Shown: positions 1 to 64,000 of the stretch, in pieces | Numbering within the stretch: the first letter of the stretch is position 1 | Layout of the letters: each line of letters starts with the position of its first letter | Origin: Mesorhizobium sp. | GTDB taxonomy: Bacteria > Pseudomonadota > Alphaproteobacteria > Rhizobiales > Rhizobiaceae | Direction: 5' to 3' | Assembly (NCBI GenBank): GCA_022833215.1 | Contig: JAIPUZ010000005.1 | Location: forward strand, 59,557-123,556 | DNA length: 64,000 nt | Notes under the pieces: model-generated | Told to the model about the DNA's origin: nothing | The model's input: the letters and a program-made list of their open reading frames with translations, nothing else | The model's database searches: none | Made by a program: the position numbers and the translations under genes

Positions 1-874
1 GCGCCCATTTTCCATCGCGGTGACGGTGAAGGCGCAGCCGGGCAGCGTCGGCACCCGCTGGATGTTCGACAATCTGGGCATCGGCACACGGCTGAAGGCG
101 TTCGGGCCGGGCGGCGATTTCACCCACCACAACCACCCGGCCGCAAAATATCTGTTCATATCGGCCGGCTCCGGCATCACGCCGATGATGTCGATGCTGC
201 GCTGGCTGAACGACTGCGCGCCGGGCACGGACGTCTCCTTCGTCAATTGCGCGAGGCGGCCGGAAGAGATCATATTCCGCAAGGAGCTTGAACTTTTGGG
301 CTCGCGCATGCCCGGCCTTTCGCTGTCGTTCCTGATCGAGGAGCGCTCGTCGCGCGAAAGCTGGTTCGGGCACATGGGGCGCATCGATGCCGTGCGCCTG
401 CCGCTGCTGTCGCCGGACTTCCGCGAGCGGGAGGTGTTCTGCTGCGGTCCCGAACCGTTCATGCGCGCAGTGCGCGAGATGTTGCAATCCAGCGGCTTCA
501 ACATGGCTTTCTATCATCAGGAAAGCTTCGGAGCGCCGCCGGTCGAGCCCGTTCCGGCTCCCTTCCCCGAACTGCCGGCCAATGCGGACGCCGATGCGGC
601 CGCTGCCGCGGCGGCCGTCCCTGTACGGTTCAACCTCTCGGACGTGGAAGGCGAATGTCTTCCCGATCAGACCGTTCTTCAGGCAGCGCGTGCAAGCGGA
701 GTGCGCATTTCGGCGGCCTGCGAATTCGGGCTGTGCGGCACCTGCAAGGTCAGGAAGCTCTCGGGCGAGGTCGAGATGAACCACAATGGCGGCATTCTCG
801 ACGACGAGATCGCCGAGGGCTTCATCCTCGCCTGCTGCTCCAAACCCCTGTGCGACCTCGAGATAGAAGCCTGA
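1..874 (+). CDS. GbcB-type ferredoxin reductase, 5' truncated by window edge
   Basis: C-terminal part of a flavin/NAD(P)H reductase with a fused plant-type [2Fe-2S] ferredoxin domain, the electron-transfer partner of a Rieske oxygenase. The frame is open to base 2 and reads RPFSIAVTVKAQPG, typical of the interior of these reductases, so the GTG at 20 is not the start. The NAD-binding segment shows AGSGITPMMSMLRW and FCCGPEPFMRAV. After an Ala/Pro linker comes the cluster motif CEFGLCGTCKV with a later ACCSKP cysteine. The layout matches glycine-betaine demethylase subunit GbcB and related stachydrine demethylase reductases. The oxygenase subunit should lie upstream, outside the window. The exact substrate is inferred, and a generic hybrid reductase is the alternative. 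Confidence 0.75.
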   Translation, partial: RPFSIAVTVKAQPGSVGTRWMFDNLGIGTRLKAFGPGGDFTHHNHPAAKYLFISAGSGITPMMSMLRWLNDCAPGTDVSFVNCARRPEEIIFRKELELLGSRMPGLSLSFLIEERSSRESWFGHMGRIDAVRLPLLSPDFREREVFCCGPEPFMRAVREMLQSSGFNMAFYHQESFGAPPVEPVPAPFPELPANADADAAAAAAAVPVRFNLSDVEGECLPDQTVLQAARASGVRISAACEFGLCGTCKVRKLSGEVEMNHNGGILDDEIAEGFILACCSKPLCDLEIEA

Positions 875-876
875 CC

Positions 877-1146
877 ATGGAAAAAGACGAGGCGGCCGTA
901 GTCCTCACACCGCACGACCGGGAACGGGCGGCGAAAATCTCGCCGCTGCCGCCACCTGAGGAAGTGTTTGTCGACTGGCTGATGTCGGTGCCGCCGCATG
1001 CCAGCCTCGAGGACGAGGCACGCCGCCAGGTCGAACTGATCGACAGCCGCCCGACCCTGCACCCGGATGTGCGCTGCCTGCGCGCGCTGCTGGTCGCCGT
1101 GGCCGGCGAGGGAGAGTGGCAGAGCCCCGCGCCCCGCAATCTCTGA
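877..1146 (+). CDS. Small hypothetical protein (89 aa)
   Basis: Begins two bases after the stop of the ferredoxin reductase, so it is very likely co-transcribed and perhaps translationally coupled. The product starts MEKDEAAVVLTPHDRE, is acidic and proline-containing, and has one cysteine. It has no signal peptide or membrane segment and I recognise no domain. The tight spacing is the main reason to accept it as a gene. A role with the upstream demethylase system is possible but cannot be read from the sequence. Confidence 0.6.
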   Translation: MEKDEAAVVLTPHDRERAAKISPLPPPEEVFVDWLMSVPPHASLEDEARRQVELIDSRPTLHPDVRCLRALLVAVAGEGEWQSPAPRNL

Positions 1147-1147
1147 A

Positions 1148-1216
1148 GCACGTCTCCCGAACGGGAGAACCGGTTTCGGGACGACGGCATGCGAAACAGA
1201 AACCTGAAGCGCAAGA
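1148..1216. repeat. Possible degenerate Rhizobiales intergenic palindromic repeat
   Basis: The stretch contains CTCCCGAACGGGAG, then GAACCGGTTTCGGGAC, GGCATGCG and ACCTGAAGCGC. These words resemble the scattered palindromic intergenic elements common in Mesorhizobium and Brucella relatives. I see only one copy in the window, so this is recognition by resemblance, not a demonstrated repeat. Confidence 0.3.
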
Positions 1217-1273
1217 AGCGAATCTGAAAGTTCGCGCCGCGCTTTAGCCTTGACAATTTTCAGCCAAAGCGGC

Positions 1274-1300
1274 GCCTGCCGCCGGAAGCCGGCGACAGGC
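1274..1300 (-). terminator. Hairpin just downstream of metE
   Basis: GCCTGCCGCCGG and CCGGCGACAGGC form a nearly perfect stem with an AAG loop, eight bases past the metE stop codon. No U-tract follows in the metE direction, so it is either a weak terminator or a 3'-end stabilising hairpin. Confidence 0.4.
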
Positions 1301-1307
1301 AGGGCGA

Positions 1308-3635
1308 TTATGAGGCCAGCGCCCGCAATTCGCGCGCGGCCGCCACCATGTTCACCAGAGCCGGCCGAACCTCCTCCCATTTGCGGGTCTTGAGGCCGCA
1401 ATCGGGATTGATCCAGATCTGGCTGTCGGCCAGCCGCTTGCGCGCCAGCTTGAGCAGATCGGTCATCTCGCCGGTATGCGGAACGCGCGGCGAATGGATG
1501 TCGTAGACGCCCGGCCCGATCTCGTTCGGATATTTGTAGTTCCGGAACGCATCGAGCAACTCCATGCGCGAGCGCGAGGTCTCGATGGAAATGACATCGG
1601 CATCCATCGCGGCGATGGCATCGATGATGTCGTTGAACTCCGAATAGCACATGTGGGTGTGGATCTGGGTCGAATCCTCCACGCCCGACGCGGCCAGCCG
1701 GAAGCTGCCGACCGCCCAGTCGAGATAGGCCTTCCACTCCGCCTTGCGCAGCGGCAGGCCCTCGCGCAGGGCCGCCTCGTCGATCTGGATCATGACCGCA
1801 CCCGCCTTTTCCAGATCGACCACCTCGTCGCGGATGGCGAGCGCGATCTGGCGGCAGGTTTCCGAACGCGGGATGTCGTTGCGCACGAAGGACCAGTTGA
1901 GGATCGTCACCGGACCGGTGAGCATGCCCTTGACCGGCCTGTCGGTCAGCGACTGCGCATATTGCCACCAGCGCACGGTCATCGGGTTGGGCCGCGAGAC
2001 ATCGCCGTAGATGATCGGAGGGCGCACATAGCGCGAGCCGTAGCTCTGCACCCAGCCCGCCTGCGTGAAGGCGAAGCCCGAAAGCTGCTCGCCGAAATAC
2101 TGCACCATGTCGTTGCGCTCGAACTCGCCGTGAACCAGCACGTCGAGCCCGATTTCCTCCTGCCAGCGAATGGCGGCCTCGGTCTGCTTGCGCAGGAAGG
2201 CCTCGTAATCGGCAAAGCTGAGTTCGCCCTTTGCATGGGCGGAGCGGGCCTTGCGCACCTCGGCCGTCTGGGGGAAGGAACCGATGGTGGTGGTGGGGAA
2301 GCTCGGCAGGTTCAGCTTCTCGCCCTGCTTGCGGCGTCGTTCGGCAAAGGCGCTCTTGCGACGTGCCATGGCGTCATCCACGGCGGCCAGCCTGCCCTCG
2401 ACCAGCGGATCGTGGACGCGGAGCGATTTGCGGCGCGAGGCGATGGCATCGGCGCTGGCCTGAAGCGCTTCGGCAACCTCGCCGCGCCCCTCGGACAATG
2501 CCCGGCCCAGAAGCACGAGCTCATCGAGCTTTTGCGTGGCGAAGGCGAGCCACGACTTCAGTTCCGCATCGAGCGCGGTCTCCAGCTCCAGATCGACCGG
2601 CACATGCAGAAGCGAGCAGGACGGGGCGATCTCGATGCGGTCGAGCGGCCAGCCGCAGACCAGCGGCTTCAGGTAATCGAGTGCGGCGGTGAGGTCGGCA
2701 CGCCAGACGTTACGACCATCGATCAGCCCGAGCGACAGCACCAGATTCTTCGGCGCCAGCCGTGCCACCTGCTCAAGCTGCTCCGGCGCGCGCACCAGAT
2801 CGATATGCAGGCCCGAGACCGGCAGCGACAGGGCGAGGTCCAGATTGTCACCGAGCGCGCCGAAATAGGTGGCGAGCATGATGCCGAGCGCTGGCACCTC
2901 CTCGGAGAAATGGCGATAAGCCGTTTCCAGCGCGGCACGCTCACCGTCATCGAGATCGAGGACAAGGCACGGCTCGTCGATCTGCACCCAGTCGGCGCCG
3001 GCCTTGTACAGACGGCCGAGCAGTTCCGAATAGACCGGCAGCAGCTTGGGCAGCAGCGACAACAGGTCGAACTCCTCGCCGCGCGATTTGGCGAGCCTGA
3101 GGAATGTGACAGGCCCGAGAATGACCGGGCGGGTGTGGATGCCCAGTTCCTTCGCTTCAAGGAAATGGTCGACAGGCTTGGCGGTGGCGAGCACGAACTG
3201 CTGTTCGGGCGCAAGTTCCGACACCATGTAGTGGTAGTTGGTGTCGAACCACTTGGTCATTTCCAGCGCAGAGGTGCTGTGGACATGGCCCGGATGGCCG
3301 CAACCCGCCTCGCCCTGGCTGCCCCGCGCCATGGCGAAATAGGTGTCGAGCGGCACCTCGCCGCCCGTCCAGCCGTAGCGCTGCGGGATCGCCCCGACCA
3401 TGACGGCCGTGTCGAGCACATGGTCGTAGAGCGAGAAATCGTTCGAGGGGATGCGCGTCACCCCCTTGTCGTGTTGCTGGCGCCAGTTTTCGGCGCGCAG
3501 GCGCTTTGCCGTTTCAAGCAGCGATTCGGCGGTATCCTTGCCGGACCAGTAGTTTTCGAGAGCGAACTTGAGTTCGCGGCGGCGGCCGATACGCGGCACG
3601 CCAAGCGTTGCGACGGGAACTGTCGAGATAGCCAT
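1308..3635 (-). CDS. metE: Cobalamin-independent methionine synthase MetE
   Basis: Transfers a methyl group from 5-methyltetrahydrofolate (polyglutamate) to homocysteine in the cytoplasm, the last step of methionine synthesis. The 775-residue product has the usual family length. The N-terminal half begins MAISTVPVATLGVPRIG. The C-terminal catalytic half carries the zinc ligands in HTHMCYSEF and NPDCGLKTRKW and the conserved FPTTTIGSFPQT. The ATG at 3635 was chosen because family homology starts there; in-frame upstream codons would add an arginine-rich stretch and run into the leader. A cobalamin riboswitch lies directly upstream, so synthesis should be shut off when B12 is available and MetH can work. 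Confidence 0.97.
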   Translation of the reverse strand: MAISTVPVATLGVPRIGRRRELKFALENYWSGKDTAESLLETAKRLRAENWRQQHDKGVTRIPSNDFSLYDHVLDTAVMVGAIPQRYGWTGGEVPLDTYFAMARGSQGEAGCGHPGHVHSTSALEMTKWFDTNYHYMVSELAPEQQFVLATAKPVDHFLEAKELGIHTRPVILGPVTFLRLAKSRGEEFDLLSLLPKLLPVYSELLGRLYKAGADWVQIDEPCLVLDLDDGERAALETAYRHFSEEVPALGIMLATYFGALGDNLDLALSLPVSGLHIDLVRAPEQLEQVARLAPKNLVLSLGLIDGRNVWRADLTAALDYLKPLVCGWPLDRIEIAPSCSLLHVPVDLELETALDAELKSWLAFATQKLDELVLLGRALSEGRGEVAEALQASADAIASRRKSLRVHDPLVEGRLAAVDDAMARRKSAFAERRRKQGEKLNLPSFPTTTIGSFPQTAEVRKARSAHAKGELSFADYEAFLRKQTEAAIRWQEEIGLDVLVHGEFERNDMVQYFGEQLSGFAFTQAGWVQSYGSRYVRPPIIYGDVSRPNPMTVRWWQYAQSLTDRPVKGMLTGPVTILNWSFVRNDIPRSETCRQIALAIRDEVVDLEKAGAVMIQIDEAALREGLPLRKAEWKAYLDWAVGSFRLAASGVEDSTQIHTHMCYSEFNDIIDAIAAMDADVISIETSRSRMELLDAFRNYKYPNEIGPGVYDIHSPRVPHTGEMTDLLKLARKRLADSQIWINPDCGLKTRKWEEVRPALVNMVAAARELRALAS

Positions 3636-3744
3636 TCCATAACCCCGATGGTTGGAGCGTGGTGACCGGAACAGCCGTCGTCGCCCGCCGGGAAAGCAGA
3701 CGCATCGCGGCCATCGGGACACCCCGCCCGTGGACGTTTTCTGT

Positions 3745-3945
3745 CATGGCAGGTCTCCTGGCTCACGGGTCATCGCCTGCGCCCGTCTTCCCGGGGCTTT
3801 CACCCCAGTGACATGGATGGACGCAGGCTCTCCGCCTACAGTTGCGGGGGCAGCGCCGGCTTTCCTTTCAAAGGCACCGGCTTCCCTCTTAGCTTCAGGG
3901 CGTAAAATACCCCGAAGAACCACGACGAGGCGCAGTGTCGTGGTT
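3745..3945 (-). promoter_or_regulatory. Cobalamin (B12) riboswitch upstream of metE
   Basis: On the minus strand the leader shows the conserved cobalamin aptamer in order: GGAAGCCGGTGC, then GCTGCCCCCGCAACTGT, then CATGTCACTGG, GGGAAGACGGG, GGCGATGACCCG, and the B12 box GCCAGGAGACCTGCC at 3748-3762. A further hairpin (CCACGAC/GTCGTGG, 3920-3943) lies at its 5' edge. The box ends about 110 bases before the metE start. The outer boundaries are approximate. Adenosylcobalamin binding is expected to repress metE. Confidence 0.95.
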
Positions 3946-3956
3946 TCAGGCACCGC

Positions 3957-3962
3957 TGTCAA
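3957..3962 (-). promoter_or_regulatory. Candidate -35 element for the metE leader
   Basis: TTGACA on the minus strand lies just upstream of the riboswitch leader, in the AT-richer gap between metE and the ABC permease gene. A 17-base spacer leads only to a weak -10 (GACACT), so this is a suggestion. Confidence 0.3.
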
Positions 3963-4014
3963 TATCACATAAAGAAATGTTTATATCGTGATCTGGTCTT
4001 TTCGGATTTTCCTA

Positions 4015-5289
4015 TCAGGATCGCAACGCCTGCGCCGGGGTCTGGCGATAAGCGATGAGCGCGGGAAGCAGGGTCGCTGCCGCGCAGGCGGCGAGCAGGA
4101 AGAGCAGCGTCCACAGGTCCGCGGGCTGGAACTCCACCGGCATGGCCACGCCGCTGTTTCTGGCCAGATAGCCGGATATGGCCCGCACGATCGCATAGCC
4201 GATGGCGAACCCGCAGATCACACCGGCCGCGACAAGGATGAAGACCTCCGTCCAGACCATGCCCATCACCACCGGGCGCGGGGCTCCGAAGGCCCTCAGC
4301 GCGCCGATCTGGCGGCGGCGCTGGAGCACATGCACGGCCACGACCATGAGGATCGCCGCCCCGACCAGCAGCTGCGCACCGGTCGCCACGAAGCCGAGGA
4401 TACGGCGGGCGTCGCCCAGGGTGCCGTAAAGCCTTGTCAGCACTTCACCGGGAAAGACGGCCAGTGTGGTTTCCGTGCGGTACTGCTGGCGCAGATTGTA
4501 GGCGTCGGCAATGCTCTTCGGCTTCACGAGAATCGCAGGCACCCCGGGATTGTCCGTGTGCAGCAATTCGGATTCATCGACCGCTTCGCCGGCGAAGCCC
4601 GGGCCGTGGTCATGGCCATGATCGTGGGGAACGCTGGCCACAGCGGCCAGCCCTGCCGTCTGCTCCGGCTCATGACCATGATCGTGATCGTGATTGGCGT
4701 GGGTGGCCCACACCGACTGGATCGGCACGAGGATGGCCCGGTCCCACGGCGTTCCCGTAGGCGCCATGCGGCCGACCACCCGATACTCCACATGGGAGTG
4801 CACCTCGCCGGCTTCGCCAACCGCCCCGTGGAAGGGATGGAAGCTGTCGCCGATGGCGCGGCTGACCTGCGCGCCGACGATGGCGTCGCCCATGTGGCTG
4901 AACCCTTCGCCCTCGCCCAGCCCGCCAAGCATCTCAACCGCGTCGGAGGTCGTGCCCACGATCGGATAACCGGCTACGAAATCGCCGAAGCCGACGGGAA
5001 CGGCATTTTCCACGCGCGGATCGGCCCGAAGCGCAGCCAGCGTTTCAGGCGGCAGCAGAGGCAACGGTGCGGGTTGCAGAAAGATCGACGACAGGATGAG
5101 CTGCGTTTCCGAACCCGCAGCGCCGACGACCAGATCGAAGGCGGCTGCGGCACGGGCGCTGCCCAGCCGCAATGCGCGCTCCTGCAGCGTGACGGATACG
5201 CCGAGCGCCGTCGCCAGCGCGATCAGCAGAGCGAGGATCAGCGCGCCGATCCAGTTGCGGCGAAGGTCGGCAAGAATGAAATGGAACAC
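4015..5289 (-). CDS. FtsX/MacB-type ABC transporter permease with His-rich loop
   Basis: Inner-membrane permease of 424 residues with one N-terminal membrane segment (about residues 13-35), a large periplasmic domain and three C-terminal segments, the MacB/FtsX layout. The periplasmic domain carries two histidine clusters (HANHDHDHGHE near 197-207 and PHDHGHDHG near 221-229) plus HSHVEY. Such clusters bind zinc or similar metals in other proteins. It is the last gene of a three-gene operon with an ATPase and a Tat-exported protein. A role in metal handling is inferred from the histidines. The general fold is certain, the substrate is not. Confidence 0.85.
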   Translation of the reverse strand: MFHFILADLRRNWIGALILALLIALATALGVSVTLQERALRLGSARAAAAFDLVVGAAGSETQLILSSIFLQPAPLPLLPPETLAALRADPRVENAVPVGFGDFVAGYPIVGTTSDAVEMLGGLGEGEGFSHMGDAIVGAQVSRAIGDSFHPFHGAVGEAGEVHSHVEYRVVGRMAPTGTPWDRAILVPIQSVWATHANHDHDHGHEPEQTAGLAAVASVPHDHGHDHGPGFAGEAVDESELLHTDNPGVPAILVKPKSIADAYNLRQQYRTETTLAVFPGEVLTRLYGTLGDARRILGFVATGAQLLVGAAILMVVAVHVLQRRRQIGALRAFGAPRPVVMGMVWTEVFILVAAGVICGFAIGYAIVRAISGYLARNSGVAMPVEFQPADLWTLLFLLAACAAATLLPALIAYRQTPAQALRS

Positions 5290-5301
5290 TTCTTTCTCCG
5301 C

Positions 5302-5967
5302 TCAGGCCGCCAGGCGGCCGTTCTCCAGCCGCAAGGTGCGGCCCATGCGTTCGATAAGCCTGCCGTCATGGCTGGCAACGATCAGCGTCGAGCCGGCCTC
5401 CTGTGCCAGTTCGACCAGCAGGTCGGCGACGGCAGCGCCGGATTCGGCATCGAGGCTGGCGGTCGGCTCGTCGGCCACGATCAGGCCGGGCCTGCCGACC
5501 AGCGCGCGGGCAACCGCCACGCGCTGCATCTGACCGCGCGACGTGGTGCCGACAAGCTGCTCCGGACGCTCGATCCCCACCCTTGCGAGCAATTCCCGGG
5601 CCCGCGACTGCATCCCCGCCGGCAGGCGCAGGTGCGACAGGCGCTGGGGCAGAAGCACATTCGCCTCGGCGGACAGACCGGGAAAGAGATGAAAGTCCTG
5701 CATGACGAGACCCACATTGCGGGCACGCCAGCGGTCGCGCCCGCCTTCCGGCAATCCGGCGATGTTTTCGTCATTCCATGCAACGCACCCCGAGCCGGCC
5801 CGCTCCATGCCGGTGACGATGTTGATGAAGGTCGTCTTGCCAGAACCCGAGGGGCCGACAAGCGCCGCCGTCTCGCCCGCAGCGAGGCTGAGCGAAGGCA
5901 GATCGAGCGCCGGAACCGGCAATCCCGGATAACGCACCTGCAGGCCGTCGACGGAAAGCGCCAGCAC
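5302..5967 (-). CDS. ABC transporter ATP-binding protein (LolD/MacB class)
   Basis: Cytoplasmic ATPase of 221 residues that would power the adjacent FtsX-type permease. Walker A GPSGSGKT is near residues 38-45 and Walker B with catalytic Glu is LIVADEP. A Q-loop (VMQDFHLFPG) and a switch His (VASHDG) are present. The signature motif reads TSRGQMQR where LSGGQ is usual, so the first glycine is replaced by Arg. The gene begins three bases after the Tat-protein stop and ends 12 bases before the permease start, which supports one operon. Confidence 0.9.
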   Translation of the reverse strand: MLALSVDGLQVRYPGLPVPALDLPSLSLAAGETAALVGPSGSGKTTFINIVTGMERAGSGCVAWNDENIAGLPEGGRDRWRARNVGLVMQDFHLFPGLSAEANVLLPQRLSHLRLPAGMQSRARELLARVGIERPEQLVGTTSRGQMQRVAVARALVGRPGLIVADEPTASLDAESGAAVADLLVELAQEAGSTLIVASHDGRLIERMGRTLRLENGRLAA

Positions 5968-5969
5968 GT

Positions 5970-6428
5970 TCAGACCCTCCGGAAATCAGCGCCGACGATG
6001 CGCAGCAGGCTGACGAAACCGGTCTCGGGGTCGGTCCAGGAGCCGACCTCGAGCTTGCCCGAAACCTCGATGATGCCGTTGGCCTGCTCGAAGGTCTGGG
6101 TCCGGTCGAGATAGACCACAATGATGTCGTCGGGCCAATCCGCATCCGAGGAGCAGAAGGGACACAGCGCCATCGGCATTTCGGTGAGCACGAAGAAATT
6201 GGCTTCCGCCTTCAGCGGCGGCGCCATGAAGCCGCGCATGGCGACGGGCTTGCCTTCCAGCGCCTTCACCTTGTCGGAGAAGGTGAGGCCGAGAACGCTG
6301 ATCTTGCCGTAAAGCTCGTCGAAGGAAATCGTGTCGATGGCGGCGTATGCCGGGCGCACGGCCAGCGAAAGCGCCGCACCGCCCATCGCGGCCAGCGCCT
6401 GCCGGCGTCCGATCTTGCGGGAATTCAT
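5970..6428 (-). CDS. Tat-exported periplasmic protein, DUF3299-like
   Basis: A 152-residue protein whose N-terminus MNSRKIGRRQALAAMGG is a twin-arginine-type export signal, followed by a hydrophobic stretch ending near AYA. The mature part contains GKPVAMRGFMAPPL and ALCPFCSS, similar in pattern to DUF3299-type periplasmic proteins found with FtsX-type ABC transporters. The CPFC pair could bind metal or form a disulfide. The start at 6428 is supported by AAAGGAGG upstream. It is first in an operon with the ATPase and the His-rich permease. Function unknown; a periplasmic partner of the transporter is the best inference. Confidence 0.75.
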   Translation of the reverse strand: MNSRKIGRRQALAAMGGAALSLAVRPAYAAIDTISFDELYGKISVLGLTFSDKVKALEGKPVAMRGFMAPPLKAEANFFVLTEMPMALCPFCSSDADWPDDIIVVYLDRTQTFEQANGIIEVSGKLEVGSWTDPETGFVSLLRIVGADFRRV

Positions 6429-6459
6429 TGCAGCCTCCTTTGCAAAACCTGCACGAAGC

Positions 6460-6500
6460 GGAAACGGGTGCAGGCCCGGAGAACCTCCGGGCCCGTTTCC
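6460..6500 (-). terminator. Hairpin between phosphatase and ABC operon
   Basis: GGAAACGGG and GGCCCGGAG pair with CTCCGGGCC and CCCGTTTCC, giving a long two-part stem right after the alkaline phosphatase stop. There is no strong U-tract, so termination may be partial, leaving some read-through into the downstream genes on the same strand. Confidence 0.5.
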
Positions 6501-6513
6501 CAAGTTTTCGCGC

Positions 6514-8262
6514 TTACTGCGTCTGCTTCGAACCGAGGGCCAGAGCGTCGGCCAGCACGCGATACACGTCGCTCTGCTCCATGTAGCCCCTGAAGTTCTC
6601 GGAGCCGGGGCCGGTGGCCTGCAGAACCACGTCGTCGACGGCATGGACGCCGGTGTCGCCATCGCGCGGAATGTTGCCTTCCACGAACACCGCACCGGGA
6701 ACGTCCTTGTAGGCTTCGTTGGCGATGTACTTCTTGTTCTCGTCCTGAATGGCCGGAACGAAAGGACCGTCAAGCTTCGGACGGAAGGTTTCGTAGTGGT
6801 CCGGGCCATTGTTGGCGGCAAGGAACAGGCGGCGCGAGACATCGACGCTGTCGGGATAGCCGTCGCCGTTGGAGTCGACGTAGTTCGGGAAACCGGCCTC
6901 GGCATAGGTGCCGACCTTCTCGCGCATCTCGTCGCCGGGCTTCTCGTCGTCAACCGTGCCGATGATGGAAACGCCGTGGGTGTGGTCGCCGGTCACGACG
7001 ATCAGCGTATCCGGGTTCTTCTCGGCGAATTCGCGGGCAACGCCGATCGCCTTGTCGAACTCGATGGTGTCGACGACTGCGCGATCCCAGTCGAGCGGGT
7101 GGGACATCTTGTCGACATTGGCCGCCTCGACGATCAGCACGAAGCCTTCGGCGTTCTTCGAAAGCTGGCCGATGGCTGCTTTGGTCATGTCGACCAGACC
7201 GGGCTGCTCGGGGAACTTGTCGACGGTGCCCTTCTTGAGGAACTCACGGTCGAGGGTGGTGTCCATATTGCCGGTGTGGAACAGTCCCAGCACCTTGCCG
7301 GTGTTGGAACCGGCGGCGGCCTCAAGCTCGCCCTTGGTGGTGGCCAGCGTGTAGCCGGCTTCCTTGAAGCCTTCGATGTGATCGGTGTCGTCCTTGCGCT
7401 TCGAGCCGGCAACGGACTGCGGCAGGAAGTAGGCCGAACCGCCGCCAAGGATGACCTCGGGCTTCAGATCGAAGATCTGCGTGTTGATGGCGGCCTTCTC
7501 GGCGCGGCGGCGGGTGTGAGCGAAGAGCGCGGCAGGCGTCGCGTCCTGAAGCTCGGAGGTGGTGACGATGCCGACCGACTTGGAGGTCTGGCGACGCAGC
7601 GCCTCGACCAGCGTCTCGACCTTCGGGTCATCGAACGGATCGGCGGTGCGGTCCGCATAGACGCCAAGCGCGTTCACGGCGCTCTTGTGGCCTGTCATGT
7701 AGGCCGACATGGTGTTGGCGCTGTCGGTAGCGACCGATTCGGTGGACGAGGTGCCGATGAAGGCCATGCGATCCAGTTCGTCCATGTTGAGGCGGCCGTT
7801 GGCCTTGCCCTCGGTCATGCCCTTGGACATGATGCGCGCGGCGGTGCGGTGCGCGACCGACAGACCGTCGGCGATCAGGAAGATGACGTTTTTGGCCTTG
7901 GGCTCGGCAGCGGTGCCGTAAACTTCCCAGGTCACGGTCTTCTCGTCATCACCGGCTTTGGCAATGACGGTGTAAGTGCCGGGTTCGGCAATCGTCACGC
8001 CTTCCAGACGCACGGCGGAAGCCTCGACACCGTCTTCCTTCTCGATGAAGGTGGCTTCCTTGCCAAGCACTTCCGCAGCCGGCTTGCCATTGATGGTGAC
8101 GGTGACGTCCGAACCGGCAACGATGCCGTCGAACTCCACCTTCACGTCGAAAGGCGAAGCGGTGAGGATGGTCGCCCTGTCGAGCGGGTAGACCGTAGCG
8201 GCGCCGGCAACAGCCGGGACCAGTATGGTGGTTGCGGTCAGAATGGCGAGCAGGCTTCGCAT
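6514..8262 (-). CDS. phoA: Secreted alkaline phosphatase (PhoA family)
   Basis: Periplasmic or extracellular phosphomonoesterase of 582 residues, which frees phosphate from organic esters. A Sec signal peptide covers about residues 1-21 (ending AGA-AT). Residues about 23-115 look like an Ig-like beta domain before the catalytic domain, which begins KNVIFLIADGLS. The active-site serine lies in ESVATDSANTMSAYMTG, and metal ligands are visible in IVEAANVDKMSH and VVTGDHTHG. A DSNGDGYPDSVD segment near residue 465 is an EF-hand-like calcium loop. A PHO box lies upstream, so expression should rise under phosphate limitation via PhoB. The gene symbol is by family; other alkaline phosphatase subtypes are possible. 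Confidence 0.92.
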   Translation of the reverse strand: MRSLLAILTATTILVPAVAGAATVYPLDRATILTASPFDVKVEFDGIVAGSDVTVTINGKPAAEVLGKEATFIEKEDGVEASAVRLEGVTIAEPGTYTVIAKAGDDEKTVTWEVYGTAAEPKAKNVIFLIADGLSVAHRTAARIMSKGMTEGKANGRLNMDELDRMAFIGTSSTESVATDSANTMSAYMTGHKSAVNALGVYADRTADPFDDPKVETLVEALRRQTSKSVGIVTTSELQDATPAALFAHTRRRAEKAAINTQIFDLKPEVILGGGSAYFLPQSVAGSKRKDDTDHIEGFKEAGYTLATTKGELEAAAGSNTGKVLGLFHTGNMDTTLDREFLKKGTVDKFPEQPGLVDMTKAAIGQLSKNAEGFVLIVEAANVDKMSHPLDWDRAVVDTIEFDKAIGVAREFAEKNPDTLIVVTGDHTHGVSIIGTVDDEKPGDEMREKVGTYAEAGFPNYVDSNGDGYPDSVDVSRRLFLAANNGPDHYETFRPKLDGPFVPAIQDENKKYIANEAYKDVPGAVFVEGNIPRDGDTGVHAVDDVVLQATGPGSENFRGYMEQSDVYRVLADALALGSKQTQ

Positions 8263-8310
8263 GATCGGGTTCTCCGTGAGCGTCGAAAAGAGACCCGCTA
8301 GCTAGGGCGC

Positions 8311-8343
8311 GCACATTACAGCGCGATGACAGCTCGCAGACAG
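8311..8343 (-). promoter_or_regulatory. PHO box (PhoB site) upstream of alkaline phosphatase
   Basis: On the minus strand three direct repeats with an 11-base period are seen: CTGTCTGCGAG, CTGTCATCGCG and CTGTAATGTGC. This is the known PhoB-box layout (CTGTCAT units every 11 bp). It ends about 48 bases before the phosphatase ATG, as expected for a PhoB-dependent promoter where the box replaces the -35. Confidence 0.85.
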
Positions 8344-8423
8344 GCTGATGATAAAGCCGGCCGGAGCGCCCGGCAGTTCACTTCGCTTGACAGAACCCGG
8401 CGCTTGAAACATAGATGGCTTCA

Positions 8424-8509
8424 TTCCGAGGGGGGCGCCGTACGGCGCTGAGATGGCAGTGAGCCGGACCCTTGAACCTGATCCGGGTTATGCCGGCGTA
8501 GGAACGGAA
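8424..8509 (+). promoter_or_regulatory. TPP riboswitch (THI element)
   Basis: The conserved thiamine pyrophosphate aptamer is present: GGGGGGCGCC, CGGCGCTGAGAT, then ACCCTTGAACCTGATCC, GGGTTATGCCGGCGTAGGAA, closed by TTCCG/CGGAA ends. It lies 132 bases before the first gene of the thiamine operon. It should lower expression of the whole operon when TPP is plentiful. The expression platform probably lies in the leader at 8510-8641. Confidence 0.97.
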
Positions 8510-8557
8510 AAAGGGCCTCCGGGCAATCCTGCCAATTCTTCGCACACCTGGATCTCC

Positions 8558-8629
8558 ATGATGACAAGTCGGGAGATCGCCATGCAGCATCGATACGAGT
8601 TCCACCCGCCGACACAGCCCCTTTCGTAA
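8558..8629 (+). CDS. Possible 23-codon leader ORF in thiamine operon leader
   Basis: A short ATG-initiated frame (starts MMTSREIAMQ, stop TAA at 8627) lies between the TPP aptamer and the first transporter gene. Its first codons sit inside a 7-bp stem, GATCTCC (8551-8557) with GGAGATC (8572-8578). It has no clear ribosome binding site. It could be a leader peptide, the remnant of an earlier start region, or chance. Confidence 0.2.
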   Translation: MMTSREIAMQHRYEFHPPTQPLS

Positions 8630-8641
8630 GGCTTCGGCGTA

Positions 8642-9421
8642 ATGAGTGCTGTCCCGGCAGCGTTGCGCACCGCCGTGGTGCTGGTGGCTTCATGGCAGGC
8701 GATCGTCATCGCCTTCGCCCCGCCGCGCTACATATTGCCTGCGCCGCTCGACGTGGCCGCCGCCTTTCATCGGCAGCCGCTCTACCTTCTCGACAATGCG
8801 CTGGTGACCCTGGCCGAGATCGCGGCAGGTTTCATGGCGGGCACGCTGGCCGGCATCGTCACCGCGCTCGGCGTCGCCAGCTTTCCACGCCTTGGTCGCG
8901 CGGTGTGGCCCATCGTGCTGGTCCTGCAAGCCTTTCCGGTCTTCGTCATCGCGCCCCTGCTGGTGCTGTGGTTCGGATTCGGCATGGCCTCCAAGGTGGT
9001 GATGACCTCGCTCATCATCTTCTTTCCCGTCGCTTCCGCTTTTGCCGACGGCCTGCGCCGCACGCCGCCGGAAATCGTCGATGCGGCCGCTCTCACACCG
9101 GCCAGCCATCGCCAGACACTGTTCCTGCTGCGCGTGCCGCTTGCCATTCCGGCACTGGTTTCCGGTTTGCGGGTCGCCGCTCCCCTTGCCCCGCTGGGCG
9201 CGGTGATCGGCGAATGGGTAGGGGCATCGGCAGGGCTCGGCTTCGTCATGGTGCAGGCCAATGCCCGCATGCAGACCGACACCATGTTCGCGGCCATGGC
9301 CTTCATCGCCGTTCTCACCCTCATGTTGCGCCGGGCCGTCGACACACTTTCACCCCTTCTCACGCCGTGGGCGCGGGAAGGCGAATTCTCTTCCGATCAC
9401 AAGCAAAGGAAATCCTCATGA
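8642..9421 (+). CDS. thiX: ABC transporter permease, ThiX-type (HMP/thiamine precursor uptake)
   Basis: Inner-membrane permease of 259 residues with several hydrophobic segments and the EAA-type loop AAALTPASHRQTLFLLRVPLA characteristic of importer permeases. It overlaps the binding-protein gene by 4 bp and sits behind a TPP riboswitch, so it most likely imports a thiamine pyrimidine precursor together with the ThiY-like protein. No ATPase gene (thiZ) is present in the cluster, so an ATPase encoded elsewhere must serve it. The start has weak Shine-Dalgarno support but no better one exists. Confidence 0.85.
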   Translation: MSAVPAALRTAVVLVASWQAIVIAFAPPRYILPAPLDVAAAFHRQPLYLLDNALVTLAEIAAGFMAGTLAGIVTALGVASFPRLGRAVWPIVLVLQAFPVFVIAPLLVLWFGFGMASKVVMTSLIIFFPVASAFADGLRRTPPEIVDAAALTPASHRQTLFLLRVPLAIPALVSGLRVAAPLAPLGAVIGEWVGASAGLGFVMVQANARMQTDTMFAAMAFIAVLTLMLRRAVDTLSPLLTPWAREGEFSSDHKQRKSS

Positions 9422-10356
9422 TCCGATCCTGTGCGCTCGCGCTTCTTCTTTCCGTCGCCACGGCAGGTGCTGCCCATGCGGCCGACAAGCTCACCGTAAT
9501 GCTGGAATGGTTCGTCAATCCCGACCACGCGCCGCTGGTGGTGGCGAAGGAACTCGGCCTTTTCGGGGAAGCGGGACTTGAGGTGGAACTGGTGCCGCCG
9601 GCCGACCCCTCGATCGTGCCGCGCGCGGTTGCGTCCGGCAAGGCCGAGATCGGCATCCACTACCAGCCGAACCTCTATCTCGACCATGACGCCGGCGTAT
9701 CCCTCGTGCGCTTCGGCACGCTGGTCGAGACCCCGCTCAACACGCTCACGGTTCTGGCCGACGGGCCGATAAAAGAACTGAAGGACCTCGAAGGCAGGAA
9801 GATCGGCTTCTCGGTCTCCGGCTTCGAGGACGCCATCATTTCCCGCATGCTGGGCAATGCCGGGGTGGACAAGAGCAAGATCGAGATGGTCAACGTCAAT
9901 TTTGCCCTGTCACCGTCGCTGATCAGCGGGCAGGTGGACGCCACCATCGGCGGCTACCGCAATTTCGAGCTCACCCAGATGAAGCTCGAAGGCCATGAAG
10001 GCCGCGCCTTCTTCCCCGAGGAGCATGGCATTCCGGTCTATGACGAACTGGTGTTCGTCACCCGTCCGGAACTGGCCGGGGACGACCGCCTCAAGCGCTT
10101 CCTCGCCGCGGTGGAAAAAGGCGCAATCCACCTCACCAACCATCCCGAAGATGGCTGGGAGCTGTTCATCAAGGCCCATCCGGACCTCGACGACGAGCTG
10201 AACCGGCAGGCATGGATCGACACGCTGCCGCGCTTCGCCAAGCGGCCCGCGGCGCTCGACCGCGCGCGCTACGCCCGCTTCGGCGCATTCCTTGAAGAAA
10301 GCGGACTGATCAAGCAGGCCCCGGCGGTGGAAGACATCGCGGTGGAACTGCAATGA
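9418..10356 (+). CDS. thiY: ThiY-like periplasmic substrate-binding protein
   Basis: A 312-residue NMT1/THI5-like solute-binding protein with a cleavable signal peptide (about residues 1-21, ending AHA-AD). The mature protein starts KLTVMLEWFVNPDHAPLVVA, the classic ThiY/THI5 opening, and includes GEAGLEVELVPPADPS and EIGIHYQPNLYLDHDAG. Family members bind formylaminopyrimidine or related HMP precursors. It overlaps the permease gene by 4 bp upstream and thiM by 4 bp downstream, so it belongs to the TPP-controlled operon. Confidence 0.92.
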   Translation: MIRSCALALLLSVATAGAAHAADKLTVMLEWFVNPDHAPLVVAKELGLFGEAGLEVELVPPADPSIVPRAVASGKAEIGIHYQPNLYLDHDAGVSLVRFGTLVETPLNTLTVLADGPIKELKDLEGRKIGFSVSGFEDAIISRMLGNAGVDKSKIEMVNVNFALSPSLISGQVDATIGGYRNFELTQMKLEGHEGRAFFPEEHGIPVYDELVFVTRPELAGDDRLKRFLAAVEKGAIHLTNHPEDGWELFIKAHPDLDDELNRQAWIDTLPRFAKRPAALDRARYARFGAFLEESGLIKQAPAVEDIAVELQ

Positions 10357-11087
10357 ACGCGGCTCTCCCCGAACGTGCGGCAGCGCTGCTGGACGATGTG
10401 CGCCAGCGTCGCCCCCGCGTCCATTGCCTGATGAACGGCGTGGTCCCCAAATTCGTGGCTGACGGACTTTCGGCCCTCGGCGCGATCCCCTCCATGACCT
10501 CTTCACCGGAGGAGGTCGGCCATTTCGTCGCCAAGGCGGATTCGCTGCTGGTCAATCTCGGCACGCTGGACGCGCAGCGCCGCGAGGCCATCGGCATTGC
10601 GGTGGGTGTCGCCGATGAAAAGGGCCGGCCATGGGCGCTCGACCCCGCCCATTGCGATTACTCGCCACCGCGCGCCGCATTCGCACAGGAACTGCTGGCA
10701 CGAGGCCCCGCGGTGCTGCGCGCCAATGCGGCCGAATACGACCTGCTTTCCGTACCGGCCGGAGTCGTGGCGGTCAGGACCGGAAAGCAGGATCGCATCG
10801 CGCAAAACGGCGCGGCGTTCTCGGTAGCCCACGGCCATCCGCTGACGGCGATGGTCACGGGAACCGGGTGTCTGTCCGGTGCCGTGATCGCCGCCTTCCT
10901 CGCCATCGAGGCCGATCCGTTCATCGCCGCGGGCGCCGCGATGGTCGTGTTCGGCATTGCGGCGGAAATGGCCGGCGAGACAGCGACCGGACCGGGCAGC
11001 TTCGAGCCTGCCCTTCTGGATGCGCTGGCCAATCTCGGAGGCGCTCACATTCTTCAGTTCGCAAAGGCAGATCATGAACAGGATTGA
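10353..11087 (+). CDS. thiM: Hydroxyethylthiazole kinase ThiM
   Basis: Phosphorylates 4-methyl-5-(2-hydroxyethyl)thiazole, a thiamine salvage step. The 244-residue protein has the family motifs HCLMNGVVPKFVADGLSALG, LLVNLGTL and the nucleotide/anion-hole motif TGTGCLSGAVIAA near residue 168. It is slightly shorter than the usual roughly 260-270 residues. It is coupled to thiY (4 bp overlap) and overlaps thiE by 14 bp. Confidence 0.95.
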   Translation: MNAALPERAAALLDDVRQRRPRVHCLMNGVVPKFVADGLSALGAIPSMTSSPEEVGHFVAKADSLLVNLGTLDAQRREAIGIAVGVADEKGRPWALDPAHCDYSPPRAAFAQELLARGPAVLRANAAEYDLLSVPAGVVAVRTGKQDRIAQNGAAFSVAHGHPLTAMVTGTGCLSGAVIAAFLAIEADPFIAAGAAMVVFGIAAEMAGETATGPGSFEPALLDALANLGGAHILQFAKADHEQD

Positions 11088-11742
11088 CTACAGGCTGAAC
11101 GCCATCGTCGACGGCGGGCTGCGCCCGGTCGGCAAACTTGCCGATCTGGCCGGCATCGCCGCGCGCAACGGCGCAACGATCATCCAGTACCGCGACAAGG
11201 ATGCCTCGACGCGACAGATGATTGCGGAGGCAGAGAAAATCCGTGCCGCCCTTGCCGGAACCGGGGTGCCTCTGGTGGTGAACGACCGGGTGGACGTCGC
11301 GCTGGCGGCCGGTGCGGACGGCATCCACATCGGCCGCGACGACATGCCGGCCGAAACCGCGCGCCGCCTGCTCGGCCCCGATGCCATCATCGGCCTGACG
11401 GTGAAGAACGAAGCGGATGCGGATGCGGCAATCGCCGCTCCCATCGACTACGCCTGCATCGGCGGCGTGTTCGAAACACTTTCCAAGAAGAACCCGGATG
11501 CACCGGTCGGGCTCGACGGATTTCGTGCCCTGCGCGCACGCATCCGCGCAGCAAAACCCGGTCTGCCGGTCGGCGCGATTGCCGGCATCGACACGGCACG
11601 CGCCGGCGAGGTGGTGCGGGCAGGCGCATCGGGCGTGGCGGTGATCTCGGCCATCTTCCGCGCCGAAGACATTGCCGCCGCCGCCCGCGAACTGCGGGCA
11701 GCCGTGGACGATGCCAGAGACAGGGCCGGAGAGAAGCCATGA
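11074..11742 (+). CDS. thiE: Thiamine phosphate synthase ThiE
   Basis: Joins HMP pyrophosphate with thiazole phosphate to give thiamine phosphate. The 222-residue TIM barrel shows [39 protein letters not shown] and the phosphate-binding end [20 protein letters not shown]. The ATG at 11074 overlaps the end of thiM by 14 bp; family homology starts at [13 protein letters not shown]. With thiM and thiD it completes a salvage route to thiamine phosphate. Confidence 0.95.
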
Positions 11743-12536
11743 CGGCAATCGCGCTCACCATCGCCGGTTCGGACAGCGGCGGCGGGGCCGGCATCCAGGC
11801 CGATCTGAAAACCTTCTCGGCGCTCGGCGTCTTCGGCACCAGCGCGATCACCGCGATCACCGTCCAGAACACGCAAGGCGTGCGCGATGTCGAGGACATC
11901 AGCCCGCGCATCGTCGCCGGCCAGATCGATGCGCTCTACGAGGACATGGAGATCGGCGCGTCCAAGATCGGCATGGTCTCGCGCATCGACACCATCACGG
12001 CCATCGCCAGCGCCCTGCGCCGTCACAAGGTGCGGCCGGTGCTCGATCCGGTGATGGTCGCGACATCGGGAGACCGCCTGTTGCAGGCGGACGCCATCGA
12101 GGCGCTGCGCAGCGAGTTGCTGCCACAGGCCATCATCGTCACGCCCAACCTGCCCGAGGCAGCGCTGCTGAGCGGCATGCCGGTTGCCAAGGATGAGGCG
12201 CAGATGATCGCGCAGGCCGAGATCCTGCTGCGCGCCGGCGCGGGAGCGGTTCTGGTGAAGGGCGGTCACGGCACGGGACCGGAAAGCACGGACCTGCTGC
12301 TGGACGGCAATTCCCTGATACGGCTTTCGCGGCCGCGAATCGACACGCCGAACACGCACGGCACCGGCTGCACGCTCTCGGCGGCCATCGCCGCCGGTCT
12401 GGCGCGCGGCCTGCCGCTTGCCGAAGCCGTTGCGCAGGCAAGGGAATATCTGCACGGGGCGTTGCAGGCCGGAGCGGCACTCGCCATCGGCAAGGGCAGC
12501 GGGCCGGTGCATCACTTCTATCGCTGGTGGCGCTAG
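11739..12536 (+). CDS. thiD: HMP/HMP-phosphate kinase ThiD
   Basis: Ribokinase-fold enzyme of 265 residues that phosphorylates hydroxymethylpyrimidine and its phosphate. Motifs are [19 protein letters not shown] at the N-terminus, [18 protein letters not shown] and the anion-hole [15 protein letters not shown]. It overlaps thiE by 4 bp, and the next gene starts one base after its stop, so the transporter downstream is in the same operon. Confidence 0.96.
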
Positions 12537-12537
12537 A

Positions 12538-14340
12538 ATGAACCGCGCCGCGCATTGGGGAAGCTGTCTCCAGCGCATGCTGGGGCACGGCTGCGGAGCG
12601 GTGCTTGCCCTGATGCTGGCGGCGGTGACGGCCACCACCCTGCAACGCTATCTGCTGGGCTCCGGCTTCCTCGGCATGGAGGAAGCGGTGACATGGCTGC
12701 TTTTGCTGCTTGCCTGCCTCGGGTTCCCCATGATTGCCGATGGCGCACTGGCAATGCGCGTCGATCTTTTCGGACCTGATCGCAGGACGAGATGGAGCAT
12801 CCTGCGCAGGACCGTGGCGGAAGCCTATACCCTTGCCGCCTGCGCGGTGCTGGCAATCGCCGGCGCGAAAGCCGCGCTGGAGGTGGGTGGGCAGTCCACC
12901 CTGCTCGGCCTTGGCGAATGGCTGCGCCCCGCCGCCCTTGGCTTTTCCGGCGTGCTGGGACTTGCCATGCGGGTTCTGGTGCTCACCGGCGAGCGACGTA
13001 TGGGGTTTCTGCTTGCCGCAGGTGCAGTTGCGACGCTGATCCTTGCGCCGGTTGCCGTGGGACTGTCGACATCGATGCTCCAGCCAAGCCCTGCCGCGCT
13101 CATCGTGATCGGCATCGGCATTCTGGTAGGGGCACCGCTGGTCCATGCCTTCGTGCTTGCCGGCTATATCGCGCTTGCCTTCGGCAGCATGCTGGTCGAG
13201 CCGGCTCTGGCCCTGTCGCTGCTCGGCGGCATTGGCCGCTACCTACTGCTTGCCATCCCCTTCTTCCTGCTGGCCGGCGGCCTGCTGACCATCTCGGGCG
13301 CCGCCGGCGATCTGGTGCGCTTCGCCGCCGCCATGGTCGGCAGGCGCCGCGCCGGGCTGGGGCAAACCGTGCTTTTGACAAGCGTGCTGTTTTCGGGCGT
13401 ATCCGGTTCCTCCATCGCCAATGCGGCGTTCAGCTCCAAGACCTTCATGGAACCGCTGACCGCGGCCGGCTATACGCCCGAACGCGCCGGCGCGATCATC
13501 GCCTCCACCGCCGTTCTCGACAACATCATCCCGCCCTCCATCGCCTTCCTGATCCTTGCCGCCGCCACCAGCCTGCCGGTCGGTCCGCTGCTCACGGGCG
13601 GGCTGTTCGCCGGGCTTGCACTGGCGGCCGCACTGGCAGTGGCCATCCACTTCCGGGCAGACCTCAAGGGCTCCGCAATCAGCGAACCGCGAGCCTCGCG
13701 CGGGCGGCTGGCGTTGCGGGCGGTGCCCGTCTTCGGGCTCGGCCTGATCGTGGTGGCCGGCATCCGCCTTGGCGTCGTCAGCCCCACCGAAGCCTCGGCC
13801 CTTGCCGCCGCCTACACGTTTGTGCTGGCACTGTGGGGACGCGACAGCCGCGCCGGCATCTTCTCCGCACTGCAACAGGCCGGGGCGGAAACCGCCGCCA
13901 TCACCATGCTGATCGGCGCGGCGACGCCCCTCGCCTTCCTGCTGGCGGTGGACGGCATCGGCACATGGGCCACCGGCCTTGCACTCTCGCTCGGCGAAAA
14001 TCCGTTCATGGTCATGCTCGCCGCCAATCTGATCCTGCTCGGCGTCGGCCTCGTGCTCGACATCGGCGCCGCGATCCTGCTGTTTGCGCCGATCCTGCTG
14101 CCGGTTGCAGTTGCGGTCGGCATCGACCCGGTCGCCTTCGGCGTGGTGGTGGTCGTCAACCTGATGATCGGCGGGCTCACGCCCCCGGTCGGCATCCTGG
14201 TGCAGGTCACGAGCGCCGCCACCGGTGTGCCGGCAACCCGTCTGTTTGCCGCCACCCGCCCCTATCTCGCCGCGCTTTTGCTGGCGCTGCTGTGCATCGG
14301 CATGGGCATCGCCGCCCATGCCGCTTTCCTTCGCCCCTGA
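12538..14340 (+). CDS. Fused TRAP transporter permease (DctQ-DctM)
   Basis: Inner-membrane protein of 600 residues. The first about 180 residues form a four-helix DctQ-like small subunit, with MEEAVTWLLLLLACLGFPMIADGALAMRVDL. The rest is a DctM-like large subunit with FSGVSGSSIANAAF, IIASTAVLDNIIPPSIAFLI and LMIGGLTPPVGILVQ. Q/M fusions are known in the TRAP family. It begins one base after the thiD stop and is followed after 13 bp by its binding protein. Location in a TPP-riboswitch operon points to uptake of thiamine or a precursor; this substrate is inferred. Confidence 0.9.
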   Translation: MNRAAHWGSCLQRMLGHGCGAVLALMLAAVTATTLQRYLLGSGFLGMEEAVTWLLLLLACLGFPMIADGALAMRVDLFGPDRRTRWSILRRTVAEAYTLAACAVLAIAGAKAALEVGGQSTLLGLGEWLRPAALGFSGVLGLAMRVLVLTGERRMGFLLAAGAVATLILAPVAVGLSTSMLQPSPAALIVIGIGILVGAPLVHAFVLAGYIALAFGSMLVEPALALSLLGGIGRYLLLAIPFFLLAGGLLTISGAAGDLVRFAAAMVGRRRAGLGQTVLLTSVLFSGVSGSSIANAAFSSKTFMEPLTAAGYTPERAGAIIASTAVLDNIIPPSIAFLILAAATSLPVGPLLTGGLFAGLALAAALAVAIHFRADLKGSAISEPRASRGRLALRAVPVFGLGLIVVAGIRLGVVSPTEASALAAAYTFVLALWGRDSRAGIFSALQQAGAETAAITMLIGAATPLAFLLAVDGIGTWATGLALSLGENPFMVMLAANLILLGVGLVLDIGAAILLFAPILLPVAVAVGIDPVAFGVVVVVNLMIGGLTPPVGILVQVTSAATGVPATRLFAATRPYLAALLLALLCIGMGIAAHAAFLRP

Positions 14341-14353
14341 AAGGACCAAGCCT

Positions 14354-15349
14354 ATGCGAACCGACCGCCGCGCCTTCCTTGCCAGACTTGCCGCAATGCC
14401 GCTTGCAATGCCGGCCCTGAAACGGGCGCATGCGGCGACACCCATCGTCGCCGCCTCCCTGCTGGGCGACGACAAGCCCGAAACGCTGGTGTGGACACAT
14501 ATAAAGGAGGCGGTGGAACGCGAACTGCCGGGACGATTCGCCTTCAACATCGTGCCGAATGCGGCCCTTGGCGGCGAAAAGGAAGTCGCCGAAGGCATCC
14601 GCCTCGGCTCCATACAGGCCAGCCTGTCGACACTTTCCAACCTGTCCACATGGGTGCCGGAAGCCCAGCTTTTCGACCTGCCCTTCCTGTTCCGGGACGC
14701 GGCCCATCTGCAAGCCTCGCTGGAAGGGGCGTGCGGCGGCGATCTGGGCGGAAAGCTGGCGAAGGAAGGCATCGTCGCTCCCGCCTTCATCAATTACGGC
14801 GCGCGTCATCTGCTGGCGCGCGCGCCCGTGCTTTCACCGGACGAGGTGAAGGGAAAGCGCATCCGCGTGATCCAGAGCCCTCTGCATGCGCAATTGTGGG
14901 AAGGTTTCGGCGCTCACCCCATCGCCCTGCCGATCACTGAAACTTACAACGCGCTCTCCACCGGCCATGTCGACGCCATGGACCTGACCATATCCGCCTA
15001 TGCGGGGTTTCGCCTTTACGAGGTGGTGCCGCATGTGACGCTGACGGGCCATATCCATGCTGCCGGAGCGGTCATCTTCTCGGGCCGCTTCTGGAAAGGG
15101 CTGGACGAGGAAGCCCGCTCCGTCCTGCAAAAGGCAGCTACGGAAGGCGCGCGTCATTTCAATGCGCTGATGGCGGCCGATGAGAAAACGTCGATGAAGG
15201 CGGCTTCCGAAGCCGGGGCGAGCTTCCATGAAGTGACGGATCGCGCGGCATGGGAAGCGCCGGCCCGCAAGGTCTGGGAAAGTTTTGCCGACCGTGTGGG
15301 CGGCATGGCGCGTATCGAGGCCGTACAGAAGAACGCGTGCGGGTCCTGA
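14354..15349 (+). CDS. TRAP transporter substrate-binding protein (DctP family)
   Basis: A 331-residue periplasmic binding protein with a Tat-like N-terminus (MRTDRRAFLARLAAMPLAMPAL) and mature DctP features: GDDKPETLVWTHIKEAVE, LGGEKEVAEGIRLGSIQA, VKGKRIRVIQSPLHAQLWEGFGA (in two adjacent parts) and NALSTGHVDAMD. It lies 13 bp after the fused permease and is the last gene of the TPP-controlled operon. The ligand should be a thiamine-related compound if the riboswitch governs it, but most DctP proteins bind carboxylates, so this needs a binding test. Confidence 0.9.
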   Translation: MRTDRRAFLARLAAMPLAMPALKRAHAATPIVAASLLGDDKPETLVWTHIKEAVERELPGRFAFNIVPNAALGGEKEVAEGIRLGSIQASLSTLSNLSTWVPEAQLFDLPFLFRDAAHLQASLEGACGGDLGGKLAKEGIVAPAFINYGARHLLARAPVLSPDEVKGKRIRVIQSPLHAQLWEGFGAHPIALPITETYNALSTGHVDAMDLTISAYAGFRLYEVVPHVTLTGHIHAAGAVIFSGRFWKGLDEEARSVLQKAATEGARHFNALMAADEKTSMKAASEAGASFHEVTDRAAWEAPARKVWESFADRVGGMARIEAVQKNACGS

Positions 15350-15367
15350 CCGGCGCCGCCGGTCAGG
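15345..15367. terminator. Hairpin between convergent genes
   Basis: CCTGACCGGC and GCCGGTCAGG form a perfect 10-bp stem that contains the stop codon of the TRAP binding protein and the last codons of the opposite gene. It has no U-tract on either side, but its position at a convergent junction suggests a two-way terminator or mRNA end. Confidence 0.45.
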
Positions 15368-15872
15368 CAGCGCCGGGGCCGGGGTCGTCGTCGGGGTCGA
15401 TGCCGGCCGGAGGGAAAACCGGCGCGGCGCGACGCGGCCGGAAGCTCACCACGTTATGCGCCAGATGGGATGCCGCACGCGCCTGCGCTTCCGGCTGCGA
15501 CTCGATTTTGAGAACCTGGATAAGCGTGGGGACCCCATCCGCGATTTGGAGACTGAGCGCTGCACCCTCCGCCAGCCCCAGCAGGGCAAGACCGCGCAGC
15601 GAATGCAGCGGCAGGGCGCCGGAATCTTCATCCGCCGCTTCCTGCACGATTGTGTGCGGCCCATGCCGGATGTTGTCGAGCAGATAGGTCAGCCGCGTGT
15701 TGAGCGTCACCACATTCGCGGGAATATCGTCGCTGAAACAGATGATGCTTTCCCGCACCTTGCGTTCGAGGAGCGACGCGAAGGCATCGTAGGGCCCTCT
15801 GTGCCGTTCCAGCATGGTCTGGAGGATCGCATGATCCCTGGTCGTCAGTTGGAAATGAGGCTCCGTCACCAT
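15363..15872 (-). CDS. Rnk/GreA-GreB C-terminal-like regulator (169 aa)
   Basis: Cytoplasmic protein related to Rnk (regulator of nucleoside diphosphate kinase) and the C-terminal domain of GreA/GreB. The opening TTRDHAILQTMLERHRGPYDAF and PANVVTLNTRLTYLLDN match the pattern of Rnk-type proteins, and LRGLALLGLAEGAALSLQIADG matches their FKBP-like half. The tail is rich in Pro and Asp and looks disordered. A shorter Rnk-type gene lies 220 bp away on the same strand. The intervening 15873-16095 shows no gene. Role in RNA polymerase binding is known for relatives and inferred here. Confidence 0.65.
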   Translation of the reverse strand: MVTEPHFQLTTRDHAILQTMLERHRGPYDAFASLLERKVRESIICFSDDIPANVVTLNTRLTYLLDNIRHGPHTIVQEAADEDSGALPLHSLRGLALLGLAEGAALSLQIADGVPTLIQVLKIESQPEAQARAASHLAHNVVSFRPRRAAPVFPPAGIDPDDDPGPGAA

Positions 15873-16095
15873 GGCAAATCTCCCGCAGGAACGGGGCCAA
15901 GCCGTTCCGACGCCAGTCCGTTATGGCTTTCTGGATCGCTCCCCTGATGCGGACCGGCCGCACCAGGGGTCAGGAGCCTGCGATGAGGCAGCCCGCATAA
16001 TGGAAAAAACCTGTGCGGCGCGGCGCAGACGAGGTGCCTGCGCACCTTCATTGCCATGGGTTCAGACCATACCGCGTGCGTCCGCACAGCCTGCT

Positions 16096-16488
16096 TCAGG
16101 AAGCTTCGACGACGTCTTCAACCGAAGTGATGGTGAGACGGTGCGAGCGACCGTCATTGGCGGTCCAGTCGATGGACTGCCCGACCTTGAGGCCGAGCAG
16201 CGCGGTGCCGATCGGGGTCAGGATGGACACCTTGCCCTGCGCGATGTCGGCGTCGGCCGGGTAGACGAGCGTGACACGGCGCTTGTTGCCATCGTCGGAT
16301 TCGTAGTCGACGGTTGCTCCCATCTGGACCGTGCCTTGCAGCGAGCCGGCAGCAGAGGCCACCTTGGCGCGCTCGAGCTCGTTGAGCAGCGCGTCGGCCA
16401 CTTCCGGCTTCTTTTCCAGAAGGCCGTTGGCCAGTGTGGTCAGCCGTTCGTGGTCGGCCTTGCTGATGATGATGCTCGGTTTGCGCAT
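16096..16488 (-). CDS. rnk: Rnk-type nucleoside diphosphate kinase regulator
   Basis: A 130-residue protein with an N-terminal helical hairpin (SKADHERLTTLANGLLEKKP) and a C-terminal FKBP-like GreA/GreB domain (VTLVYPADADIAQGKVSILT and IGTALLGLKVGQSIDW). Rnk proteins bind RNA polymerase at the secondary channel without cleavage activity. The length is normal. It is transcribed in the same direction as its longer relative downstream. Confidence 0.88.
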   Translation of the reverse strand: MRKPSIIISKADHERLTTLANGLLEKKPEVADALLNELERAKVASAAGSLQGTVQMGATVDYESDDGNKRRVTLVYPADADIAQGKVSILTPIGTALLGLKVGQSIDWTANDGRSHRLTITSVEDVVEAS

Positions 16489-16789
16489 GGCGTTTTCTGT
16501 CTTCGCTCTGCCGCCCGCAAGGGCGGTATGTTGAGCCCGAAGGTTTCCGCCTCAGGGCCTTCCGGTTGAAGGTTTTGGTGCTGTCCTGCACCGCGAAATT
16601 TGAAGATGAAACTCCCCCGGTCTCGGGGGGACGGCCCGAGCCGGGTCAGCATCCCATCAAGGGATGGCTCCGAAACATGATATGGGCCCACGTGGTACTC
16701 ATGCCTGATAGCTTGGATCATATTGGCCATTTGTCAAGCAGGGCCGTGTCGCGAAGATGTCACTTGAACTTCAGGGGGGGGTCCATTAA

Positions 16790-17015
16790 CTTCCGCGCCA
16801 TGAAGACGACCCTGAGACCCAGACAGGAGCCCGCGAGGTAAGCGGGCGTGTTGCCCGGACGCTGAAATCGAGCGTCGCCGGGTCGTCATTTTCCATTCAA
16901 ACGAATCTGGAACAATCCGCTTGGAGCGGCGGGGAAGGTTCCAAAAAGCGTTTCCCCGAAATCCCGATTTTTTTTGAAGACAGCCAGCGAGGCGGACTTC
17001 AGCGAGCAAGGCCGA
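16790..17015 (+). promoter_or_regulatory. Structured 5' leader of the polyamine operon
   Basis: The 527-base gap before nspC holds a short ORF (16800-16841) overlapped by a stem GCCCGC/GCGGGC (16829-16847). A second hairpin follows (GCCCGGACGCT with AGCGT..CCGGGT, 16853-16887). Then come two overlapping and therefore mutually exclusive stems: TGGAAC/GTTCCA (16908-16943) and CGGGGAA/TTCCCCG (16930-16958), with a run of eight T at 16968-16975. This is the layout of an attenuator. Polyamine or amino-acid sensing is inference. The earlier part, 16489-16789, shows a CCCCGGTCTCGGGG hairpin near 16615-16630 and nothing else. Confidence 0.45.
16800..16841 (+). CDS. Putative Arg-rich leader peptide (13 aa)
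   Basis: ATG-initiated frame reading MKTTLRPRQEPAR then TAA, three arginines in thirteen residues. The G-rich tract TCAGGGGGGGG lies upstream at a rather long distance and might serve as a ribosome site. The stop codon lies in the loop of the first leader hairpin, so ribosome position could influence RNA folding. Arginine-related leader control of polyamine genes exists in other bacteria (speFL); this one is a suggestion only. Confidence 0.3.
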   Translation: MKTTLRPRQEPAR

Positions 17016-18116
17016 ATGACCATCCAGACCCCTTACTACCTGATCGACAAGGCAAGCCTTCTCCGCAACATGGAGAAAATCGCCCATGTCCGCGAGAAGT
17101 CGGGGGCGAAAGCGCTGCTGGCGCTGAAATGCTTCGCCACCTGGTCGGTGTTCGACTTCATGCGCCAGTATATGGACGGCACCACCTCGTCCTCGCTCTA
17201 CGAAGTCCGGCTCGGGCGCGAGAAATTCGGCGGCGAGACGCATGCTTATTCGGTGGCCTATGCCGATTACGAGATCGACGAAGTCGTGTCCCACGCCGAC
17301 AAGATCATCTTCAACACCATCGGCCAGATGGAAAGGTTCGAAGACCGCGCCGGCAACATCGCGCGCGGCCTGCGCCTCAATCCCGGCATTTCGTCGTCCT
17401 CCTTCGATCTCGCCGATCCGGCCCGCCCGTTCAGCCGGTTGGGCGAATGGGATGCCGGCAAGGTGGAGAAGGTCATGGACCGCATCAGCGGTTTCATGAT
17501 CCACAACAATTGCGAAAACTCGGATTTTTCGCTGTTCGACCGGATGCTGTCGCAGATCGAGGAGAAGTTCGGTTCTCTGCTCGGCCGAGCGCAATGGGTC
17601 AGCCTTGGCGGCGGCATCCATTTCACCGGCGACGATTACCCGCTCGACGCCTTCTGCGAGCGGCTGAAGGCGTTCGCCGACCGCTTCGGCGTCCAGGTCT
17701 ATCTGGAGCCGGGCGAGGCTGCGATCACCAGAAGCACGACGCTGGAAGTCTCGGTGCTCGATACGCTGTTCAACGGCAAGCAACTCGCCATCGTGGATTC
17801 CTCCATCGAGGCCCACATGCTCGACCTGCTGATCTATCGCGAGAGCGCGAGGGTGGCGCCGAACCAGGGCCCGCACCGCTACATGGTGTGCGGAAAGTCC
17901 TGCCTTGCCGGCGATATTTTCGGCGAGTTCGACTTCCCGGCCGAACTGAAGATCGGCGACCGCATTTCCATTCAGGATGCCGCAGGCTACACGATGGTCA
18001 AGAAAAACTGGTTCAACGGCGTGAAGATGCCGGCGATTGCGATCCGCGAACTGGACGGATCGATCAACGTGGTGCGCGAATTCAGCTTCGCGGACTACGA
18101 GCAGAGCCTCTCCTGA
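17016..18116 (+). CDS. nspC: Carboxynorspermidine/carboxyspermidine decarboxylase
   Basis: PLP-dependent alanine-racemase-fold decarboxylase of 366 residues that converts carboxyspermidine (or carboxynorspermidine) to the polyamine. Motifs: TPYYLIDKASLLRNM, the PLP lysine in ALLALKCFATWSVF, FMIHNNCE, WVSLGGGIHFTG and the substrate-site CGKSCLAGD. The ATG at 17016 starts the conserved region; an upstream ATG at 16974 would place the start right at the leader T-run. It is followed after 43 bp by the dehydrogenase gene that makes its substrate. This route supplies spermidine in rhizobia lacking SpeD/SpeE. Confidence 0.93.
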   Translation: MTIQTPYYLIDKASLLRNMEKIAHVREKSGAKALLALKCFATWSVFDFMRQYMDGTTSSSLYEVRLGREKFGGETHAYSVAYADYEIDEVVSHADKIIFNTIGQMERFEDRAGNIARGLRLNPGISSSSFDLADPARPFSRLGEWDAGKVEKVMDRISGFMIHNNCENSDFSLFDRMLSQIEEKFGSLLGRAQWVSLGGGIHFTGDDYPLDAFCERLKAFADRFGVQVYLEPGEAAITRSTTLEVSVLDTLFNGKQLAIVDSSIEAHMLDLLIYRESARVAPNQGPHRYMVCGKSCLAGDIFGEFDFPAELKIGDRISIQDAAGYTMVKKNWFNGVKMPAIAIRELDGSINVVREFSFADYEQSLS

Positions 18117-18159
18117 GGCCCGCACCCTCCTCTCCAGCCAGAAGGAAACATCCCCCGGA

Positions 18160-19392
18160 ATGAAAAAGAACGTGCTCATCATCGGCGCCGGCGGCGTGGC
18201 GCAGGTCGTGGCGCATAAGTGCGCGCAGAACAACGATGTGCTCGGCGATATCCATATCGCCTCGCGCACCCTTGCGAAGTGCCAGTCCATCGTGGACTCC
18301 GTCCGGGAAAAGAAGGCTCTGAAGACAGACGGCGTGATCGAGGCCCACCAGCTCGACGCCATGGATGTCGAGACCACCAAGGCGCTCATCGGGAAGACCG
18401 ATGCGAAAATCGTCATCAATGTCGGGTCGGCCTTCCTCAACATGTCGGTCATGTCGGCCTGTATCGAAACCGGCGCGGCCTATATCGACACCGCCATCCA
18501 TGAAGATCCGGCCAAGGTGTGCGAGACGCCGCCATGGTATGCCAACTACGAGTGGAAGCGCCGCGAAGAGGCCGAAAAGGCCGGCGTAACCGTCATTCTC
18601 GGTGCGGGCTTCGATCCGGGCGTGGTCAATGCCTATGCCAAGCTTGCCTATGACGATTATTTCGACCGCATCGATTCGATCGACATCATCGACATCAATG
18701 CCGGCAGTCATGGCCGCTGGTTCGCGACCAATTTCGACCCCGAGATCAATTTCCGCGAGTTCACCGGCCGCGTGTGGTCCTGGCAGGACAGCAAGTGGAC
18801 CGAGAACAGGATGTTCGAGATCGGCAAGGAGTGGGACCTGCCCGTCGTCGGCACGCAGAAGGCCTATATGACGGGCCATGACGAGGTGCATTCGATCTCG
18901 CAGATCCTGAAGGTGCCGAATGTGCGCTTCTGGATGGGCTTCGGCGATCACTACATCAATGTCTTCACCGTGCTGAACAATCTCGGCCTGCTGTCCGAAA
19001 AGCCGGTGAAAACGGCGGAAGGGCTGGAAGTGGTGCCGCTCAAGGTGGTCAAGGCCGTGCTGCCCGATCCGGGCTCGCTGGCTCCCGATTACACCGGCAA
19101 GACCTGCATCGGCGATCTGGTGAAGGGCGTGAAGGACGGCAAGGAGCGCGAAGTCTTCATCTACAACGTGGCCGACCACAGGCAAGCCTATGAGGAAGTC
19201 GGCTCGCAGGGCATTTCCTACACAGCCGGCGTGCCGGCCGTGGCAGCCGCGCTCCTGATCGCGTCCGGCGAATGGGACGTGAAGAAGATGGCTAATGTGG
19301 AAGAACTGCCGCCGCGTCCTTTCCTCGATCTTCTGGGCAAGATCGGGCTGCCGACCCGCGTGCGCGAAGGCGACGACGACCGGGCGCTGTAA
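18160..19392 (+). CDS. Carboxynorspermidine/carboxyspermidine dehydrogenase (saccharopine dehydrogenase family)
   Basis: A 410-residue NADPH-dependent enzyme that condenses putrescine or diaminopropane with aspartate semialdehyde. The Rossmann start KKNVLIIGAGGVAQVVAHKCA and later ILGAGFDPGVVNAYAKLA are diagnostic of the family. Pairing with nspC in one operon distinguishes it from true lysine-pathway saccharopine dehydrogenases. The ATG at 18160 has a purine-rich GAAGGAAAC upstream. A strong terminator follows. In Agrobacterium this pair is known to make spermidine. Confidence 0.93.
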   Translation: MKKNVLIIGAGGVAQVVAHKCAQNNDVLGDIHIASRTLAKCQSIVDSVREKKALKTDGVIEAHQLDAMDVETTKALIGKTDAKIVINVGSAFLNMSVMSACIETGAAYIDTAIHEDPAKVCETPPWYANYEWKRREEAEKAGVTVILGAGFDPGVVNAYAKLAYDDYFDRIDSIDIIDINAGSHGRWFATNFDPEINFREFTGRVWSWQDSKWTENRMFEIGKEWDLPVVGTQKAYMTGHDEVHSISQILKVPNVRFWMGFGDHYINVFTVLNNLGLLSEKPVKTAEGLEVVPLKVVKAVLPDPGSLAPDYTGKTCIGDLVKGVKDGKEREVFIYNVADHRQAYEEVGSQGISYTAGVPAVAAALLIASGEWDVKKMANVEELPPRPFLDLLGKIGLPTRVREGDDDRAL

Positions 19393-19417
19393 CAGAAGCT
19401 GTCCGACACTGGACGGA

Positions 19418-19450
19418 AAGGCGGGCGAATCCATATTCGCCCGCCTTTTT
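19418..19450 (+). terminator. Rho-independent terminator of the polyamine operon
   Basis: AAGGCGGGCGAAT, loop CCAT, ATTCGCCCGCCTT then TTT: a perfect 13-bp GC-rich stem followed by a T-run, 25 bases after the dehydrogenase stop. Confidence 0.92.
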
Positions 19451-19537
19451 CATGGAACGCGGACAGCCGCTTTCAAGTCTTGAAAATGTGCGCCCATGCC
19501 GCCATCTGGGAGCCGGACAATTCAGGGGCAATCCGAA

Positions 19538-21421
19538 ATGACGACTACCGACATGGAAACCAAAAGCTTCGAGGCAGATGTCGCCCGGCTTCTGCACATG
19601 ATGGTGCATTCGGTCTATTCCGACCGCGACGTGTTCCTGCGCGAGCTGATCTCCAACGCCGCCGACGCCTGCGAGAAGCTGCGCTATGAGGCCATCGCCC
19701 GGCCCGAACTGCTGGGCGACGATCCGAAGCCGCGCATCACCATTCTCGCGGATGCCGAAAACAAGCGCCTCGGCATCGAGGACAATGGCATCGGCATGAA
19801 CGGCGTGGAAATGACCGAGGCGCTGGGCACCATCGCCCGCTCCGGCACCCGTGCCTTCATGGAACGACTGGAAGCGGCCAGGGGCGGCGAGAAGGCCGAG
19901 CTTGTCGGCCAGTTCGGCGTCGGCTTCTACTCCGCCTTCATGGTGGCCGAAAAGGTCGAGGTGATCTCGCGCCCGGCGGGCTCGCAAGAAGCGTGGCGCT
20001 GGACCTCCGACGGCAAGGGTTCCTATTCGGTCGGCCCGGCCAAGCCGGAAGACGCGCCGCAGCGCGGCACGCGCGTGGTGCTGCACCTGATGGAGGATGC
20101 CGTCTCCTACACCGAGCCCTACCGTCTCGAACGGCTGGTGAAGTCGCATTCGGGCCATGTTCCGGTGCCGGTCTCGCTGGTGGAAAAGCCCGGCGCGGAG
20201 CCGCGCGAGATTGCCGATGGCACCGCGCTCTGGGTCAAGTCGAAGAACGAGATCAAGCCTGAAGACTACACCGACTTCTACCGCAGCGTAGCCGGTCAGT
20301 ATGACGAGCCCGCCGCCACCATCCATTTCCGCGCCGAGGGCAGGCAGGAATACAACGTGCTGGCCTTCATTCCGGGCTCGCGGCCCTTCGACCTGTTCGA
20401 CCCCGACCGCAGCGGCCACATGAAGCTTTATGTGCGGCGCGTCTTCATAACAGACGATGCCGAGCTTGTGCCGCGCTATCTGCGCTTCGTGCGGGGCATC
20501 GTCGATTCCACCGACCTGCCGCTCAACATCTCGCGCGAGATGATCCAGCAGAACCCGCTGCTGGCCGCCATCCGCAAAGGCGTCACCAGCCGGGTGTTCA
20601 ACGATCTGGCAAAAATGGCCGAGAACGATGCCGAGGCTTACTCCAAGATCTGGGAGAATTTCGGCGCGGTCATCAAGGAAGGACTCTACGAGGACTTCGA
20701 GCGCCGCGAGCAGATCCTGAAGCTGGTACGCTTTACCTCCACCACCTCGGGCGAGGCATCGCGCAGCCTTGCCGACTATGTGGCGGCCATGAAGGAAGGC
20801 CAGAAGGCCATCTACTTCATGACCGGCGACGACCGCGCCCGCCTCGAAGGCTCCCCGCAGATCGAGGGCTTCAAAGCGCGCGGCATCGAGGTGCTGTTGC
20901 TGACCGATCCAATCGATGCGTTCTGGACCGCCAACGCCCCGGAATTCGAGGGCAAGCCGTTCAAGTCGGTCACGCAGGGCGGTGCCGATCTGGCCGAGAT
21001 TGCGCTGACCGAAGATGAAGCGAAGGACAAGCCGGAAACTCCGGCCGAAGTCGATGGCTTCCTCGCCTTCGTGAAGGAAACGCTGGGCGACGACGTTTCG
21101 GATGTCCGGGCCTCGGACCGCCTGACCGAAAGCGCCGTCTGCCTCGTCGCGCCGGAAGATGCGCTCGACCGACAGTTCGAGAGGCTGCTCAGCGCCGCCG
21201 GCCGGCTGGACAAAGCCTCGAAGCCGATCCTCGAGATCAACCCGCGCCATCCGCGCATCGCGGCGCTGGCCAAACTGGGCGAAGCGGAGCCGGATTTCCG
21301 CAGCGACGTGGCGCATCTGCTCTACGACGAGGCCCGCGTTCTGGACGGTGATCGCCCGCTCGATGCCAAAGCGTTTTCGCAGCGCCTCGCCCGATTGATC
21401 GACCGCGGGCTGAGCGCATAA
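19538..21421 (+). CDS. htpG: Molecular chaperone HtpG (Hsp90)
   Basis: Cytosolic ATP-dependent chaperone of 627 residues. The GHKL ATPase domain shows FLRELISNAADACEKLR, EDNGIGMNGVEM and GQFGVGFYSAFMVAEKVE. The middle domain contains LYVRRVFITDDAELVPRYL-type and STDLPLNISREMIQQNP segments. Length is normal for bacterial Hsp90. The start at 19538 (MTTTDMETKSF) is preferred; ATG 19553 is possible, and the frame extends further upstream without homology. It is a single gene flanked by terminators. Confidence 0.97.
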   Translation: MTTTDMETKSFEADVARLLHMMVHSVYSDRDVFLRELISNAADACEKLRYEAIARPELLGDDPKPRITILADAENKRLGIEDNGIGMNGVEMTEALGTIARSGTRAFMERLEAARGGEKAELVGQFGVGFYSAFMVAEKVEVISRPAGSQEAWRWTSDGKGSYSVGPAKPEDAPQRGTRVVLHLMEDAVSYTEPYRLERLVKSHSGHVPVPVSLVEKPGAEPREIADGTALWVKSKNEIKPEDYTDFYRSVAGQYDEPAATIHFRAEGRQEYNVLAFIPGSRPFDLFDPDRSGHMKLYVRRVFITDDAELVPRYLRFVRGIVDSTDLPLNISREMIQQNPLLAAIRKGVTSRVFNDLAKMAENDAEAYSKIWENFGAVIKEGLYEDFERREQILKLVRFTSTTSGEASRSLADYVAAMKEGQKAIYFMTGDDRARLEGSPQIEGFKARGIEVLLLTDPIDAFWTANAPEFEGKPFKSVTQGGADLAEIALTEDEAKDKPETPAEVDGFLAFVKETLGDDVSDVRASDRLTESAVCLVAPEDALDRQFERLLSAAGRLDKASKPILEINPRHPRIAALAKLGEAEPDFRSDVAHLLYDEARVLDGDRPLDAKAFSQRLARLIDRGLSA

Positions 21422-21443
21422 GCAGCCTGCTCCAATGCAAAAT

Positions 21444-21466
21444 GGCGGGGAAATTCCCCGCCGTTT
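21444..21466. terminator. Bidirectional terminator between htpG and pcaF
   Basis: GGCGGGG, loop AAATT, CCCCGCC flanked by GTTTT on one side and an A-rich stretch on the other, so it can act as a terminator for htpG (+) and for the pca operon (-) that converge here. Confidence 0.88.
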
Positions 21467-21491
21467 TCATTTCAGCAATTGTGCGCCCGCC

Positions 21492-22700
21492 TCACACCGC
21501 CTCGATGGCGATGGCGATGCCTTGCCCGACGCCGATGCACATGGTGGCGAGCGCCCGCTTGCCGCCGCGCAGCTTCAGTTCCAGAGCCGCCGTACCGGTG
21601 ATGCGCGCGCCCGACATGCCGAGCGGATGTCCGAGCGCGATGGCCCCGCCATTGGGGTTCACATGCGCGGCATCGTCAGGCAGGCCAAGCTCACGCAGAA
21701 CTGCAAGCCCCTGCGAGGCGAAGGCTTCGTTGAGCTCGATCACATCAAAGGCCGAGGGCGCGAGACCCAGCCGCGCGCACAGCTTCTGCGTGGCAGGCGC
21801 CGGGCCGATGCCCATGACGCGCGGAGCAACGCCGGCGGTCGCGCCACCCAGCACGCGGGCGATGGGCGTAAGGCCATATTGCTTCACGGCCGCTTCCGAA
21901 GCGACGATGAGCGCTGCGGCACCGTCATTGACGCCGGAAGCGTTGCCGGCGGTGACCGTACCGCCTTCTTTCCTGAACGGCGTCGCCAGCTTGGCCAGCG
22001 TTTCCACCGTGGTGCCGGCGCGCGGATGCTCGTCTTTTGAAACGACCACTGCATCGCCCTTGCGCTGAGGAATCGTTACAGGCACGATCTCCTGTGCGAG
22101 GCGCCCGTTCTCCTGCGCCGCGACCGCCTTGTCCTGACTGCGCACGGCGAAGGCATCCTGATCGGCCCGGCTCACGGCAAAATCCTCAGCCACGTTCTCG
22201 GCCGTTTCCGGCATGGAATCGACGCCATACTGCTTCTTCATCAGCGGATTGACAAAGCGCCAGCCAATGGTGGTGTCGTGGATTTCGGCAGCGCGCGAAA
22301 ACGCGGTCTCGGCCTTGGGCATGACGAAGGGCGCGCGGCTCATCGATTCCACCCCGCCGGCGATCATCAGCTCGGCTTCACCGGCCTTGATGGCGCGGGC
22401 AGCGCTCATCACCGCATCCATGCCCGAGCCGCACAGGCGGTTGATGGTTGCGCCCGGCACCACCTGCGGCAAACCTGCCAGCAGAAGCGCCATGCGCGCC
22501 ACGTTGCGGTTGTCCTCGCCCGCCTGATTGGCGCAGCCATAGAGCACGTCGTCGACTGCTTCCCAGTCGACAGAGGCATTGCGCTCCATCAGCGCCTTCA
22601 GCGGCACCGCGCCAAGATCGTCGGCGCGCACCGACGAAAGCGAACCGCCAAAACGGCCGATCGGCGTGCGGATATAGTCGCAGATATAGGCTTCAGACAT
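21492..22700 (-). CDS. pcaF: 3-oxoadipyl-CoA thiolase PcaF
   Basis: Cleaves 3-oxoadipyl-CoA to succinyl-CoA and acetyl-CoA, the last step of the beta-ketoadipate pathway. The 402-residue thiolase shows the nucleophile in INRLCGSGMDAVMSA, the His in NGGAIALGHPLGMSGAR and the second Cys in ATMCIGVGQG. The N-terminal EAYICDYIRTPIGRFGG favours PcaF over general acetyl-CoA acetyltransferases. It begins one base beyond the stop of pcaJ, so it is the third gene of pcaIJF. Confidence 0.95.
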   Translation of the reverse strand: MSEAYICDYIRTPIGRFGGSLSSVRADDLGAVPLKALMERNASVDWEAVDDVLYGCANQAGEDNRNVARMALLLAGLPQVVPGATINRLCGSGMDAVMSAARAIKAGEAELMIAGGVESMSRAPFVMPKAETAFSRAAEIHDTTIGWRFVNPLMKKQYGVDSMPETAENVAEDFAVSRADQDAFAVRSQDKAVAAQENGRLAQEIVPVTIPQRKGDAVVVSKDEHPRAGTTVETLAKLATPFRKEGGTVTAGNASGVNDGAAALIVASEAAVKQYGLTPIARVLGGATAGVAPRVMGIGPAPATQKLCARLGLAPSAFDVIELNEAFASQGLAVLRELGLPDDAAHVNPNGGAIALGHPLGMSGARITGTAALELKLRGGKRALATMCIGVGQGIAIAIEAV

Positions 22701-22701
22701 G

Positions 22702-23373
22702 TCAGAGCTCCGGAACAACGAGATCGGCAATGGTCCCCTCGACGACCAGTCCGGCTCCGGTGAGCCCCTGCAATTCGTCAAGACTTATGGCCGCCAGCTT
22801 TTCGCGCACAACGAAGCGCTGCGCAACGATGTCGATGACGGCAAGGCTGGTGTAGACGCGCGTCACGCAGCCGACGCCGGTTAGCGGCAGGCTGCACGCC
22901 CTGACCAGTTTCGGACGCCCGTCCTTGGTGACGTGATCGGTGATGACGGCGACGCGCTTGGCGCCATGCACGAGGTCCATGGCCCCGCCCACGGCCGGCA
23001 CGCCTTTGGGCCCCGTGCTCCAGTTGGCGAGGTCGCCGGTCTCGGCCACTTCATAGGCGCCAAGGATCGCGACATCGAGATGGCCGCCGCGCACCATTGC
23101 GAAACTGTCGGCATGGTGGAAGAAGGAGGCGCCGCGGTTCAGCGTAACCGCCTTCTTGCCGGCATTGATGAGGTCCCAGTCCTCCTCGCCTTCCGACGGA
23201 GACCTGCCGAAATTGAGAATGCCGTTTTCGGTGTGGAAGATCGCCTGCCTGCCGGGCGGCTGGTATCTGGCGACCATTTCGGGAAAGCCGATGCCGAGAT
23301 TGACATAGGCCCCGTCCTCGATGTCCTGCGCTGCACGCCAGGCGATCTGTGCGTTGGTGAGCTTCCCGGTCAT
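22702..23373 (-). CDS. pcaJ: 3-oxoadipate CoA-transferase subunit B PcaJ
   Basis: Beta subunit (223 residues) of the transferase that moves CoA from succinyl-CoA to 3-oxoadipate. The catalytic Glu lies in FHTENGILNFG, and VNLGIGFPEMVA and GGHLDVAILGAYEV are typical of the family. Its start overlaps the end of pcaI by 4 bp. This start is chosen because the longer frame upstream encodes no homologous residues. Confidence 0.95.
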   Translation of the reverse strand: MTGKLTNAQIAWRAAQDIEDGAYVNLGIGFPEMVARYQPPGRQAIFHTENGILNFGRSPSEGEEDWDLINAGKKAVTLNRGASFFHHADSFAMVRGGHLDVAILGAYEVAETGDLANWSTGPKGVPAVGGAMDLVHGAKRVAVITDHVTKDGRPKLVRACSLPLTGVGCVTRVYTSLAVIDIVAQRFVVREKLAAISLDELQGLTGAGLVVEGTIADLVVPEL

Positions 23374-24092
23374 GCGTATTCCACTCCCGCGCGGATCAGC
23401 GCTTCTTCCTGAGCCGCATCCCGGACCTCGACGACCCGGTCGACGAAGATACCCGGCGTCACCACATGTTCGGGCTCGATTTCGCCGGCAGCGACGATTC
23501 TGGCCGCCTGCACAATGGTGGTGGCGGCAGCCATGGCCATCAGCGGCGAGAAATTGCGCGCCGCCTTGCGATAGGTGAGGTTGCCATGCGGATCGGCGAG
23601 TTCGGCCTTGATCAGAGCCACATCGGCCTTCAGCCAGCGCTCCTGCACGTAGTTGCGCCCCTCGAACTCGGCAACGGGCTTGCCTTTGGCGAGGTCGGTT
23701 CCATAGGTCGTAGGCGTGTAGAAGGCCGGGATGCCCGCACCTCCGGCGCGGATGCGCTCGGCCAGCGTGCCCTGCGGCACGAGTTCCAGCCCGATCTCGC
23801 CGGCCAGATATTTTTCCGTAAAAGCGCGCGGATCGGACGAACGCGGGAAGGAACACACCATCTTCGCCACCATGCCCCCGTCAATCATGGCGGCAATGCC
23901 TATGCGGCCGTTGCCGGCATTGTTGTTGATAACCGTCAGATTCTTCGGGCTGCCTGTGGCGCGAAAGCGATCAATGAGGGCGTGGATCAGCTCGATGGGT
24001 GCGCCGGCGCCACCGAAACCGCCGATCATCACGGCCATGCCATCCTCGATGCCGGCGATCGCTTCTGGAAGGCCGGCGACTGTCTTGTCCAT
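23370..24092 (-). CDS. pcaI: 3-oxoadipate CoA-transferase subunit A PcaI
   Basis: Alpha subunit (240 residues), with the CoA-transferase signature AVMIGGFGGAGAPIELIHALID and INNNAGNGRIG. The ATG at 24092 is preceded by GGAAAGGA on the minus strand, better than the ATG 45 bases upstream. First gene of pcaIJF, transcribed divergently from pcaR across a shared operator. Confidence 0.95.
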   Translation of the reverse strand: MDKTVAGLPEAIAGIEDGMAVMIGGFGGAGAPIELIHALIDRFRATGSPKNLTVINNNAGNGRIGIAAMIDGGMVAKMVCSFPRSSDPRAFTEKYLAGEIGLELVPQGTLAERIRAGGAGIPAFYTPTTYGTDLAKGKPVAEFEGRNYVQERWLKADVALIKAELADPHGNLTYRKAARNFSPLMAMAAATTIVQAARIVAAGEIEPEHVVTPGIFVDRVVEVRDAAQEEALIRAGVEYA

Positions 24093-24175
24093 GTCAGCAT
24101 CCTTTCCGGACGGGCGAAATACGGCCCGGTCCTGCACGCGCAGACTAGGCAGGCCCGCCCTCTTCCGGCAATGGC

Positions 24176-24216
24176 ATTTGTGCGATATGATGTATTTGTT
24201 GACTTATCGCACAAAT
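24176..24216. promoter_or_regulatory. Operator between pcaI and pcaR
   Basis: A perfect 12-bp inverted repeat, ATTTGTGCGATA (24176-24187) and TATCGCACAAAT (24205-24216), separated by 17 bp. A TTGACT that could be the pcaR -35 (24199-24204) lies within the spacer. PcaR is the obvious ligand; binding would control both directions. Confidence 0.8.
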
Positions 24217-24229
24217 TGAAAGGCGCGAC

Positions 24230-24991
24230 ATGACCATTCAGGAGCGCGACATCATGGGCGGTCTGGCCAAGGGGCTGGCGGTGATCGAGACCTTCACCGC
24301 GGATCGTCCACGCCAGTCGATCTCGGAAGTCTCGGCCGCCTCCGGGCTCGACCGGGCAACGGCGCGGCGCTGCCTGCTGACACTGGCCCATCTGGGTTAT
24401 GCCGATTACGATGGCAAGTTCTTCACCCTGAAGCCGCGCGTGCTGCGGCTGGGCACCGCCTGTCTCGCCACCATGCCCCTGCCCCAGCTCGTCCAGCCCC
24501 TGCTCGATGCGCTTTCCGAACAGCTCGGCGAAAGCTCCTCCGTGTCGATCCTCGATGGAACGGACATCGTGTATGTGGCTCGTGCCGCTCAGAAAAAGGT
24601 GATGTCGATTGCCCTGATGCCCGGCTCACGCCTGCCCGCCTATTGTACCTCCATGGGCCGGGTGCTGCTCGCTGCCCTGTCGGGCGATGAGGCGCGCGCG
24701 CTTCTTTCGTCAACGCCCTTGCCGGCCCGCACCCCGCACACGCTGACCGCGCCCGAAGCGATACTGGCAGAACTGGAGCGTGTGAGAGACCGGGGTTATG
24801 CGCTGATCGATCAGGAGGTGGAACTTGGCCTGCGCTCCATTGCCGTGCCGCTGTTCAATGCGCGGGGGCTGGTGGTCGCAGCCGTCAATGTCGGCGTTCC
24901 GGCCATGCAGGTCGGCGTGGGAGAGCTTGTCCCCCTGTATTTCGAGGCGCTGCGCGGCCTTCAGTCGAACCTGCGTACCGTTCTGAGATAG
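24230..24991 (+). CDS. pcaR: IclR-family regulator PcaR
   Basis: A 253-residue regulator with an N-terminal winged helix (SISEVSAASGLDRATARRCL) and the IclR effector domain (SSSVSILDGTDIVYVARA, PAYCTSMGRVLLAAL). The family controls pca genes with 3-oxoadipate as inducer. It lies 137 bp from divergent pcaIJF and begins 13 bp after the second operator arm, suggesting autoregulation. The alternative, PobR, is less likely since no pobA is nearby. Confidence 0.93.
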   Translation: MTIQERDIMGGLAKGLAVIETFTADRPRQSISEVSAASGLDRATARRCLLTLAHLGYADYDGKFFTLKPRVLRLGTACLATMPLPQLVQPLLDALSEQLGESSSVSILDGTDIVYVARAAQKKVMSIALMPGSRLPAYCTSMGRVLLAALSGDEARALLSSTPLPARTPHTLTAPEAILAELERVRDRGYALIDQEVELGLRSIAVPLFNARGLVVAAVNVGVPAMQVGVGELVPLYFEALRGLQSNLRTVLR

Positions 24992-25061
24992 ACGGCAAAA
25001 GTCCGCCGCCGGAAACCCGGCGACGGGCTCTGTTCCCGATGCTTTATATCCAGACGGCGGA

Positions 25062-26627
25062 TTATTTTCCGGCCAGCGCATGCAGCGCGTTGACGTCGCC
25101 CGGGTTGATGAGGTCCTTCGCCACCCAGCCCTTGAGGTCGTACTCGGCCATGCAGCGGCGTGCCATGTCCTGAAGCACCTCCAGTTCGCCGGTGGCCTGT
25201 GCGGTCAGCAGCGTCTCGATGCGCAGATTGTCCTGGTTGCCGGCGTAGTTGCGCTCGTAGAGTTCGTGGCGGCCACCGAATTCCGAACCGATTGCGTCCC
25301 AGAGCAGCTTCAGCAGCTTCACCCTGTCGATGGCCGCATAGCCGTTGGAGCCGCGCACAAAACGGTCGAGATAGGGCCGGATGGCCGGGCTCTCGAAATC
25401 GGCCGCCGAGGACGGAAGGTAGATCAGGCCCGACGCGACATGCTGCTCGATCAGTTCCTTGATCTTCGGATAGGCGAGCGGGGCCAGCACACGATAGGCA
25501 AGGCCGTAATTCATGTTCGGCAGATTGTAGCCATCCGTGCCATGCCAGGGGATGGGCGACTTCACCATTGCATCGGCAAGGCCGTGGAAGGTGTTGCGCC
25601 ACGCCAGCGCTTCACCGACCGCCGCCTGCACACCCCGGAAGGTGGACGAGCCCGTCGCATCGACCGCCATGGAGAACAGGCCGGCGATGAAATCGAGCTT
25701 TACCGCGAAGCGCGACACGCCATGCAGCGTGAAGCGCGGCACGAAGCCGGAGGCCGGGAAGAAGGCGTTCACCTTCTCCGCATCGCCATAGATGAAGATG
25801 TTCTCCCATGGCACCAGCACCTTGTCGAAGACGAGGATGGAATCGTTCTCGTCGAGGCGCGACGACAGCGGATAGTCGAAGGGGCTGCCCATCACCGCGG
25901 CCTGTGCCTCGTAGGACTGGCGGGCGATGAGCTTGACGCCATCGGCATCCATCGGAACGGTGAAGATCAGGGCGAACTTCTTGTCCTTGATAGGAATGCC
26001 GTAGTGAGCAATGAAATTGTAGTGCGTGAGCGCCGAGCCGGTGGCCACCACCTTGGCGCCCGACACGATCACGCCGGCATCGGTCTCGCGCTCGACATGC
26101 ATGAACACGTCCGCAACCTCCTCGATGGGACGGTCGCGGTCGATCGGCGGATTGACGATGGCATGGTTCCAGTAATCGAGCCGCTGCTGCGTGCGGTTGT
26201 ACCAGTTGCGCGCGTTGGCGGCATATTCGCCGTAGAAGGCCGAGTTCGCGCCCAGCGTTCCCAGGAAACTCGCCTTGTAGTCCGGTGAACGGCCCATCCA
26301 GCCGAATGCGGGCTGCTGCAGATCCATGATTGCAGCCTTCGATTTCACGAGGTCTTCCGAGGTTTTCGACCCGAGAAAGAAGGGATGGGTGAGCTTGCCC
26401 GAGCCATTGTCGCAAGGCACGCCGATCTCTGCCTTGTTGGCGTGAAAGCGGTCATACCAGCGCGCCACCATGCGCGCCGAATTGCGGAATGCAGGATGCG
26501 TCGTCACGTCCTTGACGCGCTCGCCATAGATGTAGATCTCGCGGCCGTCGCGGATGCTTTCGAGGAATTCGCTGCCCGTGTAGGCGTCTGTCTGGCCGGC
26601 GGTGATGTCAGGATTGATCTGGTCCAA
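25062..26627 (-). CDS. Flavin-dependent aromatic monooxygenase, HpaB/PheA1 family
   Basis: Oxygenase component of a two-component FADH2-dependent hydroxylase (521 residues) of the 4-hydroxyphenylacetate 3-monooxygenase family, whose members ortho-hydroxylate phenols. Family signatures: [49 protein letters not shown] and [13 protein letters not shown] place the start at a TTG (26627) because GGGAGGA lies four bases upstream and homology begins there (MDQINPD); the ATG at 26711 would add 28 unlike residues and cover the promoter. A stand-alone FAD synthetase and a flavin reductase are divergent neighbours. Substrate unknown; phenol to catechol fits the ring-cleavage genes nearby. Confidence 0.88.
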
Positions 26628-26684
26628 GGTTTCCTCCCGTGCTGGATCGGGCTGAACTCTCTCATCACCCTGGCGCTTCCATAA

Positions 26685-26700
26685 GGTATCGTGCCTTACC
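26685..26700. promoter_or_regulatory. Palindrome GGTAT-N6-TTACC in divergent promoter
   Basis: GGTATCGTGCCTTACC lies between the monooxygenase gene and the divergent FAD synthetase gene. It is a near match (one base off) to two perfect GGTAT-N6-ATACC sites at 32167 and 32209 and to a site at 28887, so it is likely bound by a shared CatR-like LysR regulator. Confidence 0.6.
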
Positions 26701-26787
26701 TGCACGGGCATTGCCGCGAACCGCCTCCTTCGTCAGCCTGAAACCATTCGGCGATCATGCCGCCAGCGTCGGGAAGGAGGAGTCCGG

Positions 26788-27414
26788 ATGCCAGCATCGC
26801 TATCGCGCACCCCGGTTTCAGCATGCCCAACCTCGGGTGCGTGTCCCTCGGATGCATGCATCGCCATCGGTGCCTTCGACGGTGTCCACCTCGGTCATCA
26901 GGCGGTGATCGGTTCCATGCTGCGCCGGGCGCGCTCGCAGGGGATGGCCGCGCTTGTCCAGACCTTCGATCCGCTGCCCAGGGTGGCGTTCGGACGCGGC
27001 CGGCCGATCTGCTCGCTTGCCGAACGCGTGGCGCGTCTTTATGCACTCGGCGTCGACCGGGTGCACGTGGCGGGCTTCACGCCCACTTATGCCGCCCGCC
27101 CCGCCGAAGCCTTCCTCGACGATCTGAGCGAACTGGGTGTGCGGGAAGTCTATGTCGGCGAGGATTTTCGCTTCGGTCACGGCCGTGCCGGTGACCTCGC
27201 GCTGCTGGCCACCCGCTTCAGGGTGACGACCGCCGAGAGCGTCACCTGCCCACGAGGCGAGCGCATTTCATCCACCCGCATACGCGGCCTGCGCGCCAGC
27301 GGCCAGACCGGGGCGGCGCGCGCCCTGCTCGGCCTTCTGCCCGGCGCCTTTGCTGTTGTGCAGGAGGCTGCGGCCCAAAACCTTTCTCCCCTCGATCTGG
27401 AGATGTTGTCGTGA
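26788..27414 (+). CDS. Stand-alone FAD synthetase (RibF N-terminal domain only)
   Basis: A 208-residue protein matching the FMN adenylyltransferase domain of RibF: IAIGAFDGVHLGHQAVIGSM carries the nucleotide-binding (G)xFDGxHxGH motif, followed by VQTFDPLP, YVGEDFRFGHGRAGD and the ISSTRIR motif. The C-terminal riboflavin kinase domain of normal bifunctional RibF is absent. An AGGAGG lies ahead of the ATG. It overlaps the flavin reductase by 4 bp, so it probably supplies FAD to the two-component monooxygenase. Known RibF chemistry supports the activity; its dedicated role is inferred. Confidence 0.88.
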   Translation: MPASLSRTPVSACPTSGACPSDACIAIGAFDGVHLGHQAVIGSMLRRARSQGMAALVQTFDPLPRVAFGRGRPICSLAERVARLYALGVDRVHVAGFTPTYAARPAEAFLDDLSELGVREVYVGEDFRFGHGRAGDLALLATRFRVTTAESVTCPRGERISSTRIRGLRASGQTGAARALLGLLPGAFAVVQEAAAQNLSPLDLEMLS

Positions 27415-27917
27415 CCACGATGGCCCAAGCGCTCGACGCCCCCCCTCTCGATGCACGCGAATTTCGCAATGCCTGCGGCGGTTTCAGCACCGGCGTGACC
27501 GTGATTTCCACCCGCTGCGGCGAAGGCGAGCATGCCATGACCGCCAACGCCTTCATGTCGATCTCGCTCGACCCGCCGCTCATCGCCATATCGCTTGCCG
27601 ATACGGCACGCATGCTGCCGCGGCTGCGCGCCGCCGGCGCCTTCGCCGTCAGCGTGCTGCGCGAAGGCATGGAGGACATCGCCTGGCATTTCGCCGGCAA
27701 GCCGCGCATCGAAGGCCCCGTGCCCTTCACCGAACTTGGCGGGGTGCCGGTGATCGATGAGGCTGCCACCGTTTTCGTTGCCGATGTCCACAGCGAGATG
27801 ACGGCAGGCGACCATGTCATCGTCGTCGGACATGTGCATTCCATGCGCAGCGATCCGCAGGCGCGGCCCCTGCTTTTCCACGGCGGACGCTTCGCCTGCC
27901 TGCCGGAGGTGGCGTGA
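27411..27917 (+). CDS. Flavin reductase, HpaC-like component
   Basis: NAD(P)H:flavin oxidoreductase of 168 residues with the flavin-reductase split-barrel signature: ACGGFSTGVTVISTRCGEG, AMTANAFMSISLDPPLIAIS and FAVSVLREGM. It would provide reduced FAD to the HpaB-type oxygenase encoded divergently. The GTG at 27411 gives a 4-bp overlap with the FAD synthetase; ATG 27420 is an alternative. A LysR gene follows 16 bp later. Confidence 0.92.
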   Translation: MTTMAQALDAPPLDAREFRNACGGFSTGVTVISTRCGEGEHAMTANAFMSISLDPPLIAISLADTARMLPRLRAAGAFAVSVLREGMEDIAWHFAGKPRIEGPVPFTELGGVPVIDEAATVFVADVHSEMTAGDHVIVVGHVHSMRSDPQARPLLFHGGRFACLPEVA

Positions 27918-27933
27918 CGATGCCGGGGGCGAG

Positions 27934-28878
27934 ATGAGCGCCGAAGACGGTGCGAACACGGCACAGCCCTTCGACATAAGGCGGCTGCGCTACTTCCTCG
28001 CCGTGGCGCGCGAGCTGCATTTCGGCCGTGCGGCCGACCGGCTGGGCATTGCCCAGCCGCCGCTATCACGGATGATCGCGCAGCTCGAACGCGATCTCGA
28101 CGTGCAGCTCTTCGACCGCAGCCGCAGCCAGATCGCACTCACCCAGGCGGGAGAGCTTCTGAAAACGCGGGCAAGCTGCATCGCCGAGGAAATCGAGCGC
28201 GCCGTTCGCGATGTGCGCCTCGTCGGCAAGGGCGGCTCGGGCGTGCTGCGCGTCTCGTTCGTCGGCTCGGCCACGCACGGCCCCTTCCCCACCCTGATCA
28301 AGCGCTTCCGCTGCGCTTTTCCCGAAGTGGACCTTCGGCTCAGCGCCATGAACAACGCCGAGTCCCACGAGCAGCTCATCACCCGGGCCATCGACGTGGC
28401 TCTGGTGCGGCCGAGCCTCGACGACGCCACCTTGCGCCAGCAGCTTTTCGTCGAGGAGCCACTGGTGGCGGCCGTGCATGAGAGCGCTGCGAAGGAGCTT
28501 GGCCGCTCGATTCGCCTCGCGGCGTTGAGGGACCAGCCCTTCGTGCTGTTTCCACGCAAGCCGCGTCCCTGCTTCGCCGACATGGTGCTGGGCCTTTGCA
28601 ACGAGGCCGGCTTCCAGCCGCCGCAGATCGTGTGGGCACCGGACTACCAGACCGCGATCAGCCTCGTGGCGGTTGGCGAGGGCATCTCCATCGTGCCGGC
28701 CTGCTGCGAGGCCGCGCACCGGCCGGGCGTCAGCTTCTGCCATCTCAGCGACGAACAGGCCCGCACGCACCTGTCGATCTGTGCCCGCACCGACAACCAG
28801 AGCCCGCAGGTGTTCAAGTTCCTCGACTTCGCCCGGTCCTTCGCACGCTCCCTCGTCAACGGTCAGGCGGCGGCATGA
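27934..28878 (+). CDS. LysR-family regulator, CatR/BenM type (first of two)
   Basis: A 314-residue LTTR. The N-terminal helix-turn-helix is ELHFGRAADRLGIAQPPLSR, and the effector domain starts VSFVGSATHGPFPTLIKRF, typical of the CatR/BenM/ClcR group that responds to muconates. It sits between the flavin reductase and catB on the same strand. A close relative lies beyond catB on the opposite strand. One or both probably bind the GGTAT-N6-ATACC sites. Confidence 0.9.
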   Translation: MSAEDGANTAQPFDIRRLRYFLAVARELHFGRAADRLGIAQPPLSRMIAQLERDLDVQLFDRSRSQIALTQAGELLKTRASCIAEEIERAVRDVRLVGKGGSGVLRVSFVGSATHGPFPTLIKRFRCAFPEVDLRLSAMNNAESHEQLITRAIDVALVRPSLDDATLRQQLFVEEPLVAAVHESAAKELGRSIRLAALRDQPFVLFPRKPRPCFADMVLGLCNEAGFQPPQIVWAPDYQTAISLVAVGEGISIVPACCEAAHRPGVSFCHLSDEQARTHLSICARTDNQSPQVFKFLDFARSFARSLVNGQAAA

Positions 28879-28886
28879 TGCAGTGC

Positions 28887-28902
28887 GGTATCGCGTCAGA
28901 CC
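28887..28902 (+). promoter_or_regulatory. GGTAT-N6-AGACC site upstream of catB
   Basis: GGTATCGCGTCAGACC lies in the 98-bp gap before catB, one base different from the GGTAT-N6-ATACC palindrome found elsewhere in the cluster. It could give catB its own regulated promoter in addition to read-through from the upstream genes. Confidence 0.5.
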
Positions 28903-28976
28903 CGCCGAGTATTGGACAATCCGGCGCGCCACCTCGAAACTTGCAGCATCGATTGCATTGAAGAAACGGGCGCGAC

Positions 28977-30125
28977 GTGATCACCATCGACCATATCGAA
29001 AGCATCATCATAGACGTGCCGACGGTGCGCGGCCATGTCCTGTCGATGACGACCATGATGACCCAGTCCGTCGTGCTGGTGCGTGTCCGCTTCTCGGACG
29101 GATCGGAAGGCTGGGGCGAAGGTGCCTCCATCGGCGGCCTCTCCTACGGCCCCGAAAGCGTGGAAAGCATCAAGCTGGCCGTCGACAGCTATATCGCCCC
29201 GGTGCTGCTGGGAAGGGACGGCGACCGCATCGCCGCCGCTTCCGGCCTGATGGCGCGGGCGGTGAAGGGCAATCACGCGGCCCGCGCGGCTGTCGAAACC
29301 GCGCTCTGGGACGGCCTTGCCCGCCGCCTCGGCACATCCGTGGCCCAGCTTTTCGGCGGCCGCATCCACGAGCGGCTGCCGGTGGCCTGGACGCTCGCCT
29401 CCGGCAACAGCGAAACCGACATTGCAGAGGCCGAGCAGATGCTTTCCGAACGCCGGCATCGCGATTTCAAGCTCAAGATCGGCAAGCGCAAGGTGAAGGA
29501 AGACCTCGCCCATGTCGCGGCCATTGCCCGCGCCGTCGGCGACCGCGGCACCATCCGCGTCGACGTCAACCAGGCGTGGAGCCTGACCGAAGCCCGCTAT
29601 GGCGTGAAGGGCCTGCAGGAGATCGGCTGCGTGCTGGTCGAGCAGCCGGTGCCGCGCGAACGTCTCGACGGCTTGCGCGCCCTCACACAGGGCTATGAGA
29701 TAGCCATCATGGCCGACGAGGTGCTGCAAGGCCCCGCAGACGCCATGCGCGTGGCGGCCGAGCGCGCTGCCGACGTCTTCGCCGTCAAGGTCTGCCAGTC
29801 GGGCGGGCTGATGCCGGCCGCCGAGGTCATCGCCATCGCGCGGGCCGCCGGCATCGGCCTCTATGGCGGCACCATGCTGGAAAGCGGCCTTGGAACGGCG
29901 GCGGCCGTGCAGCTTTTCGCCACCGTGCCGGAACTGGCATGGGGTACGGAACTGTTCGGTCCTCTGCTTCTGACCGAGGAAATCCTCGCCGAACCGCTGG
30001 ACTATCGCGACTTCTCCGTAGCCGTCCCGACCGCACCCGGCATCGGCGTCGCGCCCGATCCGGACAAGGTGAAATTCTACCGCCGCGACCGCAGCGACAC
30101 CTTGCGTGCCGTCGGCGCTCCCTGA
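28977..30125 (+). CDS. catB: Muconate cycloisomerase CatB
   Basis: Enolase-superfamily enzyme of 382 residues that turns cis,cis-muconate into muconolactone. It aligns closely with CatB of pseudomonads: EGASIGGLSYGPESVESIK, AWTLASGNSETDIAEAEQML, the catalytic lysine motif FKLKIG, metal ligands in RVDVNQAWS and IMADEVL, and TELFGPLLLTEEIL. The start is a GTG. Its TGA shares the palindrome TGATCA with the stop of the convergent LysR gene. Confidence 0.94.
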   Translation: MITIDHIESIIIDVPTVRGHVLSMTTMMTQSVVLVRVRFSDGSEGWGEGASIGGLSYGPESVESIKLAVDSYIAPVLLGRDGDRIAAASGLMARAVKGNHAARAAVETALWDGLARRLGTSVAQLFGGRIHERLPVAWTLASGNSETDIAEAEQMLSERRHRDFKLKIGKRKVKEDLAHVAAIARAVGDRGTIRVDVNQAWSLTEARYGVKGLQEIGCVLVEQPVPRERLDGLRALTQGYEIAIMADEVLQGPADAMRVAAERAADVFAVKVCQSGGLMPAAEVIAIARAAGIGLYGGTMLESGLGTAAAVQLFATVPELAWGTELFGPLLLTEEILAEPLDYRDFSVAVPTAPGIGVAPDPDKVKFYRRDRSDTLRAVGAP

Positions 30126-31013
30126 TCAGACGACCTTGCGCGCCACCTTTTGCGCAAGCGTCACGAAATTGTGGACGTGGATGCCCTGCTCGTCGATGCG
30201 GTGATTGACGGAAATGCCTGTGCGTATCGTCAGGCCGGCGATCTCGTGATAGCGCACGCCGTTACGCTGCGCCGTGCCCACAGACGCCGGCACAAGCGCT
30301 ACCCCCTCGCCCACCGAGACCAGCGCAATCGCCGTCTGGAAATCCATGGTGAAGACCCGGCGCGAGGTATCCGCGCCCACGCTCTCACAGGCGGCGATGA
30401 CCACATCGGCGAATGATGGGCGCGGATATTCAGGGTAAAGAATATAGCTCGGCTGGCCGAGATCGGGCAGCGAAACCGGGCCGGGCGTGGTGATCAGCGC
30501 ATCGGGAGCGGCCAGCACCAGCGGTTCGTCGATGAGCTTGCGGGTGACGATTTCGCTGTCATTCAGCGCGGGGCGGGCGATGGCGATGTCGATGTCGCGG
30601 CGGATGAGCGAGCGCTGCAGCTGGGCGTTGTTCATAGGCACCAGCGAAAGATTCACCTCCGGCCAGGAGGCGCGGAACGATTTCAGGATGGTCGGCAGCA
30701 TGCCGTAGGTGGCCGAACCGACGAAGCCGATGCGCAACCGTCCCTCGGCCCCCTGTCCGATGCGCCTGATCTCCAGCCTGATGTCGCCCAGCTCCGCCAG
30801 CAGGGCCGAGCCGCGCTCATAGAAGCGCTCACCGGCCTGCGTCAGCGAAATGGCGTTGCGGCCGCGATTGATGAGCTGCGCACCGAGATCGGCCTCGATC
30901 TGCTGGATCTGCCGCGAAAGCGGCGGCTGCGCCATGCCCAGCCTTTCGGCGGCCCGGCCGAAATGCAGTTCCTCGGCAAGTGCGATGAAATATTCGATCT
31001 GCTTCAGGTTCAT
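30126..31013 (-). CDS. LysR-family regulator, CatR type (second of two)
   Basis: A 295-residue LTTR clearly paralogous to the other one: ELHFGRAAERLGMAQPPLSR in the helix-turn-helix and IGFVGSATYGMLPTILKSF in the effector domain. It ends immediately beside catB, convergent with no spacer. It lies just downstream of the intradiol dioxygenase gene on the same strand but beyond a terminator, so it probably has its own promoter at 31014-31131. Confidence 0.9.
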   Translation of the reverse strand: MNLKQIEYFIALAEELHFGRAAERLGMAQPPLSRQIQQIEADLGAQLINRGRNAISLTQAGERFYERGSALLAELGDIRLEIRRIGQGAEGRLRIGFVGSATYGMLPTILKSFRASWPEVNLSLVPMNNAQLQRSLIRRDIDIAIARPALNDSEIVTRKLIDEPLVLAAPDALITTPGPVSLPDLGQPSYILYPEYPRPSFADVVIAACESVGADTSRRVFTMDFQTAIALVSVGEGVALVPASVGTAQRNGVRYHEIAGLTIRTGISVNHRIDEQGIHVHNFVTLAQKVARKVV

Positions 31014-31094
31014 GCGTTTGCTCCCTGCGCCCCAAGCTGACGAAATGCCGTGAGCATGGCAAGCCACGCGTCTGGGCCGCTCCCAACGCAAAAT

Positions 31095-31117
31095 GCCGCG
31101 CCCTTTTGGGGCGCGCC
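31095..31117. repeat. GC-rich hairpin, near copy of the adjacent terminator
   Basis: GCCGCGCCCTTTTGGGGCGCGCC forms a hairpin nearly identical to that at 31141-31162, 46 bp away. It may be a duplicated terminator; it lies between the dioxygenase terminator and the second lysR gene. Confidence 0.5.
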
Positions 31118-31132
31118 GGATCGGGCCAGCGC

Positions 31133-31162
31133 AAAAAAAAGCCGCGCCCTTTGGGGCGCGGC
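31133..31162 (-). terminator. Terminator of the intradiol dioxygenase gene
   Basis: On the minus strand a perfect stem GCCGCGCCC/GGGCGCGGC with a short loop is followed by eight T. It lies 34 bases past the dioxygenase stop codon. Confidence 0.92.
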
Positions 31163-31196
31163 AGTGGCAGCACAACAGTCTGTCTTGGGAATTAGC

Positions 31197-32072
31197 TTAT
31201 TCGGCTGCCAGTCTCTGCTCCTCGGCGTGCGGCTTCAGTGTGAAGTCGAAGCGGACATAGAGATCGGTATCGTCGCCCGGCCGGCCCTTCTCGAACTTCG
31301 CGACAAGGCTGTTCTTGACCGCGAAGACAGAGTCCTCGTCCAGCCACGGGCTGTCGGCGTCGAAGACCTGACTGACCAGCGTGCGGTAGCCGTCCTTGGC
31401 GAGGATGAAGTGGAGGTGGCCCGGCCGGTTCGGGTGATGGCCCATATAGCGGATGAGTTCGCCCGCGGTCTCGTTGTCCGGGATCGGATAGGGCACCGGG
31501 CGCACCGCACGCAGAACGAAATGGCCATCCTCATCGGTCTCGAAACGGCCGCGCAGATTGTATTCGGGCTGGTCCGGATCGTGGTTCTCATAAAGCCCGT
31601 TCGGCGCGTCTTCCCATATATCGAGCGTCACGCCCGCAAGCGGCTTGCCTTCCGTATCGGTGACATAGCCTTCGACGAGCACGGTTTCCTCGTCGTCGAA
31701 ATGCTTCTGCACGGTCGACGCGCCCTTGGGCAGAACCGGCGGATTCTCACGGTAGAACGGCCCGAGCACAGTGGATTCGCTCTCGCTGCCGTCGATAGGG
31801 TTGGACAGCATGTCGACCAGAACCTCGACGCCCAGAATGTCGCCGAGCAGGATGAACTCCTGACGCTTGTCGTCACACACCTTTCCGGCCCGGGCGAGGT
31901 AGTCGCAGGCCTGAAGGAATTCGTGGTGCTGAAGCTTCACGTCACGGCAAAACCCATGCAGATGCCTGAGCAGCGACGTCATGATCTCGCGCTGACGCGG
32001 CGAGATTTCGCCATGCCTGCCAAGCGAGTCGATAACGGCGTCGGTGACTGTGTCGATGGTTACGTTGCGCAT
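31197..32072 (-). CDS. Intradiol ring-cleavage dioxygenase (catechol or hydroxyquinol 1,2-dioxygenase)
   Basis: Fe(III) intradiol dioxygenase of 291 residues. The N-terminal dimerisation domain has LLRHLHGFCRDVKL and DDKRQEFILLGDILG. The catalytic domain has STVLGPFYRENPP, TLDIWEDAPNGLYE, a tyrosine in PEYNLRG and histidines in RPGHLHFIL. PVPYPIPDNETAG and LDEDSVFAVKNSLV resemble hydroxyquinol 1,2-dioxygenases more than classical CatA. However, catB and two CatR-type regulators nearby argue that the product is a muconate that can cyclise. Both readings remain open; the reaction type is secure. Confidence 0.9.
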   Translation of the reverse strand: MRNVTIDTVTDAVIDSLGRHGEISPRQREIMTSLLRHLHGFCRDVKLQHHEFLQACDYLARAGKVCDDKRQEFILLGDILGVEVLVDMLSNPIDGSESESTVLGPFYRENPPVLPKGASTVQKHFDDEETVLVEGYVTDTEGKPLAGVTLDIWEDAPNGLYENHDPDQPEYNLRGRFETDEDGHFVLRAVRPVPYPIPDNETAGELIRYMGHHPNRPGHLHFILAKDGYRTLVSQVFDADSPWLDEDSVFAVKNSLVAKFEKGRPGDDTDLYVRFDFTLKPHAEEQRLAAE

Positions 32073-32166
32073 GCCTATCCTCCCGGGTCTGCGATCACGG
32101 GCCCTGCCTGCCCGCTGTACCGTCCCAACTATTCATGCCACCCCCGGCCCCGCCAATGCACCGTCC

Positions 32167-32224
32167 GGTATTGCCCGATACCCCCGCCCTGCGGGCCTGC
32201 CGCATACCGGTATCGGGGCATACC
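32167..32224. promoter_or_regulatory. Two GGTAT-N6-ATACC palindromes in divergent promoter
   Basis: GGTATTGCCCGATACC (32167-32182) and GGTATCGGGGCATACC (32209-32224) start 42 bp apart, four helical turns, between the dioxygenase gene and the divergent SCP2-like gene. The second overlaps a perfect ATACCGGTAT palindrome (32204-32213). ATAC/GTAT half-sites are typical of CatR/BenM-type LysR regulators, so a tetramer bridging both copies is plausible. Confidence 0.72.
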
Positions 32225-32318
32225 CCGGCCAGCATTGCCAGAGAGCTGCGACTGCTCTTGATGGAATGATGCCGCATTGCTCCGGACACGTCGATGCGGC
32301 CTGGAGGACAAACATACC

Positions 32319-32705
32319 ATGCTGGAAACCCTGTTGACGATGCAGCAGCGGCTCGATGCCTCGCCGCACCTCCTGCGCCTTGGAAAGCTGTTTTGCGAAA
32401 CCGTGCTCATAGAGGTCGAGGACCTGTCATTCTATCTGCAATTCCGCGACGGGCATCTCGTGTCGATCACGCCCGGCCCCTCCGCCAAAACACCCTGGCG
32501 CTTCGCGCTGCGCACCGACAAGGCGGCGCTGGCTGCTTTCTGGGAGCCGGTGCCGAGGCCCGGATTCCACGACATATTCGGACTGGTGAAGATCGGTCGC
32601 GGCCGCATCGACGGCGATATACTGGCGTTGGTCAAGAATCTGCGCTTCTTCAAGGAGTTCATGGCGCTGGGCCGTCCGGCCACCGGCGAGGAGAAGCCGG
32701 CATGA
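32319..32705 (+). CDS. SCP2-like sterol-carrier-domain protein (128 aa)
   Basis: Small cytosolic protein with features like an SCP2 fold: alternating strands in VEDLSFYLQFRDGHLVSITPG, the alanine-rich helix TDKAALAAFWEP, and KIGRGRIDGDILALVKNL. CTGGAGGAC precedes the ATG. It overlaps the alpha/beta hydrolase gene by 4 bp, so the pair is co-translated and controlled by the double palindrome upstream. SCP2-type domains bind hydrophobic ligands. Here it may bind a pathway intermediate, but no catalytic role can be read. Confidence 0.6.
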   Translation: MLETLLTMQQRLDASPHLLRLGKLFCETVLIEVEDLSFYLQFRDGHLVSITPGPSAKTPWRFALRTDKAALAAFWEPVPRPGFHDIFGLVKIGRGRIDGDILALVKNLRFFKEFMALGRPATGEEKPA

Positions 32706-33574
32706 CGTTCGAACCGATCGAGGGAGGCTATCTCCACGTCACCGTCGCCGGACGCGCGCAGCGCATTTATGTCGAGATGGCCGGTGAAGGCCGTCCCGTC
32801 CTGTGCCTGCACACGGCCGGTGCGGACACACGGCAATGGCGGCATATCCTGAACGATGCCGACCTTACAGGGTCGCACCGCTTCTTCGCCTTCGACATGC
32901 CATGGCACGGCAAGTCACTGCCGCCACAGGGCTTCGAGACGGAAGAATATCTGCTCACAACGGAAGCATATATCGAGACGGTTCTGGCGGTCGCCGATGC
33001 GCTGTCGCTGGACAGGCCCATTCTCGCCGGCTGCTCGATGGGCGGGCGCATCGCGCTCCAGATTGCGGCGCTGCATCCCGAACGATTTTCGGGTTTCATC
33101 GCCATCGAAGCCTCGGATTTCCAGCCGGCCTGGTACGACATCGACTGGTTCCACCGGCCAGATGCTCATGGCGGGGAAATGGGGGCAGCCCTCGTTTCCA
33201 CCAATATTTCACCCTACGCGCCGCCGGCGGACCGCTGGGCGACTCTGTGGATGTTCATGCAATCCGGCCCCGGCGTGTTCCGTGGCGACCTCTCCTTCTA
33301 CACGAAGGATGCGAGCCTGATCGACCGCCTCGCCATGATCGACACCAGCCGCACGCCGGTGCATCTGCTGGTGGGAGCCTATGACCTGACCTGCACACCG
33401 GACGATGCAAGGCGGACCGCCGATGCCATTGCCGGTGCGACGCTGACGGTCATGCCGGAGCTCGGACACTTCCCCATGTCGGAGCATCCACAGGCGTTCC
33501 GCCCCTACTTCAACGATGCGCTGAAGCGTATGGGCGAAGGCGCGGGACACCTGAGGGAGCGCCCGCGCCCGTAA
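32702..33574 (+). CDS. Alpha/beta hydrolase, possible lactone hydrolase
   Basis: Cytosolic hydrolase of 290 residues. The oxyanion loop is LCLHTAGADTRQW, the nucleophile Ser112 lies in AGCSMGGRIAL, and the catalytic His is in PELGHFPMSEHP. FDMPWHGKSLPP matches meta-/ortho-cleavage hydrolases in general. In this cluster the needed activity is enol-lactone hydrolysis to 3-oxoadipate (PcaD/CatD role), but the sequence is not a clear PcaD, so the role is inferred. Coupled to the SCP2-like gene. Confidence 0.75.
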   Translation: MTFEPIEGGYLHVTVAGRAQRIYVEMAGEGRPVLCLHTAGADTRQWRHILNDADLTGSHRFFAFDMPWHGKSLPPQGFETEEYLLTTEAYIETVLAVADALSLDRPILAGCSMGGRIALQIAALHPERFSGFIAIEASDFQPAWYDIDWFHRPDAHGGEMGAALVSTNISPYAPPADRWATLWMFMQSGPGVFRGDLSFYTKDASLIDRLAMIDTSRTPVHLLVGAYDLTCTPDDARRTADAIAGATLTVMPELGHFPMSEHPQAFRPYFNDALKRMGEGAGHLRERPRP

Positions 33575-33580
33575 CCCCGA

Positions 33581-34600
33581 TCAGCCGAAGTGGTAGCGAT
33601 CGCGGCTGCGCATGCCGAACAGGCCGGCGAATGCCGCCACGCCGGCACCGATCAGCGAAGCGAGGAATCCCCACAGAGCGGCACTGGAAGCAGCCGATGC
33701 AGCAGCATCTGCCTGACGGCGGGCCTCCGCTTCCATCTCGTCGAGACGCTGGCGGGCACTGGCAAGCGTCTGCTCAGCCCGATCGATACGGGCGGTAATC
33801 GCATCGCGCGCGCCGGTGTAAGTATCGACGGCCTTGTCGGCGGCCTGTTCGGCCTCCTCGCGGGTCATGCCGTTGTTGACCAGCGCATTGATCACGTCGT
33901 CACGGTTGATATCGCCGGCAACGGAATCGACGCGCTCCTTCAGCTTCTTGCCGAGATCCTCGGCAATGCGGCCGAAATCACCCGGGTTGAAAGCCAGTTC
34001 GCGGGCGGCGCCGGTCACGTCATCACGCGCACCTTCCAGAACCGGCTCAAGGTTTTCCGGCTGCAAGGCGTCGATCTGCGTGTTGCGGAGCTGGCTGCGC
34101 AGGTCGCGGCGGGTGCGGTCGAGATCGAAGTCGCCGATCAGCCTGTCATCGATGGCGCCAGCCAGAGAGGCAGCCGCACCGCCGGCCACATTGCCCGCCG
34201 CACCGGCCACGCTGCCCGCCGCCGAGGCGACCGAACCAACTGCCGATGCCGTGGTGCGCGCTGCGCCCGTAACCGCCATGACGCTGAGCACGATTGCGAC
34301 CAGCATCGACACCGCCCAGGTCAGGAAACCATGGGTGAAACCGGCGCGGCCAGCCAGCCGGCCAGCCACAAAGCCGCCGGCTGCAAGGCTGATCAGCACG
34401 GCCACGGCCGAGGAAAATCCCACCGCGGTGCCCACACCTTCAAGCGGATTGCCGGACTGCGCATCGACCATGCCGAGCCCCAGAGAGGTGGTGAGCATGG
34501 AAAGCAGGATGGAAACCGCCAGCACGGTCACCGCGCCGGCAATGATCGCACCCCACGAAGCCGCACGAGCGTGCTCGTGAGTCGTCGTCACTTCTATCAT
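33581..34600 (-). CDS. Membrane protein with Ala/Gly-rich and coiled-coil regions
   Basis: A 339-residue inner-membrane protein. Two or three hydrophobic segments lie within residues 15-115, then a low-complexity Ala/Gly/Ser stretch (about 118-150). A polar middle follows with NPGDFGRIAEDLGKKLKERV and a helical EEAEQAADKAVDTY/ASARQRLDEMEAEARR region likely to form a coiled coil. A last membrane helix lies near the C-terminus. Similar proteins are often called PhnA-like in rhizobia, without known function. I cannot assign a role. Confidence 0.7.
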   Translation of the reverse strand: MIEVTTTHEHARAASWGAIIAGAVTVLAVSILLSMLTTSLGLGMVDAQSGNPLEGVGTAVGFSSAVAVLISLAAGGFVAGRLAGRAGFTHGFLTWAVSMLVAIVLSVMAVTGAARTTASAVGSVASAAGSVAGAAGNVAGGAAASLAGAIDDRLIGDFDLDRTRRDLRSQLRNTQIDALQPENLEPVLEGARDDVTGAARELAFNPGDFGRIAEDLGKKLKERVDSVAGDINRDDVINALVNNGMTREEAEQAADKAVDTYTGARDAITARIDRAEQTLASARQRLDEMEAEARRQADAAASAASSAALWGFLASLIGAGVAAFAGLFGMRSRDRYHFG

Positions 34601-34672
34601 GTCTGAACTCCAACAGATGTTGCCGAGAATGGCTGAACACCCGCTGGAGGGAAAAGTTCCGCTGCGAAGAGC

Positions 34673-35008
34673 TTACCCAGCGGGAGGAACCGGCAAGGTA
34701 TCCGCGCTGTGCAGAGCAGAAAGCAGGCGCTCGCCCCCGGTGCCCAGAGCAAAGAAAGTACGCATCGTGCGCTCGTCGCGCCGGGTGACAGCAAGCAGGT
34801 CGCCAGCCTCGCAGAGCGCCGTGATCTCGCGCAGCACGAGCGCATGCCCGATGCCGAGCAGCCGCGCAAAGCTGCGGCTGTCATGGGCGATGTCGAGATG
34901 CACGGCAGCCAGCAGACCGGCCTGCAGCATGCTCAGCCGCGGATCGAGACGGGCCAGCCTTTCCGCCATGGCGACAAAGGCTTCCGCATCCGGCTCCGCA
35001 CGCGTCAC
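34673..35008 (-). CDS. Small winged-helix-like protein linked to FdhF/YdeP gene
   Basis: A 111-residue protein whose middle (LLAAVHLDIAHDSRSFARLLGIGHALVLREITALCEAGDLLAV) looks like a MarR/winged-helix fold, followed by a wing (RDERTMRTFFALGTGGERLL). Its ATG overlaps the stop of the molybdopterin oxidoreductase by 4 bp, so the two are made together. It may be a regulator or an accessory protein; I cannot tell which. Confidence 0.65.
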   Translation of the reverse strand: MTRAEPDAEAFVAMAERLARLDPRLSMLQAGLLAAVHLDIAHDSRSFARLLGIGHALVLREITALCEAGDLLAVTRRDERTMRTFFALGTGGERLLSALHSADTLPVPPAG

Positions 35009-37299
35009 GCAGCCTCGCGATCGCGGAACGTGACCATGATCGACTTCGAGGTCGGCGTGTCGCTTTCCTCGCCCGCACTGCCCAGCGGCACCAGAACGTT
35101 CAGCTCGGGGTAGTAGCCGGCAATGCTGCCGCGCGGGATGTCGTAGGGCACGAAGCGGAAGTTCCGGGCCACGCGCTCGATGCCGTCGTCATGCACACCC
35201 AGCACATCGACGCGATCGCCGGCTTCTGCACCCAATTCGTGCAAATCCTGCGGGTTGATGAAGATCACCTGCCGTTCGCCATAAACGCCGCGGTAGCGGT
35301 CGTCGAGGCCGTAGACGGTGGTGTTGTACTGGTCGTGCGAGCGGAAGGTCTGCAACGCAAAGCGGTTGTTTTCACGTCGCGCCCGCTGATGCACGGTCTC
35401 CTGCGGCAGAGGCCCGGTGAAGAAGGTTGCCTTGCCGGCAGGCGTGTCCCACTCGCGATGCGCGGCAGCGTTGCGCAGGTGGAAGCCGCGCGGCTTGCGC
35501 AGGCGCCTGTTGTAGTCCTCGAAGCCGGGAATCGTTGCGGCGATATGATCCCGGATCAGATCGTAGTCCTCGGCCAGCGCCATCCAGTCGACCTTGTCGG
35601 AGCCGACCGTGGCAGCGGCGATGCCGGCGATGATCGCCACTTCCGAGCGCAGGTGGCGCGATGCCGGCCGGTTGATGCCGCCTGAACCATGCACCATGCT
35701 CATGGAATCCTCGACGCTGACAAGCTGGGACTGCCCCTTCGAATTCAGGTCCATCTCCGTGCGGCCAAGACAGGGCAGGATGAAGCTCACCTCGCCCGGC
35801 ATGAGGTGCGAATGATTGGGCTTGGTGGCGATGTTGACGGTCAGCTTCTGCCGGCCGAGCGCCTTCGAGACCAGCGCGCTGTCGGGCGTGGCGCGGGCGA
35901 AGTTGCCGCCGAGCCCGATGAATGCCTGCGCGCTGCCGTCCAGCATGGCGCCGATGGCGGCCAGCACATTGTGCCCATCCTTGCGCGGGGCGGTGAAGCC
36001 GAATTCCTTCTCCAGCGCATCGAGGAAGGCCGCCGGCGGCTTCTCGTTGATGCCGACCGTGCGGTCGCCCTGAACGTTGGAATGGCCGCGCACGGGGCAC
36101 AGTCCCGCTCCCGGCCGGCCGACATTGCCGCGCAGGAACATGAAGTTCGCGATCTCGCGGATGGTGGCGACCGAATGCAGATGCTGGGTGACCCCCATGG
36201 CCCAGGTGCAGATGACGCGCCCGGCCTTCATATAGACCTGAGCCGCCCGCTCGATCTCGGCGCGCGTCAGGCCGGACTGGTCCTCGATCTCGTCCCAGCC
36301 GGTCGCCTCGATGGCGCGGCGATAATCGGCGAACCCGACGCAATGCCCGGCAAGGAAAGCGTGGTCGAGGACGGAAGGCTCACCGGCCGCCACCGCCGCA
36401 TCCTCGGCCGCCAGCACCGCCTTGGCCATGCCGCGCACGGCAGCCATGTCGCCACCCAGCGCCGGCTGGAAGTAGTGGCTGGCGATGTCGGTGGAGCCGC
36501 CGCGGATCATCTCGATCTTGTCCTGCGGGTCGGAGAAGCGCTCCAGCCCGCGCTCGCGGATCGGGTTGAAGACCACGATGCGCGCGCCGCGCATGGCCGC
36601 CCGGCGCAGGTCACCCAGCATGCGCGGATGGTTGGTGCCGGGGTTCTGGCCGATGACGAAGATGGCGTCGGCCTCCTCGAAATCTTCCAGCAGCACGGTG
36701 CCCTTGCCGACGCCGATGGCCTGTTTCAGGCCCACGCCGCTCGCCTCATGGCACATGTTGGAGCAGTCGGGGAAATTGTTGGTGCCGTACATGCGCACGA
36801 AGAGCTGGTAGAGGAAGGCCGCCTCGTTGCTCGCCCGGCCCGACGTGTAGAACTCGGCGCGATCAGGGCTGTCGAGCCCGCGCAGGATGGTGCCGATCTC
36901 GGCGAAAGCCTGCTCCCAGTCGACGGGCAGATAGCGGTCGCTTGCCGCATCGTAGCGCATGGGATGGGTAAGCCGGCCATTCAGCTCCAGCTCGTAGTCG
37001 GAGAGCGCGCGCAGTTCCGTCACCGTATGGGCGGCGAAAAATTCAGGCGTGGCGCGCTTTTCGGTCGCTTCCCAGGCGACCGCCTTGACGCCGTTCTCGC
37101 AGAACTCGAAGGATGAGCCGTGCTCCGGATCGCCCCAGGCACAGCCCGGACAATCGAAGCCATCCGGCTGGTTGGCCTTGAGCATGGTGCGCGCGCCCGT
37201 CAGCGGCGAACCGCTTTCCAGCAGCTTCCTGCCGCAGCTCTTGAGCGCGCCCCAGCCGCCGGCGGCGGCCGATTTCTTGCCGATGAATGTCGTAGCCAT
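35005..37299 (-). CDS. FdhF/YdeP-family molybdopterin oxidoreductase
   Basis: A 764-residue molybdopterin-dependent enzyme of the formate-dehydrogenase-alpha-like YdeP group. An N-terminal cysteine set (DCPGCAWGDPEHG, then FEFCENG) probably holds an Fe-S cluster. The cofactor domains show FVIGQNPGTNHPRMLGDLR, WAMGVTQHLHSVATIREI and GAGLCPVRGHSNVQGDRT. A Cys in SNMCHEASG sits where formate dehydrogenases carry their Mo ligand. The physiological substrate of this family is poorly known; YdeP is linked to acid stress. ATG 37299 is chosen, with 37317 as an alternative. An OxyR-like palindrome lies 53 bp upstream. Confidence 0.88.
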   Translation of the reverse strand: MATTFIGKKSAAAGGWGALKSCGRKLLESGSPLTGARTMLKANQPDGFDCPGCAWGDPEHGSSFEFCENGVKAVAWEATEKRATPEFFAAHTVTELRALSDYELELNGRLTHPMRYDAASDRYLPVDWEQAFAEIGTILRGLDSPDRAEFYTSGRASNEAAFLYQLFVRMYGTNNFPDCSNMCHEASGVGLKQAIGVGKGTVLLEDFEEADAIFVIGQNPGTNHPRMLGDLRRAAMRGARIVVFNPIRERGLERFSDPQDKIEMIRGGSTDIASHYFQPALGGDMAAVRGMAKAVLAAEDAAVAAGEPSVLDHAFLAGHCVGFADYRRAIEATGWDEIEDQSGLTRAEIERAAQVYMKAGRVICTWAMGVTQHLHSVATIREIANFMFLRGNVGRPGAGLCPVRGHSNVQGDRTVGINEKPPAAFLDALEKEFGFTAPRKDGHNVLAAIGAMLDGSAQAFIGLGGNFARATPDSALVSKALGRQKLTVNIATKPNHSHLMPGEVSFILPCLGRTEMDLNSKGQSQLVSVEDSMSMVHGSGGINRPASRHLRSEVAIIAGIAAATVGSDKVDWMALAEDYDLIRDHIAATIPGFEDYNRRLRKPRGFHLRNAAAHREWDTPAGKATFFTGPLPQETVHQRARRENNRFALQTFRSHDQYNTTVYGLDDRYRGVYGERQVIFINPQDLHELGAEAGDRVDVLGVHDDGIERVARNFRFVPYDIPRGSIAGYYPELNVLVPLGSAGEESDTPTSKSIMVTFRDREAA

Positions 37300-37351
37300 G
37301 CCCCATAAGTCGCGCATTCCGAAACAGGGTCAAGTGGGCTGACATAATGGA

Positions 37352-37372
37352 TTGATAGAAAATTTCTATCAA
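37352..37372. promoter_or_regulatory. Perfect palindrome (OxyR/LysR-type) upstream of YdeP-like gene
   Basis: TTGATAGAAA, a single A, then TTTCTATCAA: a perfect 10-bp inverted repeat in AT-rich DNA. Inside it is ATAG-N7-CTAT, the known half-site of OxyR and some other LysR regulators. It ends 53 bp before the oxidoreductase ATG, a position suited to control of that promoter. Confidence 0.7.
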
Positions 37373-37535
37373 AATTATGCTTCTGAAACAATCTACTAAG
37401 GGAAACGAGGGCAATTCCTGCAATGCCGGCTCATGCACGACACGGGCTTGCCTGGCTGCGCCGGCAACGCTCCCCGGCACGGTTGCAAATGGTGGAAAAT
37501 AGCTGCGGTCTGCGCCGAAAATGCCGGCTGTTCGC

Positions 37536-37733
37536 CTATGGTTTTCCGGCTGCCCGCGCCTTTGCTCTCGCATAGTCGAGCCATTGGCGCAGAAGATAGC
37601 GATCCTCCTTCGAGAAGGCGGAACGATGAACGAGATCTGCGAAGCTGTCGTCAGGATGGCAACGGTCATAGCCCTCCCGGGCGATCTCCTCGATGTCGGC
37701 TTCGGTTGCAATGACGCTGCCTGTGTCCATCAT
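37536..37733 (-). CDS. Small hypothetical protein (65 aa)
   Basis: Acidic protein starting MMDTGSVIATEADIEEIARE and ending in a basic helix (DYARAKARAAGKP). GGAG lies eight bases before the ATG. It is the last gene in the run downstream of nsrR, the haemoglobin, nnrS and another small gene, all on this strand, so it may belong to the nitric-oxide response. No domain recognised. The adjoining 37300-37535 holds only the palindrome described separately. Confidence 0.6.
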   Translation of the reverse strand: MMDTGSVIATEADIEEIAREGYDRCHPDDSFADLVHRSAFSKEDRYLLRQWLDYARAKARAAGKP

Positions 37734-37746
37734 CAATCTCCGCTCC

Positions 37747-38046
37747 TCAGATGCCTTCCACCTTTCCCGGCCGCAGGGGCACGAATTCGACATGCTCGGA
37801 AACCACCGCGCCGTCCGGCTCCACTATGGCCTGCCACCGGCGGTTGCCGCAACGCACGCTAAGTCGCCACCTGCCCTCGTCGTCGCCTTCGCCGCGCTCG
37901 ACGGTGCTTGAAACCATCCCGCGACGCATGAAATCGCGCAGCGTTTCGGGCGGCCAGCCGAAATGCCGCGCCAGCATGTCTGCATCGAGCGTAAAAGCCC
38001 CGGCCGAATCCCGCGCTACCACCGGCCGCCCGGCAAAAGCCATCAT
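37747..38046 (-). CDS. Small hypothetical protein (99 aa) coupled to nnrS
   Basis: Begins MMAFAGRPVVARDSAG and contains LDADMLARHFGWPPETLRDFM, which looks like a small helix-turn-helix-like unit, and a C-terminal beta-rich part (WRLSVRCGNRRWQAIVEPDG). Its start overlaps the end of nnrS by 4 bp, so it is translationally coupled and likely part of the NO response operon. Function unknown. Confidence 0.65.
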   Translation of the reverse strand: MMAFAGRPVVARDSAGAFTLDADMLARHFGWPPETLRDFMRRGMVSSTVERGEGDDEGRWRLSVRCGNRRWQAIVEPDGAVVSEHVEFVPLRPGKVEGI

Positions 38047-39284
38047 GCGGGCCTCCCCGGCGGTTGCGAGGGTGACTTCGGTTTCAGCCTGGGCCTTGTC
38101 AGCATGCTGCCATAGCGCAGGCAAAAGCCGAAAAAGGCAAGGCACCAGAGGCCGGCCGAAAGATGCAGCAGAGCCGTCTGCTCCGGCATGAACGCTGCGC
38201 CGATGCGCATCAGTGCCGCAAGCACGATCGCCACATAGATCAGCATGGTGGCAACATCCGCCCGCAGGTCGCGCCCGGTATGACCGAGTGTGGCGCGGGT
38301 CATCACCGCCAGCGTCATGGTGCCGATGGCCCCGACACCAAATGCGTGCAGCGCTGCGACTGGCGGAAAGCCGGCCGGGTCGAATGCCGCGAGACCGGCC
38401 AGCAGCAATCCGGCCGGCACGAACAGATAGCCGACATGAAGAACCAGCACGAGCGGATCGCGGAATGTCCGGTCGCCGGCCCAGCGCGCCAGCCGGACGA
38501 AATTCAGCAGCGCCGCCGCACACAGCAGGAGGCCGGTTGCAAGGCCCCCGGCCGCCGCCGTCCAGGCGAGGAGCGCGGCGACCGATACCAGCAGGGTTGC
38601 CTTGTCGAAATTGTTGAACGGCACCGGTAACCGGCCGGGATTTTCACGCACCATCCAGTTGCGGGTGAAACTGGGGATGATGCGGCCGCCTATGATGACG
38701 ATCAGCACAATTGCGGCGGCGATGGCCAACCGCCGGGCGTAGTCGCTGGAGCCGACAAGACCGGCCTCGATGTGGAACAGCATGTTGGCAAGTGCAAATA
38801 CACTCACGGGAACGAGCACCATGAGGTTGCGCCAGTTGCGTCCGGCGACGATCTCCTTTGCCGACGCGGCAGCGACGGCGGCGAGGAAGGCGCAATCGAT
38901 GACCGCCGCAGCCGCCCAGCCGATCCCGGCGGAAAAGAATACGGCGAAGCGGCCGGCAGCCCATAACAAGACAAGCGCCAGAAGCGGCGCGCCCTGCACC
39001 GGCAGACGCCCCGTCCAGTTCGGAATGGCGGTCAGCAGGAATCCCGTGACGATTGCAGCGAGATAGCCGAACATCGTTTCATGCACATGCCAGTCTACCG
39101 GTGCGAATGCGCTCGAAGTCTCAATCGAACCGCTCAGGATCGGCAACCAGGCCAGCACTGTCAGACCGGCACACAGTGCGCCCAGAAGGAAGAATGGCCT
39201 GAAACCGTAGGAGAGTATGGCAGGCCCTTCCACGCCGCGCCTGCGCCGTGCCGAAAGCGGCAGAGATCTCGCCTCGCCAGCCAT
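38043..39284 (-). CDS. nnrS: NnrS-family haem/copper membrane protein
   Basis: Polytopic inner-membrane protein of 413 residues with about twelve hydrophobic segments, linked to protection from nitric oxide and often found with denitrification genes. Typical NnrS elements: ILSYGFRPFFLLGAL, DWHVHETMFGYLAAIVTGFLLTAIPNWTG (adjacent parts), GGRIIPSFTRNWM, ALHAFGVGAIGTMTLAVMTRATLGHTG (adjacent parts). The start at 39284 shares one base with the haemoglobin stop. It lies in a cluster with nsrR. Confidence 0.93.
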   Translation of the reverse strand: MAGEARSLPLSARRRRGVEGPAILSYGFRPFFLLGALCAGLTVLAWLPILSGSIETSSAFAPVDWHVHETMFGYLAAIVTGFLLTAIPNWTGRLPVQGAPLLALVLLWAAGRFAVFFSAGIGWAAAAVIDCAFLAAVAAASAKEIVAGRNWRNLMVLVPVSVFALANMLFHIEAGLVGSSDYARRLAIAAAIVLIVIIGGRIIPSFTRNWMVRENPGRLPVPFNNFDKATLLVSVAALLAWTAAAGGLATGLLLCAAALLNFVRLARWAGDRTFRDPLVLVLHVGYLFVPAGLLLAGLAAFDPAGFPPVAALHAFGVGAIGTMTLAVMTRATLGHTGRDLRADVATMLIYVAIVLAALMRIGAAFMPEQTALLHLSAGLWCLAFFGFCLRYGSMLTRPRLKPKSPSQPPGRPA

Positions 39285-39748
39285 CACAAGGTTTCCTGAA
39301 GAATCGGCCTGACCTGCATCGTATCCTCGCCACGGCTGAAGGCGATGGCCAGCCGGAAGGAATGGGCGATGCGCATGGCGCGGTCCAGGAACAATGCGGC
39401 CACCTCCGGCGGACACAGGGCGTGTACGGTTGTTGCGAACAGGGTGAGCCAACGCCGGAAATGCTCCTCGCCAAGCCCCGGCAGCGCCAGATGCGGGGGC
39501 AGCGGCCGCCCTTCATAACGGCCTGTGCGCAGCAGCGTGGCAGACCAGAAATCGCACATCTTGCCGAGGTGATGCGGCCAGTCCTGCGGCGTGATGGCGC
39601 CATTGAAAACCGGGCCGAGCAGGTCGTCCTTGCGGATCTCGTCGTAGAAACCATGGACCACGGCGGCAATCATCGCCTCGTCCAGCACCTCCGGCAACGG
39701 CTTGCCATCCACGACGATGGTACGTTGCGGTGCGGGGCGTCCTTTCAT
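39284..39748 (-). CDS. Group III truncated haemoglobin
   Basis: A 154-residue globin with the trHb group III pattern: VVHGFYDEIRKDDLLGPVFNGAI, DWPHHLGKMCDFWSATLLRTGRY (adjacent parts) and the proximal-His region HFRRWLTLFATTVHALCPP. Group III haemoglobins occur with nitric-oxide detoxification genes, and here the gene lies between nsrR and nnrS. The ATG at 39748 starts the conserved region. An NO or oxygen redox role is inferred from context. Confidence 0.9.
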   Translation of the reverse strand: MKGRPAPQRTIVVDGKPLPEVLDEAMIAAVVHGFYDEIRKDDLLGPVFNGAITPQDWPHHLGKMCDFWSATLLRTGRYEGRPLPPHLALPGLGEEHFRRWLTLFATTVHALCPPEVAALFLDRAMRIAHSFRLAIAFSRGEDTMQVRPILQETL

Positions 39749-39780
39749 CGGGTTTCTCCCTGACCGTTTTTTGAATCGAT

Positions 39781-40227
39781 CTATGCCGCTATCGTTTCGA
39801 TACCCAGCAGGAAGCCGAGATGCCTCCTGTTGCGTACGATGTCGGCGAGCGTATATTTGTCCAGCACGGCCAGCCACGCGCCGAGCGCTTCTGAAAACAT
39901 GCTCTTCAATTCGCAGCAGGGCGAGATCACGCACTGCCCGCCCTGAGCCTGCATGCACTCGACCAGCGATAAATCCTCCTCGATCAGGCGCACCAGTGCA
40001 CCGATGCCGATGGTTTCTGCTTCACGCTCCAGCCTTATGCCGCCGGAGCGGCCCCGAACCGTCTCGATGAATCCGTGTTCGCGCAGCGTCTGCGCCACCT
40101 TGAGCAGGTGGTTTCGCGACAACCCGTAAGCTTCGGCCACATCGTTGACCGTGCAGGACCGGTCGGGCCGCGTTGCCGCATAGATCAGCATGCGCAACGC
40201 ATAGTCGGTATGCAGGGTCAAACGCAT
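39781..40227 (-). CDS. nsrR: Rrf2-family NO-sensing repressor NsrR
   Basis: A 148-residue Rrf2 protein with the helix-turn-helix TVNDVAEAYGLSRNHLLKV and a wing VRGRSGGIRLERE. The Fe-S cysteines lie in LVECMQAQGGQCVISPCCELK (three Cys spaced C-x8-C-x4-C plus one). These match NsrR, whose cluster reacts with NO to release DNA. It leads a run with the haemoglobin and nnrS, both expected targets. Confidence 0.92.
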   Translation of the reverse strand: MRLTLHTDYALRMLIYAATRPDRSCTVNDVAEAYGLSRNHLLKVAQTLREHGFIETVRGRSGGIRLEREAETIGIGALVRLIEEDLSLVECMQAQGGQCVISPCCELKSMFSEALGAWLAVLDKYTLADIVRNRRHLGFLLGIETIAA

Positions 40228-41693
<1,466 letters not shown>

Positions 41694-41712
41694 GCCACTA
41701 GAACTTCAACAA

Positions 41713-41744
41713 GAAAACCCCGGAGCGCCGCTCCGGGGTTTTGC
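41713..41744. terminator. Bidirectional terminator between TRAP genes
   Basis: AAAACCCCGGAGC and GCTCCGGGGTTTT form a strong stem with A- and T-runs on both sides, ending the binding-protein gene (+) and the permease operon (-). Confidence 0.93.
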
Positions 41745-41761
41745 TTTTGGCCACCGCTTTT

Positions 41762-43498
41762 TCAGTTGAAGCTTGGCGGTTGCGAAAGATCGGGGGCGGA
41801 CGGAGCCGGCGCGATGGGCGGTGCGCCAAGGTCCGGCGACGGCCCGCCAAGTGGTGGCAGCCCAAGCCCGCCTCCTCCCAGTCCCGGCAGGTCCGGCATC
41901 TTGATTTCGACAGTGCCCGGATCAATCACCTTGCCCTTGTAGTGCATGACCATGGCCGGCACTGCGATGGTCAGCGCAATCATGAAGATCTGGATGCCCA
42001 CGAACGGCACCGCGCCCCAGTAGATCTGGCCGCTGGTGACAGGCGCGATCTTCTGGCGCGTGATCTTGTCGATATAGGACGAACGCGGCGCCACCGAGCG
42101 CAGGAAGAACAGGGCAAAGCCGAACGGCGGATGCATGAAGCTGGTCTGCATGTTGACGCCCAGAATCACGCCGAACCAGATCAGGTCGATCCCCAGCTTT
42201 TCCGCCGCCGGAGCCAGGAGCGGCACGATGATGAAGGCAAGCTCGAAAAAGTCGAGGAAGAAGGCCAGGAAGAACACCAGAAGGCTGACCACGATCAGGA
42301 AGCCAAGCTCTCCGCCCGGCAGCGAGGTGAGCAGGTGCTCCACCCACAGATGTCCGTTCACACCATAGAAGGTCAGCGAGAAGACGCGCGCACCGATCAG
42401 GATGAACAGCACGAAGGATGACAGCCGGGTCGTGGAGGCCAGCGCCTGCCGGACCAGATCGAGCGACAGGCGGCCCTTGACGGCGGCCATCACCAGCGCG
42501 CCGACGGCACCCATCGCACCGCCCTCGGTCGGCGTCGCGATGCCGAGGAAGATGGTGCCGAGCACCAGGAAGATAAGGGCCAGCGGCGGGATCAGCACGA
42601 TCACCACCTGCTGCGCCAGTTTCGACATCAGGTTGAGGCTGAAGCGCTTGTCGACGATGGCGGCGAGGTAGATGACGACGACGCCGACCGTGCCACCCAA
42701 TATGTCCGCATTGGCGCCGTGGGTCGGCTCCAGATAGCGATAGGCGGCCCAGCCTATGCCGCCCGCCAGCAGCAGGGCAACCAACAGCGATGTGATGCCA
42801 TGGCCAAGGGTGCGCGCCTCCGGCGGAAGCGCCGGCATGGAGTTCGGCCTGATGAACGACATCACCAGCACGTAGAGCATGTAGAGACCGGTCAATACCA
42901 AGCCGGGGATCAGCGCGCCCTTGTACATGTCGCCGACCGAGCGGCCGAGCTGGTCGGCCAGAACGATCAGCACCAGCGATGGCGGGATGATCTGCGCCAG
43001 CGTGCCCGACGCCGCGATGACGCCCGACGACAGTCTCCTGTCATAGCCGTAGCGCAGCATGATCGGCAGCGAAATAAGGCCCATGGCGATGACGGAGGCC
43101 GCAACCACACCCGTCGTTGCCGCCAGCAGCGCACCGACCAGAATGACCGCATAGGCCAGACCGCCACGCACCGGGCCGAAAAGCTGGCCGATCGTATCGA
43201 GCAGGTCCTCGGCCATGCCGGAGCGCTCGAGCACGATGCCCATGAATGTAAAGAACGGCACCGCCAGCAGCGTTTCGTTTGCAAGAACGCCGCCGTAGAA
43301 ACGTTCAGGCAGCGCATAGAGCAGCGGCCATGCCAGATTGATCGATCCGCCTGAAAAGGGCGCAAGCTCCACGCCGATAAAGAAGAACAGCAGCCCGTTG
43401 GCCGCGAGCGCAAAGGCGACGGGATAGCCGGACAACAAAAAGAAAATCAGCGAGATGAACATGATCGGCGCCATGTTCTGCGCGATGAATTCGATCAT
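41762..43498 (-). CDS. TRAP transporter large permease (DctM family)
   Basis: Inner-membrane protein of 578 residues, with FLLSGYPVAFALAANGLLFF, VVAASVIAMGLISLPIMLRY, SGVIAASGTLAQIIPPSLV and FGVILGVNMQTSFMHPPFGF. It is of the longer, TakM-like class. The last about 45 residues are a Pro/Gly-rich tail (MPDLPGLGGGGLGLPPLGG and on) that is probably cytoplasmic and disordered. It overlaps the small-permease gene by 4 bp. Partner: the convergent TakP-like binding protein. Confidence 0.93.
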   Translation of the reverse strand: MIEFIAQNMAPIMFISLIFFLLSGYPVAFALAANGLLFFFIGVELAPFSGGSINLAWPLLYALPERFYGGVLANETLLAVPFFTFMGIVLERSGMAEDLLDTIGQLFGPVRGGLAYAVILVGALLAATTGVVAASVIAMGLISLPIMLRYGYDRRLSSGVIAASGTLAQIIPPSLVLIVLADQLGRSVGDMYKGALIPGLVLTGLYMLYVLVMSFIRPNSMPALPPEARTLGHGITSLLVALLLAGGIGWAAYRYLEPTHGANADILGGTVGVVVIYLAAIVDKRFSLNLMSKLAQQVVIVLIPPLALIFLVLGTIFLGIATPTEGGAMGAVGALVMAAVKGRLSLDLVRQALASTTRLSSFVLFILIGARVFSLTFYGVNGHLWVEHLLTSLPGGELGFLIVVSLLVFFLAFFLDFFELAFIIVPLLAPAAEKLGIDLIWFGVILGVNMQTSFMHPPFGFALFFLRSVAPRSSYIDKITRQKIAPVTSGQIYWGAVPFVGIQIFMIALTIAVPAMVMHYKGKVIDPGTVEIKMPDLPGLGGGGLGLPPLGGPSPDLGAPPIAPAPSAPDLSQPPSFN

Positions 43499-44079
43499 GA
43501 ACGAACCTCATCGGCCAGATTTTGCGCGTCGATTTCTGCCTGTTCATGCGCCGAGACGAATGGATTGGGATCGTCCATTTTGCCGCGCATGACGGCGATC
43601 TTCTTGATGATTTCGGAAACGCCCTGAACCGCCAGCAGCACAAAGCCGGCCAGCAACAGCGCCTTGGCCGGCCAGATTATGAGGCCACCTGCATTGGTCG
43701 ACATTTCCCCGCTGCGGACCGAACGCAACGTATACGGCACGAGGTAATAGACCATCAGCAGCGTAAACGGCATCAGGAAGAAGATATGGCCGACGAGGTC
43801 GATCCAGTGCTGCACGCGGCGCGACCACAGGCCGTAGACGATATCGATGCGGATATGCTCGTTCTGCTTGAGCGTATAGGCGGCGGCCAGCAGGAAGGCT
43901 GCGCCAAACAGATACCATTGCAGTTCAAGCCACGCATTCGACGACATGTTGAATGTCTTGCGCACGACGGCGTTGATGGAACTGACCAGGATGGATGCCA
44001 GGATCAGCCAGGATACCGTCTTGCCGATGAATTCATTGAAGCGGTCGATGGCGCGGGACAGAGCGAGAAGCCCTTCCAT
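43495..44079 (-). CDS. TRAP transporter small permease (DctQ family)
   Basis: A 194-residue four-helix membrane protein with WLELQWYLFGAAFLLAAAYT and NEHIRIDIVYGLWSRR, the standard DctQ signature. GGGAGG lies ahead of the ATG. It is translated with the large permease and forms the membrane part of the TakP-like transporter. Confidence 0.92.
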   Translation of the reverse strand: MEGLLALSRAIDRFNEFIGKTVSWLILASILVSSINAVVRKTFNMSSNAWLELQWYLFGAAFLLAAAYTLKQNEHIRIDIVYGLWSRRVQHWIDLVGHIFFLMPFTLLMVYYLVPYTLRSVRSGEMSTNAGGLIIWPAKALLLAGFVLLAVQGVSEIIKKIAVMRGKMDDPNPFVSAHEQAEIDAQNLADEVRS

Positions 44080-44213
44080 GCAAGTCCTCCCTGATACGGG
44101 CGCACCGCTCCCCCGAATCTCGGCGCCGCCTGAGGGGAAAACCTATGGCTTGCACAATCGTACCGGTCAACAGCATGGCTGCAAGCTTTCCCTGCACATC
44201 CGGGGAAAGCACG

Positions 44214-44245
44214 CAACGTCATGCGACGAAAGTCGCATGACGTTG
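44214..44245. terminator. Perfect 14-bp hairpin with GAAA loop
   Basis: CAACGTCATGCGAC, loop GAAA, GTCGCATGACGTTG. It lies nine bases past the stop of the three-domain gene and 135 bases before dctQ on the same strand. No U-tract follows, so it may be a processing or stabilising structure, or an operator palindrome, rather than a classic terminator. Confidence 0.55.
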
Positions 44246-44254
44246 CCGGATTTC

Positions 44255-47200
44255 TCAGTATCCGCCGGCACTCAGCACGGAGCCGGCTTCCTTCAGGCAC
44301 AGGTCGAGCCGATCAAGAAGCATGTCGATATCGTCGGCTTCTATGGTGAGCGGCGGCCTGATTTTCAGAATGTTGTCCGCCGGCCCTTCGCGGCCGACGA
44401 GAATGCGCATGTCGCGCAGCCGGTTCATCACATAGTCCGCAATTCCGGTCGCAGGCGTCCGGCTCTCGCGATCCGTGACAAGGTCGAGGCCCGTAAAGAG
44501 GCCGATACCCCGCACATCGCCGACCACTTCGTGACGCAGGCCAAGCTCGCGCATGCCGCGAAGCAGACGTTCGCCCATGGTGGCCGCGTTGTCCTGCAGG
44601 CCCTCGTCGTCGACGATGTCGAGGACTTCCGAAGCGATCCGGCACGACAGGTTGGAGCCCCCGAACGTGGAGAAATATTCCGGCCCTTCGGCAAAACGTC
44701 CGGCAATCTCCCGTGTGGTGATGACTGCCCCGACCGGATGGCCATTGCCCAGCGGCTTGCCAAGAACCACGATGTCGGGGCGCACCTTCTGCTGCTCGAA
44801 GCCGAAGTAGTAATCTCCCAGCCGCCCGAGCCCTGTCTGCACTTCGTCGGCAATGCAGATTCCGCCCGCGGCGCGGATGCGCCGGTAAACCTCGGCGAGA
44901 TAGCCCTCAGGCGGAATGATCTGGCCGCCGACGCTCGGGAACGTCTCGGCGATGAAACCGGCAAGCTTGCCGCCATTCTCCCCGATTTCCGCCAGCGCAG
45001 CATCCACCTGTTGGGCATAGCGCGCTGCCCTGTCGGGATCATCGCGACGGAAACGCCCGCGATAATCGTCCGCCACATCGATGAGATGAACCCAGGGGCG
45101 GCGTCCGTGCATGCCCGGCTTGTTGAACTTGTAGGCCGAGATGTCGATCGCACCGGTGGTGTTGCCGTGATAGCCGTGATCGGGCGTTACGATGTCGTAG
45201 CCGCCACTGGCGGCGCGTGCCAGCCGCAGCGCCAGCTCGTTGGCTTCCGAACCGGAATTGACGAAGAAGCAGATTTCCAGTTCCTGCGGCAGCCGCGCCG
45301 TCAGGCGCTCCGCCAGCGCCATCTGGGCCGGATGCAGATAGCGCGTGTTGGAGTTCATGCGGGCGAGCTGGTCGCAGGCCACGGCGCGGATGCGCGGATG
45401 CGCGTGGCCGACATGCGGCACGTTGTTGTAGGCATCGAGATAGGGCCTGCCCATTTCGTCGAAAAGATGGTGGCGCCAGCCGCGCAGAAGGGTGACGGGC
45501 CGCCGGTAGCTGAGCTTGAGATTGGCGCCGAAACTGGCCTTGCGCTCCGCGAGGAGCGCCTGCGTATCGACGGTTTTGCACGCCACGCGATCGTCGGGCA
45601 GGTTAAGCAACGCCGCCGGGTTCGGGCACAACGCCTGCCACAGCGCCCAGTCGTCCGGATCGGCCACGCCCGGCCAGTCGTGACCCATGCCGTCGAGCGT
45701 CAGGGCAAGCTGGAAGTGCAGATGCGGCTCCCAGCCGCCATTTCCCTCCGGCTCGCCGAAACTGGCGAATGCGACGCCCGCCGCAATCTCGTCTCCGACC
45801 TTGAGGCTCTCGCAAACGGCAGGGTCGAGATGGCCGTAAAGGGCGTAGAAAACGTCACCATCGCCGGTGCGATGCTCCAGAATGACGACCCCGCCGTAAT
45901 CCAGCGGACTGGCGCGGTATTCCACCATCGCCACCTTGCCGGCCAGCGGCGCGTGGACGGGCTGCCCGGCCGGCGCGAATATGTCGACCGCCATATGGAT
46001 CGTGCGCCGGCTCGATGCCTTCCAGGGACCCTTGCGGAACGCATGGTCGGTATAGATCAGGCGCGGCTCGCCATAGCGGCCAAGACGAATGGCGTCGTCG
46101 CAGGCGCCGGTGAGGCGGCGCGCTTCATCCGGCCGCACCGCAAAGGGATTTTCCGGCAGGATGCTGTCCTCGACGGCGAGGCTGACCGCCCCGGCTTTTT
46201 CGAGATCAACGCCGATCACGGGCGCGAAGCTGCCGCGATTGCGGTCGAGCCAGTCGAGAATCCGCCCGGAGCTGTCGGTCGCAGGCAGGCCGCAGGCCGT
46301 TCGCAGGCGCGCGCCCATCAGCGCACCATCGACCGCGTGGTTTTCCAGCAGCCGCCAGGCAGGCGCCTGCGAGATGGTCACATAAGGATCGTCGGGACGG
46401 CCGGCCGCTTCTATGGTGGAATTGACCACGCTGACCGCCAGCCTCATGCGAAGAAGCGGCCAGATCAGCGCGATCTCCCCGGCAGCAAGCGGCGATACGG
46501 CATGATAACCGGCAACGAGTGCCGCCAGCGCCTCTTCCGGCCGCTCATGGTCGAGGATGGCATAGGCGCCGGCAATGGCGAGGCTGCACACGCGCGGACC
46601 GGTCATCATATCGCCAAAGTCGATGATGCCGGTGATCCGTGTCGGCACCGAAAGTCCCGGCGTGACGAGGATGTTGTAATCGTTGAGATCGTTGTGCAGC
46701 GCCTGTACCGGCAGGGCCGACAGATGCGGCAGCGCCTTCTCGTAATCGGCCACGATATCCGCGATGAGTTGCCGGCGTTTGCCCTCAAGCACATCGAGGC
46801 GGCTTCCGATCCAGCCAGCCCTCAACAGATCCCATTTGGCAGCCTCGGTCATGGACTCCAGATCGAGCCCCTCCATGGCGAGATCGAGCCGGGCGGCCAA
46901 AGCGCCCAGTTCGGCCAGAACGGCAGGCTGCTGCGGCCCCGCCTCGCCCATGGCAATCCCCTCCAGCGCCCGCTGCACCCAGACGATCCGGGCTTGCCCG
47001 GCGTCGTCGCTTGCGTCCAGCCACAGCCGGCCATCGGAAAGGGCAATCACCTGCGGCAGCGGCAGATCGGGATCGGAGGCGCGGGCGAAGGCAATCGCCT
47101 TGCACTGGCGCTCGACAAATGCCGCATCGCTCCCCGGCCGCATCGCCTTGACGATGACGTCGCCTTCATCCGTCGCGGCACGGAAATTCAGATCGTGCTC

Positions 47201-47287
47201 GCCTCCGAGCCGCCGGAGCGGCCCAACGACACCGAACTGCCCCAACACCCCGAGCAACCAATCCTGATCCGCGCCCAGACCGTTCAT
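44255..47287 (-). CDS. Three-domain fusion: APH-type kinase / M23 peptidase-like / class III aminotransferase-fold lyase
   Basis: A 1010-residue protein. Residues about 20-330 form an aminoglycoside-phosphotransferase/choline-kinase fold with catalytic HNDLNDYNILV (198-208) and metal-binding IIDFGD (221-226). Residues about 425-545 are an M23-like domain with HMAVD (431-435), YGHLD and PHLHF (521-525). Residues about 580-1010 are a class III aminotransferase fold with NSGSEANELALRLAR (677-691), DEVQTGLGR and PLP lysine 844 in VLGKPLGNG. Related separate human enzymes are hydroxylysine kinase and the PLP phospholyases acting on phosphohydroxylysine and phosphoethanolamine, so a kinase plus ammoniophospholyase is likely. 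ATG 47287 has GGGAG at good spacing; 47293 is possible. Confidence 0.9.
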   Translation of the reverse strand: MNGLGADQDWLLGVLGQFGVVGPLRRLGGEHDLNFRAATDEGDVIVKAMRPGSDAAFVERQCKAIAFARASDPDLPLPQVIALSDGRLWLDASDDAGQARIVWVQRALEGIAMGEAGPQQPAVLAELGALAARLDLAMEGLDLESMTEAAKWDLLRAGWIGSRLDVLEGKRRQLIADIVADYEKALPHLSALPVQALHNDLNDYNILVTPGLSVPTRITGIIDFGDMMTGPRVCSLAIAGAYAILDHERPEEALAALVAGYHAVSPLAAGEIALIWPLLRMRLAVSVVNSTIEAAGRPDDPYVTISQAPAWRLLENHAVDGALMGARLRTACGLPATDSSGRILDWLDRNRGSFAPVIGVDLEKAGAVSLAVEDSILPENPFAVRPDEARRLTGACDDAIRLGRYGEPRLIYTDHAFRKGPWKASSRRTIHMAVDIFAPAGQPVHAPLAGKVAMVEYRASPLDYGGVVILEHRTGDGDVFYALYGHLDPAVCESLKVGDEIAAGVAFASFGEPEGNGGWEPHLHFQLALTLDGMGHDWPGVADPDDWALWQALCPNPAALLNLPDDRVACKTVDTQALLAERKASFGANLKLSYRRPVTLLRGWRHHLFDEMGRPYLDAYNNVPHVGHAHPRIRAVACDQLARMNSNTRYLHPAQMALAERLTARLPQELEICFFVNSGSEANELALRLARAASGGYDIVTPDHGYHGNTTGAIDISAYKFNKPGMHGRRPWVHLIDVADDYRGRFRRDDPDRAARYAQQVDAALAEIGENGGKLAGFIAETFPSVGGQIIPPEGYLAEVYRRIRAAGGICIADEVQTGLGRLGDYYFGFEQQKVRPDIVVLGKPLGNGHPVGAVITTREIAGRFAEGPEYFSTFGGSNLSCRIASEVLDIVDDEGLQDNAATMGERLLRGMRELGLRHEVVGDVRGIGLFTGLDLVTDRESRTPATGIADYVMNRLRDMRILVGREGPADNILKIRPPLTIEADDIDMLLDRLDLCLKEAGSVLSAGGY

Positions 47288-47388
47288 AAGCATTCTCCCG
47301 AATTTTCCGGGACCAGTCCTAGCCCGCATGCGCCGGCGCTGTAATCCGCCTAAAGGAGGAAAGGCTCGGGCCAGGGCCCGTCGCGGAG

Positions 47389-48243
47389 TTACCGGGGCGC
47401 AAGCGCGTCCTTCGTCTGCAACGAGCGGATGAACAGGGAAAACAGTTCCTGCTGGGTGGCGAGGCCAAGCCGGGCGTAGAGGTTCTGCCGGTGCGTCTTC
47501 ACCGTGGTGATCGAGATTCCGAGGTTGCGGGCGATCGATTCGCTCGAATGGCCTTTCAGGATCATCTGAGCCACCTCGCGCTCGCGCGGGCTGAGCTGGC
47601 CCTTGCCGAAATCTTCCAGCAGACGGTCCAGCGGAGACGCCTTGCGGCCTTCCTGCGCGCGGCGCGGACGATGTTGCCATATGCGACGATAGATAGAGCC
47701 GACCAGCGGCTCTATGAGCCGCAGCATGGCGCAATCTTCCTCGCTGAAGCCGCCACGGCTCGCCTGCCTGTAGAGACAGATCTCGCTAAGTTCGCCATGC
47801 GGCAACTCAACGGCAATCAGCACCTCTTCCATTCCGGCCGGCCAGCCATGTGTGCGGTAGCCGATCTCCTCCTCGTCGTGGCGGCGAACCTTGAACTGGC
47901 GATAATGATCCGAAGTGAAATAATTGTCGGGCGCCAGTTCGCGCAGGCGATGAACCCCCGCCTTCAGCCCGGCCAGATAGGCATTGTAGACAGGATTGAG
48001 GATGTAGGTGCTTTCCAGATAGAGTTGCAGCGCCCGCTTCGCTTCGCGGTCGACGAAGGTGTCGACCACATGATCCGGCAAGCCTTCGCGCCGGTAGACC
48101 ACCGACATTGCGAAGGCAAAGGGCACGACACTCCCTATCGCATCCAGAAGGAACCTCGGAGCCTGCTCGCTTTCGCAATCGTCGAGCGCACGGGCGGCAT
48201 GAGCGCTGAACCCGGCCGCGCCGTTCCCGATTTCTGCGATCAT
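47389..48243 (-). CDS. LuxR-family regulator with GAF-like sensor region
   Basis: A 284-residue regulator. The C-terminal helix-turn-helix is LSPREREVAQMILKGHSSESIARNLGISITTVKTHRQNLY (in sequence), a clear GerE/LuxR domain. The first about 200 residues show an alpha/beta sensor-like region without phospho-receiver residues, similar to regulators beside amine and amino-acid catabolic genes. It lies 101 bp upstream of the three-domain gene on the same strand and probably regulates it and the class V aminotransferase. Confidence 0.88.
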   Translation of the reverse strand: MIAEIGNGAAGFSAHAARALDDCESEQAPRFLLDAIGSVVPFAFAMSVVYRREGLPDHVVDTFVDREAKRALQLYLESTYILNPVYNAYLAGLKAGVHRLRELAPDNYFTSDHYRQFKVRRHDEEEIGYRTHGWPAGMEEVLIAVELPHGELSEICLYRQASRGGFSEEDCAMLRLIEPLVGSIYRRIWQHRPRRAQEGRKASPLDRLLEDFGKGQLSPREREVAQMILKGHSSESIARNLGISITTVKTHRQNLYARLGLATQQELFSLFIRSLQTKDALAPR

Positions 48244-48285
48244 GCGCGTTTTTCCCCGGCAGACAAACGGCGGCCCTTCGAAGCC

Positions 48286-49563
48286 TCAGGCAGACACGCC
48301 CACCTGCCCCGCGACGAGTTCGGACAGGGCAACGAGCGTACGTTCGACCTCGGCATTGGTATTGTAATGTGCAATGCCCAGCCGCACCACACCCTCGTCC
48401 TCATCGAGGCCGAGCAGACGGGAGGGCTCCAGCGCATAGTTGTGCCCCGCCCAGGCCCATATGCCACGCGCGGCGAGCCCTTCGGCGATAACATGGGTGG
48501 AAACCGTCGCATGGGTAAAGGAAACGGTGGGCACTCGATGCTCAAGGGCTGCCGGATCGGTGATGCCCTGAACGGCAACTCCCGGCAGGGCGAGCAGCCC
48601 TTCGATCAGGCGGCGGGTGAGTGCATCCTCGTATGCGGCAAAGCTGCGATAGGCTCCCAGCAGCTTTTCGCGACGCGAACCCGAATGTCCGGTCGCCTCG
48701 CCCAGCCATTCGATGTAACCGACCGTCGCCGCGAGGCCAGCCAGCAGCTCCGTCTGCGGCGTGCCGGCCTCGAAGCGGCCGGGCAGTTCTTCCGTCGCGC
48801 AGCGCACCTTGTAGGCTTCCAGTCCGGCAAGCAGTTCCTCCCTGCCCCACAGCACGCCGAGATGCGGGCCAAAGAACTTGTAGGACGAACAGGCGAGGAA
48901 ATCGCACCCGAGCGACTGCACGTCCGGCAGGCGATGCGGCACGAGTTGCACGGCATCGACATAGACCAGCGCGCCGGCTTTCCTGGCCAGCCCGGCGAGC
49001 GCCGCCACATCGTTGACCGAACCGGTCATGTTGCTGGAGAAGTTGAGCGCCAGAAGCCTCGTGCGCTCGCTCAGGAGCGGCGCCAGATCGGCCGGCTCGA
49101 TGCGCCAGCTCTCACGATTGAACGGAAGCCACTTCACCGTCAGGCCGAGATCGCGCGCCAGCAGCAGCCATGGGGAGATGTTGCCCTCATGGTCCATCCG
49201 GGTGAGGATGATTTCATCGCCCGGCCTGAACAGCCGCCCGATGGAGCGGGACAGATGCAGCGTGAGCGCCGTCATGCTCTGGCCGATGACGATCTCGCGA
49301 TGAGAGGAGGCGCCCAGCATGTCCGCCATTGCCTCGTGTGCATCCAGCCAAAGCCTTTCCGCGCGCTTCGAGCCATCGAAAAAACCGCCGAGATTGTGCG
49401 TGGCGGTCGCCATGGCATCGGCCACCGCGTCGATCACCTGTTGCGGCACCAGCGTGCCGGCCGGGTTGTCGAAATAGACAGGCGGGTTCGCCAGCTTCGA
49501 AATGGCCGGAAAGCGGCTCCGCACCTGATCGATCGGGAAAGCTGGCAAAGTGTGCACGGTCAT
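48286..49563 (-). CDS. Class V aminotransferase, cysteine-desulfurase-like
   Basis: PLP enzyme of 425 residues. VYFDNPAGTLVPQQVIDAV, LTRMDHEGNISPWLLLA, YVDAVQLVPH and the PLP lysine in ACSSYKFFGPHLGVLWG place it in the cysteine-desulfurase-like group of class V enzymes. The nucleophilic cysteine loop of true SufS/IscS is not evident, so it may be a lyase or aminotransferase acting on a small amine. ATG 49563 starts the homologous part. The gene is 42 bp upstream of the LuxR gene, likely one operon with the fusion protein. Confidence 0.83.
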   Translation of the reverse strand: MTVHTLPAFPIDQVRSRFPAISKLANPPVYFDNPAGTLVPQQVIDAVADAMATATHNLGGFFDGSKRAERLWLDAHEAMADMLGASSHREIVIGQSMTALTLHLSRSIGRLFRPGDEIILTRMDHEGNISPWLLLARDLGLTVKWLPFNRESWRIEPADLAPLLSERTRLLALNFSSNMTGSVNDVAALAGLARKAGALVYVDAVQLVPHRLPDVQSLGCDFLACSSYKFFGPHLGVLWGREELLAGLEAYKVRCATEELPGRFEAGTPQTELLAGLAATVGYIEWLGEATGHSGSRREKLLGAYRSFAAYEDALTRRLIEGLLALPGVAVQGITDPAALEHRVPTVSFTHATVSTHVIAEGLAARGIWAWAGHNYALEPSRLLGLDEDEGVVRLGIAHYNTNAEVERTLVALSELVAGQVGVSA

Positions 49564-49921
49564 GGCTGGCCTCGGACTTCGGTAAATGGGGCGCGGCATC
49601 CGCCGCTGCCCATTGCCCTAACCGATCCCGGCTTGCTGCACTATCATCCCCAAGGTGGAGCCCGGAAGGCCGACCTGTACGGCGACGGGTTCGCAAAGGG
49701 CGTGCAGACGATGCACCGCCCTGCGAAGTGGACAACGGTTTCCATGAGTGGAGTGCCGGTCGCGACAGAGCCGGCACGCTTCTCACAGATGTCGCAGTCA
49801 AGGGGCAAATGGTCTCTGGGACTTTTCGCCGATTGACCCGAATGCCGGATATTGAAATCCATGCACGCGGAAGTGCAGTCCCGGCGCGCTCCATGTCCTT
49901 GTTTTTACTGGAGGGAATATC
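49564..49921. other. Intergenic region between class V aminotransferase and pseudoazurin genes
   Basis: A 358-bp divergent promoter region. I see no convincing gene. GGGCGTGCA and TGCACCGCCC (near 49697-49720) nearly form an inverted repeat, and GGAGGGA precedes the pseudoazurin start. No clear FNR/NnrR box (TTGAT-N4-ATCAA type) was found. Confidence 0.5.
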
Positions 49922-50365
49922 TTGAAGACGTTCTATGCTGCCGCACTGGCCATTGGTCTGGCCGTGCCATTCACCGCATTTGCCGCGGACCATGAAGTGA
50001 AGATGCTGAACAAGGGGGCGGATGGCACACCGATGGTGTTCGAGCCCCTCGTGGTTAAGGCCGCGCCCGGCGACACCATCACCTTCATCCCCACCGACAA
50101 GAGCCACAACTCGGCCAGCATGAAGGACGGGCTGCCCGAGGGCGCCGACGCCTGGAAAGGCAAGACCAACGAGCAGATCACCGTCACCGTGAACGCCGAG
50201 GGGGTCTACATGTATCAGTGCACGCCGCATCTGGGCATGGGCATGGTCGGCGCCATCGTCGTCGGTCAGCCAACCAATCTGGAAGCGGTCAAGGGGCTGA
50301 AATATCCCGGCAAGGCCAAGAAAACCGCCGAGAAGATTTTCGCCGAGATCGAAGCGGGTTCCTGA
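49922..50365 (+). CDS. Pseudoazurin (type I blue copper protein)
   Basis: Periplasmic electron carrier of 147 residues that donates to copper nitrite reductase or nitrous-oxide reductase in denitrifiers. A signal peptide covers about residues 1-21 (ending AFA-AD). Copper ligands are the His in DKSHNSAS and Cys, His and Met in YQCTPHLGMGM. The start codon is TTG, with GGAGGGA seven bases upstream. No nitrite reductase lies in the window; NnrS and NsrR elsewhere here fit a nitrogen-oxide metabolism. Confidence 0.96.
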   Translation: MKTFYAAALAIGLAVPFTAFAADHEVKMLNKGADGTPMVFEPLVVKAAPGDTITFIPTDKSHNSASMKDGLPEGADAWKGKTNEQITVTVNAEGVYMYQCTPHLGMGMVGAIVVGQPTNLEAVKGLKYPGKAKKTAEKIFAEIEAGS

Positions 50366-50371
50366 CGATCT

Positions 50372-50403
50372 GCGGCCCGCGCGCCTCCGGGCGTGCGGGC
50401 CGC
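50372..50403 (+). terminator. Hairpin after pseudoazurin
   Basis: GCGGCCCGCGCGCC and GGCGTGCGGGCCGC form a strong stem with a four-base loop six bases past the stop, followed by TCTGTCT. Probably the terminator. The following 50404-50659 shows no gene. Confidence 0.65.
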
Positions 50404-50659
50404 TCTGTCTGCCTGTGTGCCTCGACGTTGTGCGGCGGTCCGGGAGTTCCAGCGAACCATCGCGGCAACGGAGCCGTTCATCCGCGCAGACGGATAACGC
50501 TATTCCGGCTCTCTTTCCTTTTCAGCAGCAGCCCCTCTGCCGGAACCGGTTCTGCCTGATGCCAGGCAGCATTCTGGCTGAACGTTCAGAGGCATCCATC
50601 GTCTGACCGCCATAATGTCGGCCGGTGCCTCAAAATGCCCCGTCAGGACACTCGTCCTG

Positions 50660-51478
50660 CTAGCGCGGATGCGTCGCGTGCGATCCGCCAACCGGCGTAT
50701 AACCGGGAAACATGTGATTGATCTTGAATGCAACTTCGGTGCGATTGGTCGCCTTGAGCTTGCGCATGATGTTGCGGATATGAACCTTGACGGTGCTCTC
50801 CCGCAGATTGAGCTCATAGGCGATGATCTTGTTGGCCTTGCCCCGCCGCAACGCCTCGACCACTTCGGCCTGACGCAAGGTGAACATTCCCGACAGCGGG
50901 CGCGCTTCCGAACCGGCTTCCACCATCCGGCGCATGGCCATGACACTGCTTGCGGGCACGAACACGCCGCCGGCCATGGCCAGTCCGATGGCTTCGATGC
51001 AGACATCTATGCCAACGGAGGTGGGAATGAATCCCCGCACCCCATATTCGAGGGCCTGGAGGATCTGCGGCAGTTCATCCGTGTCAGCCAGAAGGATGAG
51101 CGGGACCTTTCCAAATTCGGCGGACAGCCGCCGGATTTCATCCCCCACCTGCGGATCGCCGACCCGTCTGCCACCAAGATTGAGCAGGATTGCGCAAACG
51201 GGCGGCACCTGATCGCGTCTGGCTGTGTAGTCCTCGATCCTGCCGACCGGCAGCACCTCCAGTCCCACACCCCGTGCGATCAGACTCTGGGCGAAGCATT
51301 CGCGTTCGAGGGCGCGGCTGTCGATGATGACGAGCGTACGGTCGAGCTGATCCAGTTCGTGAGCCACACCGGGGGGCTCATTGCCGGGATCATGTATGCC
51401 ATGTGGTGAAATCAGAGAATTTATCGGTGTCTTAGAGATCGACGCTTTTGCGCCATTGGAAGCGATACCCATACTCAT
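50660..51478 (-). CDS. LuxR-family regulator with degenerate receiver domain
   Basis: A 272-residue protein with a C-terminal LuxR helix-turn-helix (FTLRQAEVVEALRRGKANKI then LNLRESTVKVHIRN). The N-terminal domain has the order of a response-regulator receiver (TLVIIDSRALERE ... AILLNLGG ... LILLADTDE ... GVRGFIPTS) but lacks the phospho-accepting Asp (Asn in its place), the acidic pair and the usual Thr and Lys. It is therefore likely phosphorylation-independent. A second protein of this type lies beyond the Crp/Fnr gene. Confidence 0.88.
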   Translation of the reverse strand: MSMGIASNGAKASISKTPINSLISPHGIHDPGNEPPGVAHELDQLDRTLVIIDSRALERECFAQSLIARGVGLEVLPVGRIEDYTARRDQVPPVCAILLNLGGRRVGDPQVGDEIRRLSAEFGKVPLILLADTDELPQILQALEYGVRGFIPTSVGIDVCIEAIGLAMAGGVFVPASSVMAMRRMVEAGSEARPLSGMFTLRQAEVVEALRRGKANKIIAYELNLRESTVKVHIRNIMRKLKATNRTEVAFKINHMFPGYTPVGGSHATHPR

Positions 51479-52067
51479 AGGTTTAATCCCCTTTGAACTT
51501 TAAGTTCCGGCATCGGCTCTGAGTGGTAATTCGCGACGATAAAATCCCAGCCGTTGTGACGTCATGGCCGGGATTTCCCCCCCGAAGCCAACTGCAACCA
51601 TAGCGTTTTTCGTGGACCGTAAAATTAACCCAGATTAACTGGTCGTTAATCAAGCTAAATCGGGTAGTACATCTTATGGAGGCAGGACTTCATCCTCCGA
51701 GGGAATACGAGTCGCAACCGGACACGCGGGAAGCACGGAATATCAATTCCTTAAGCGGCCTACACACATACCTCTTCCGACTCGTCCGGCACTCTGCGGA
51801 CAGGCTGAGCGTACCTCATATGAGCTATGTTTTTCACACTGTGTTTCTATTGACACATTTTCTGGAGTTTAAACGGAAACAAAACTACGTCGGCAAAGGC
51901 ATAGATCGCCGTTTCGACGAATAGGGGATTTTTTTATTTATTGATTCAAGTTAACCTTGAACAACCTTGGGTAGCCCATTTCGGCTTCGGCGGGTGAAGA
52001 CCGTACTGCAGCAGCAATCACTCGTAGCGTGAGACTTTTGGGGAGGAAGCAACAAAAGGGGTGTCGG
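51479..52067. promoter_or_regulatory. AT-rich divergent regulatory region with inverted repeat
   Basis: This 589-bp gap separates the LuxR gene and the Crp/Fnr gene and is visibly more AT-rich than its surroundings. A perfect inverted repeat GATTAAC-TGGTC-GTTAATC lies at 51633-51651, with another TTAACC nearby (51625). A TTGACA (51850-51855) has no good -10. A frame at 51676-51924 (82 codons) is judged not to be a gene. GGGGAGGAAGC at 52040-52050 precedes the Crp/Fnr gene. Confidence 0.5.
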
Positions 52068-52793
52068 ATGAATGAATGGCACGACGCGCTCACCCGGAAA
52101 CTGCAAGCGTTCAAGGGCCTGGGGCCCGAAGACATGGAAATGCTGCGCGAACTGCAGAAGCTACGCTCGCTGATAGAATCCGGCAAGGAAGTCGTCTACG
52201 AGGGACAATATCCGCATCCAGCCTATATACTGCGCGAAGGCTGGGCATGTTCCTACAAGCGTTTGCGCGATGGCAGCCGACAGATCATCGACATACAGAT
52301 ACCGGGTGATTTCCTCGGGCTCCGCAGCCTGCTGCTCAGGGCTTCCGATCACAGCTTCCTGACCATAACCGATGTCGAGGTGGCGCGGCTCGACAGGCAG
52401 CGTATGCTGGAGGTATTCCGCCGGACTCCAAGGCTTGCGGTGGGCCTCATGTGGGCGGCATCCCGCGACGAAGCCATGGTGGTGGAGCATCTGGTAAGCA
52501 TCGGCCGGCGGGGCGCGTTCGAGCGTACCGCGCATTTCCTGCTTGAACTGGGCGAGCGGCTGAAACTGGTCGGCATCGGTGACGGCTGCACCTATCCATG
52601 TCCGATCTCCCAGTCCATTCTGGCCGATGCGCTTGGCATGACCGCAATTCACATCAACAGGGTGCTGCGCCAGTTGCGGGAGGCGAAGATCGTCGTCTTT
52701 CGCGAAGGCATCGTCGAGTTCCTCGACATCAAACGCGCTGCCTCCATAACGGGTTTCGAGATGGCTTATCTCGATCAGATGCCTGTGGATTGA
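52068..52793 (+). CDS. Crp/Fnr-family transcription regulator
   Basis: A 241-residue regulator with a cyclic-nucleotide-binding fold (YPHPAYILREGWACSYKRL, IPGDFLGLRSLLLR) and a C-terminal winged helix (ISQSILADALGMTAIHINRVLRQL). It lacks the N-terminal cysteine set of Fnr, so it is not an oxygen-sensing 4Fe-4S type. Rhizobia carry many such proteins. Flanked by two LuxR genes with unusual receivers. The start at 52068 is the first ATG consistent with homology. Confidence 0.92.
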   Translation: MNEWHDALTRKLQAFKGLGPEDMEMLRELQKLRSLIESGKEVVYEGQYPHPAYILREGWACSYKRLRDGSRQIIDIQIPGDFLGLRSLLLRASDHSFLTITDVEVARLDRQRMLEVFRRTPRLAVGLMWAASRDEAMVVEHLVSIGRRGAFERTAHFLLELGERLKLVGIGDGCTYPCPISQSILADALGMTAIHINRVLRQLREAKIVVFREGIVEFLDIKRAASITGFEMAYLDQMPVD

Positions 52794-52820
52794 TCCCCCC
52801 TGCCAGCACGCAGGGTCAGG

Positions 52821-53594
52821 CTATTTCCGACCCCGGAATATCCCGTCCGCCCGGGCACTGATGCCCTCACGGAAACGTGCCGCGGCTTCCGACCGGTTCT
52901 GGACGCCCAGCTTGCCGATGATGTTGTGAAGATGGACCTTGACGGTATGTTCCGACAGGGAAAACTCCGCCGCAATCGTCCTGTTCTGCAGGCCGCGTGC
53001 GACCATTTCGAGAATCTGGAGTTCCCGCGCCGTCAGCGTCGCCAGTTCGTCGTCATCCGCAATCGCCCGTGATTCACCAGTCATGCCTGATGCAGTGCCC
53101 GGAACCGTCCCGCCAGCGATCTGGCTGAAGAACATCCGGGCCGGGAAATATTCCCCGCCATGCAGAAGAAGCCGGACGACAGAGAGCCAGACATCCAGCC
53201 TGAGGTTCATGGGCAACACGCCCCGCACCAGCCGCGAGCGCAGCGCATCCTTCAGATGCAACGACGGTTCCCGGTCTCCATGTTCTATCACCGCAGCGCT
53301 CGCGAGCGGATGGATGCGGAGTATCTCGGATGCAACCGCTTCAACCACAGACAGCGTATGCGGTTCGCAAAGGATCAGCGCCAGCGGGTCGTCAAAGGGC
53401 TGACACGCGGCGGCGACATCGAAACGCTGCTCCACGACCACCCAGGGGAACTCGAGCTCGATCGCCCTGATCAGGCTGGTGGAGACGACGCCCGGCATGG
53501 CGACCATCAACATGACCCTGCGCGCTGCGTCGGTCTCGCCCGGCTGCTCGCCGGAAGCAGCCGGCCCCGCACCCGTATGGATCGGATCGGTCAA
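52821..53594 (-). CDS. LuxR-family regulator with degenerate N-terminal domain
   Basis: C-terminal LuxR domain: ATLTARELQILEMVARGLQN and EFSLSEHTVKVHLHNIIGKL. The N-terminal domain (VMLMVAMPGVVSTSLIRAIE ... LALILCEPHTLSVVEA) resembles a receiver without the acidic pocket, parallel to the protein at 50660. I place the start at a TTG (53594) because GGGGAGGG lies upstream at suitable spacing, giving 257 residues; ATG 53513 is the alternative. It ends 27 bp from the Crp/Fnr stop, convergent. 53595-53847 holds no clear gene. Confidence 0.82.
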   Translation of the reverse strand: MTDPIHTGAGPAASGEQPGETDAARRVMLMVAMPGVVSTSLIRAIELEFPWVVVEQRFDVAAACQPFDDPLALILCEPHTLSVVEAVASEILRIHPLASAAVIEHGDREPSLHLKDALRSRLVRGVLPMNLRLDVWLSVVRLLLHGGEYFPARMFFSQIAGGTVPGTASGMTGESRAIADDDELATLTARELQILEMVARGLQNRTIAAEFSLSEHTVKVHLHNIIGKLGVQNRSEAAARFREGISARADGIFRGRK

Positions 53595-53847
53595 TGCAGT
53601 CCCTCCCCTGCCCCTCTCGACAAGACGGCACCGCCCGGCAAGATCGCCTCGGCGGACCGGACCGACGAACCGGAATCCGTCGGTTCCCGACGATAAGCGC
53701 AGAAGCGAGATGCGGCGATGCCGCAATAGGCGGCAGTGCCAATCCTTCAAGAGAGAATGAAACGCGCCCGTCAGGCCATCAGGCTGCGCCTTTGGGTGGC
53801 CGCCGCCTGTTCCGGCCATCCTTATGGATGATCTGGCTGGCCTGCGT

Positions 53848-54711
53848 TCATCTGGCGAACTTCCGGGCGCCGGCAACGCAAAAGACGATGGCGATGGTGA
53901 CGCCGATCATTGCTGGATTCACCTCCTCGTGGAGCAGAAGGCCAGCGAGCGCCAGACCGAAGAAGGGCTGGAGAAGCTGAAGCTGGCCAACGGCGGCTAT
54001 GCCGCCCTGCGCAAGGCCGCGATACCAGAAAACGAAGCCGATCAGCATGGAAAACAGCGACACATAGGCAAGCCCCAGCCACGCCGGGCCGCCGACACCT
54101 GCCAACGTGACCGGTCTGGTTGCAAATGCGATGACCAGCATCACCGGCAGGGAAAGCACGAGCGCCCAGCAGATGACCTGCCATCCGCCTAGCCTGCGCG
54201 ACAGCTTCGCGCCCTCGGCATAGCCCAGCCCGCAAACGACAATCGCCGCGACCATCAGCAGATCCCCCGCCGGCGCGGCCGTTATGCCCTGCGAAACCGC
54301 AAAACCCACGACCAGCGCGCTGCCGAGCAGGGAAAATGCCCAGAAGGCAGGGCGGGGACGTTCGCCGCCGCGCACCACGCCAAAGATGGCGGTAGCGAGC
54401 GGCAGCAGGCCGACAAACACGATCGAATGCGCGGAGGTGATATGCTGCAAGGCAATGGCCGTAAGCAGCGGAAAGCCGACCACGACGCCCAGCGAAACGA
54501 TGACGAGCGACATCAGGTCGCCCCGCGCCGGCCGGCGCTCCCCCAATGCGGCCAGCAGCAGCAATGCGATCGCGCCTGCGATCGCCGCCCGCGACGCGGT
54601 CAGGAATACCGGCGTGAAGTCCGCCACCGCCACGCGCGTGGCAGGAAGGGAGCCCGAAAAAATCAGAACGCCCAAAAATCCGTTCAACCAGCCGGCCGCT
54701 GTCCTGTCCAT
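53848..54711 (-). CDS. EamA/DMT-family exporter
   Basis: Inner-membrane transporter of 287 residues with ten hydrophobic segments in two EamA repeats (LNGFLGVLIFSGSLPATRVA; LLMVAAIVVCGLGYAEGAKL). It ends LLLHEEVNPAMIGVTIAIV, typical of drug/metabolite exporters. AGGTG precedes ATG 54711, which I prefer to the GTG at 54720. It is divergent from a MocR-type regulator over a shared inverted repeat, so it is its likely target. Substrate unknown, perhaps an amino acid or vitamer. Confidence 0.9.
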   Translation of the reverse strand: MDRTAAGWLNGFLGVLIFSGSLPATRVAVADFTPVFLTASRAAIAGAIALLLLAALGERRPARGDLMSLVIVSLGVVVGFPLLTAIALQHITSAHSIVFVGLLPLATAIFGVVRGGERPRPAFWAFSLLGSALVVGFAVSQGITAAPAGDLLMVAAIVVCGLGYAEGAKLSRRLGGWQVICWALVLSLPVMLVIAFATRPVTLAGVGGPAWLGLAYVSLFSMLIGFVFWYRGLAQGGIAAVGQLQLLQPFFGLALAGLLLHEEVNPAMIGVTIAIVFCVAGARKFAR

Positions 54712-54771
54712 GTTCTTCACCTGTTTTCCAGACCATGGATATCGAACAGGTGGACATGGATTTTCCAGATA

Positions 54772-54802
54772 CAGTACAGTACGATTTTAGCAAACTGTAC
54801 TG
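54772..54802. promoter_or_regulatory. Operator between EamA exporter and MocR regulator
   Basis: CAGTACAGT (54772-54780) and ACTGTACTG (54794-54802) form a perfect 9-bp inverted repeat with a 13-bp AT-rich spacer, directly between the divergent genes. Likely bound by the MocR protein to control both. Confidence 0.72.
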
Positions 54803-54820
54803 GTTCAAAAAGCAGGACGG

Positions 54821-56233
54821 ATGGCTATGGACGCGACGCAGACGGTGCCGGCGCACGGGGATACGCTGATTGCCACGGTCATGGCCTCGGTACGCCAGCG
54901 CATGACCTCGCGCAGCCTGACGCCGGGCATGCGCCTGCCCTCGATCCGCGCGCTGGCTGCAAGCATGGGCGTTTCCAAATCGACGGTGGTCGAAGCTTAT
55001 GAAAGACTGGCCGCCGAGGGTGTCATCCGCTCCCGTCCCGGTTCCGGCTTCTACGTCGCTGCACCCATGGCGCCACTTTCGCTTTCCGATATCGGCCCGA
55101 GGCTGGATCGCGAGGTCGATCCCTTATGGATTTCACGCCAGTCGCTCGATGCGGGCGACACCATGCTGAAACCCGGTTGCGGCTGGCTCCCGGCGTCCTG
55201 GATGCCACATGAGGCGTTGCGGCGGAACCTGCGCTCGCTTTCACGCACGACCGATGCCACGCTTGTCGACTACGGCACGCCACTTGGCCTGCGGCCGCTG
55301 CGTGAGTTGCTGGCCCGGCGCATGGGCCGGCACAATATCGCGGCAGGGCCGGAACAGATCATGCTGACCGAATCCGGCACCCAGGCCATCGACCTGATCT
55401 GCCGCTACATGCTCGAGGCGGGAGACACGGTGCTGGTCGACGATCCCTGCTATTTCAATTTTCATGCGCTGCTGCGTGCACACCGTGCAAAGGTGGTTTC
55501 GGTGCCCTATAGCCCGGATGGACCGGACATCGGGCAACTGGCAACGGTGCTGGAAGAGCACAGGCCAAGACTCTATCTGACCAACAGCGGCATCCATAAC
55601 CCCACCGGAGCCAGCCTTTCGCCGGTGACCGCGCACCGGCTGCTGAAGCTTGCCGAGCAGCATGACCTCATCATCGTCGAGGACGATATCTTCGCCGACT
55701 TCGAACTGACGCCGGCACCCCGCCTTGCAGCTTTCGACGGGCTGGAGCGCGTCATCGCCATCGGCAGCTTCTCCAAGACCCTGTCGGCGTCGCTACGCTG
55801 CGGTTACATCGCGGCAAAACCGGAATGGATCGAGGGGCTGGTCGATCTCAGGATCGCCACCAGCTTCGGCGGCAGCCATTTCGCCGAAGCGCTGGTGCTG
55901 GCCCTGCTGACAGATGGCGGCTATCGCAAGCATCTGGAAGGCTTGCGCACGAAGCTCGCCCGCGCGATGGCGGAGACGGCGGCGCGGCTGGAGGCGGTCG
56001 GCATCATGCCGTGGCTGATGCCGCAGGCCGGCATGTTGCTGTGGTGCCGCCTGCCGCAAGGGACCGATGCCGGCAAGGTCGCCCGCCATGCGCTGGCCGA
56101 GGGCATCGTGCTCGCGCCCGGCAACGCCTTCAGCTTGTCGCAGACCGCGCACGGCTTCATGCGCTTCAACGTCGCCCAGTCCGGCGACGAGCGCATCTAT
56201 CGCATGCTCAGAACTGCCCTGAAATCCGCCTAA
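54821..56233 (+). CDS. MocR/PdxR-type regulator (GntR HTH fused to aminotransferase fold)
   Basis: A 470-residue regulator. The N-terminal GntR helix-turn-helix is LPSIRALAASMGVSKSTVVEAYERL (in sequence). The C-terminal type I aminotransferase-like domain contains DDPCYFNFHALLR, TNSGIHNPTGASLSP and the PLP lysine in AIGSFSKTLSASLRCGY, so PLP or an amino-acid aldimine is probably the effector. ATG 54827 is a possible alternative start. It overlaps convergent ornithine cyclodeaminase by 4 bp. Confidence 0.93.
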   Translation: MAMDATQTVPAHGDTLIATVMASVRQRMTSRSLTPGMRLPSIRALAASMGVSKSTVVEAYERLAAEGVIRSRPGSGFYVAAPMAPLSLSDIGPRLDREVDPLWISRQSLDAGDTMLKPGCGWLPASWMPHEALRRNLRSLSRTTDATLVDYGTPLGLRPLRELLARRMGRHNIAAGPEQIMLTESGTQAIDLICRYMLEAGDTVLVDDPCYFNFHALLRAHRAKVVSVPYSPDGPDIGQLATVLEEHRPRLYLTNSGIHNPTGASLSPVTAHRLLKLAEQHDLIIVEDDIFADFELTPAPRLAAFDGLERVIAIGSFSKTLSASLRCGYIAAKPEWIEGLVDLRIATSFGGSHFAEALVLALLTDGGYRKHLEGLRTKLARAMAETAARLEAVGIMPWLMPQAGMLLWCRLPQGTDAGKVARHALAEGIVLAPGNAFSLSQTAHGFMRFNVAQSGDERIYRMLRTALKSA

Positions 56234-57285
56234 TGCGCGGGTGCCGCCGGCGAGCGCATCAGCATGCCGAACAGATCGCGCGGATCGTCCGGGTCGGCAA
56301 TCAGGTCGAGGAATTCGAGCACATCGCCGCCGACCGTCAAATCGTAGACATAGCGCAGCGCCGAGAAATCCTCGATGGCGAACCCCACCGAGTCGAACAG
56401 GGTGATCTGGCGTTCGTCGCGCCGGCCGACGGCGTGTCCTTCTATCACGTCCCACAGTTCGGTTACGGCATGGTCTTGCGGCAACTGCTGGATTTCGCCC
56501 TCAATGCGCGTCTGCGGGGGAAATTCCACGAAGATATCGGAACGCAACAGAATATCCCGATGGATCTCGGTCTTGCCGGGGCAGTCGCCGCCCACGGCGT
56601 TGATGTGCACACCGGGGCCGACCATGTTGTCGGTAAGGATCGTGGCATATTGCTTGTCCGCGGTGGCGGTGGTGATGATCGCGGCCCCCTCGACCGCCTC
56701 GGCCGCCGCATCGCAAATCTCGATCGAGGCGAACCCCTGACGGGCGAGGTTGCCGGCGCATTTGCGCGACGCTGCCGGGTCGATGTCATAAAGGCGCAGC
56801 CTGTCGACGCCCAGCAGCGCCTTGAAGGCCAGCGCCTGGAATTCGGACTGCGCGCCATTGCCGATCACCGCCATGGTCCTCGCACCCTTCGGCGCAAGAT
56901 ATTTGCCGGCCACGGCCGACATGGCGGCGGTGCGCAGGGCGGTCAGCATGGTCATTTCGGACAGCAGCACGGGGTAACCGGTCGAGACATGCGACAGCAA
57001 CCCGAAGGCGGTCACGGTCTGAAGCCCTTCACGCGTGTTCTTCGGATGGCCGTTGACATATTTGAAGCCGTAGAGGGTGCCGTCGCTGGTAGGCATCAGC
57101 TCGATGACGCCGTCGACGCTGTGCGAGGCGATGCGCGGCGTCTTGTCAAAGCTCTGCCAGCGACGGAAATCCTCCTCGATATAACCGGCCAGTTCGGTGA
57201 GAAAGCGCTCTATCCCCACCGAATGCACCAGTCGCATCATGCGGTCGACGCTGACAAACGGCACGACATTCAGTTGCTTTTCCAT
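56230..57285 (-). CDS. ocd: Ornithine cyclodeaminase
   Basis: NAD-dependent enzyme of 351 residues that converts ornithine to proline and ammonia. Features: GYPVLLSEMTMLTALRTAAMSAV, the Rossmann motif AVIGNGAQSEFQ, INAVGGDCPGKTEI and LWDVIEGHAVGR. It begins one base from the arginase stop, so the two form an arginine-to-proline operon as in Agrobacterium. Distinguished from alanine-dehydrogenase-like relatives by length and context. Confidence 0.94.
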   Translation of the reverse strand: MEKQLNVVPFVSVDRMMRLVHSVGIERFLTELAGYIEEDFRRWQSFDKTPRIASHSVDGVIELMPTSDGTLYGFKYVNGHPKNTREGLQTVTAFGLLSHVSTGYPVLLSEMTMLTALRTAAMSAVAGKYLAPKGARTMAVIGNGAQSEFQALAFKALLGVDRLRLYDIDPAASRKCAGNLARQGFASIEICDAAAEAVEGAAIITTATADKQYATILTDNMVGPGVHINAVGGDCPGKTEIHRDILLRSDIFVEFPPQTRIEGEIQQLPQDHAVTELWDVIEGHAVGRRDERQITLFDSVGFAIEDFSALRYVYDLTVGGDVLEFLDLIADPDDPRDLFGMLMRSPAAPAH

Positions 57286-58203
57286 TCAGGCGGCCCTCCT
57301 CCTGCCCGTTATCGTCTTGCCGAGCAGGCTGCCCACCAGTTCGATGGCGAGACCTGCCGTGCGGCCACGCTCGTCGAGCGTGGGGTTCAGTTCAACCACG
57401 TCCAGGCTGGTGACCAGCCCGCTTTCGTGAAGCATTTCCATGGCCAGATGCGCCTCGCGGAAGGTTGCGCCGCCCTGAACCGGCGTGCCGACGCCCGGCG
57501 CCAGCGGCGGGTCCAGGAAATCGACATCGAACGAGACATGCAGCAGCCCGTTCGCAGCACGCACCTCGTCGAGGAACGATTCCAGCAAGGGACCGATGCC
57601 CTTGCGGTCGATGGCGCTCATGTCATATGCGCGCACCGGGGAGCCAGCCAGCGCCTCGCGCTCCGCCTTGTCCACGCTGCGCAGCCCCAGGATGCAGACA
57701 CGCTCCTGCGCCAGCGGGGCGGGGAGCGGCGGGAAGTAATTTTCGAAGCCGGGCAGGCCGCACAGATAGGCGAGAGGCACGCCGTGCAGGTTGCCGCTGG
57801 TGGTGGTGTCCAGCGTGTGGAAATCGGAATGGGCGTCCATCCACAGCACGAACAGCGGACGGCCCTGCTCGGCGGCGCGGCGGGCCAGACCGGACACGGA
57901 GCCGGCCGAAATGCTGTGGTCGCCGCCGAGGAATATCGGGAAGCCATCCGCGCCCGCCTCATAGGCAACCGCGGCGGTCGCCTCGATCCAGGCGCTGATT
58001 TCGGGCAGGAATTTCAAATGGTTGGGATGATGCGGGACAGTATGCGGCTGCGGCCTCGGAACGGAGCCGAGGTCGACCACCTCATGGCCGAGGTCGCGCA
58101 GGGCAGCGGCAAGCCCCGCCCCTTTCAGCGCCTCCGGACCGAGCGCGCATCCGGGAACGGGCTGCCCCTGCTCGACCGGTACGGAAATCAGCTTGCAGTT
58201 CAT
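57286..58203 (-). CDS. Arginase
   Basis: Mn2+ ureohydrolase of 305 residues that splits arginine into ornithine and urea. Metal-binding motifs are FLGGDHSISAG, VLWMDAHSDFHT and SFDVDFLDPPLAPG, with ending VELNPTLDERGRTAGLA. It is first in the operon with ornithine cyclodeaminase and is divergent from an Lrp-type gene 132 bp away, the probable arginine- or ornithine-responsive regulator. Confidence 0.95.
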   Translation of the reverse strand: MNCKLISVPVEQGQPVPGCALGPEALKGAGLAAALRDLGHEVVDLGSVPRPQPHTVPHHPNHLKFLPEISAWIEATAAVAYEAGADGFPIFLGGDHSISAGSVSGLARRAAEQGRPLFVLWMDAHSDFHTLDTTTSGNLHGVPLAYLCGLPGFENYFPPLPAPLAQERVCILGLRSVDKAEREALAGSPVRAYDMSAIDRKGIGPLLESFLDEVRAANGLLHVSFDVDFLDPPLAPGVGTPVQGGATFREAHLAMEMLHESGLVTSLDVVELNPTLDERGRTAGLAIELVGSLLGKTITGRRRAA

Positions 58204-58335
58204 GGCCGCCTCGTTGTCGTCTTCTCCCCTCTAGAAGACCCAATTTTCGCGGCATGCGGAAGCAACCAGATTGCCTAATCCGGCCGCACGACTTACCATA
58301 ATGGCAAGGCATATCGATCAGAATGGACAACGGAA

Positions 58336-58773
58336 ATGGACGCGACAGACCAGCGCCTCATCACCATATTGCGTCATGACGGGCGGTGCAGCCTTTCCGA
58401 CCTTGCCGCAGAACTCGGCATCACCCGCGCCACCGTTAGGGCGCGGCTGGAACGGCTGAAAAAAACCGGCGAGATCATCGGCTTCACCGTCATCCTGCGC
58501 TCCGATGCCATCGACCTGCCGGTGCGCGGCATCATGATGATCGAGGTCGGCGGCCGCAGCGCCGACTCCGTGATCGGAGCGCTGAACGGATTCTCGGAGG
58601 TGAGCTCCATCCACACGACCAACGGAAAATGGGATCTGGTGGTGGAGCTGGGAACGTCCGACCTGATCGAGTTCGATCAGGTGCTGCGGCGCATCCGGCT
58701 GATACCGGGAATCACAAATTCCGAAACCAGCCTGCTGCTGGCCACGCCGCGCAGCGTCAGGGCCCGGCTTTAA
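58336..58773 (+). CDS. Lrp/AsnC-family regulator
   Basis: A 145-residue regulator with an N-terminal HTH (CSLSDLAAELGITRATVRARL) and an AsnC ligand-binding domain (VRGIMMIEVGGRSADSVIGAL, GKWDLVVELG). Located divergently from the arginase operon, as in other rhizobia where an Lrp-type activator controls arginine catabolism. It converges with the flippase gene with 7 bp between stops. Confidence 0.93.
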   Translation: MDATDQRLITILRHDGRCSLSDLAAELGITRATVRARLERLKKTGEIIGFTVILRSDAIDLPVRGIMMIEVGGRSADSVIGALNGFSEVSSIHTTNGKWDLVVELGTSDLIEFDQVLRRIRLIPGITNSETSLLLATPRSVRARL

Positions 58774-58780
58774 AAAGGAA

Positions 58781-60259
58781 TCAGGGCGCACCGCCGCGAA
58801 GGGAGTGAAGCTTCATCGTCAGGCGCTTCGGCATGACCAGCGACAAGGCGTGCAGGAACTCGCTTCTGGCGATCAGGGCGAGCGCGCCCACATAGACCGC
58901 TGCGCCGACCGACACCAGAACCGCCAGTGAAAGGACGGGAGCGAAGCCGGCTGGCAGCACCGTGCGAACGAGCAGCACGGCGAGCAGCATGGCGATTCCG
59001 GCCTCTATGGGAGCGCGCATGATGCGAAGATGCTCGCGCCGGTCGACGCCCGTCATCTGGCCCGCCGCGATGAAGGCCAGCGGGCTCAGAAGCACCGCTC
59101 TCAGCAGCATGGCGCAGGCGATGGCGACGATGCCGAAGGACGCGGCGGCTACGATGACGGCCATGTTGGCAACGGTGTGCACCACCTGTATGCGGAACCA
59201 GACGTCGGGCCGGCCGCCGCCCTGCACCACGGATCGCTGCACCCCGCTGATCGCGCCCAGCATTCCCATGAACACGAAAGCGTACATCACCGGGGCCGCA
59301 TCGAGCCATTTCTCGCCGAACAGCACGCGAATGGCGAGATCGCCCACCGCCAGCAGGCCGAGGTTCATCGGAACGGCCATGATCATGGCCAGCGACAGGG
59401 TCTGCACATAGGCGGAGCGCAGCCGCTCGACATTGCCCTGGATGGAGGCGATCAGCGGCGTGGTGACGCTGACCGACGGCCCGATGATGGCGTCCGTCAT
59501 GAGGTCGTTGAGCCGCCGTCCGATGGAGTAGAGGCCGAGCGCATGCGGCCCCAGCATGGAGCCGATGATGCCCCTGTCGATCTGCGAATTGGCAACGTCG
59601 AGACCCTGCTGCCCGAGCATGACCAGCAGGGTCGAGCGCGCGGCGCCGATGGCGCGCGGCGACACCCGCCACAGCGGCGTCCAGCCGGCGCAGTACCAGT
59701 TCAGGACGCAGGTGATGCAGTGATAGATGAAGGCCGTCATGACCGCACTGAGGGCACCGTAGCCCTGAAGCGCCATGACCACGGTGACCGGGGCGAGCGC
59801 CAGCGACAGCACGCCCGTCTGCATGCCGATGCGGGCGAAGTCCCGCTTCACGATACGGATCGCGCCCGGAACGCCGCCGATGCCGTTGGCGAGGATGGAG
59901 CCGGCCACGACCCACATCAGCGTTTCGAATTCGGGCGTGTCGAGGAGCCGGGCGGCGGGGGCGGCGGCCAGCGCGCATCCGGCGGCGACGACGACGGACA
60001 GGCCGAGGCTCAGCCAGAACAGCACCGATACGGTATCCCGGCCGAGGTCCTGCCGCACGATCAGCGTTTCGCGAAACGCGGCGGTCGTCACCAGCGTGCC
60101 GATGAAGAAGACGACCGTCGAAAGGGTCATCAGGCCGAACTGGTAGATTTCGAGGATGCGGGCGAGGAAAACGGCGAGCAGGAACGCCGTCACCATGTTG
60201 ACCACCTGCGACCCCACCAGCCAATAGGCGCCCAACCTCGCCTGCTGCTTCAGCACCAT
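58781..60259 (-). CDS. Polysaccharide flippase (Wzx/MVF superfamily)
   Basis: Inner-membrane protein of 492 residues with 12-14 hydrophobic segments, including YWLVGSQVVNMVTAFLLAVF, the loop LDVANSQIDRGIIGSMLGPH and YSIGRRLNDLMTDAIIGPSV typical of lipopolysaccharide/exopolysaccharide flippases. Divergent from sugar-nucleotide genes. It likely moves lipid-linked saccharide units across the inner membrane. ATG 60259 begins the homologous part. Confidence 0.9.
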   Translation of the reverse strand: MVLKQQARLGAYWLVGSQVVNMVTAFLLAVFLARILEIYQFGLMTLSTVVFFIGTLVTTAAFRETLIVRQDLGRDTVSVLFWLSLGLSVVVAAGCALAAAPAARLLDTPEFETLMWVVAGSILANGIGGVPGAIRIVKRDFARIGMQTGVLSLALAPVTVVMALQGYGALSAVMTAFIYHCITCVLNWYCAGWTPLWRVSPRAIGAARSTLLVMLGQQGLDVANSQIDRGIIGSMLGPHALGLYSIGRRLNDLMTDAIIGPSVSVTTPLIASIQGNVERLRSAYVQTLSLAMIMAVPMNLGLLAVGDLAIRVLFGEKWLDAAPVMYAFVFMGMLGAISGVQRSVVQGGGRPDVWFRIQVVHTVANMAVIVAAASFGIVAIACAMLLRAVLLSPLAFIAAGQMTGVDRREHLRIMRAPIEAGIAMLLAVLLVRTVLPAGFAPVLSLAVLVSVGAAVYVGALALIARSEFLHALSLVMPKRLTMKLHSLRGGAP

Positions 60260-60510
60260 TGCGGCTTTCCCCCATCGCTGGCGCCCGGCCGCACATTTGC
60301 CCGACCGGACTTGCGGAGCAGCGGCAAGAATGCGGCCGCCGATGGCGCAATGGCAAGCGATCAGCCGAGGTAGCAAGTCAACAGCTTGGCGAGGGGGCTA
60401 CACCTTATTGTTGCGTTGATGCTTCGTGGAGAGGCGCGGAAGCTGATCGTGCAGACCAGCATCCGCCGACCGCGCAACCCGCTGCCGGCAAACCACGGGG
60501 GGTACGTGGC
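60260..60510. other. Divergent promoter region of the polysaccharide locus
   Basis: About 250 bp between the flippase and the nucleotidyltransferase fusion. I see no gene. TTGACT on the minus strand (60376-60381) is a possible -35 for the flippase gene; CACGGGGGG precedes the fusion gene start. Confidence 0.4.
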
Positions 60511-61791
60511 ATGGCTGTCAGGCAGGCAGTCTTCCTCGTCGGGGGCAAGGGAACGCGGCTCGGCACGCTGACGGCCGCCACACCGAAGCCGTTGCTTCCG
60601 ATCACGCCGGACATGCTGCTCATCGATCTGCTGATCGAGGAGGCGGTGCGCCACGACTTCACCGACATCGTGCTTCTGGCCGGCCATCTGGGCGACAGCG
60701 TCGAGCGCCTCTATCACGGCCGCCGGATCAGGGACGCGACCGTCCGCGTGATCCGCGAGCCGGAGCCGGCGGGCACGGGCGGCGCGCTGCGCCACGCCGC
60801 CGGCATTCTCGACCCGTGGTTCCTGCTGGCGAACGGCGATTCCTGGTTCGACATCAACCTGCGCGCCCTGACGCTCGCGCCGCCGCGAACCGGCCTTGCG
60901 CGCATCGCCCTGCGACCGATGGCGGACACGGCGCGCTATGGCTCGGTGGAACTGCACGGCAGGCGCATCACCGCCTTCACCGAAAAGAAGGCCGCCGCCG
61001 GATCGGGGCCCGTTCCGGGGCTCATCAATGGCGGGCTCTATCTGCTCAGGCGCGCGGTTCTCGACCGTATCGCCGGCCCCTGCTCCATCGAGCAGGACGT
61101 GTTTCCCGCCCTTGTACGGCAAGGCGCCGTCGAGGGCCGGGTGTTCGACGGCTATTTCCTCGACATCGGCCTGCCGGAAACGCTGGCGCAGGCGCGGCGC
61201 GAGCTGCCCATGAGGCTGGCGCGCCCAGCCGCCTTCCTCGACCGCGACGGCGTGCTCAACATCGACCACGGCTACACCCACCGGCCCGAGCAGCTGCGGT
61301 GGATGGAAGGCGCGCGCGAAGCCGTGCTCGCCCTCAACGAGGCGGGCTATCTGGTGTTCGTGGTCACCAATCAGGCCGGCGTCGCCCATGGCTTCTACCA
61401 CGAGGCGGACGTGCATGCCTTCCATGCGCGCATGCAGGCGGAACTGGCCGACATGGGCGCTCATATCGACGCCTTCTATCATTGCCCCTTCCATCCGGAC
61501 GCGACGATCCGCCGGTACAGGCATCCCGCGCATCCCGACCGCAAGCCCAATCCCGGCATGCTGCTGAAGGCGCAGCGCGAATGGCGCATCCGCGACCGCG
61601 GCAGCTTCCTCATCGGCGACCGGGAAAGCGACATCGAGGCCGCGAACCGGGCCGGCATACCGGCCATGCTGTTCGACGGCACCAACCTGCTCGCCACGGT
61701 GCGGCAGGCGCTGGCCGCCGTCCGCCCGGCCCCGGGCGCGCCGACGCCGGCACCGATTTCCATCGAAACTCCAGCCATGCAGGCAGGTTGA
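60511..61791 (+). CDS. Sugar-1-phosphate nucleotidyltransferase fused to GmhB-type HAD phosphatase
   Basis: A 426-residue two-domain protein. Residues about 5-225 are a nucleotidyltransferase with AVFLVGGKGTRLGTLTAATP, PKPLLPI, LLANGDSWFD and GYFLDIGLPETL, similar to HddC. Residues about 240-400 are a HAD phosphatase with AAFLDRDGVLNIDHG, VTNQAG, DRKPNPGML and LIGDRESDIEAAN, similar to GmhB. The zinc cysteine pair usual before RKP in GmhB is missing (PAHPDRKP). Together the domains fit dephosphorylation and activation of a heptose or related sugar. Exact sugar unknown. Confidence 0.88.
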   Translation: MAVRQAVFLVGGKGTRLGTLTAATPKPLLPITPDMLLIDLLIEEAVRHDFTDIVLLAGHLGDSVERLYHGRRIRDATVRVIREPEPAGTGGALRHAAGILDPWFLLANGDSWFDINLRALTLAPPRTGLARIALRPMADTARYGSVELHGRRITAFTEKKAAAGSGPVPGLINGGLYLLRRAVLDRIAGPCSIEQDVFPALVRQGAVEGRVFDGYFLDIGLPETLAQARRELPMRLARPAAFLDRDGVLNIDHGYTHRPEQLRWMEGAREAVLALNEAGYLVFVVTNQAGVAHGFYHEADVHAFHARMQAELADMGAHIDAFYHCPFHPDATIRRYRHPAHPDRKPNPGMLLKAQREWRIRDRGSFLIGDRESDIEAANRAGIPAMLFDGTNLLATVRQALAAVRPAPGAPTPAPISIETPAMQAG

Positions 61792-61793
61792 CC

Positions 61794-63017
61794 ATGCCGT
61801 ATCTCACAGCCACGCGCCAGAAAATCGCCATCGATCACGGATGGCAGGCCGATACCGCCGTCCAGCGGGCCAGCCGGTGGATGCTCGATTGCGCCATTCC
61901 GCTGTGGGCCGCAAACGGGGTCGACCGCAAGCGCGGCGGCTATGTCGAGCAGATGGCCTTCGACGGGTCGGCGCGGCCGGTCGATTTCAAGCGCACGCGG
62001 GTGATCGGGCGGCAGATCTACGTCTTCAGCCATGCGGCCCTGCTCGGCCAGAAAGACGCGCTCGAATGCGCCCGCTTCGGTTATGATTTCCTCACCCGCA
62101 ACGCGTGGCTCGGGCCGGACGGCGGCTGGGCGCGGCTGCTCACCCCCGACGGGCGCGTGAAGGATGCGACGCCCGACCTCTACGACCTCGCCTTCATCCT
62201 CTACGCCTTCGGCTGGTATCGGCGCGCTTCCGGGGACGAGACCGTCGACCAATGGGCGCTCAGCACGCTCGACTTCATCGAGACGCATATGCGCCATCCG
62301 GGCGGGCAGGGTTTTCTGGTGGAGAAGCCGGCCTCCGGCGCGCGGCTCCAGAACCCGCACATGCATCTTCTGGAAGCCGCCCTGATCAATCTGGAAGCCA
62401 GCGGCGACGCGCGCTTCCGCCGCCTTGCCGACGAGATCGTCGAACTGTTCGCAACGCGCTTCTTCGATCCTCGCACCTCTACGCTCGGCGAACAGTTCGA
62501 CGAGCGGTGGAACCGGCTGCGCAATGCAGCGGGGCGCACCATCGAGCCCGGCCATCAGTTCGAATGGGCATGGATACTGGCGCGCTACCAGCGCCTTACC
62601 GGCTGCGACATGCGGCCCTTCGTGGAAGGGCTGACATGGTTCGCGGAGACCCATGGCGTGGAGCATGGCGACTGGCTGACGCTGAGCGCGGTGCGCGACG
62701 ACGGCGTCGTTCTGGATGCCGGCTCGCGCGTGTGGCCAAACACCGAGCGCATACAGGCGGGGGTGGCCATGTTCGAGCTATTCGGCATCGACCCGCGCCC
62801 GGTGTTCGCCAGCAGCACGCGCGTGCTGTTCGACCATTTCCTCGATCGGGGCCATTCCCCCGACCGCAAACTGCCCGGAACGTGGATGGACCGGATCGAC
62901 GCGGAGCGGCGGTCGGTGACGGACCATGTGCCGGCCTCCAGCCTCTATCACCTGACGATCGCCTTCGCGGAAATGATCAGGATCGCGCCGGAGGTGGAGG
63001 AAGCCTTTCCATCGTGA
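61794..63017 (+). CDS. AGE-family sugar epimerase/isomerase
   Basis: Alpha/alpha-barrel enzyme of 407 residues related to N-acylglucosamine 2-epimerase and mannose isomerases. Features: GGYVEQMAFDGSARPVDFKR, YDLAFILYAFGWYRRA, LQNPHMHLLEAALINLEAS, IEPGHQFEWAWILARYQ and WPNTERIQAGV, which hold the conserved His, Glu and Arg residues of the active site. It starts two bases after the fusion gene stop, so it is co-transcribed and probably supplies or edits the same sugar. Confidence 0.9.
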   Translation: MPYLTATRQKIAIDHGWQADTAVQRASRWMLDCAIPLWAANGVDRKRGGYVEQMAFDGSARPVDFKRTRVIGRQIYVFSHAALLGQKDALECARFGYDFLTRNAWLGPDGGWARLLTPDGRVKDATPDLYDLAFILYAFGWYRRASGDETVDQWALSTLDFIETHMRHPGGQGFLVEKPASGARLQNPHMHLLEAALINLEASGDARFRRLADEIVELFATRFFDPRTSTLGEQFDERWNRLRNAAGRTIEPGHQFEWAWILARYQRLTGCDMRPFVEGLTWFAETHGVEHGDWLTLSAVRDDGVVLDAGSRVWPNTERIQAGVAMFELFGIDPRPVFASSTRVLFDHFLDRGHSPDRKLPGTWMDRIDAERRSVTDHVPASSLYHLTIAFAEMIRIAPEVEEAFPS

Positions 63018-63090
63018 CGGGTCCAGCGTGACGGGCCCAGCGTGACACAGGGGCAGCTTTTTTCTTTTCACGAATTATCGGGGGATGACG

Positions 63091-64000
63091 ATGCACATAC
63101 TGGTTACCGGCGGGGCCGGCTATATCGGCTCGGTTCTGGTTCCCACGCTGCTGGAGCACGGGCATGGCGTGACCGTGCTCGACACCTTCGAGCGCGGCAC
63201 CACCGAGCTTGCGCCCTGCTGCCGCCATGCGGGCTTCGAGCCGGTTCGCGGCGACGCGCGCGACGAGCGGCTTCTCGACGAGCTGGTGCCCAGGGCCGAC
63301 GCGGTGATCCCGCTCGCCGCCCTTGTCGGCGCGCCGCTGTGCAGGCAGGACCCGATCACCGCCACGACCCTGAACCGGGATGCGGTGGTTGCGCTGACGA
63401 AACGCGCCTCGCCGGCGCAGATGATCGTTTACCCCACCACCAATTCCGGCTACGGCATCGGCGAACAGGGCATTTTCTGCACCGAGGAAACGCCGCTCAA
63501 CCCGATCTCGCTCTACGGCACCACCAAGGTGGAGGCCGAGGCAGCGGTGCTGGAGAATGCGCAAGGGGTGACGCTGCGGCTGGCGACGGTGTTCGGCATG
63601 TCGCCGCGCATGCGCATCGACCTGCTGGTCAACGACTTCACATGGCGGGCCGTGACCGACCGCGCCGTCGTCATCTTCGAGGGCCATTTCAAGCGCAACT
63701 ACATCCATGTGCGCGACGTGGTGAAGGGCTTCGAGCACGCGCTGGCCAATTTCGACGCCATGCGCGGCCGGCCCTACAATCTGGGCCTGTCCAGCGCCAA
63801 CCTCTCCAAGCTGGAGCTGTGCGAGCGCATAAGGGCGCATGTGCCGCAATTCGTCTGTCTCGAAGCGCCCATCGGCGAGGACCCCGACAAGCGCGACTAC
63901 ATCGTTTCCAACGAGAAGCTGGAGCGCACCGGCTGGATGCCGGACTGGAGCCTCGACGACGGCATCGGGGAACTCATCCGCGGCTACAGGATGATCCGCA
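63091..64000 (+). CDS. NAD-dependent epimerase/dehydratase (extended SDR), 3' truncated
   Basis: At least 303 codons, running off the window end. The Rossmann motif is MHILVTGGAGYIGSVLVPTL, the active site shows TTNSGYG and YGTTKVEAEAA (YxxxK), and NYIHVRDVVKG and RPYNLGLSSANLSK match UDP/GDP-sugar epimerases and dehydratases. GGGGG six bases upstream supports ATG 63091; ATG 63085 is also possible. It is 73 bp from the AGE-family gene and belongs to the polysaccharide operon. Confidence 0.9.
   Translation, partial: MHILVTGGAGYIGSVLVPTLLEHGHGVTVLDTFERGTTELAPCCRHAGFEPVRGDARDERLLDELVPRADAVIPLAALVGAPLCRQDPITATTLNRDAVVALTKRASPAQMIVYPTTNSGYGIGEQGIFCTEETPLNPISLYGTTKVEAEAAVLENAQGVTLRLATVFGMSPRMRIDLLVNDFTWRAVTDRAVVIFEGHFKRNYIHVRDVVKGFEHALANFDAMRGRPYNLGLSSANLSKLELCERIRAHVPQFVCLEAPIGEDPDKRDYIVSNEKLERTGWMPDWSLDDGIGELIRGYRMIR

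Follow-up and report, generated by a model that had tools for sequence, protein, structure and literature searches.

Gene content and palindromes of the probable catechol cluster

The analyzed window, a 64,000-nucleotide stretch of DNA from Mesorhizobium sp., encodes several genes pointing to the catechol ortho-cleavage pathway. An HpaB-type flavin monooxygenase (25062..26630, minus strand), which is a probable source of catechol, is followed by an FAD-synthetase domain protein (26788..27414, plus strand), in which no riboflavin kinase domain was matched, and a flavin reductase (27411..27917, plus strand) that is the probable partner of HpaB. Two LysR-type regulators, LysR1 (27934..28878, plus strand) and LysR2 (30126..31013, minus strand), flank a muconate cycloisomerase, CatB (28977..30125, plus strand), whose score with the NCBIfam model TIGR02534, 495 bits, exceeds the cut-off of 335. 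The intradiol dioxygenase (31197..32072, minus strand) has PnpC and hydroxyquinol 1,2-dioxygenases as its closest solved relatives; its substrate here is most likely catechol, and relatives of it are found near benzoate dioxygenase genes (some recognized by eye, some by annotation). A terminator-like hairpin with a T run (31141..31162, minus strand) lies between the dioxygenase and lysR2. On the other side of the dioxygenase are an SCP2-fold protein of 128 residues (32319..32705, plus strand) and a PcaD-like alpha/beta hydrolase (32702..33574, plus strand), which matches the PcaD models below their cut-offs and is a probable enol-lactonase.

Four copies of the palindrome GGTAT-N6-ATACC, two perfect and two with a single mismatch, were recovered in the window, as against 0.18 expected (the mean of 100 shuffles of the whole 64 kb, with at most 2 in any), and no further copy with up to one mismatch was found anywhere else in it. 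One perfect copy (32167..32182, minus strand) serves the dioxygenase and is accompanied by CATTGG at 32158-32153 (+24 to +29), an arrangement that recurs in relatives; the other (32209..32224, plus strand) serves the operon of the SCP2-like and hydrolase genes and has its CATTGC at 32233-32238. The one-mismatch copy at 26685..26700 (plus strand) is directed to the FAD-synthetase-like, flavin reductase and LysR1 genes, with CATTGC at 26709-26714, and may also affect hpaB on its opposite side. That at 28887..28902 (plus strand) precedes catB, and its TATTGG (28910-28915) is one base closer than the equivalent element at the other copies. The scan thus bears out the four copies of the initial annotation and its gene neighbors (the HpaB, FAD-synthetase-like, LysR1, muconate cycloisomerase, dioxygenase and SCP2-like proteins were all matched), and its proposal of a local regulon, here with a common operator, is supported. 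Its assertion that all transcription units share the motif was too wide, as no copy is present at lysR2, iclR or pcaIJF.

Conservation and genomic background of the box

The position, direction, spacing, conservation and gene company of the boxes can be read directly from the DNA. Relatives were sampled around the dioxygenase (the best 80 of 499 loci), and 77 of these entered the count of upstream regions (up to 350 bases), the upstream stretches of L068, L070 and L075 being too short. A perfect box is present in 64 of the 77 and a box with up to one mismatch in 73 (58 of 61 non-redundant loci), while the spacings N3, N4, N5, N7, N8 and N9 together yielded no perfect match and one single-mismatch case. 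Neither box nor LysR was found in two gamma-proteobacterial loci (L094 and L095), and of the paralogous dioxygenases (40-47% identical), for which 26 loci were fetched, none has the box. The one-mismatch copies are conserved with their mismatches: the GGTAT and AGACC halves of the catB box are kept in all four nearest relatives (L016, L017, L018 and L072), and the halves of the box at 26685 in all three (L016, L017 and L018). In two Celeribacter genomes and one Thioclava genome, a box also occupies the gap that separates benA from a LysR gene.

The genome-wide scan with the 16-bp motif that the initial annotation had suggested as a check showed no enrichment of the bare pattern over the reversed control, with 3 versus 2 perfect copies and 31 versus 50 at up to one mismatch. 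The third perfect genomic copy was ruled out as a regulon member, being located within an open reading frame and having no CATTG element at +24. Accordingly, the site is taken as real on the strength of its local concentration and conservation, rather than of genome-wide enrichment. A degenerate form of the box gave 57 forward matches across 39 genomes, compared to 3 for the reversed control (L018 was left out of this search and of that for PF02426 described below). Seven of the 57 lie away from the pathway (G000:C17, G156:C2, G168:C9, G174:C43, G180:C1, G185:C2 and G186:C11), with no pathway gene recognized in the fetched stretch and several falling inside reading frames; three more, to which no promoter was assigned, have a catB relative at a distance of 1.5 to 3 kb (G176:C72 at 33009, G177:C3 at 618188 and G184:C1 at 466197).

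Promoter geometry

Across 66 non-redundant loci, the dioxygenase box is accompanied by a conserved CATTGG at +24 (occupying columns +24 to +29) and, farther down, by a conserved A..T pair (+50/+54); the box of the SCP2 side has CATTGC equally spaced on the opposite strand. The CATTGG or CATTGC is probably the -35, and its fixed placement downstream of the box allows a direction to be assigned to each copy. The putative dioxygenase promoter (32128..32158, minus strand) would combine the CATTGG at 32158-32153 and a -35 TTGGCG at 32156-32151 with a 17-base spacer and a -10 AATAGT at 32133-32128, with transcription predicted to start at about 32121; a strict sigma-70 consensus scan of positions 26600-33000 gave no match. 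The LysR1-type loci keep the box but have a TCTGGC-like sequence in place of CATTGG, and in relatives the boxes at benA and at hpaB/iclR lack the CATTGG.

A further, putative half-site follows the palindrome. The combination ATACC-N6-GNYAT was found in 42 of 77 loci, as against no more than 2 at every other spacing from 0 to 24, and ATACC-N6-GGTAT with up to one mismatch in 37 of 77, versus 1 for N4, 4 for N5 and 0 for N7. For GGYAT at +22 to +26, G22 reaches 70% and 87% and C24 81% and 87%, in sites picked for ATT or ATGG at +25, next to the conserved -35. The conservation of this third half-site is not fully separable from that of the -35.

Candidate regulators and a model for the switch

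Both LysR1 and LysR2 match the HTH_1 and LysR_substrate domains. With the NCBIfam NF040709/NF040710 pair they obtain 148 and 137 bits for the BenM model (cut-off 600) and 130 and 124 bits for the CatM model (cut-off 580), scores below the curated cut-offs, and neither is termed BenM or CatM in the strict sense. In the alignment LysR2 carries the AQPPLSRQIQ stretch of BenM in identical form, which we take to be the recognition helix. A LysR2-like (i.e. BenM-like) regulator is encoded in all 40 box genomes examined, and 77 of 80 loci have a LysR relative of more than 45% identity within their flanks; the flanks of L065 have the box without a LysR, one being encoded elsewhere in that genome. As the dioxygenase was the starting point for the collection of loci, the ubiquity of a LysR neighbor is partly a sampling effect. 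Close relatives of LysR2 occur in most box genomes and those of LysR1 in few, which makes LysR2 the better candidate for the reader (the LysR tree leaves out the LysR1-type protein of L048). We regard it as likely that a BenM/CatM-like LysR regulator, most likely LysR2, has the palindrome as its operator and would activate the catechol ortho-cleavage genes from it. The earlier suggestion that one or both LysR proteins bind the motif is sharpened: the half-site words and the AQPPLSRQIQ stretch support a BenM/CatR-like reader and LysR2 is favored, with binding by either protein being predicted.

A version of this reading, not exclusive of it, is that LysR1, a second BenM-like regulator, and LysR2 both read the boxes, or divide them, with the hpaB module falling to LysR1 and everything else to LysR2. 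Such an arrangement is possible, if rather the less probable form, as LysR1 and LysR2 share 43% identity and have similar DNA-binding domains, and the box also occurs in LysR1-clade loci that have no LysR2; however, those loci differ at +24, where the four boxes of the window have YATTGG or CATTGC. It is improbable that the reader is a regulator encoded elsewhere in all box genomes, with the LysR gene a mere neighbor: in the window no box belongs to lysR2 itself and LysR turned up next to the very gene used for sampling, but boxes also adjoin other LysR genes at benA, and the half-site words are those of CatR and BenM. That the reader belongs to the IclR family, be it the PcaR-like product of the gene at 24230 or the IclR encoded beside hpaB in relatives, is very improbable. 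Several relatives do have the hpaB box between hpaB and an iclR gene, and palindromic sites, many of them ending in GT...AC, are described for IclR proteins (PMC8222616). However, the IclR of the window belongs to the PcaR/PcaU/PobR family and is located beside pcaIJF, where there is no box; the box consensus, compared by eye, is unlike the GKTYCRYW3-4RYGRAMC and TGRAACAN1-2TGTTYCA sites given in that source; and an hpaB-type IclR was detected in just 8 of 40 box genomes (E up to 1e-15), on which count IclR was rejected as the general reader. Chance or a structural origin (a terminator or repeat family) deserves practically no credence, despite the bare pattern being no commoner genome-wide than its reversed control, because spacing and direction are fixed across Rhodobacterales and Hyphomicrobiales.

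Returning to the LysR operator, we infer its promoter elements, binder, inducer and switch as follows. About 54 bases would separate the box from the transcription start downstream of it, and about 21 bases, or two helical turns, from a weak -35 on the same side (TTGG or TTGC). The half-sites would recur every 11 bases with alternating direction, as GGTAT-N6-ATACC-N6-GGYAT, the third being weaker and running into the -35. At rest the regulator might hold the outer half-site pair; with the inducer, probably cis,cis-muconate or a related compound, it would occupy the inner pair ATACC-N6-GGYAT and recruit RNA polymerase.

The SCP2-fold protein and the muconolactone isomerase step

The SCP2-fold gene under the box is the best candidate for the missing muconolactone isomerase (CatC) step. 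Its product shows the fold of solved SCP2 proteins, and differs from the sterol carrier protein 2 fold proteins compared (2cx7 and the UbiJ SCP2 domain) in its ring-cleavage pathway context. His84, Asp85, Arg94 and Lys106 are invariant in 40 SCP2-like sequences, none of which matches either the Pfam SCP2 model or PF02426, the classical CatC (E up to 1 in both cases).

Genome G000 has no PF02426 match, and among 39 box genomes such matches are present in 5, all above the Pfam cut-off. Two are strong: with E 2.4e-40 that of G162, which belongs to a separate conventional cluster, and with E 1.3e-36 that of G159, a genome without the SCP2-like gene. G162 has another, weaker match, and those of G155, G172 and G180 are weaker as well (E 2e-13 to 6e-17 for all of these); none of them has a dioxygenase or catB nearby. 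The SCP2-like gene co-occurs with some PF02426 match in 4 genomes. It is missing in 5 of 40, namely G159 and four LysR1-type genomes (G170, G181, G185 and G187), which have no CatC match either; in the three of these four that were inspected, the dioxygenase and cycloisomerase are followed by a GST-like gene, recognized with Pfam in L069 and by eye in L048 and L084 (L080 is the fourth). Of 151 genomes of the family, 10 have a match to the SCP2-like profile (E up to 1e-5), strong in 4 (E below 1e-57) and weak in 6, and 13 have one to PF02426 (E up to 1e-20); two weak SCP2-like genomes (G014 and G084) and none of the 4 strong ones are among the 13, a non-overlap that by itself shows little, since about 0.3 overlaps of the strong sets would be expected by chance.

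Comparison with known operators and pathways

In many alpha-proteobacteria the box is very probably where a BenM-like regulator binds to switch on the degradation of catechol. With the operators of CatR, ClcR, CatM and BenM it shares the half-site words ATACC and GGTAT, the regulator class, the AQPPLSRQIQ stretch and the ben/cat genes, and possibly a second element running into the -35. The CatR/BenM sites AkACC-N5-GGTAT (PMC6449761) and ATAC-N7-GTAT (PMC6628147) face inward with T-N11-A, whereas the present box faces outward as GGTAT-N6-ATACC, with T-N10-A, and an inward pair exists only as ATACC-N6-GGYAT, one base longer. The assignment to the ATAC/GTAT type of CatR and BenM thus stands for the words and fails for their arrangement, and the outward orientation makes the box a variant rather than the CatR/BenM box itself. 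The canonical inward site was rejected as the true operator, since a single one of the 77 upstream regions has a perfect ATACC-N5-GGTAT and 64 have a perfect GGTAT-N6-ATACC. Both forms coexist in G162: in the separate conventional cluster (benABCD, catA, catC and catB, with ben and catA named by eye), the space separating catB from a LysR gene contains a perfect site of the inward form, ATACCCTCAGGGTAT, while the SCP2-type cluster has the outward boxes.

A further close parallel concerns Sulfitobacter sp. D7, whose published benzoate pathway names BenM and lacks CatC (PMC9873259); searching the main text for its SCP2-like hypothetical protein by tag, accession or name gave no result. Its cluster likewise places a LysR, the dioxygenase, this "hypothetical protein" and an alpha/beta hydrolase around the box, with a divergent box pair and CATTGG and CATGGC at +24; it differs in having benABCD in place of hpaB and a single LysR. 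Tentatively, and at somewhat less than even confidence, we suggest that the boxes mark another form of the catechol branch, common in Rhodobacterales and present in some Hyphomicrobiales, where the SCP2-fold protein would replace CatC under a BenM-like regulator reading reversed half-sites. If true, it would account for the growth of Sulfitobacter D7 on benzoate without CatC. The box also points to one particular gene, as yet without annotation, as a candidate for a step that is reported to be absent from the pathway of a marine bacterium growing on benzoate. The rule of a box, 8 bases and YATTGS would locate the catechol regulon in alpha-proteobacteria and tell which gene each copy serves, and a class of BenM-like regulators using the CatR half-site words in reversed order would bear on how LysR tetramers choose their DNA.

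Conservation of the box and its relation to predicted promoters

The initial annotation placed four copies of the palindrome GGTAT-N6-ATACC (hereafter the box) in the aromatic cluster, and regarded them as CatR/BenM-type sites serving all its transcription units. These positions were correct, with no further copy at up to one mismatch in the window, where the four copies compare with a mean of 0.18 and a maximum of 2 in 100 shuffles. Genome-wide the bare pattern is unremarkable (3 perfect copies versus 2 of the reversed control; 31 copies with at most one mismatch versus 50), and the proposed genome scan, taken alone, would therefore have counted in part as the refutation that the annotation itself had specified. 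It is conservation that decides in favor of the box being real. A single scan recovered 499 loci with dioxygenase relatives; among the best 80, mostly from Rhodobacterales, 77 had enough upstream sequence. Of these, 64 contain a perfect box, 9 a copy with a single mismatch and 2 a copy with two mismatches (L041 and L052, both AGTAT-N6-ATACT). The two loci lacking it are gamma-proteobacterial, with dioxygenases 45-47% identical. Spacings other than N6 gave no perfect match in the 77 regions, and the box was absent from all 26 loci retrieved for paralogs that the family search had identified. A degenerate form gave 57 forward matches against 3 of the reversed control in 39 genomes, 8 of which had no match at that strictness. 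A composite pattern with up to one mismatch matched in all 39, many of its one-mismatch matches lying outside the cluster and looking like background.

Alignment on the box of 66 non-redundant dioxygenase upstream regions, in which selection had already fixed the box core, revealed a shared CATTGG at +24 to +29 (from the box start toward the served gene) and an A..T pair at +50/+54. These can be read as a -35 (TTGG) and a -10 element with a 17-base spacer, which would place the box center near -54. In the divergent pair, the other box faces the SCP2-like gene and has CATTGC at an equal distance; a single box in locus L061 has the element on both sides. For the window this predicts that 32167-32182 serves the dioxygenase (31197..32072, minus strand) and 32209-32224 the operon of the SCP2-like and hydrolase genes, with 26685-26700 serving the FAD-synthetase/reductase/LysR1 operon and 28887-28902 serving catB. 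The latter two boxes retain both halves, mismatches included, in the nearest relatives. No copy at up to one mismatch is present in the window at iclR, pcaIJF or lysR2. A terminator-like hairpin (31141-31162, minus strand) separates the dioxygenase gene from lysR2; a similar GC-rich inverted sequence occurs near it.

Among the same best 80 of 499 loci, ATACC-N6-GNYAT is found in 42 of 77 regions, and any other spacing in at most 2. Between the box and the -35, in non-redundant sites picked for ATT or ATGG at +25, there is an excess of G at +22 (70% on one side, n = 54, and 87% on the other, n = 41) and of C at +24 (81% and 87%). The operator can be written GGTAT-N6-ATACC-N6-GGYAT; the third half-site is suggestive, since the -35 element itself contributes part of the signal.

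The candidate regulator and its probable target genes

A LysR2-like protein (LysR2: 30126..31013, minus strand) is encoded in all 40 box-bearing genomes (E up to 1e-55), and 77 of the best 80 of 499 loci contain a LysR relative with more than 45% identity. The lowest identities (48-49%) come from five genomes, all with LysR1-type proteins (four by tree placement, L048 by best match). An IclR resembling the hpaB-adjacent one occurs in 8 of the 40, and hpaB in 13 (E up to 1e-150), one just 48% identical. LysR2 and BenM share the motif AQPPLSRQIQ.

In relatives, boxes also precede catB, hpaB/iclR and TRAP-type and ABC-type solute-binding genes. In two Celeribacter genomes and one Thioclava genome a box lies between benA and a gene for a LysR 33-35% identical to LysR2; these ben genes were named by eye from sequence, and ben genes within such clusters were confirmed on annotated plasmids. 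Hence catechol is the likely substrate of the dioxygenase, despite its greatest similarity being to hydroxyquinol dioxygenases. In the window, catechol is probably supplied by HpaB (25062..26630, minus strand) and its reductase. The match of the FAD-synthetase domain protein (26788-27414) to RibF is confined to the adenylyltransferase part, and in several loci such a gene stands together with those for flavin reductase and HpaB. The module that includes hpaB appears to be accessory. The Aquamicrobium defluvii cluster (L072), otherwise near-identical to the window's, lacks hpaB, the FAD-synthetase-like gene, the reductase and lysR1 within the sequence retrieved; it retains the catB box and has one additional box. 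In some Rhodobacterales the hydrolase gene adjoins one for a beta-keto acid cleavage enzyme (L076 6735-7571, Pfam BKACE; by eye also L054, L020 and L046), a possible alternative pathway end.

A candidate for the missing CatC step

Sulfitobacter D7 is reported to grow on benzoate, with all catechol-branch genes found save CatC (PMC9873259). On its plasmid p5SUD7 the two divergent boxes are followed at +24 by CATTGG and CATGGC, and catB has a box with one mismatch upstream. There WP_120352654.1, annotated as a 'hypothetical protein', is the SCP2-like protein, its gene adjoining that of the dioxygenase and preceding that of the hydrolase. Of 40 box-bearing genomes, 35 have the SCP2-like gene, and PF02426 (classical CatC) has no match in 34 of 39. 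CatC is matched strongly in G159, a genome without the SCP2-like gene. G162 contains the two together, CatC being in a separate conventional cluster, and three further genomes with the SCP2-like gene give weak PF02426 matches. Four genomes of the LysR1 type lack both.

The SCP2-like protein (32319-32705) matches no Pfam family, and its position between the dioxygenase and the PcaD-like hydrolase is conserved; its AlphaFold model (pLDDT 92) has the SCP2 fold. It is a candidate isomerase for the missing step and a lead on the enzyme lacking from the pathway. We hold this assignment tentatively, at somewhat under even chances, because no comparable SCP2-fold isomerase is known to us or emerged from a limited literature search. 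Plasmids of Rhodococcus, Peribacillus, Agrobacterium and Martelella encode distant relatives of the SCP2-like protein, at 28-40% identity. Downstream of the dioxygenase, three LysR1-type loci (L048, L069, L084) have a GST-like gene along with one for a divergent cycloisomerase, and their genomes match neither CatC nor the SCP2-like protein; there the GST-like protein may perform the isomerase step.

Comparison with CatR/BenM sites

The initial observation stands, and its interpretation is supported in part: the box is very probably a genuine operator, reversed in type, that belongs to a BenM-like regulon. CatR/ClcR sites are AkACC-N5-GGTAT (PMC6449761) and BenM/CatM sites ATAC-N7-GTAT (PMC6628147); on these sequences the box uses the identical half-site words in the opposite order. 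Both types coexist in G162, each in its own cluster: outward boxes in the SCP2-type cluster (L036), and a perfect inward site in the conventional cluster (L233), whose ben and catA genes were named by eye.
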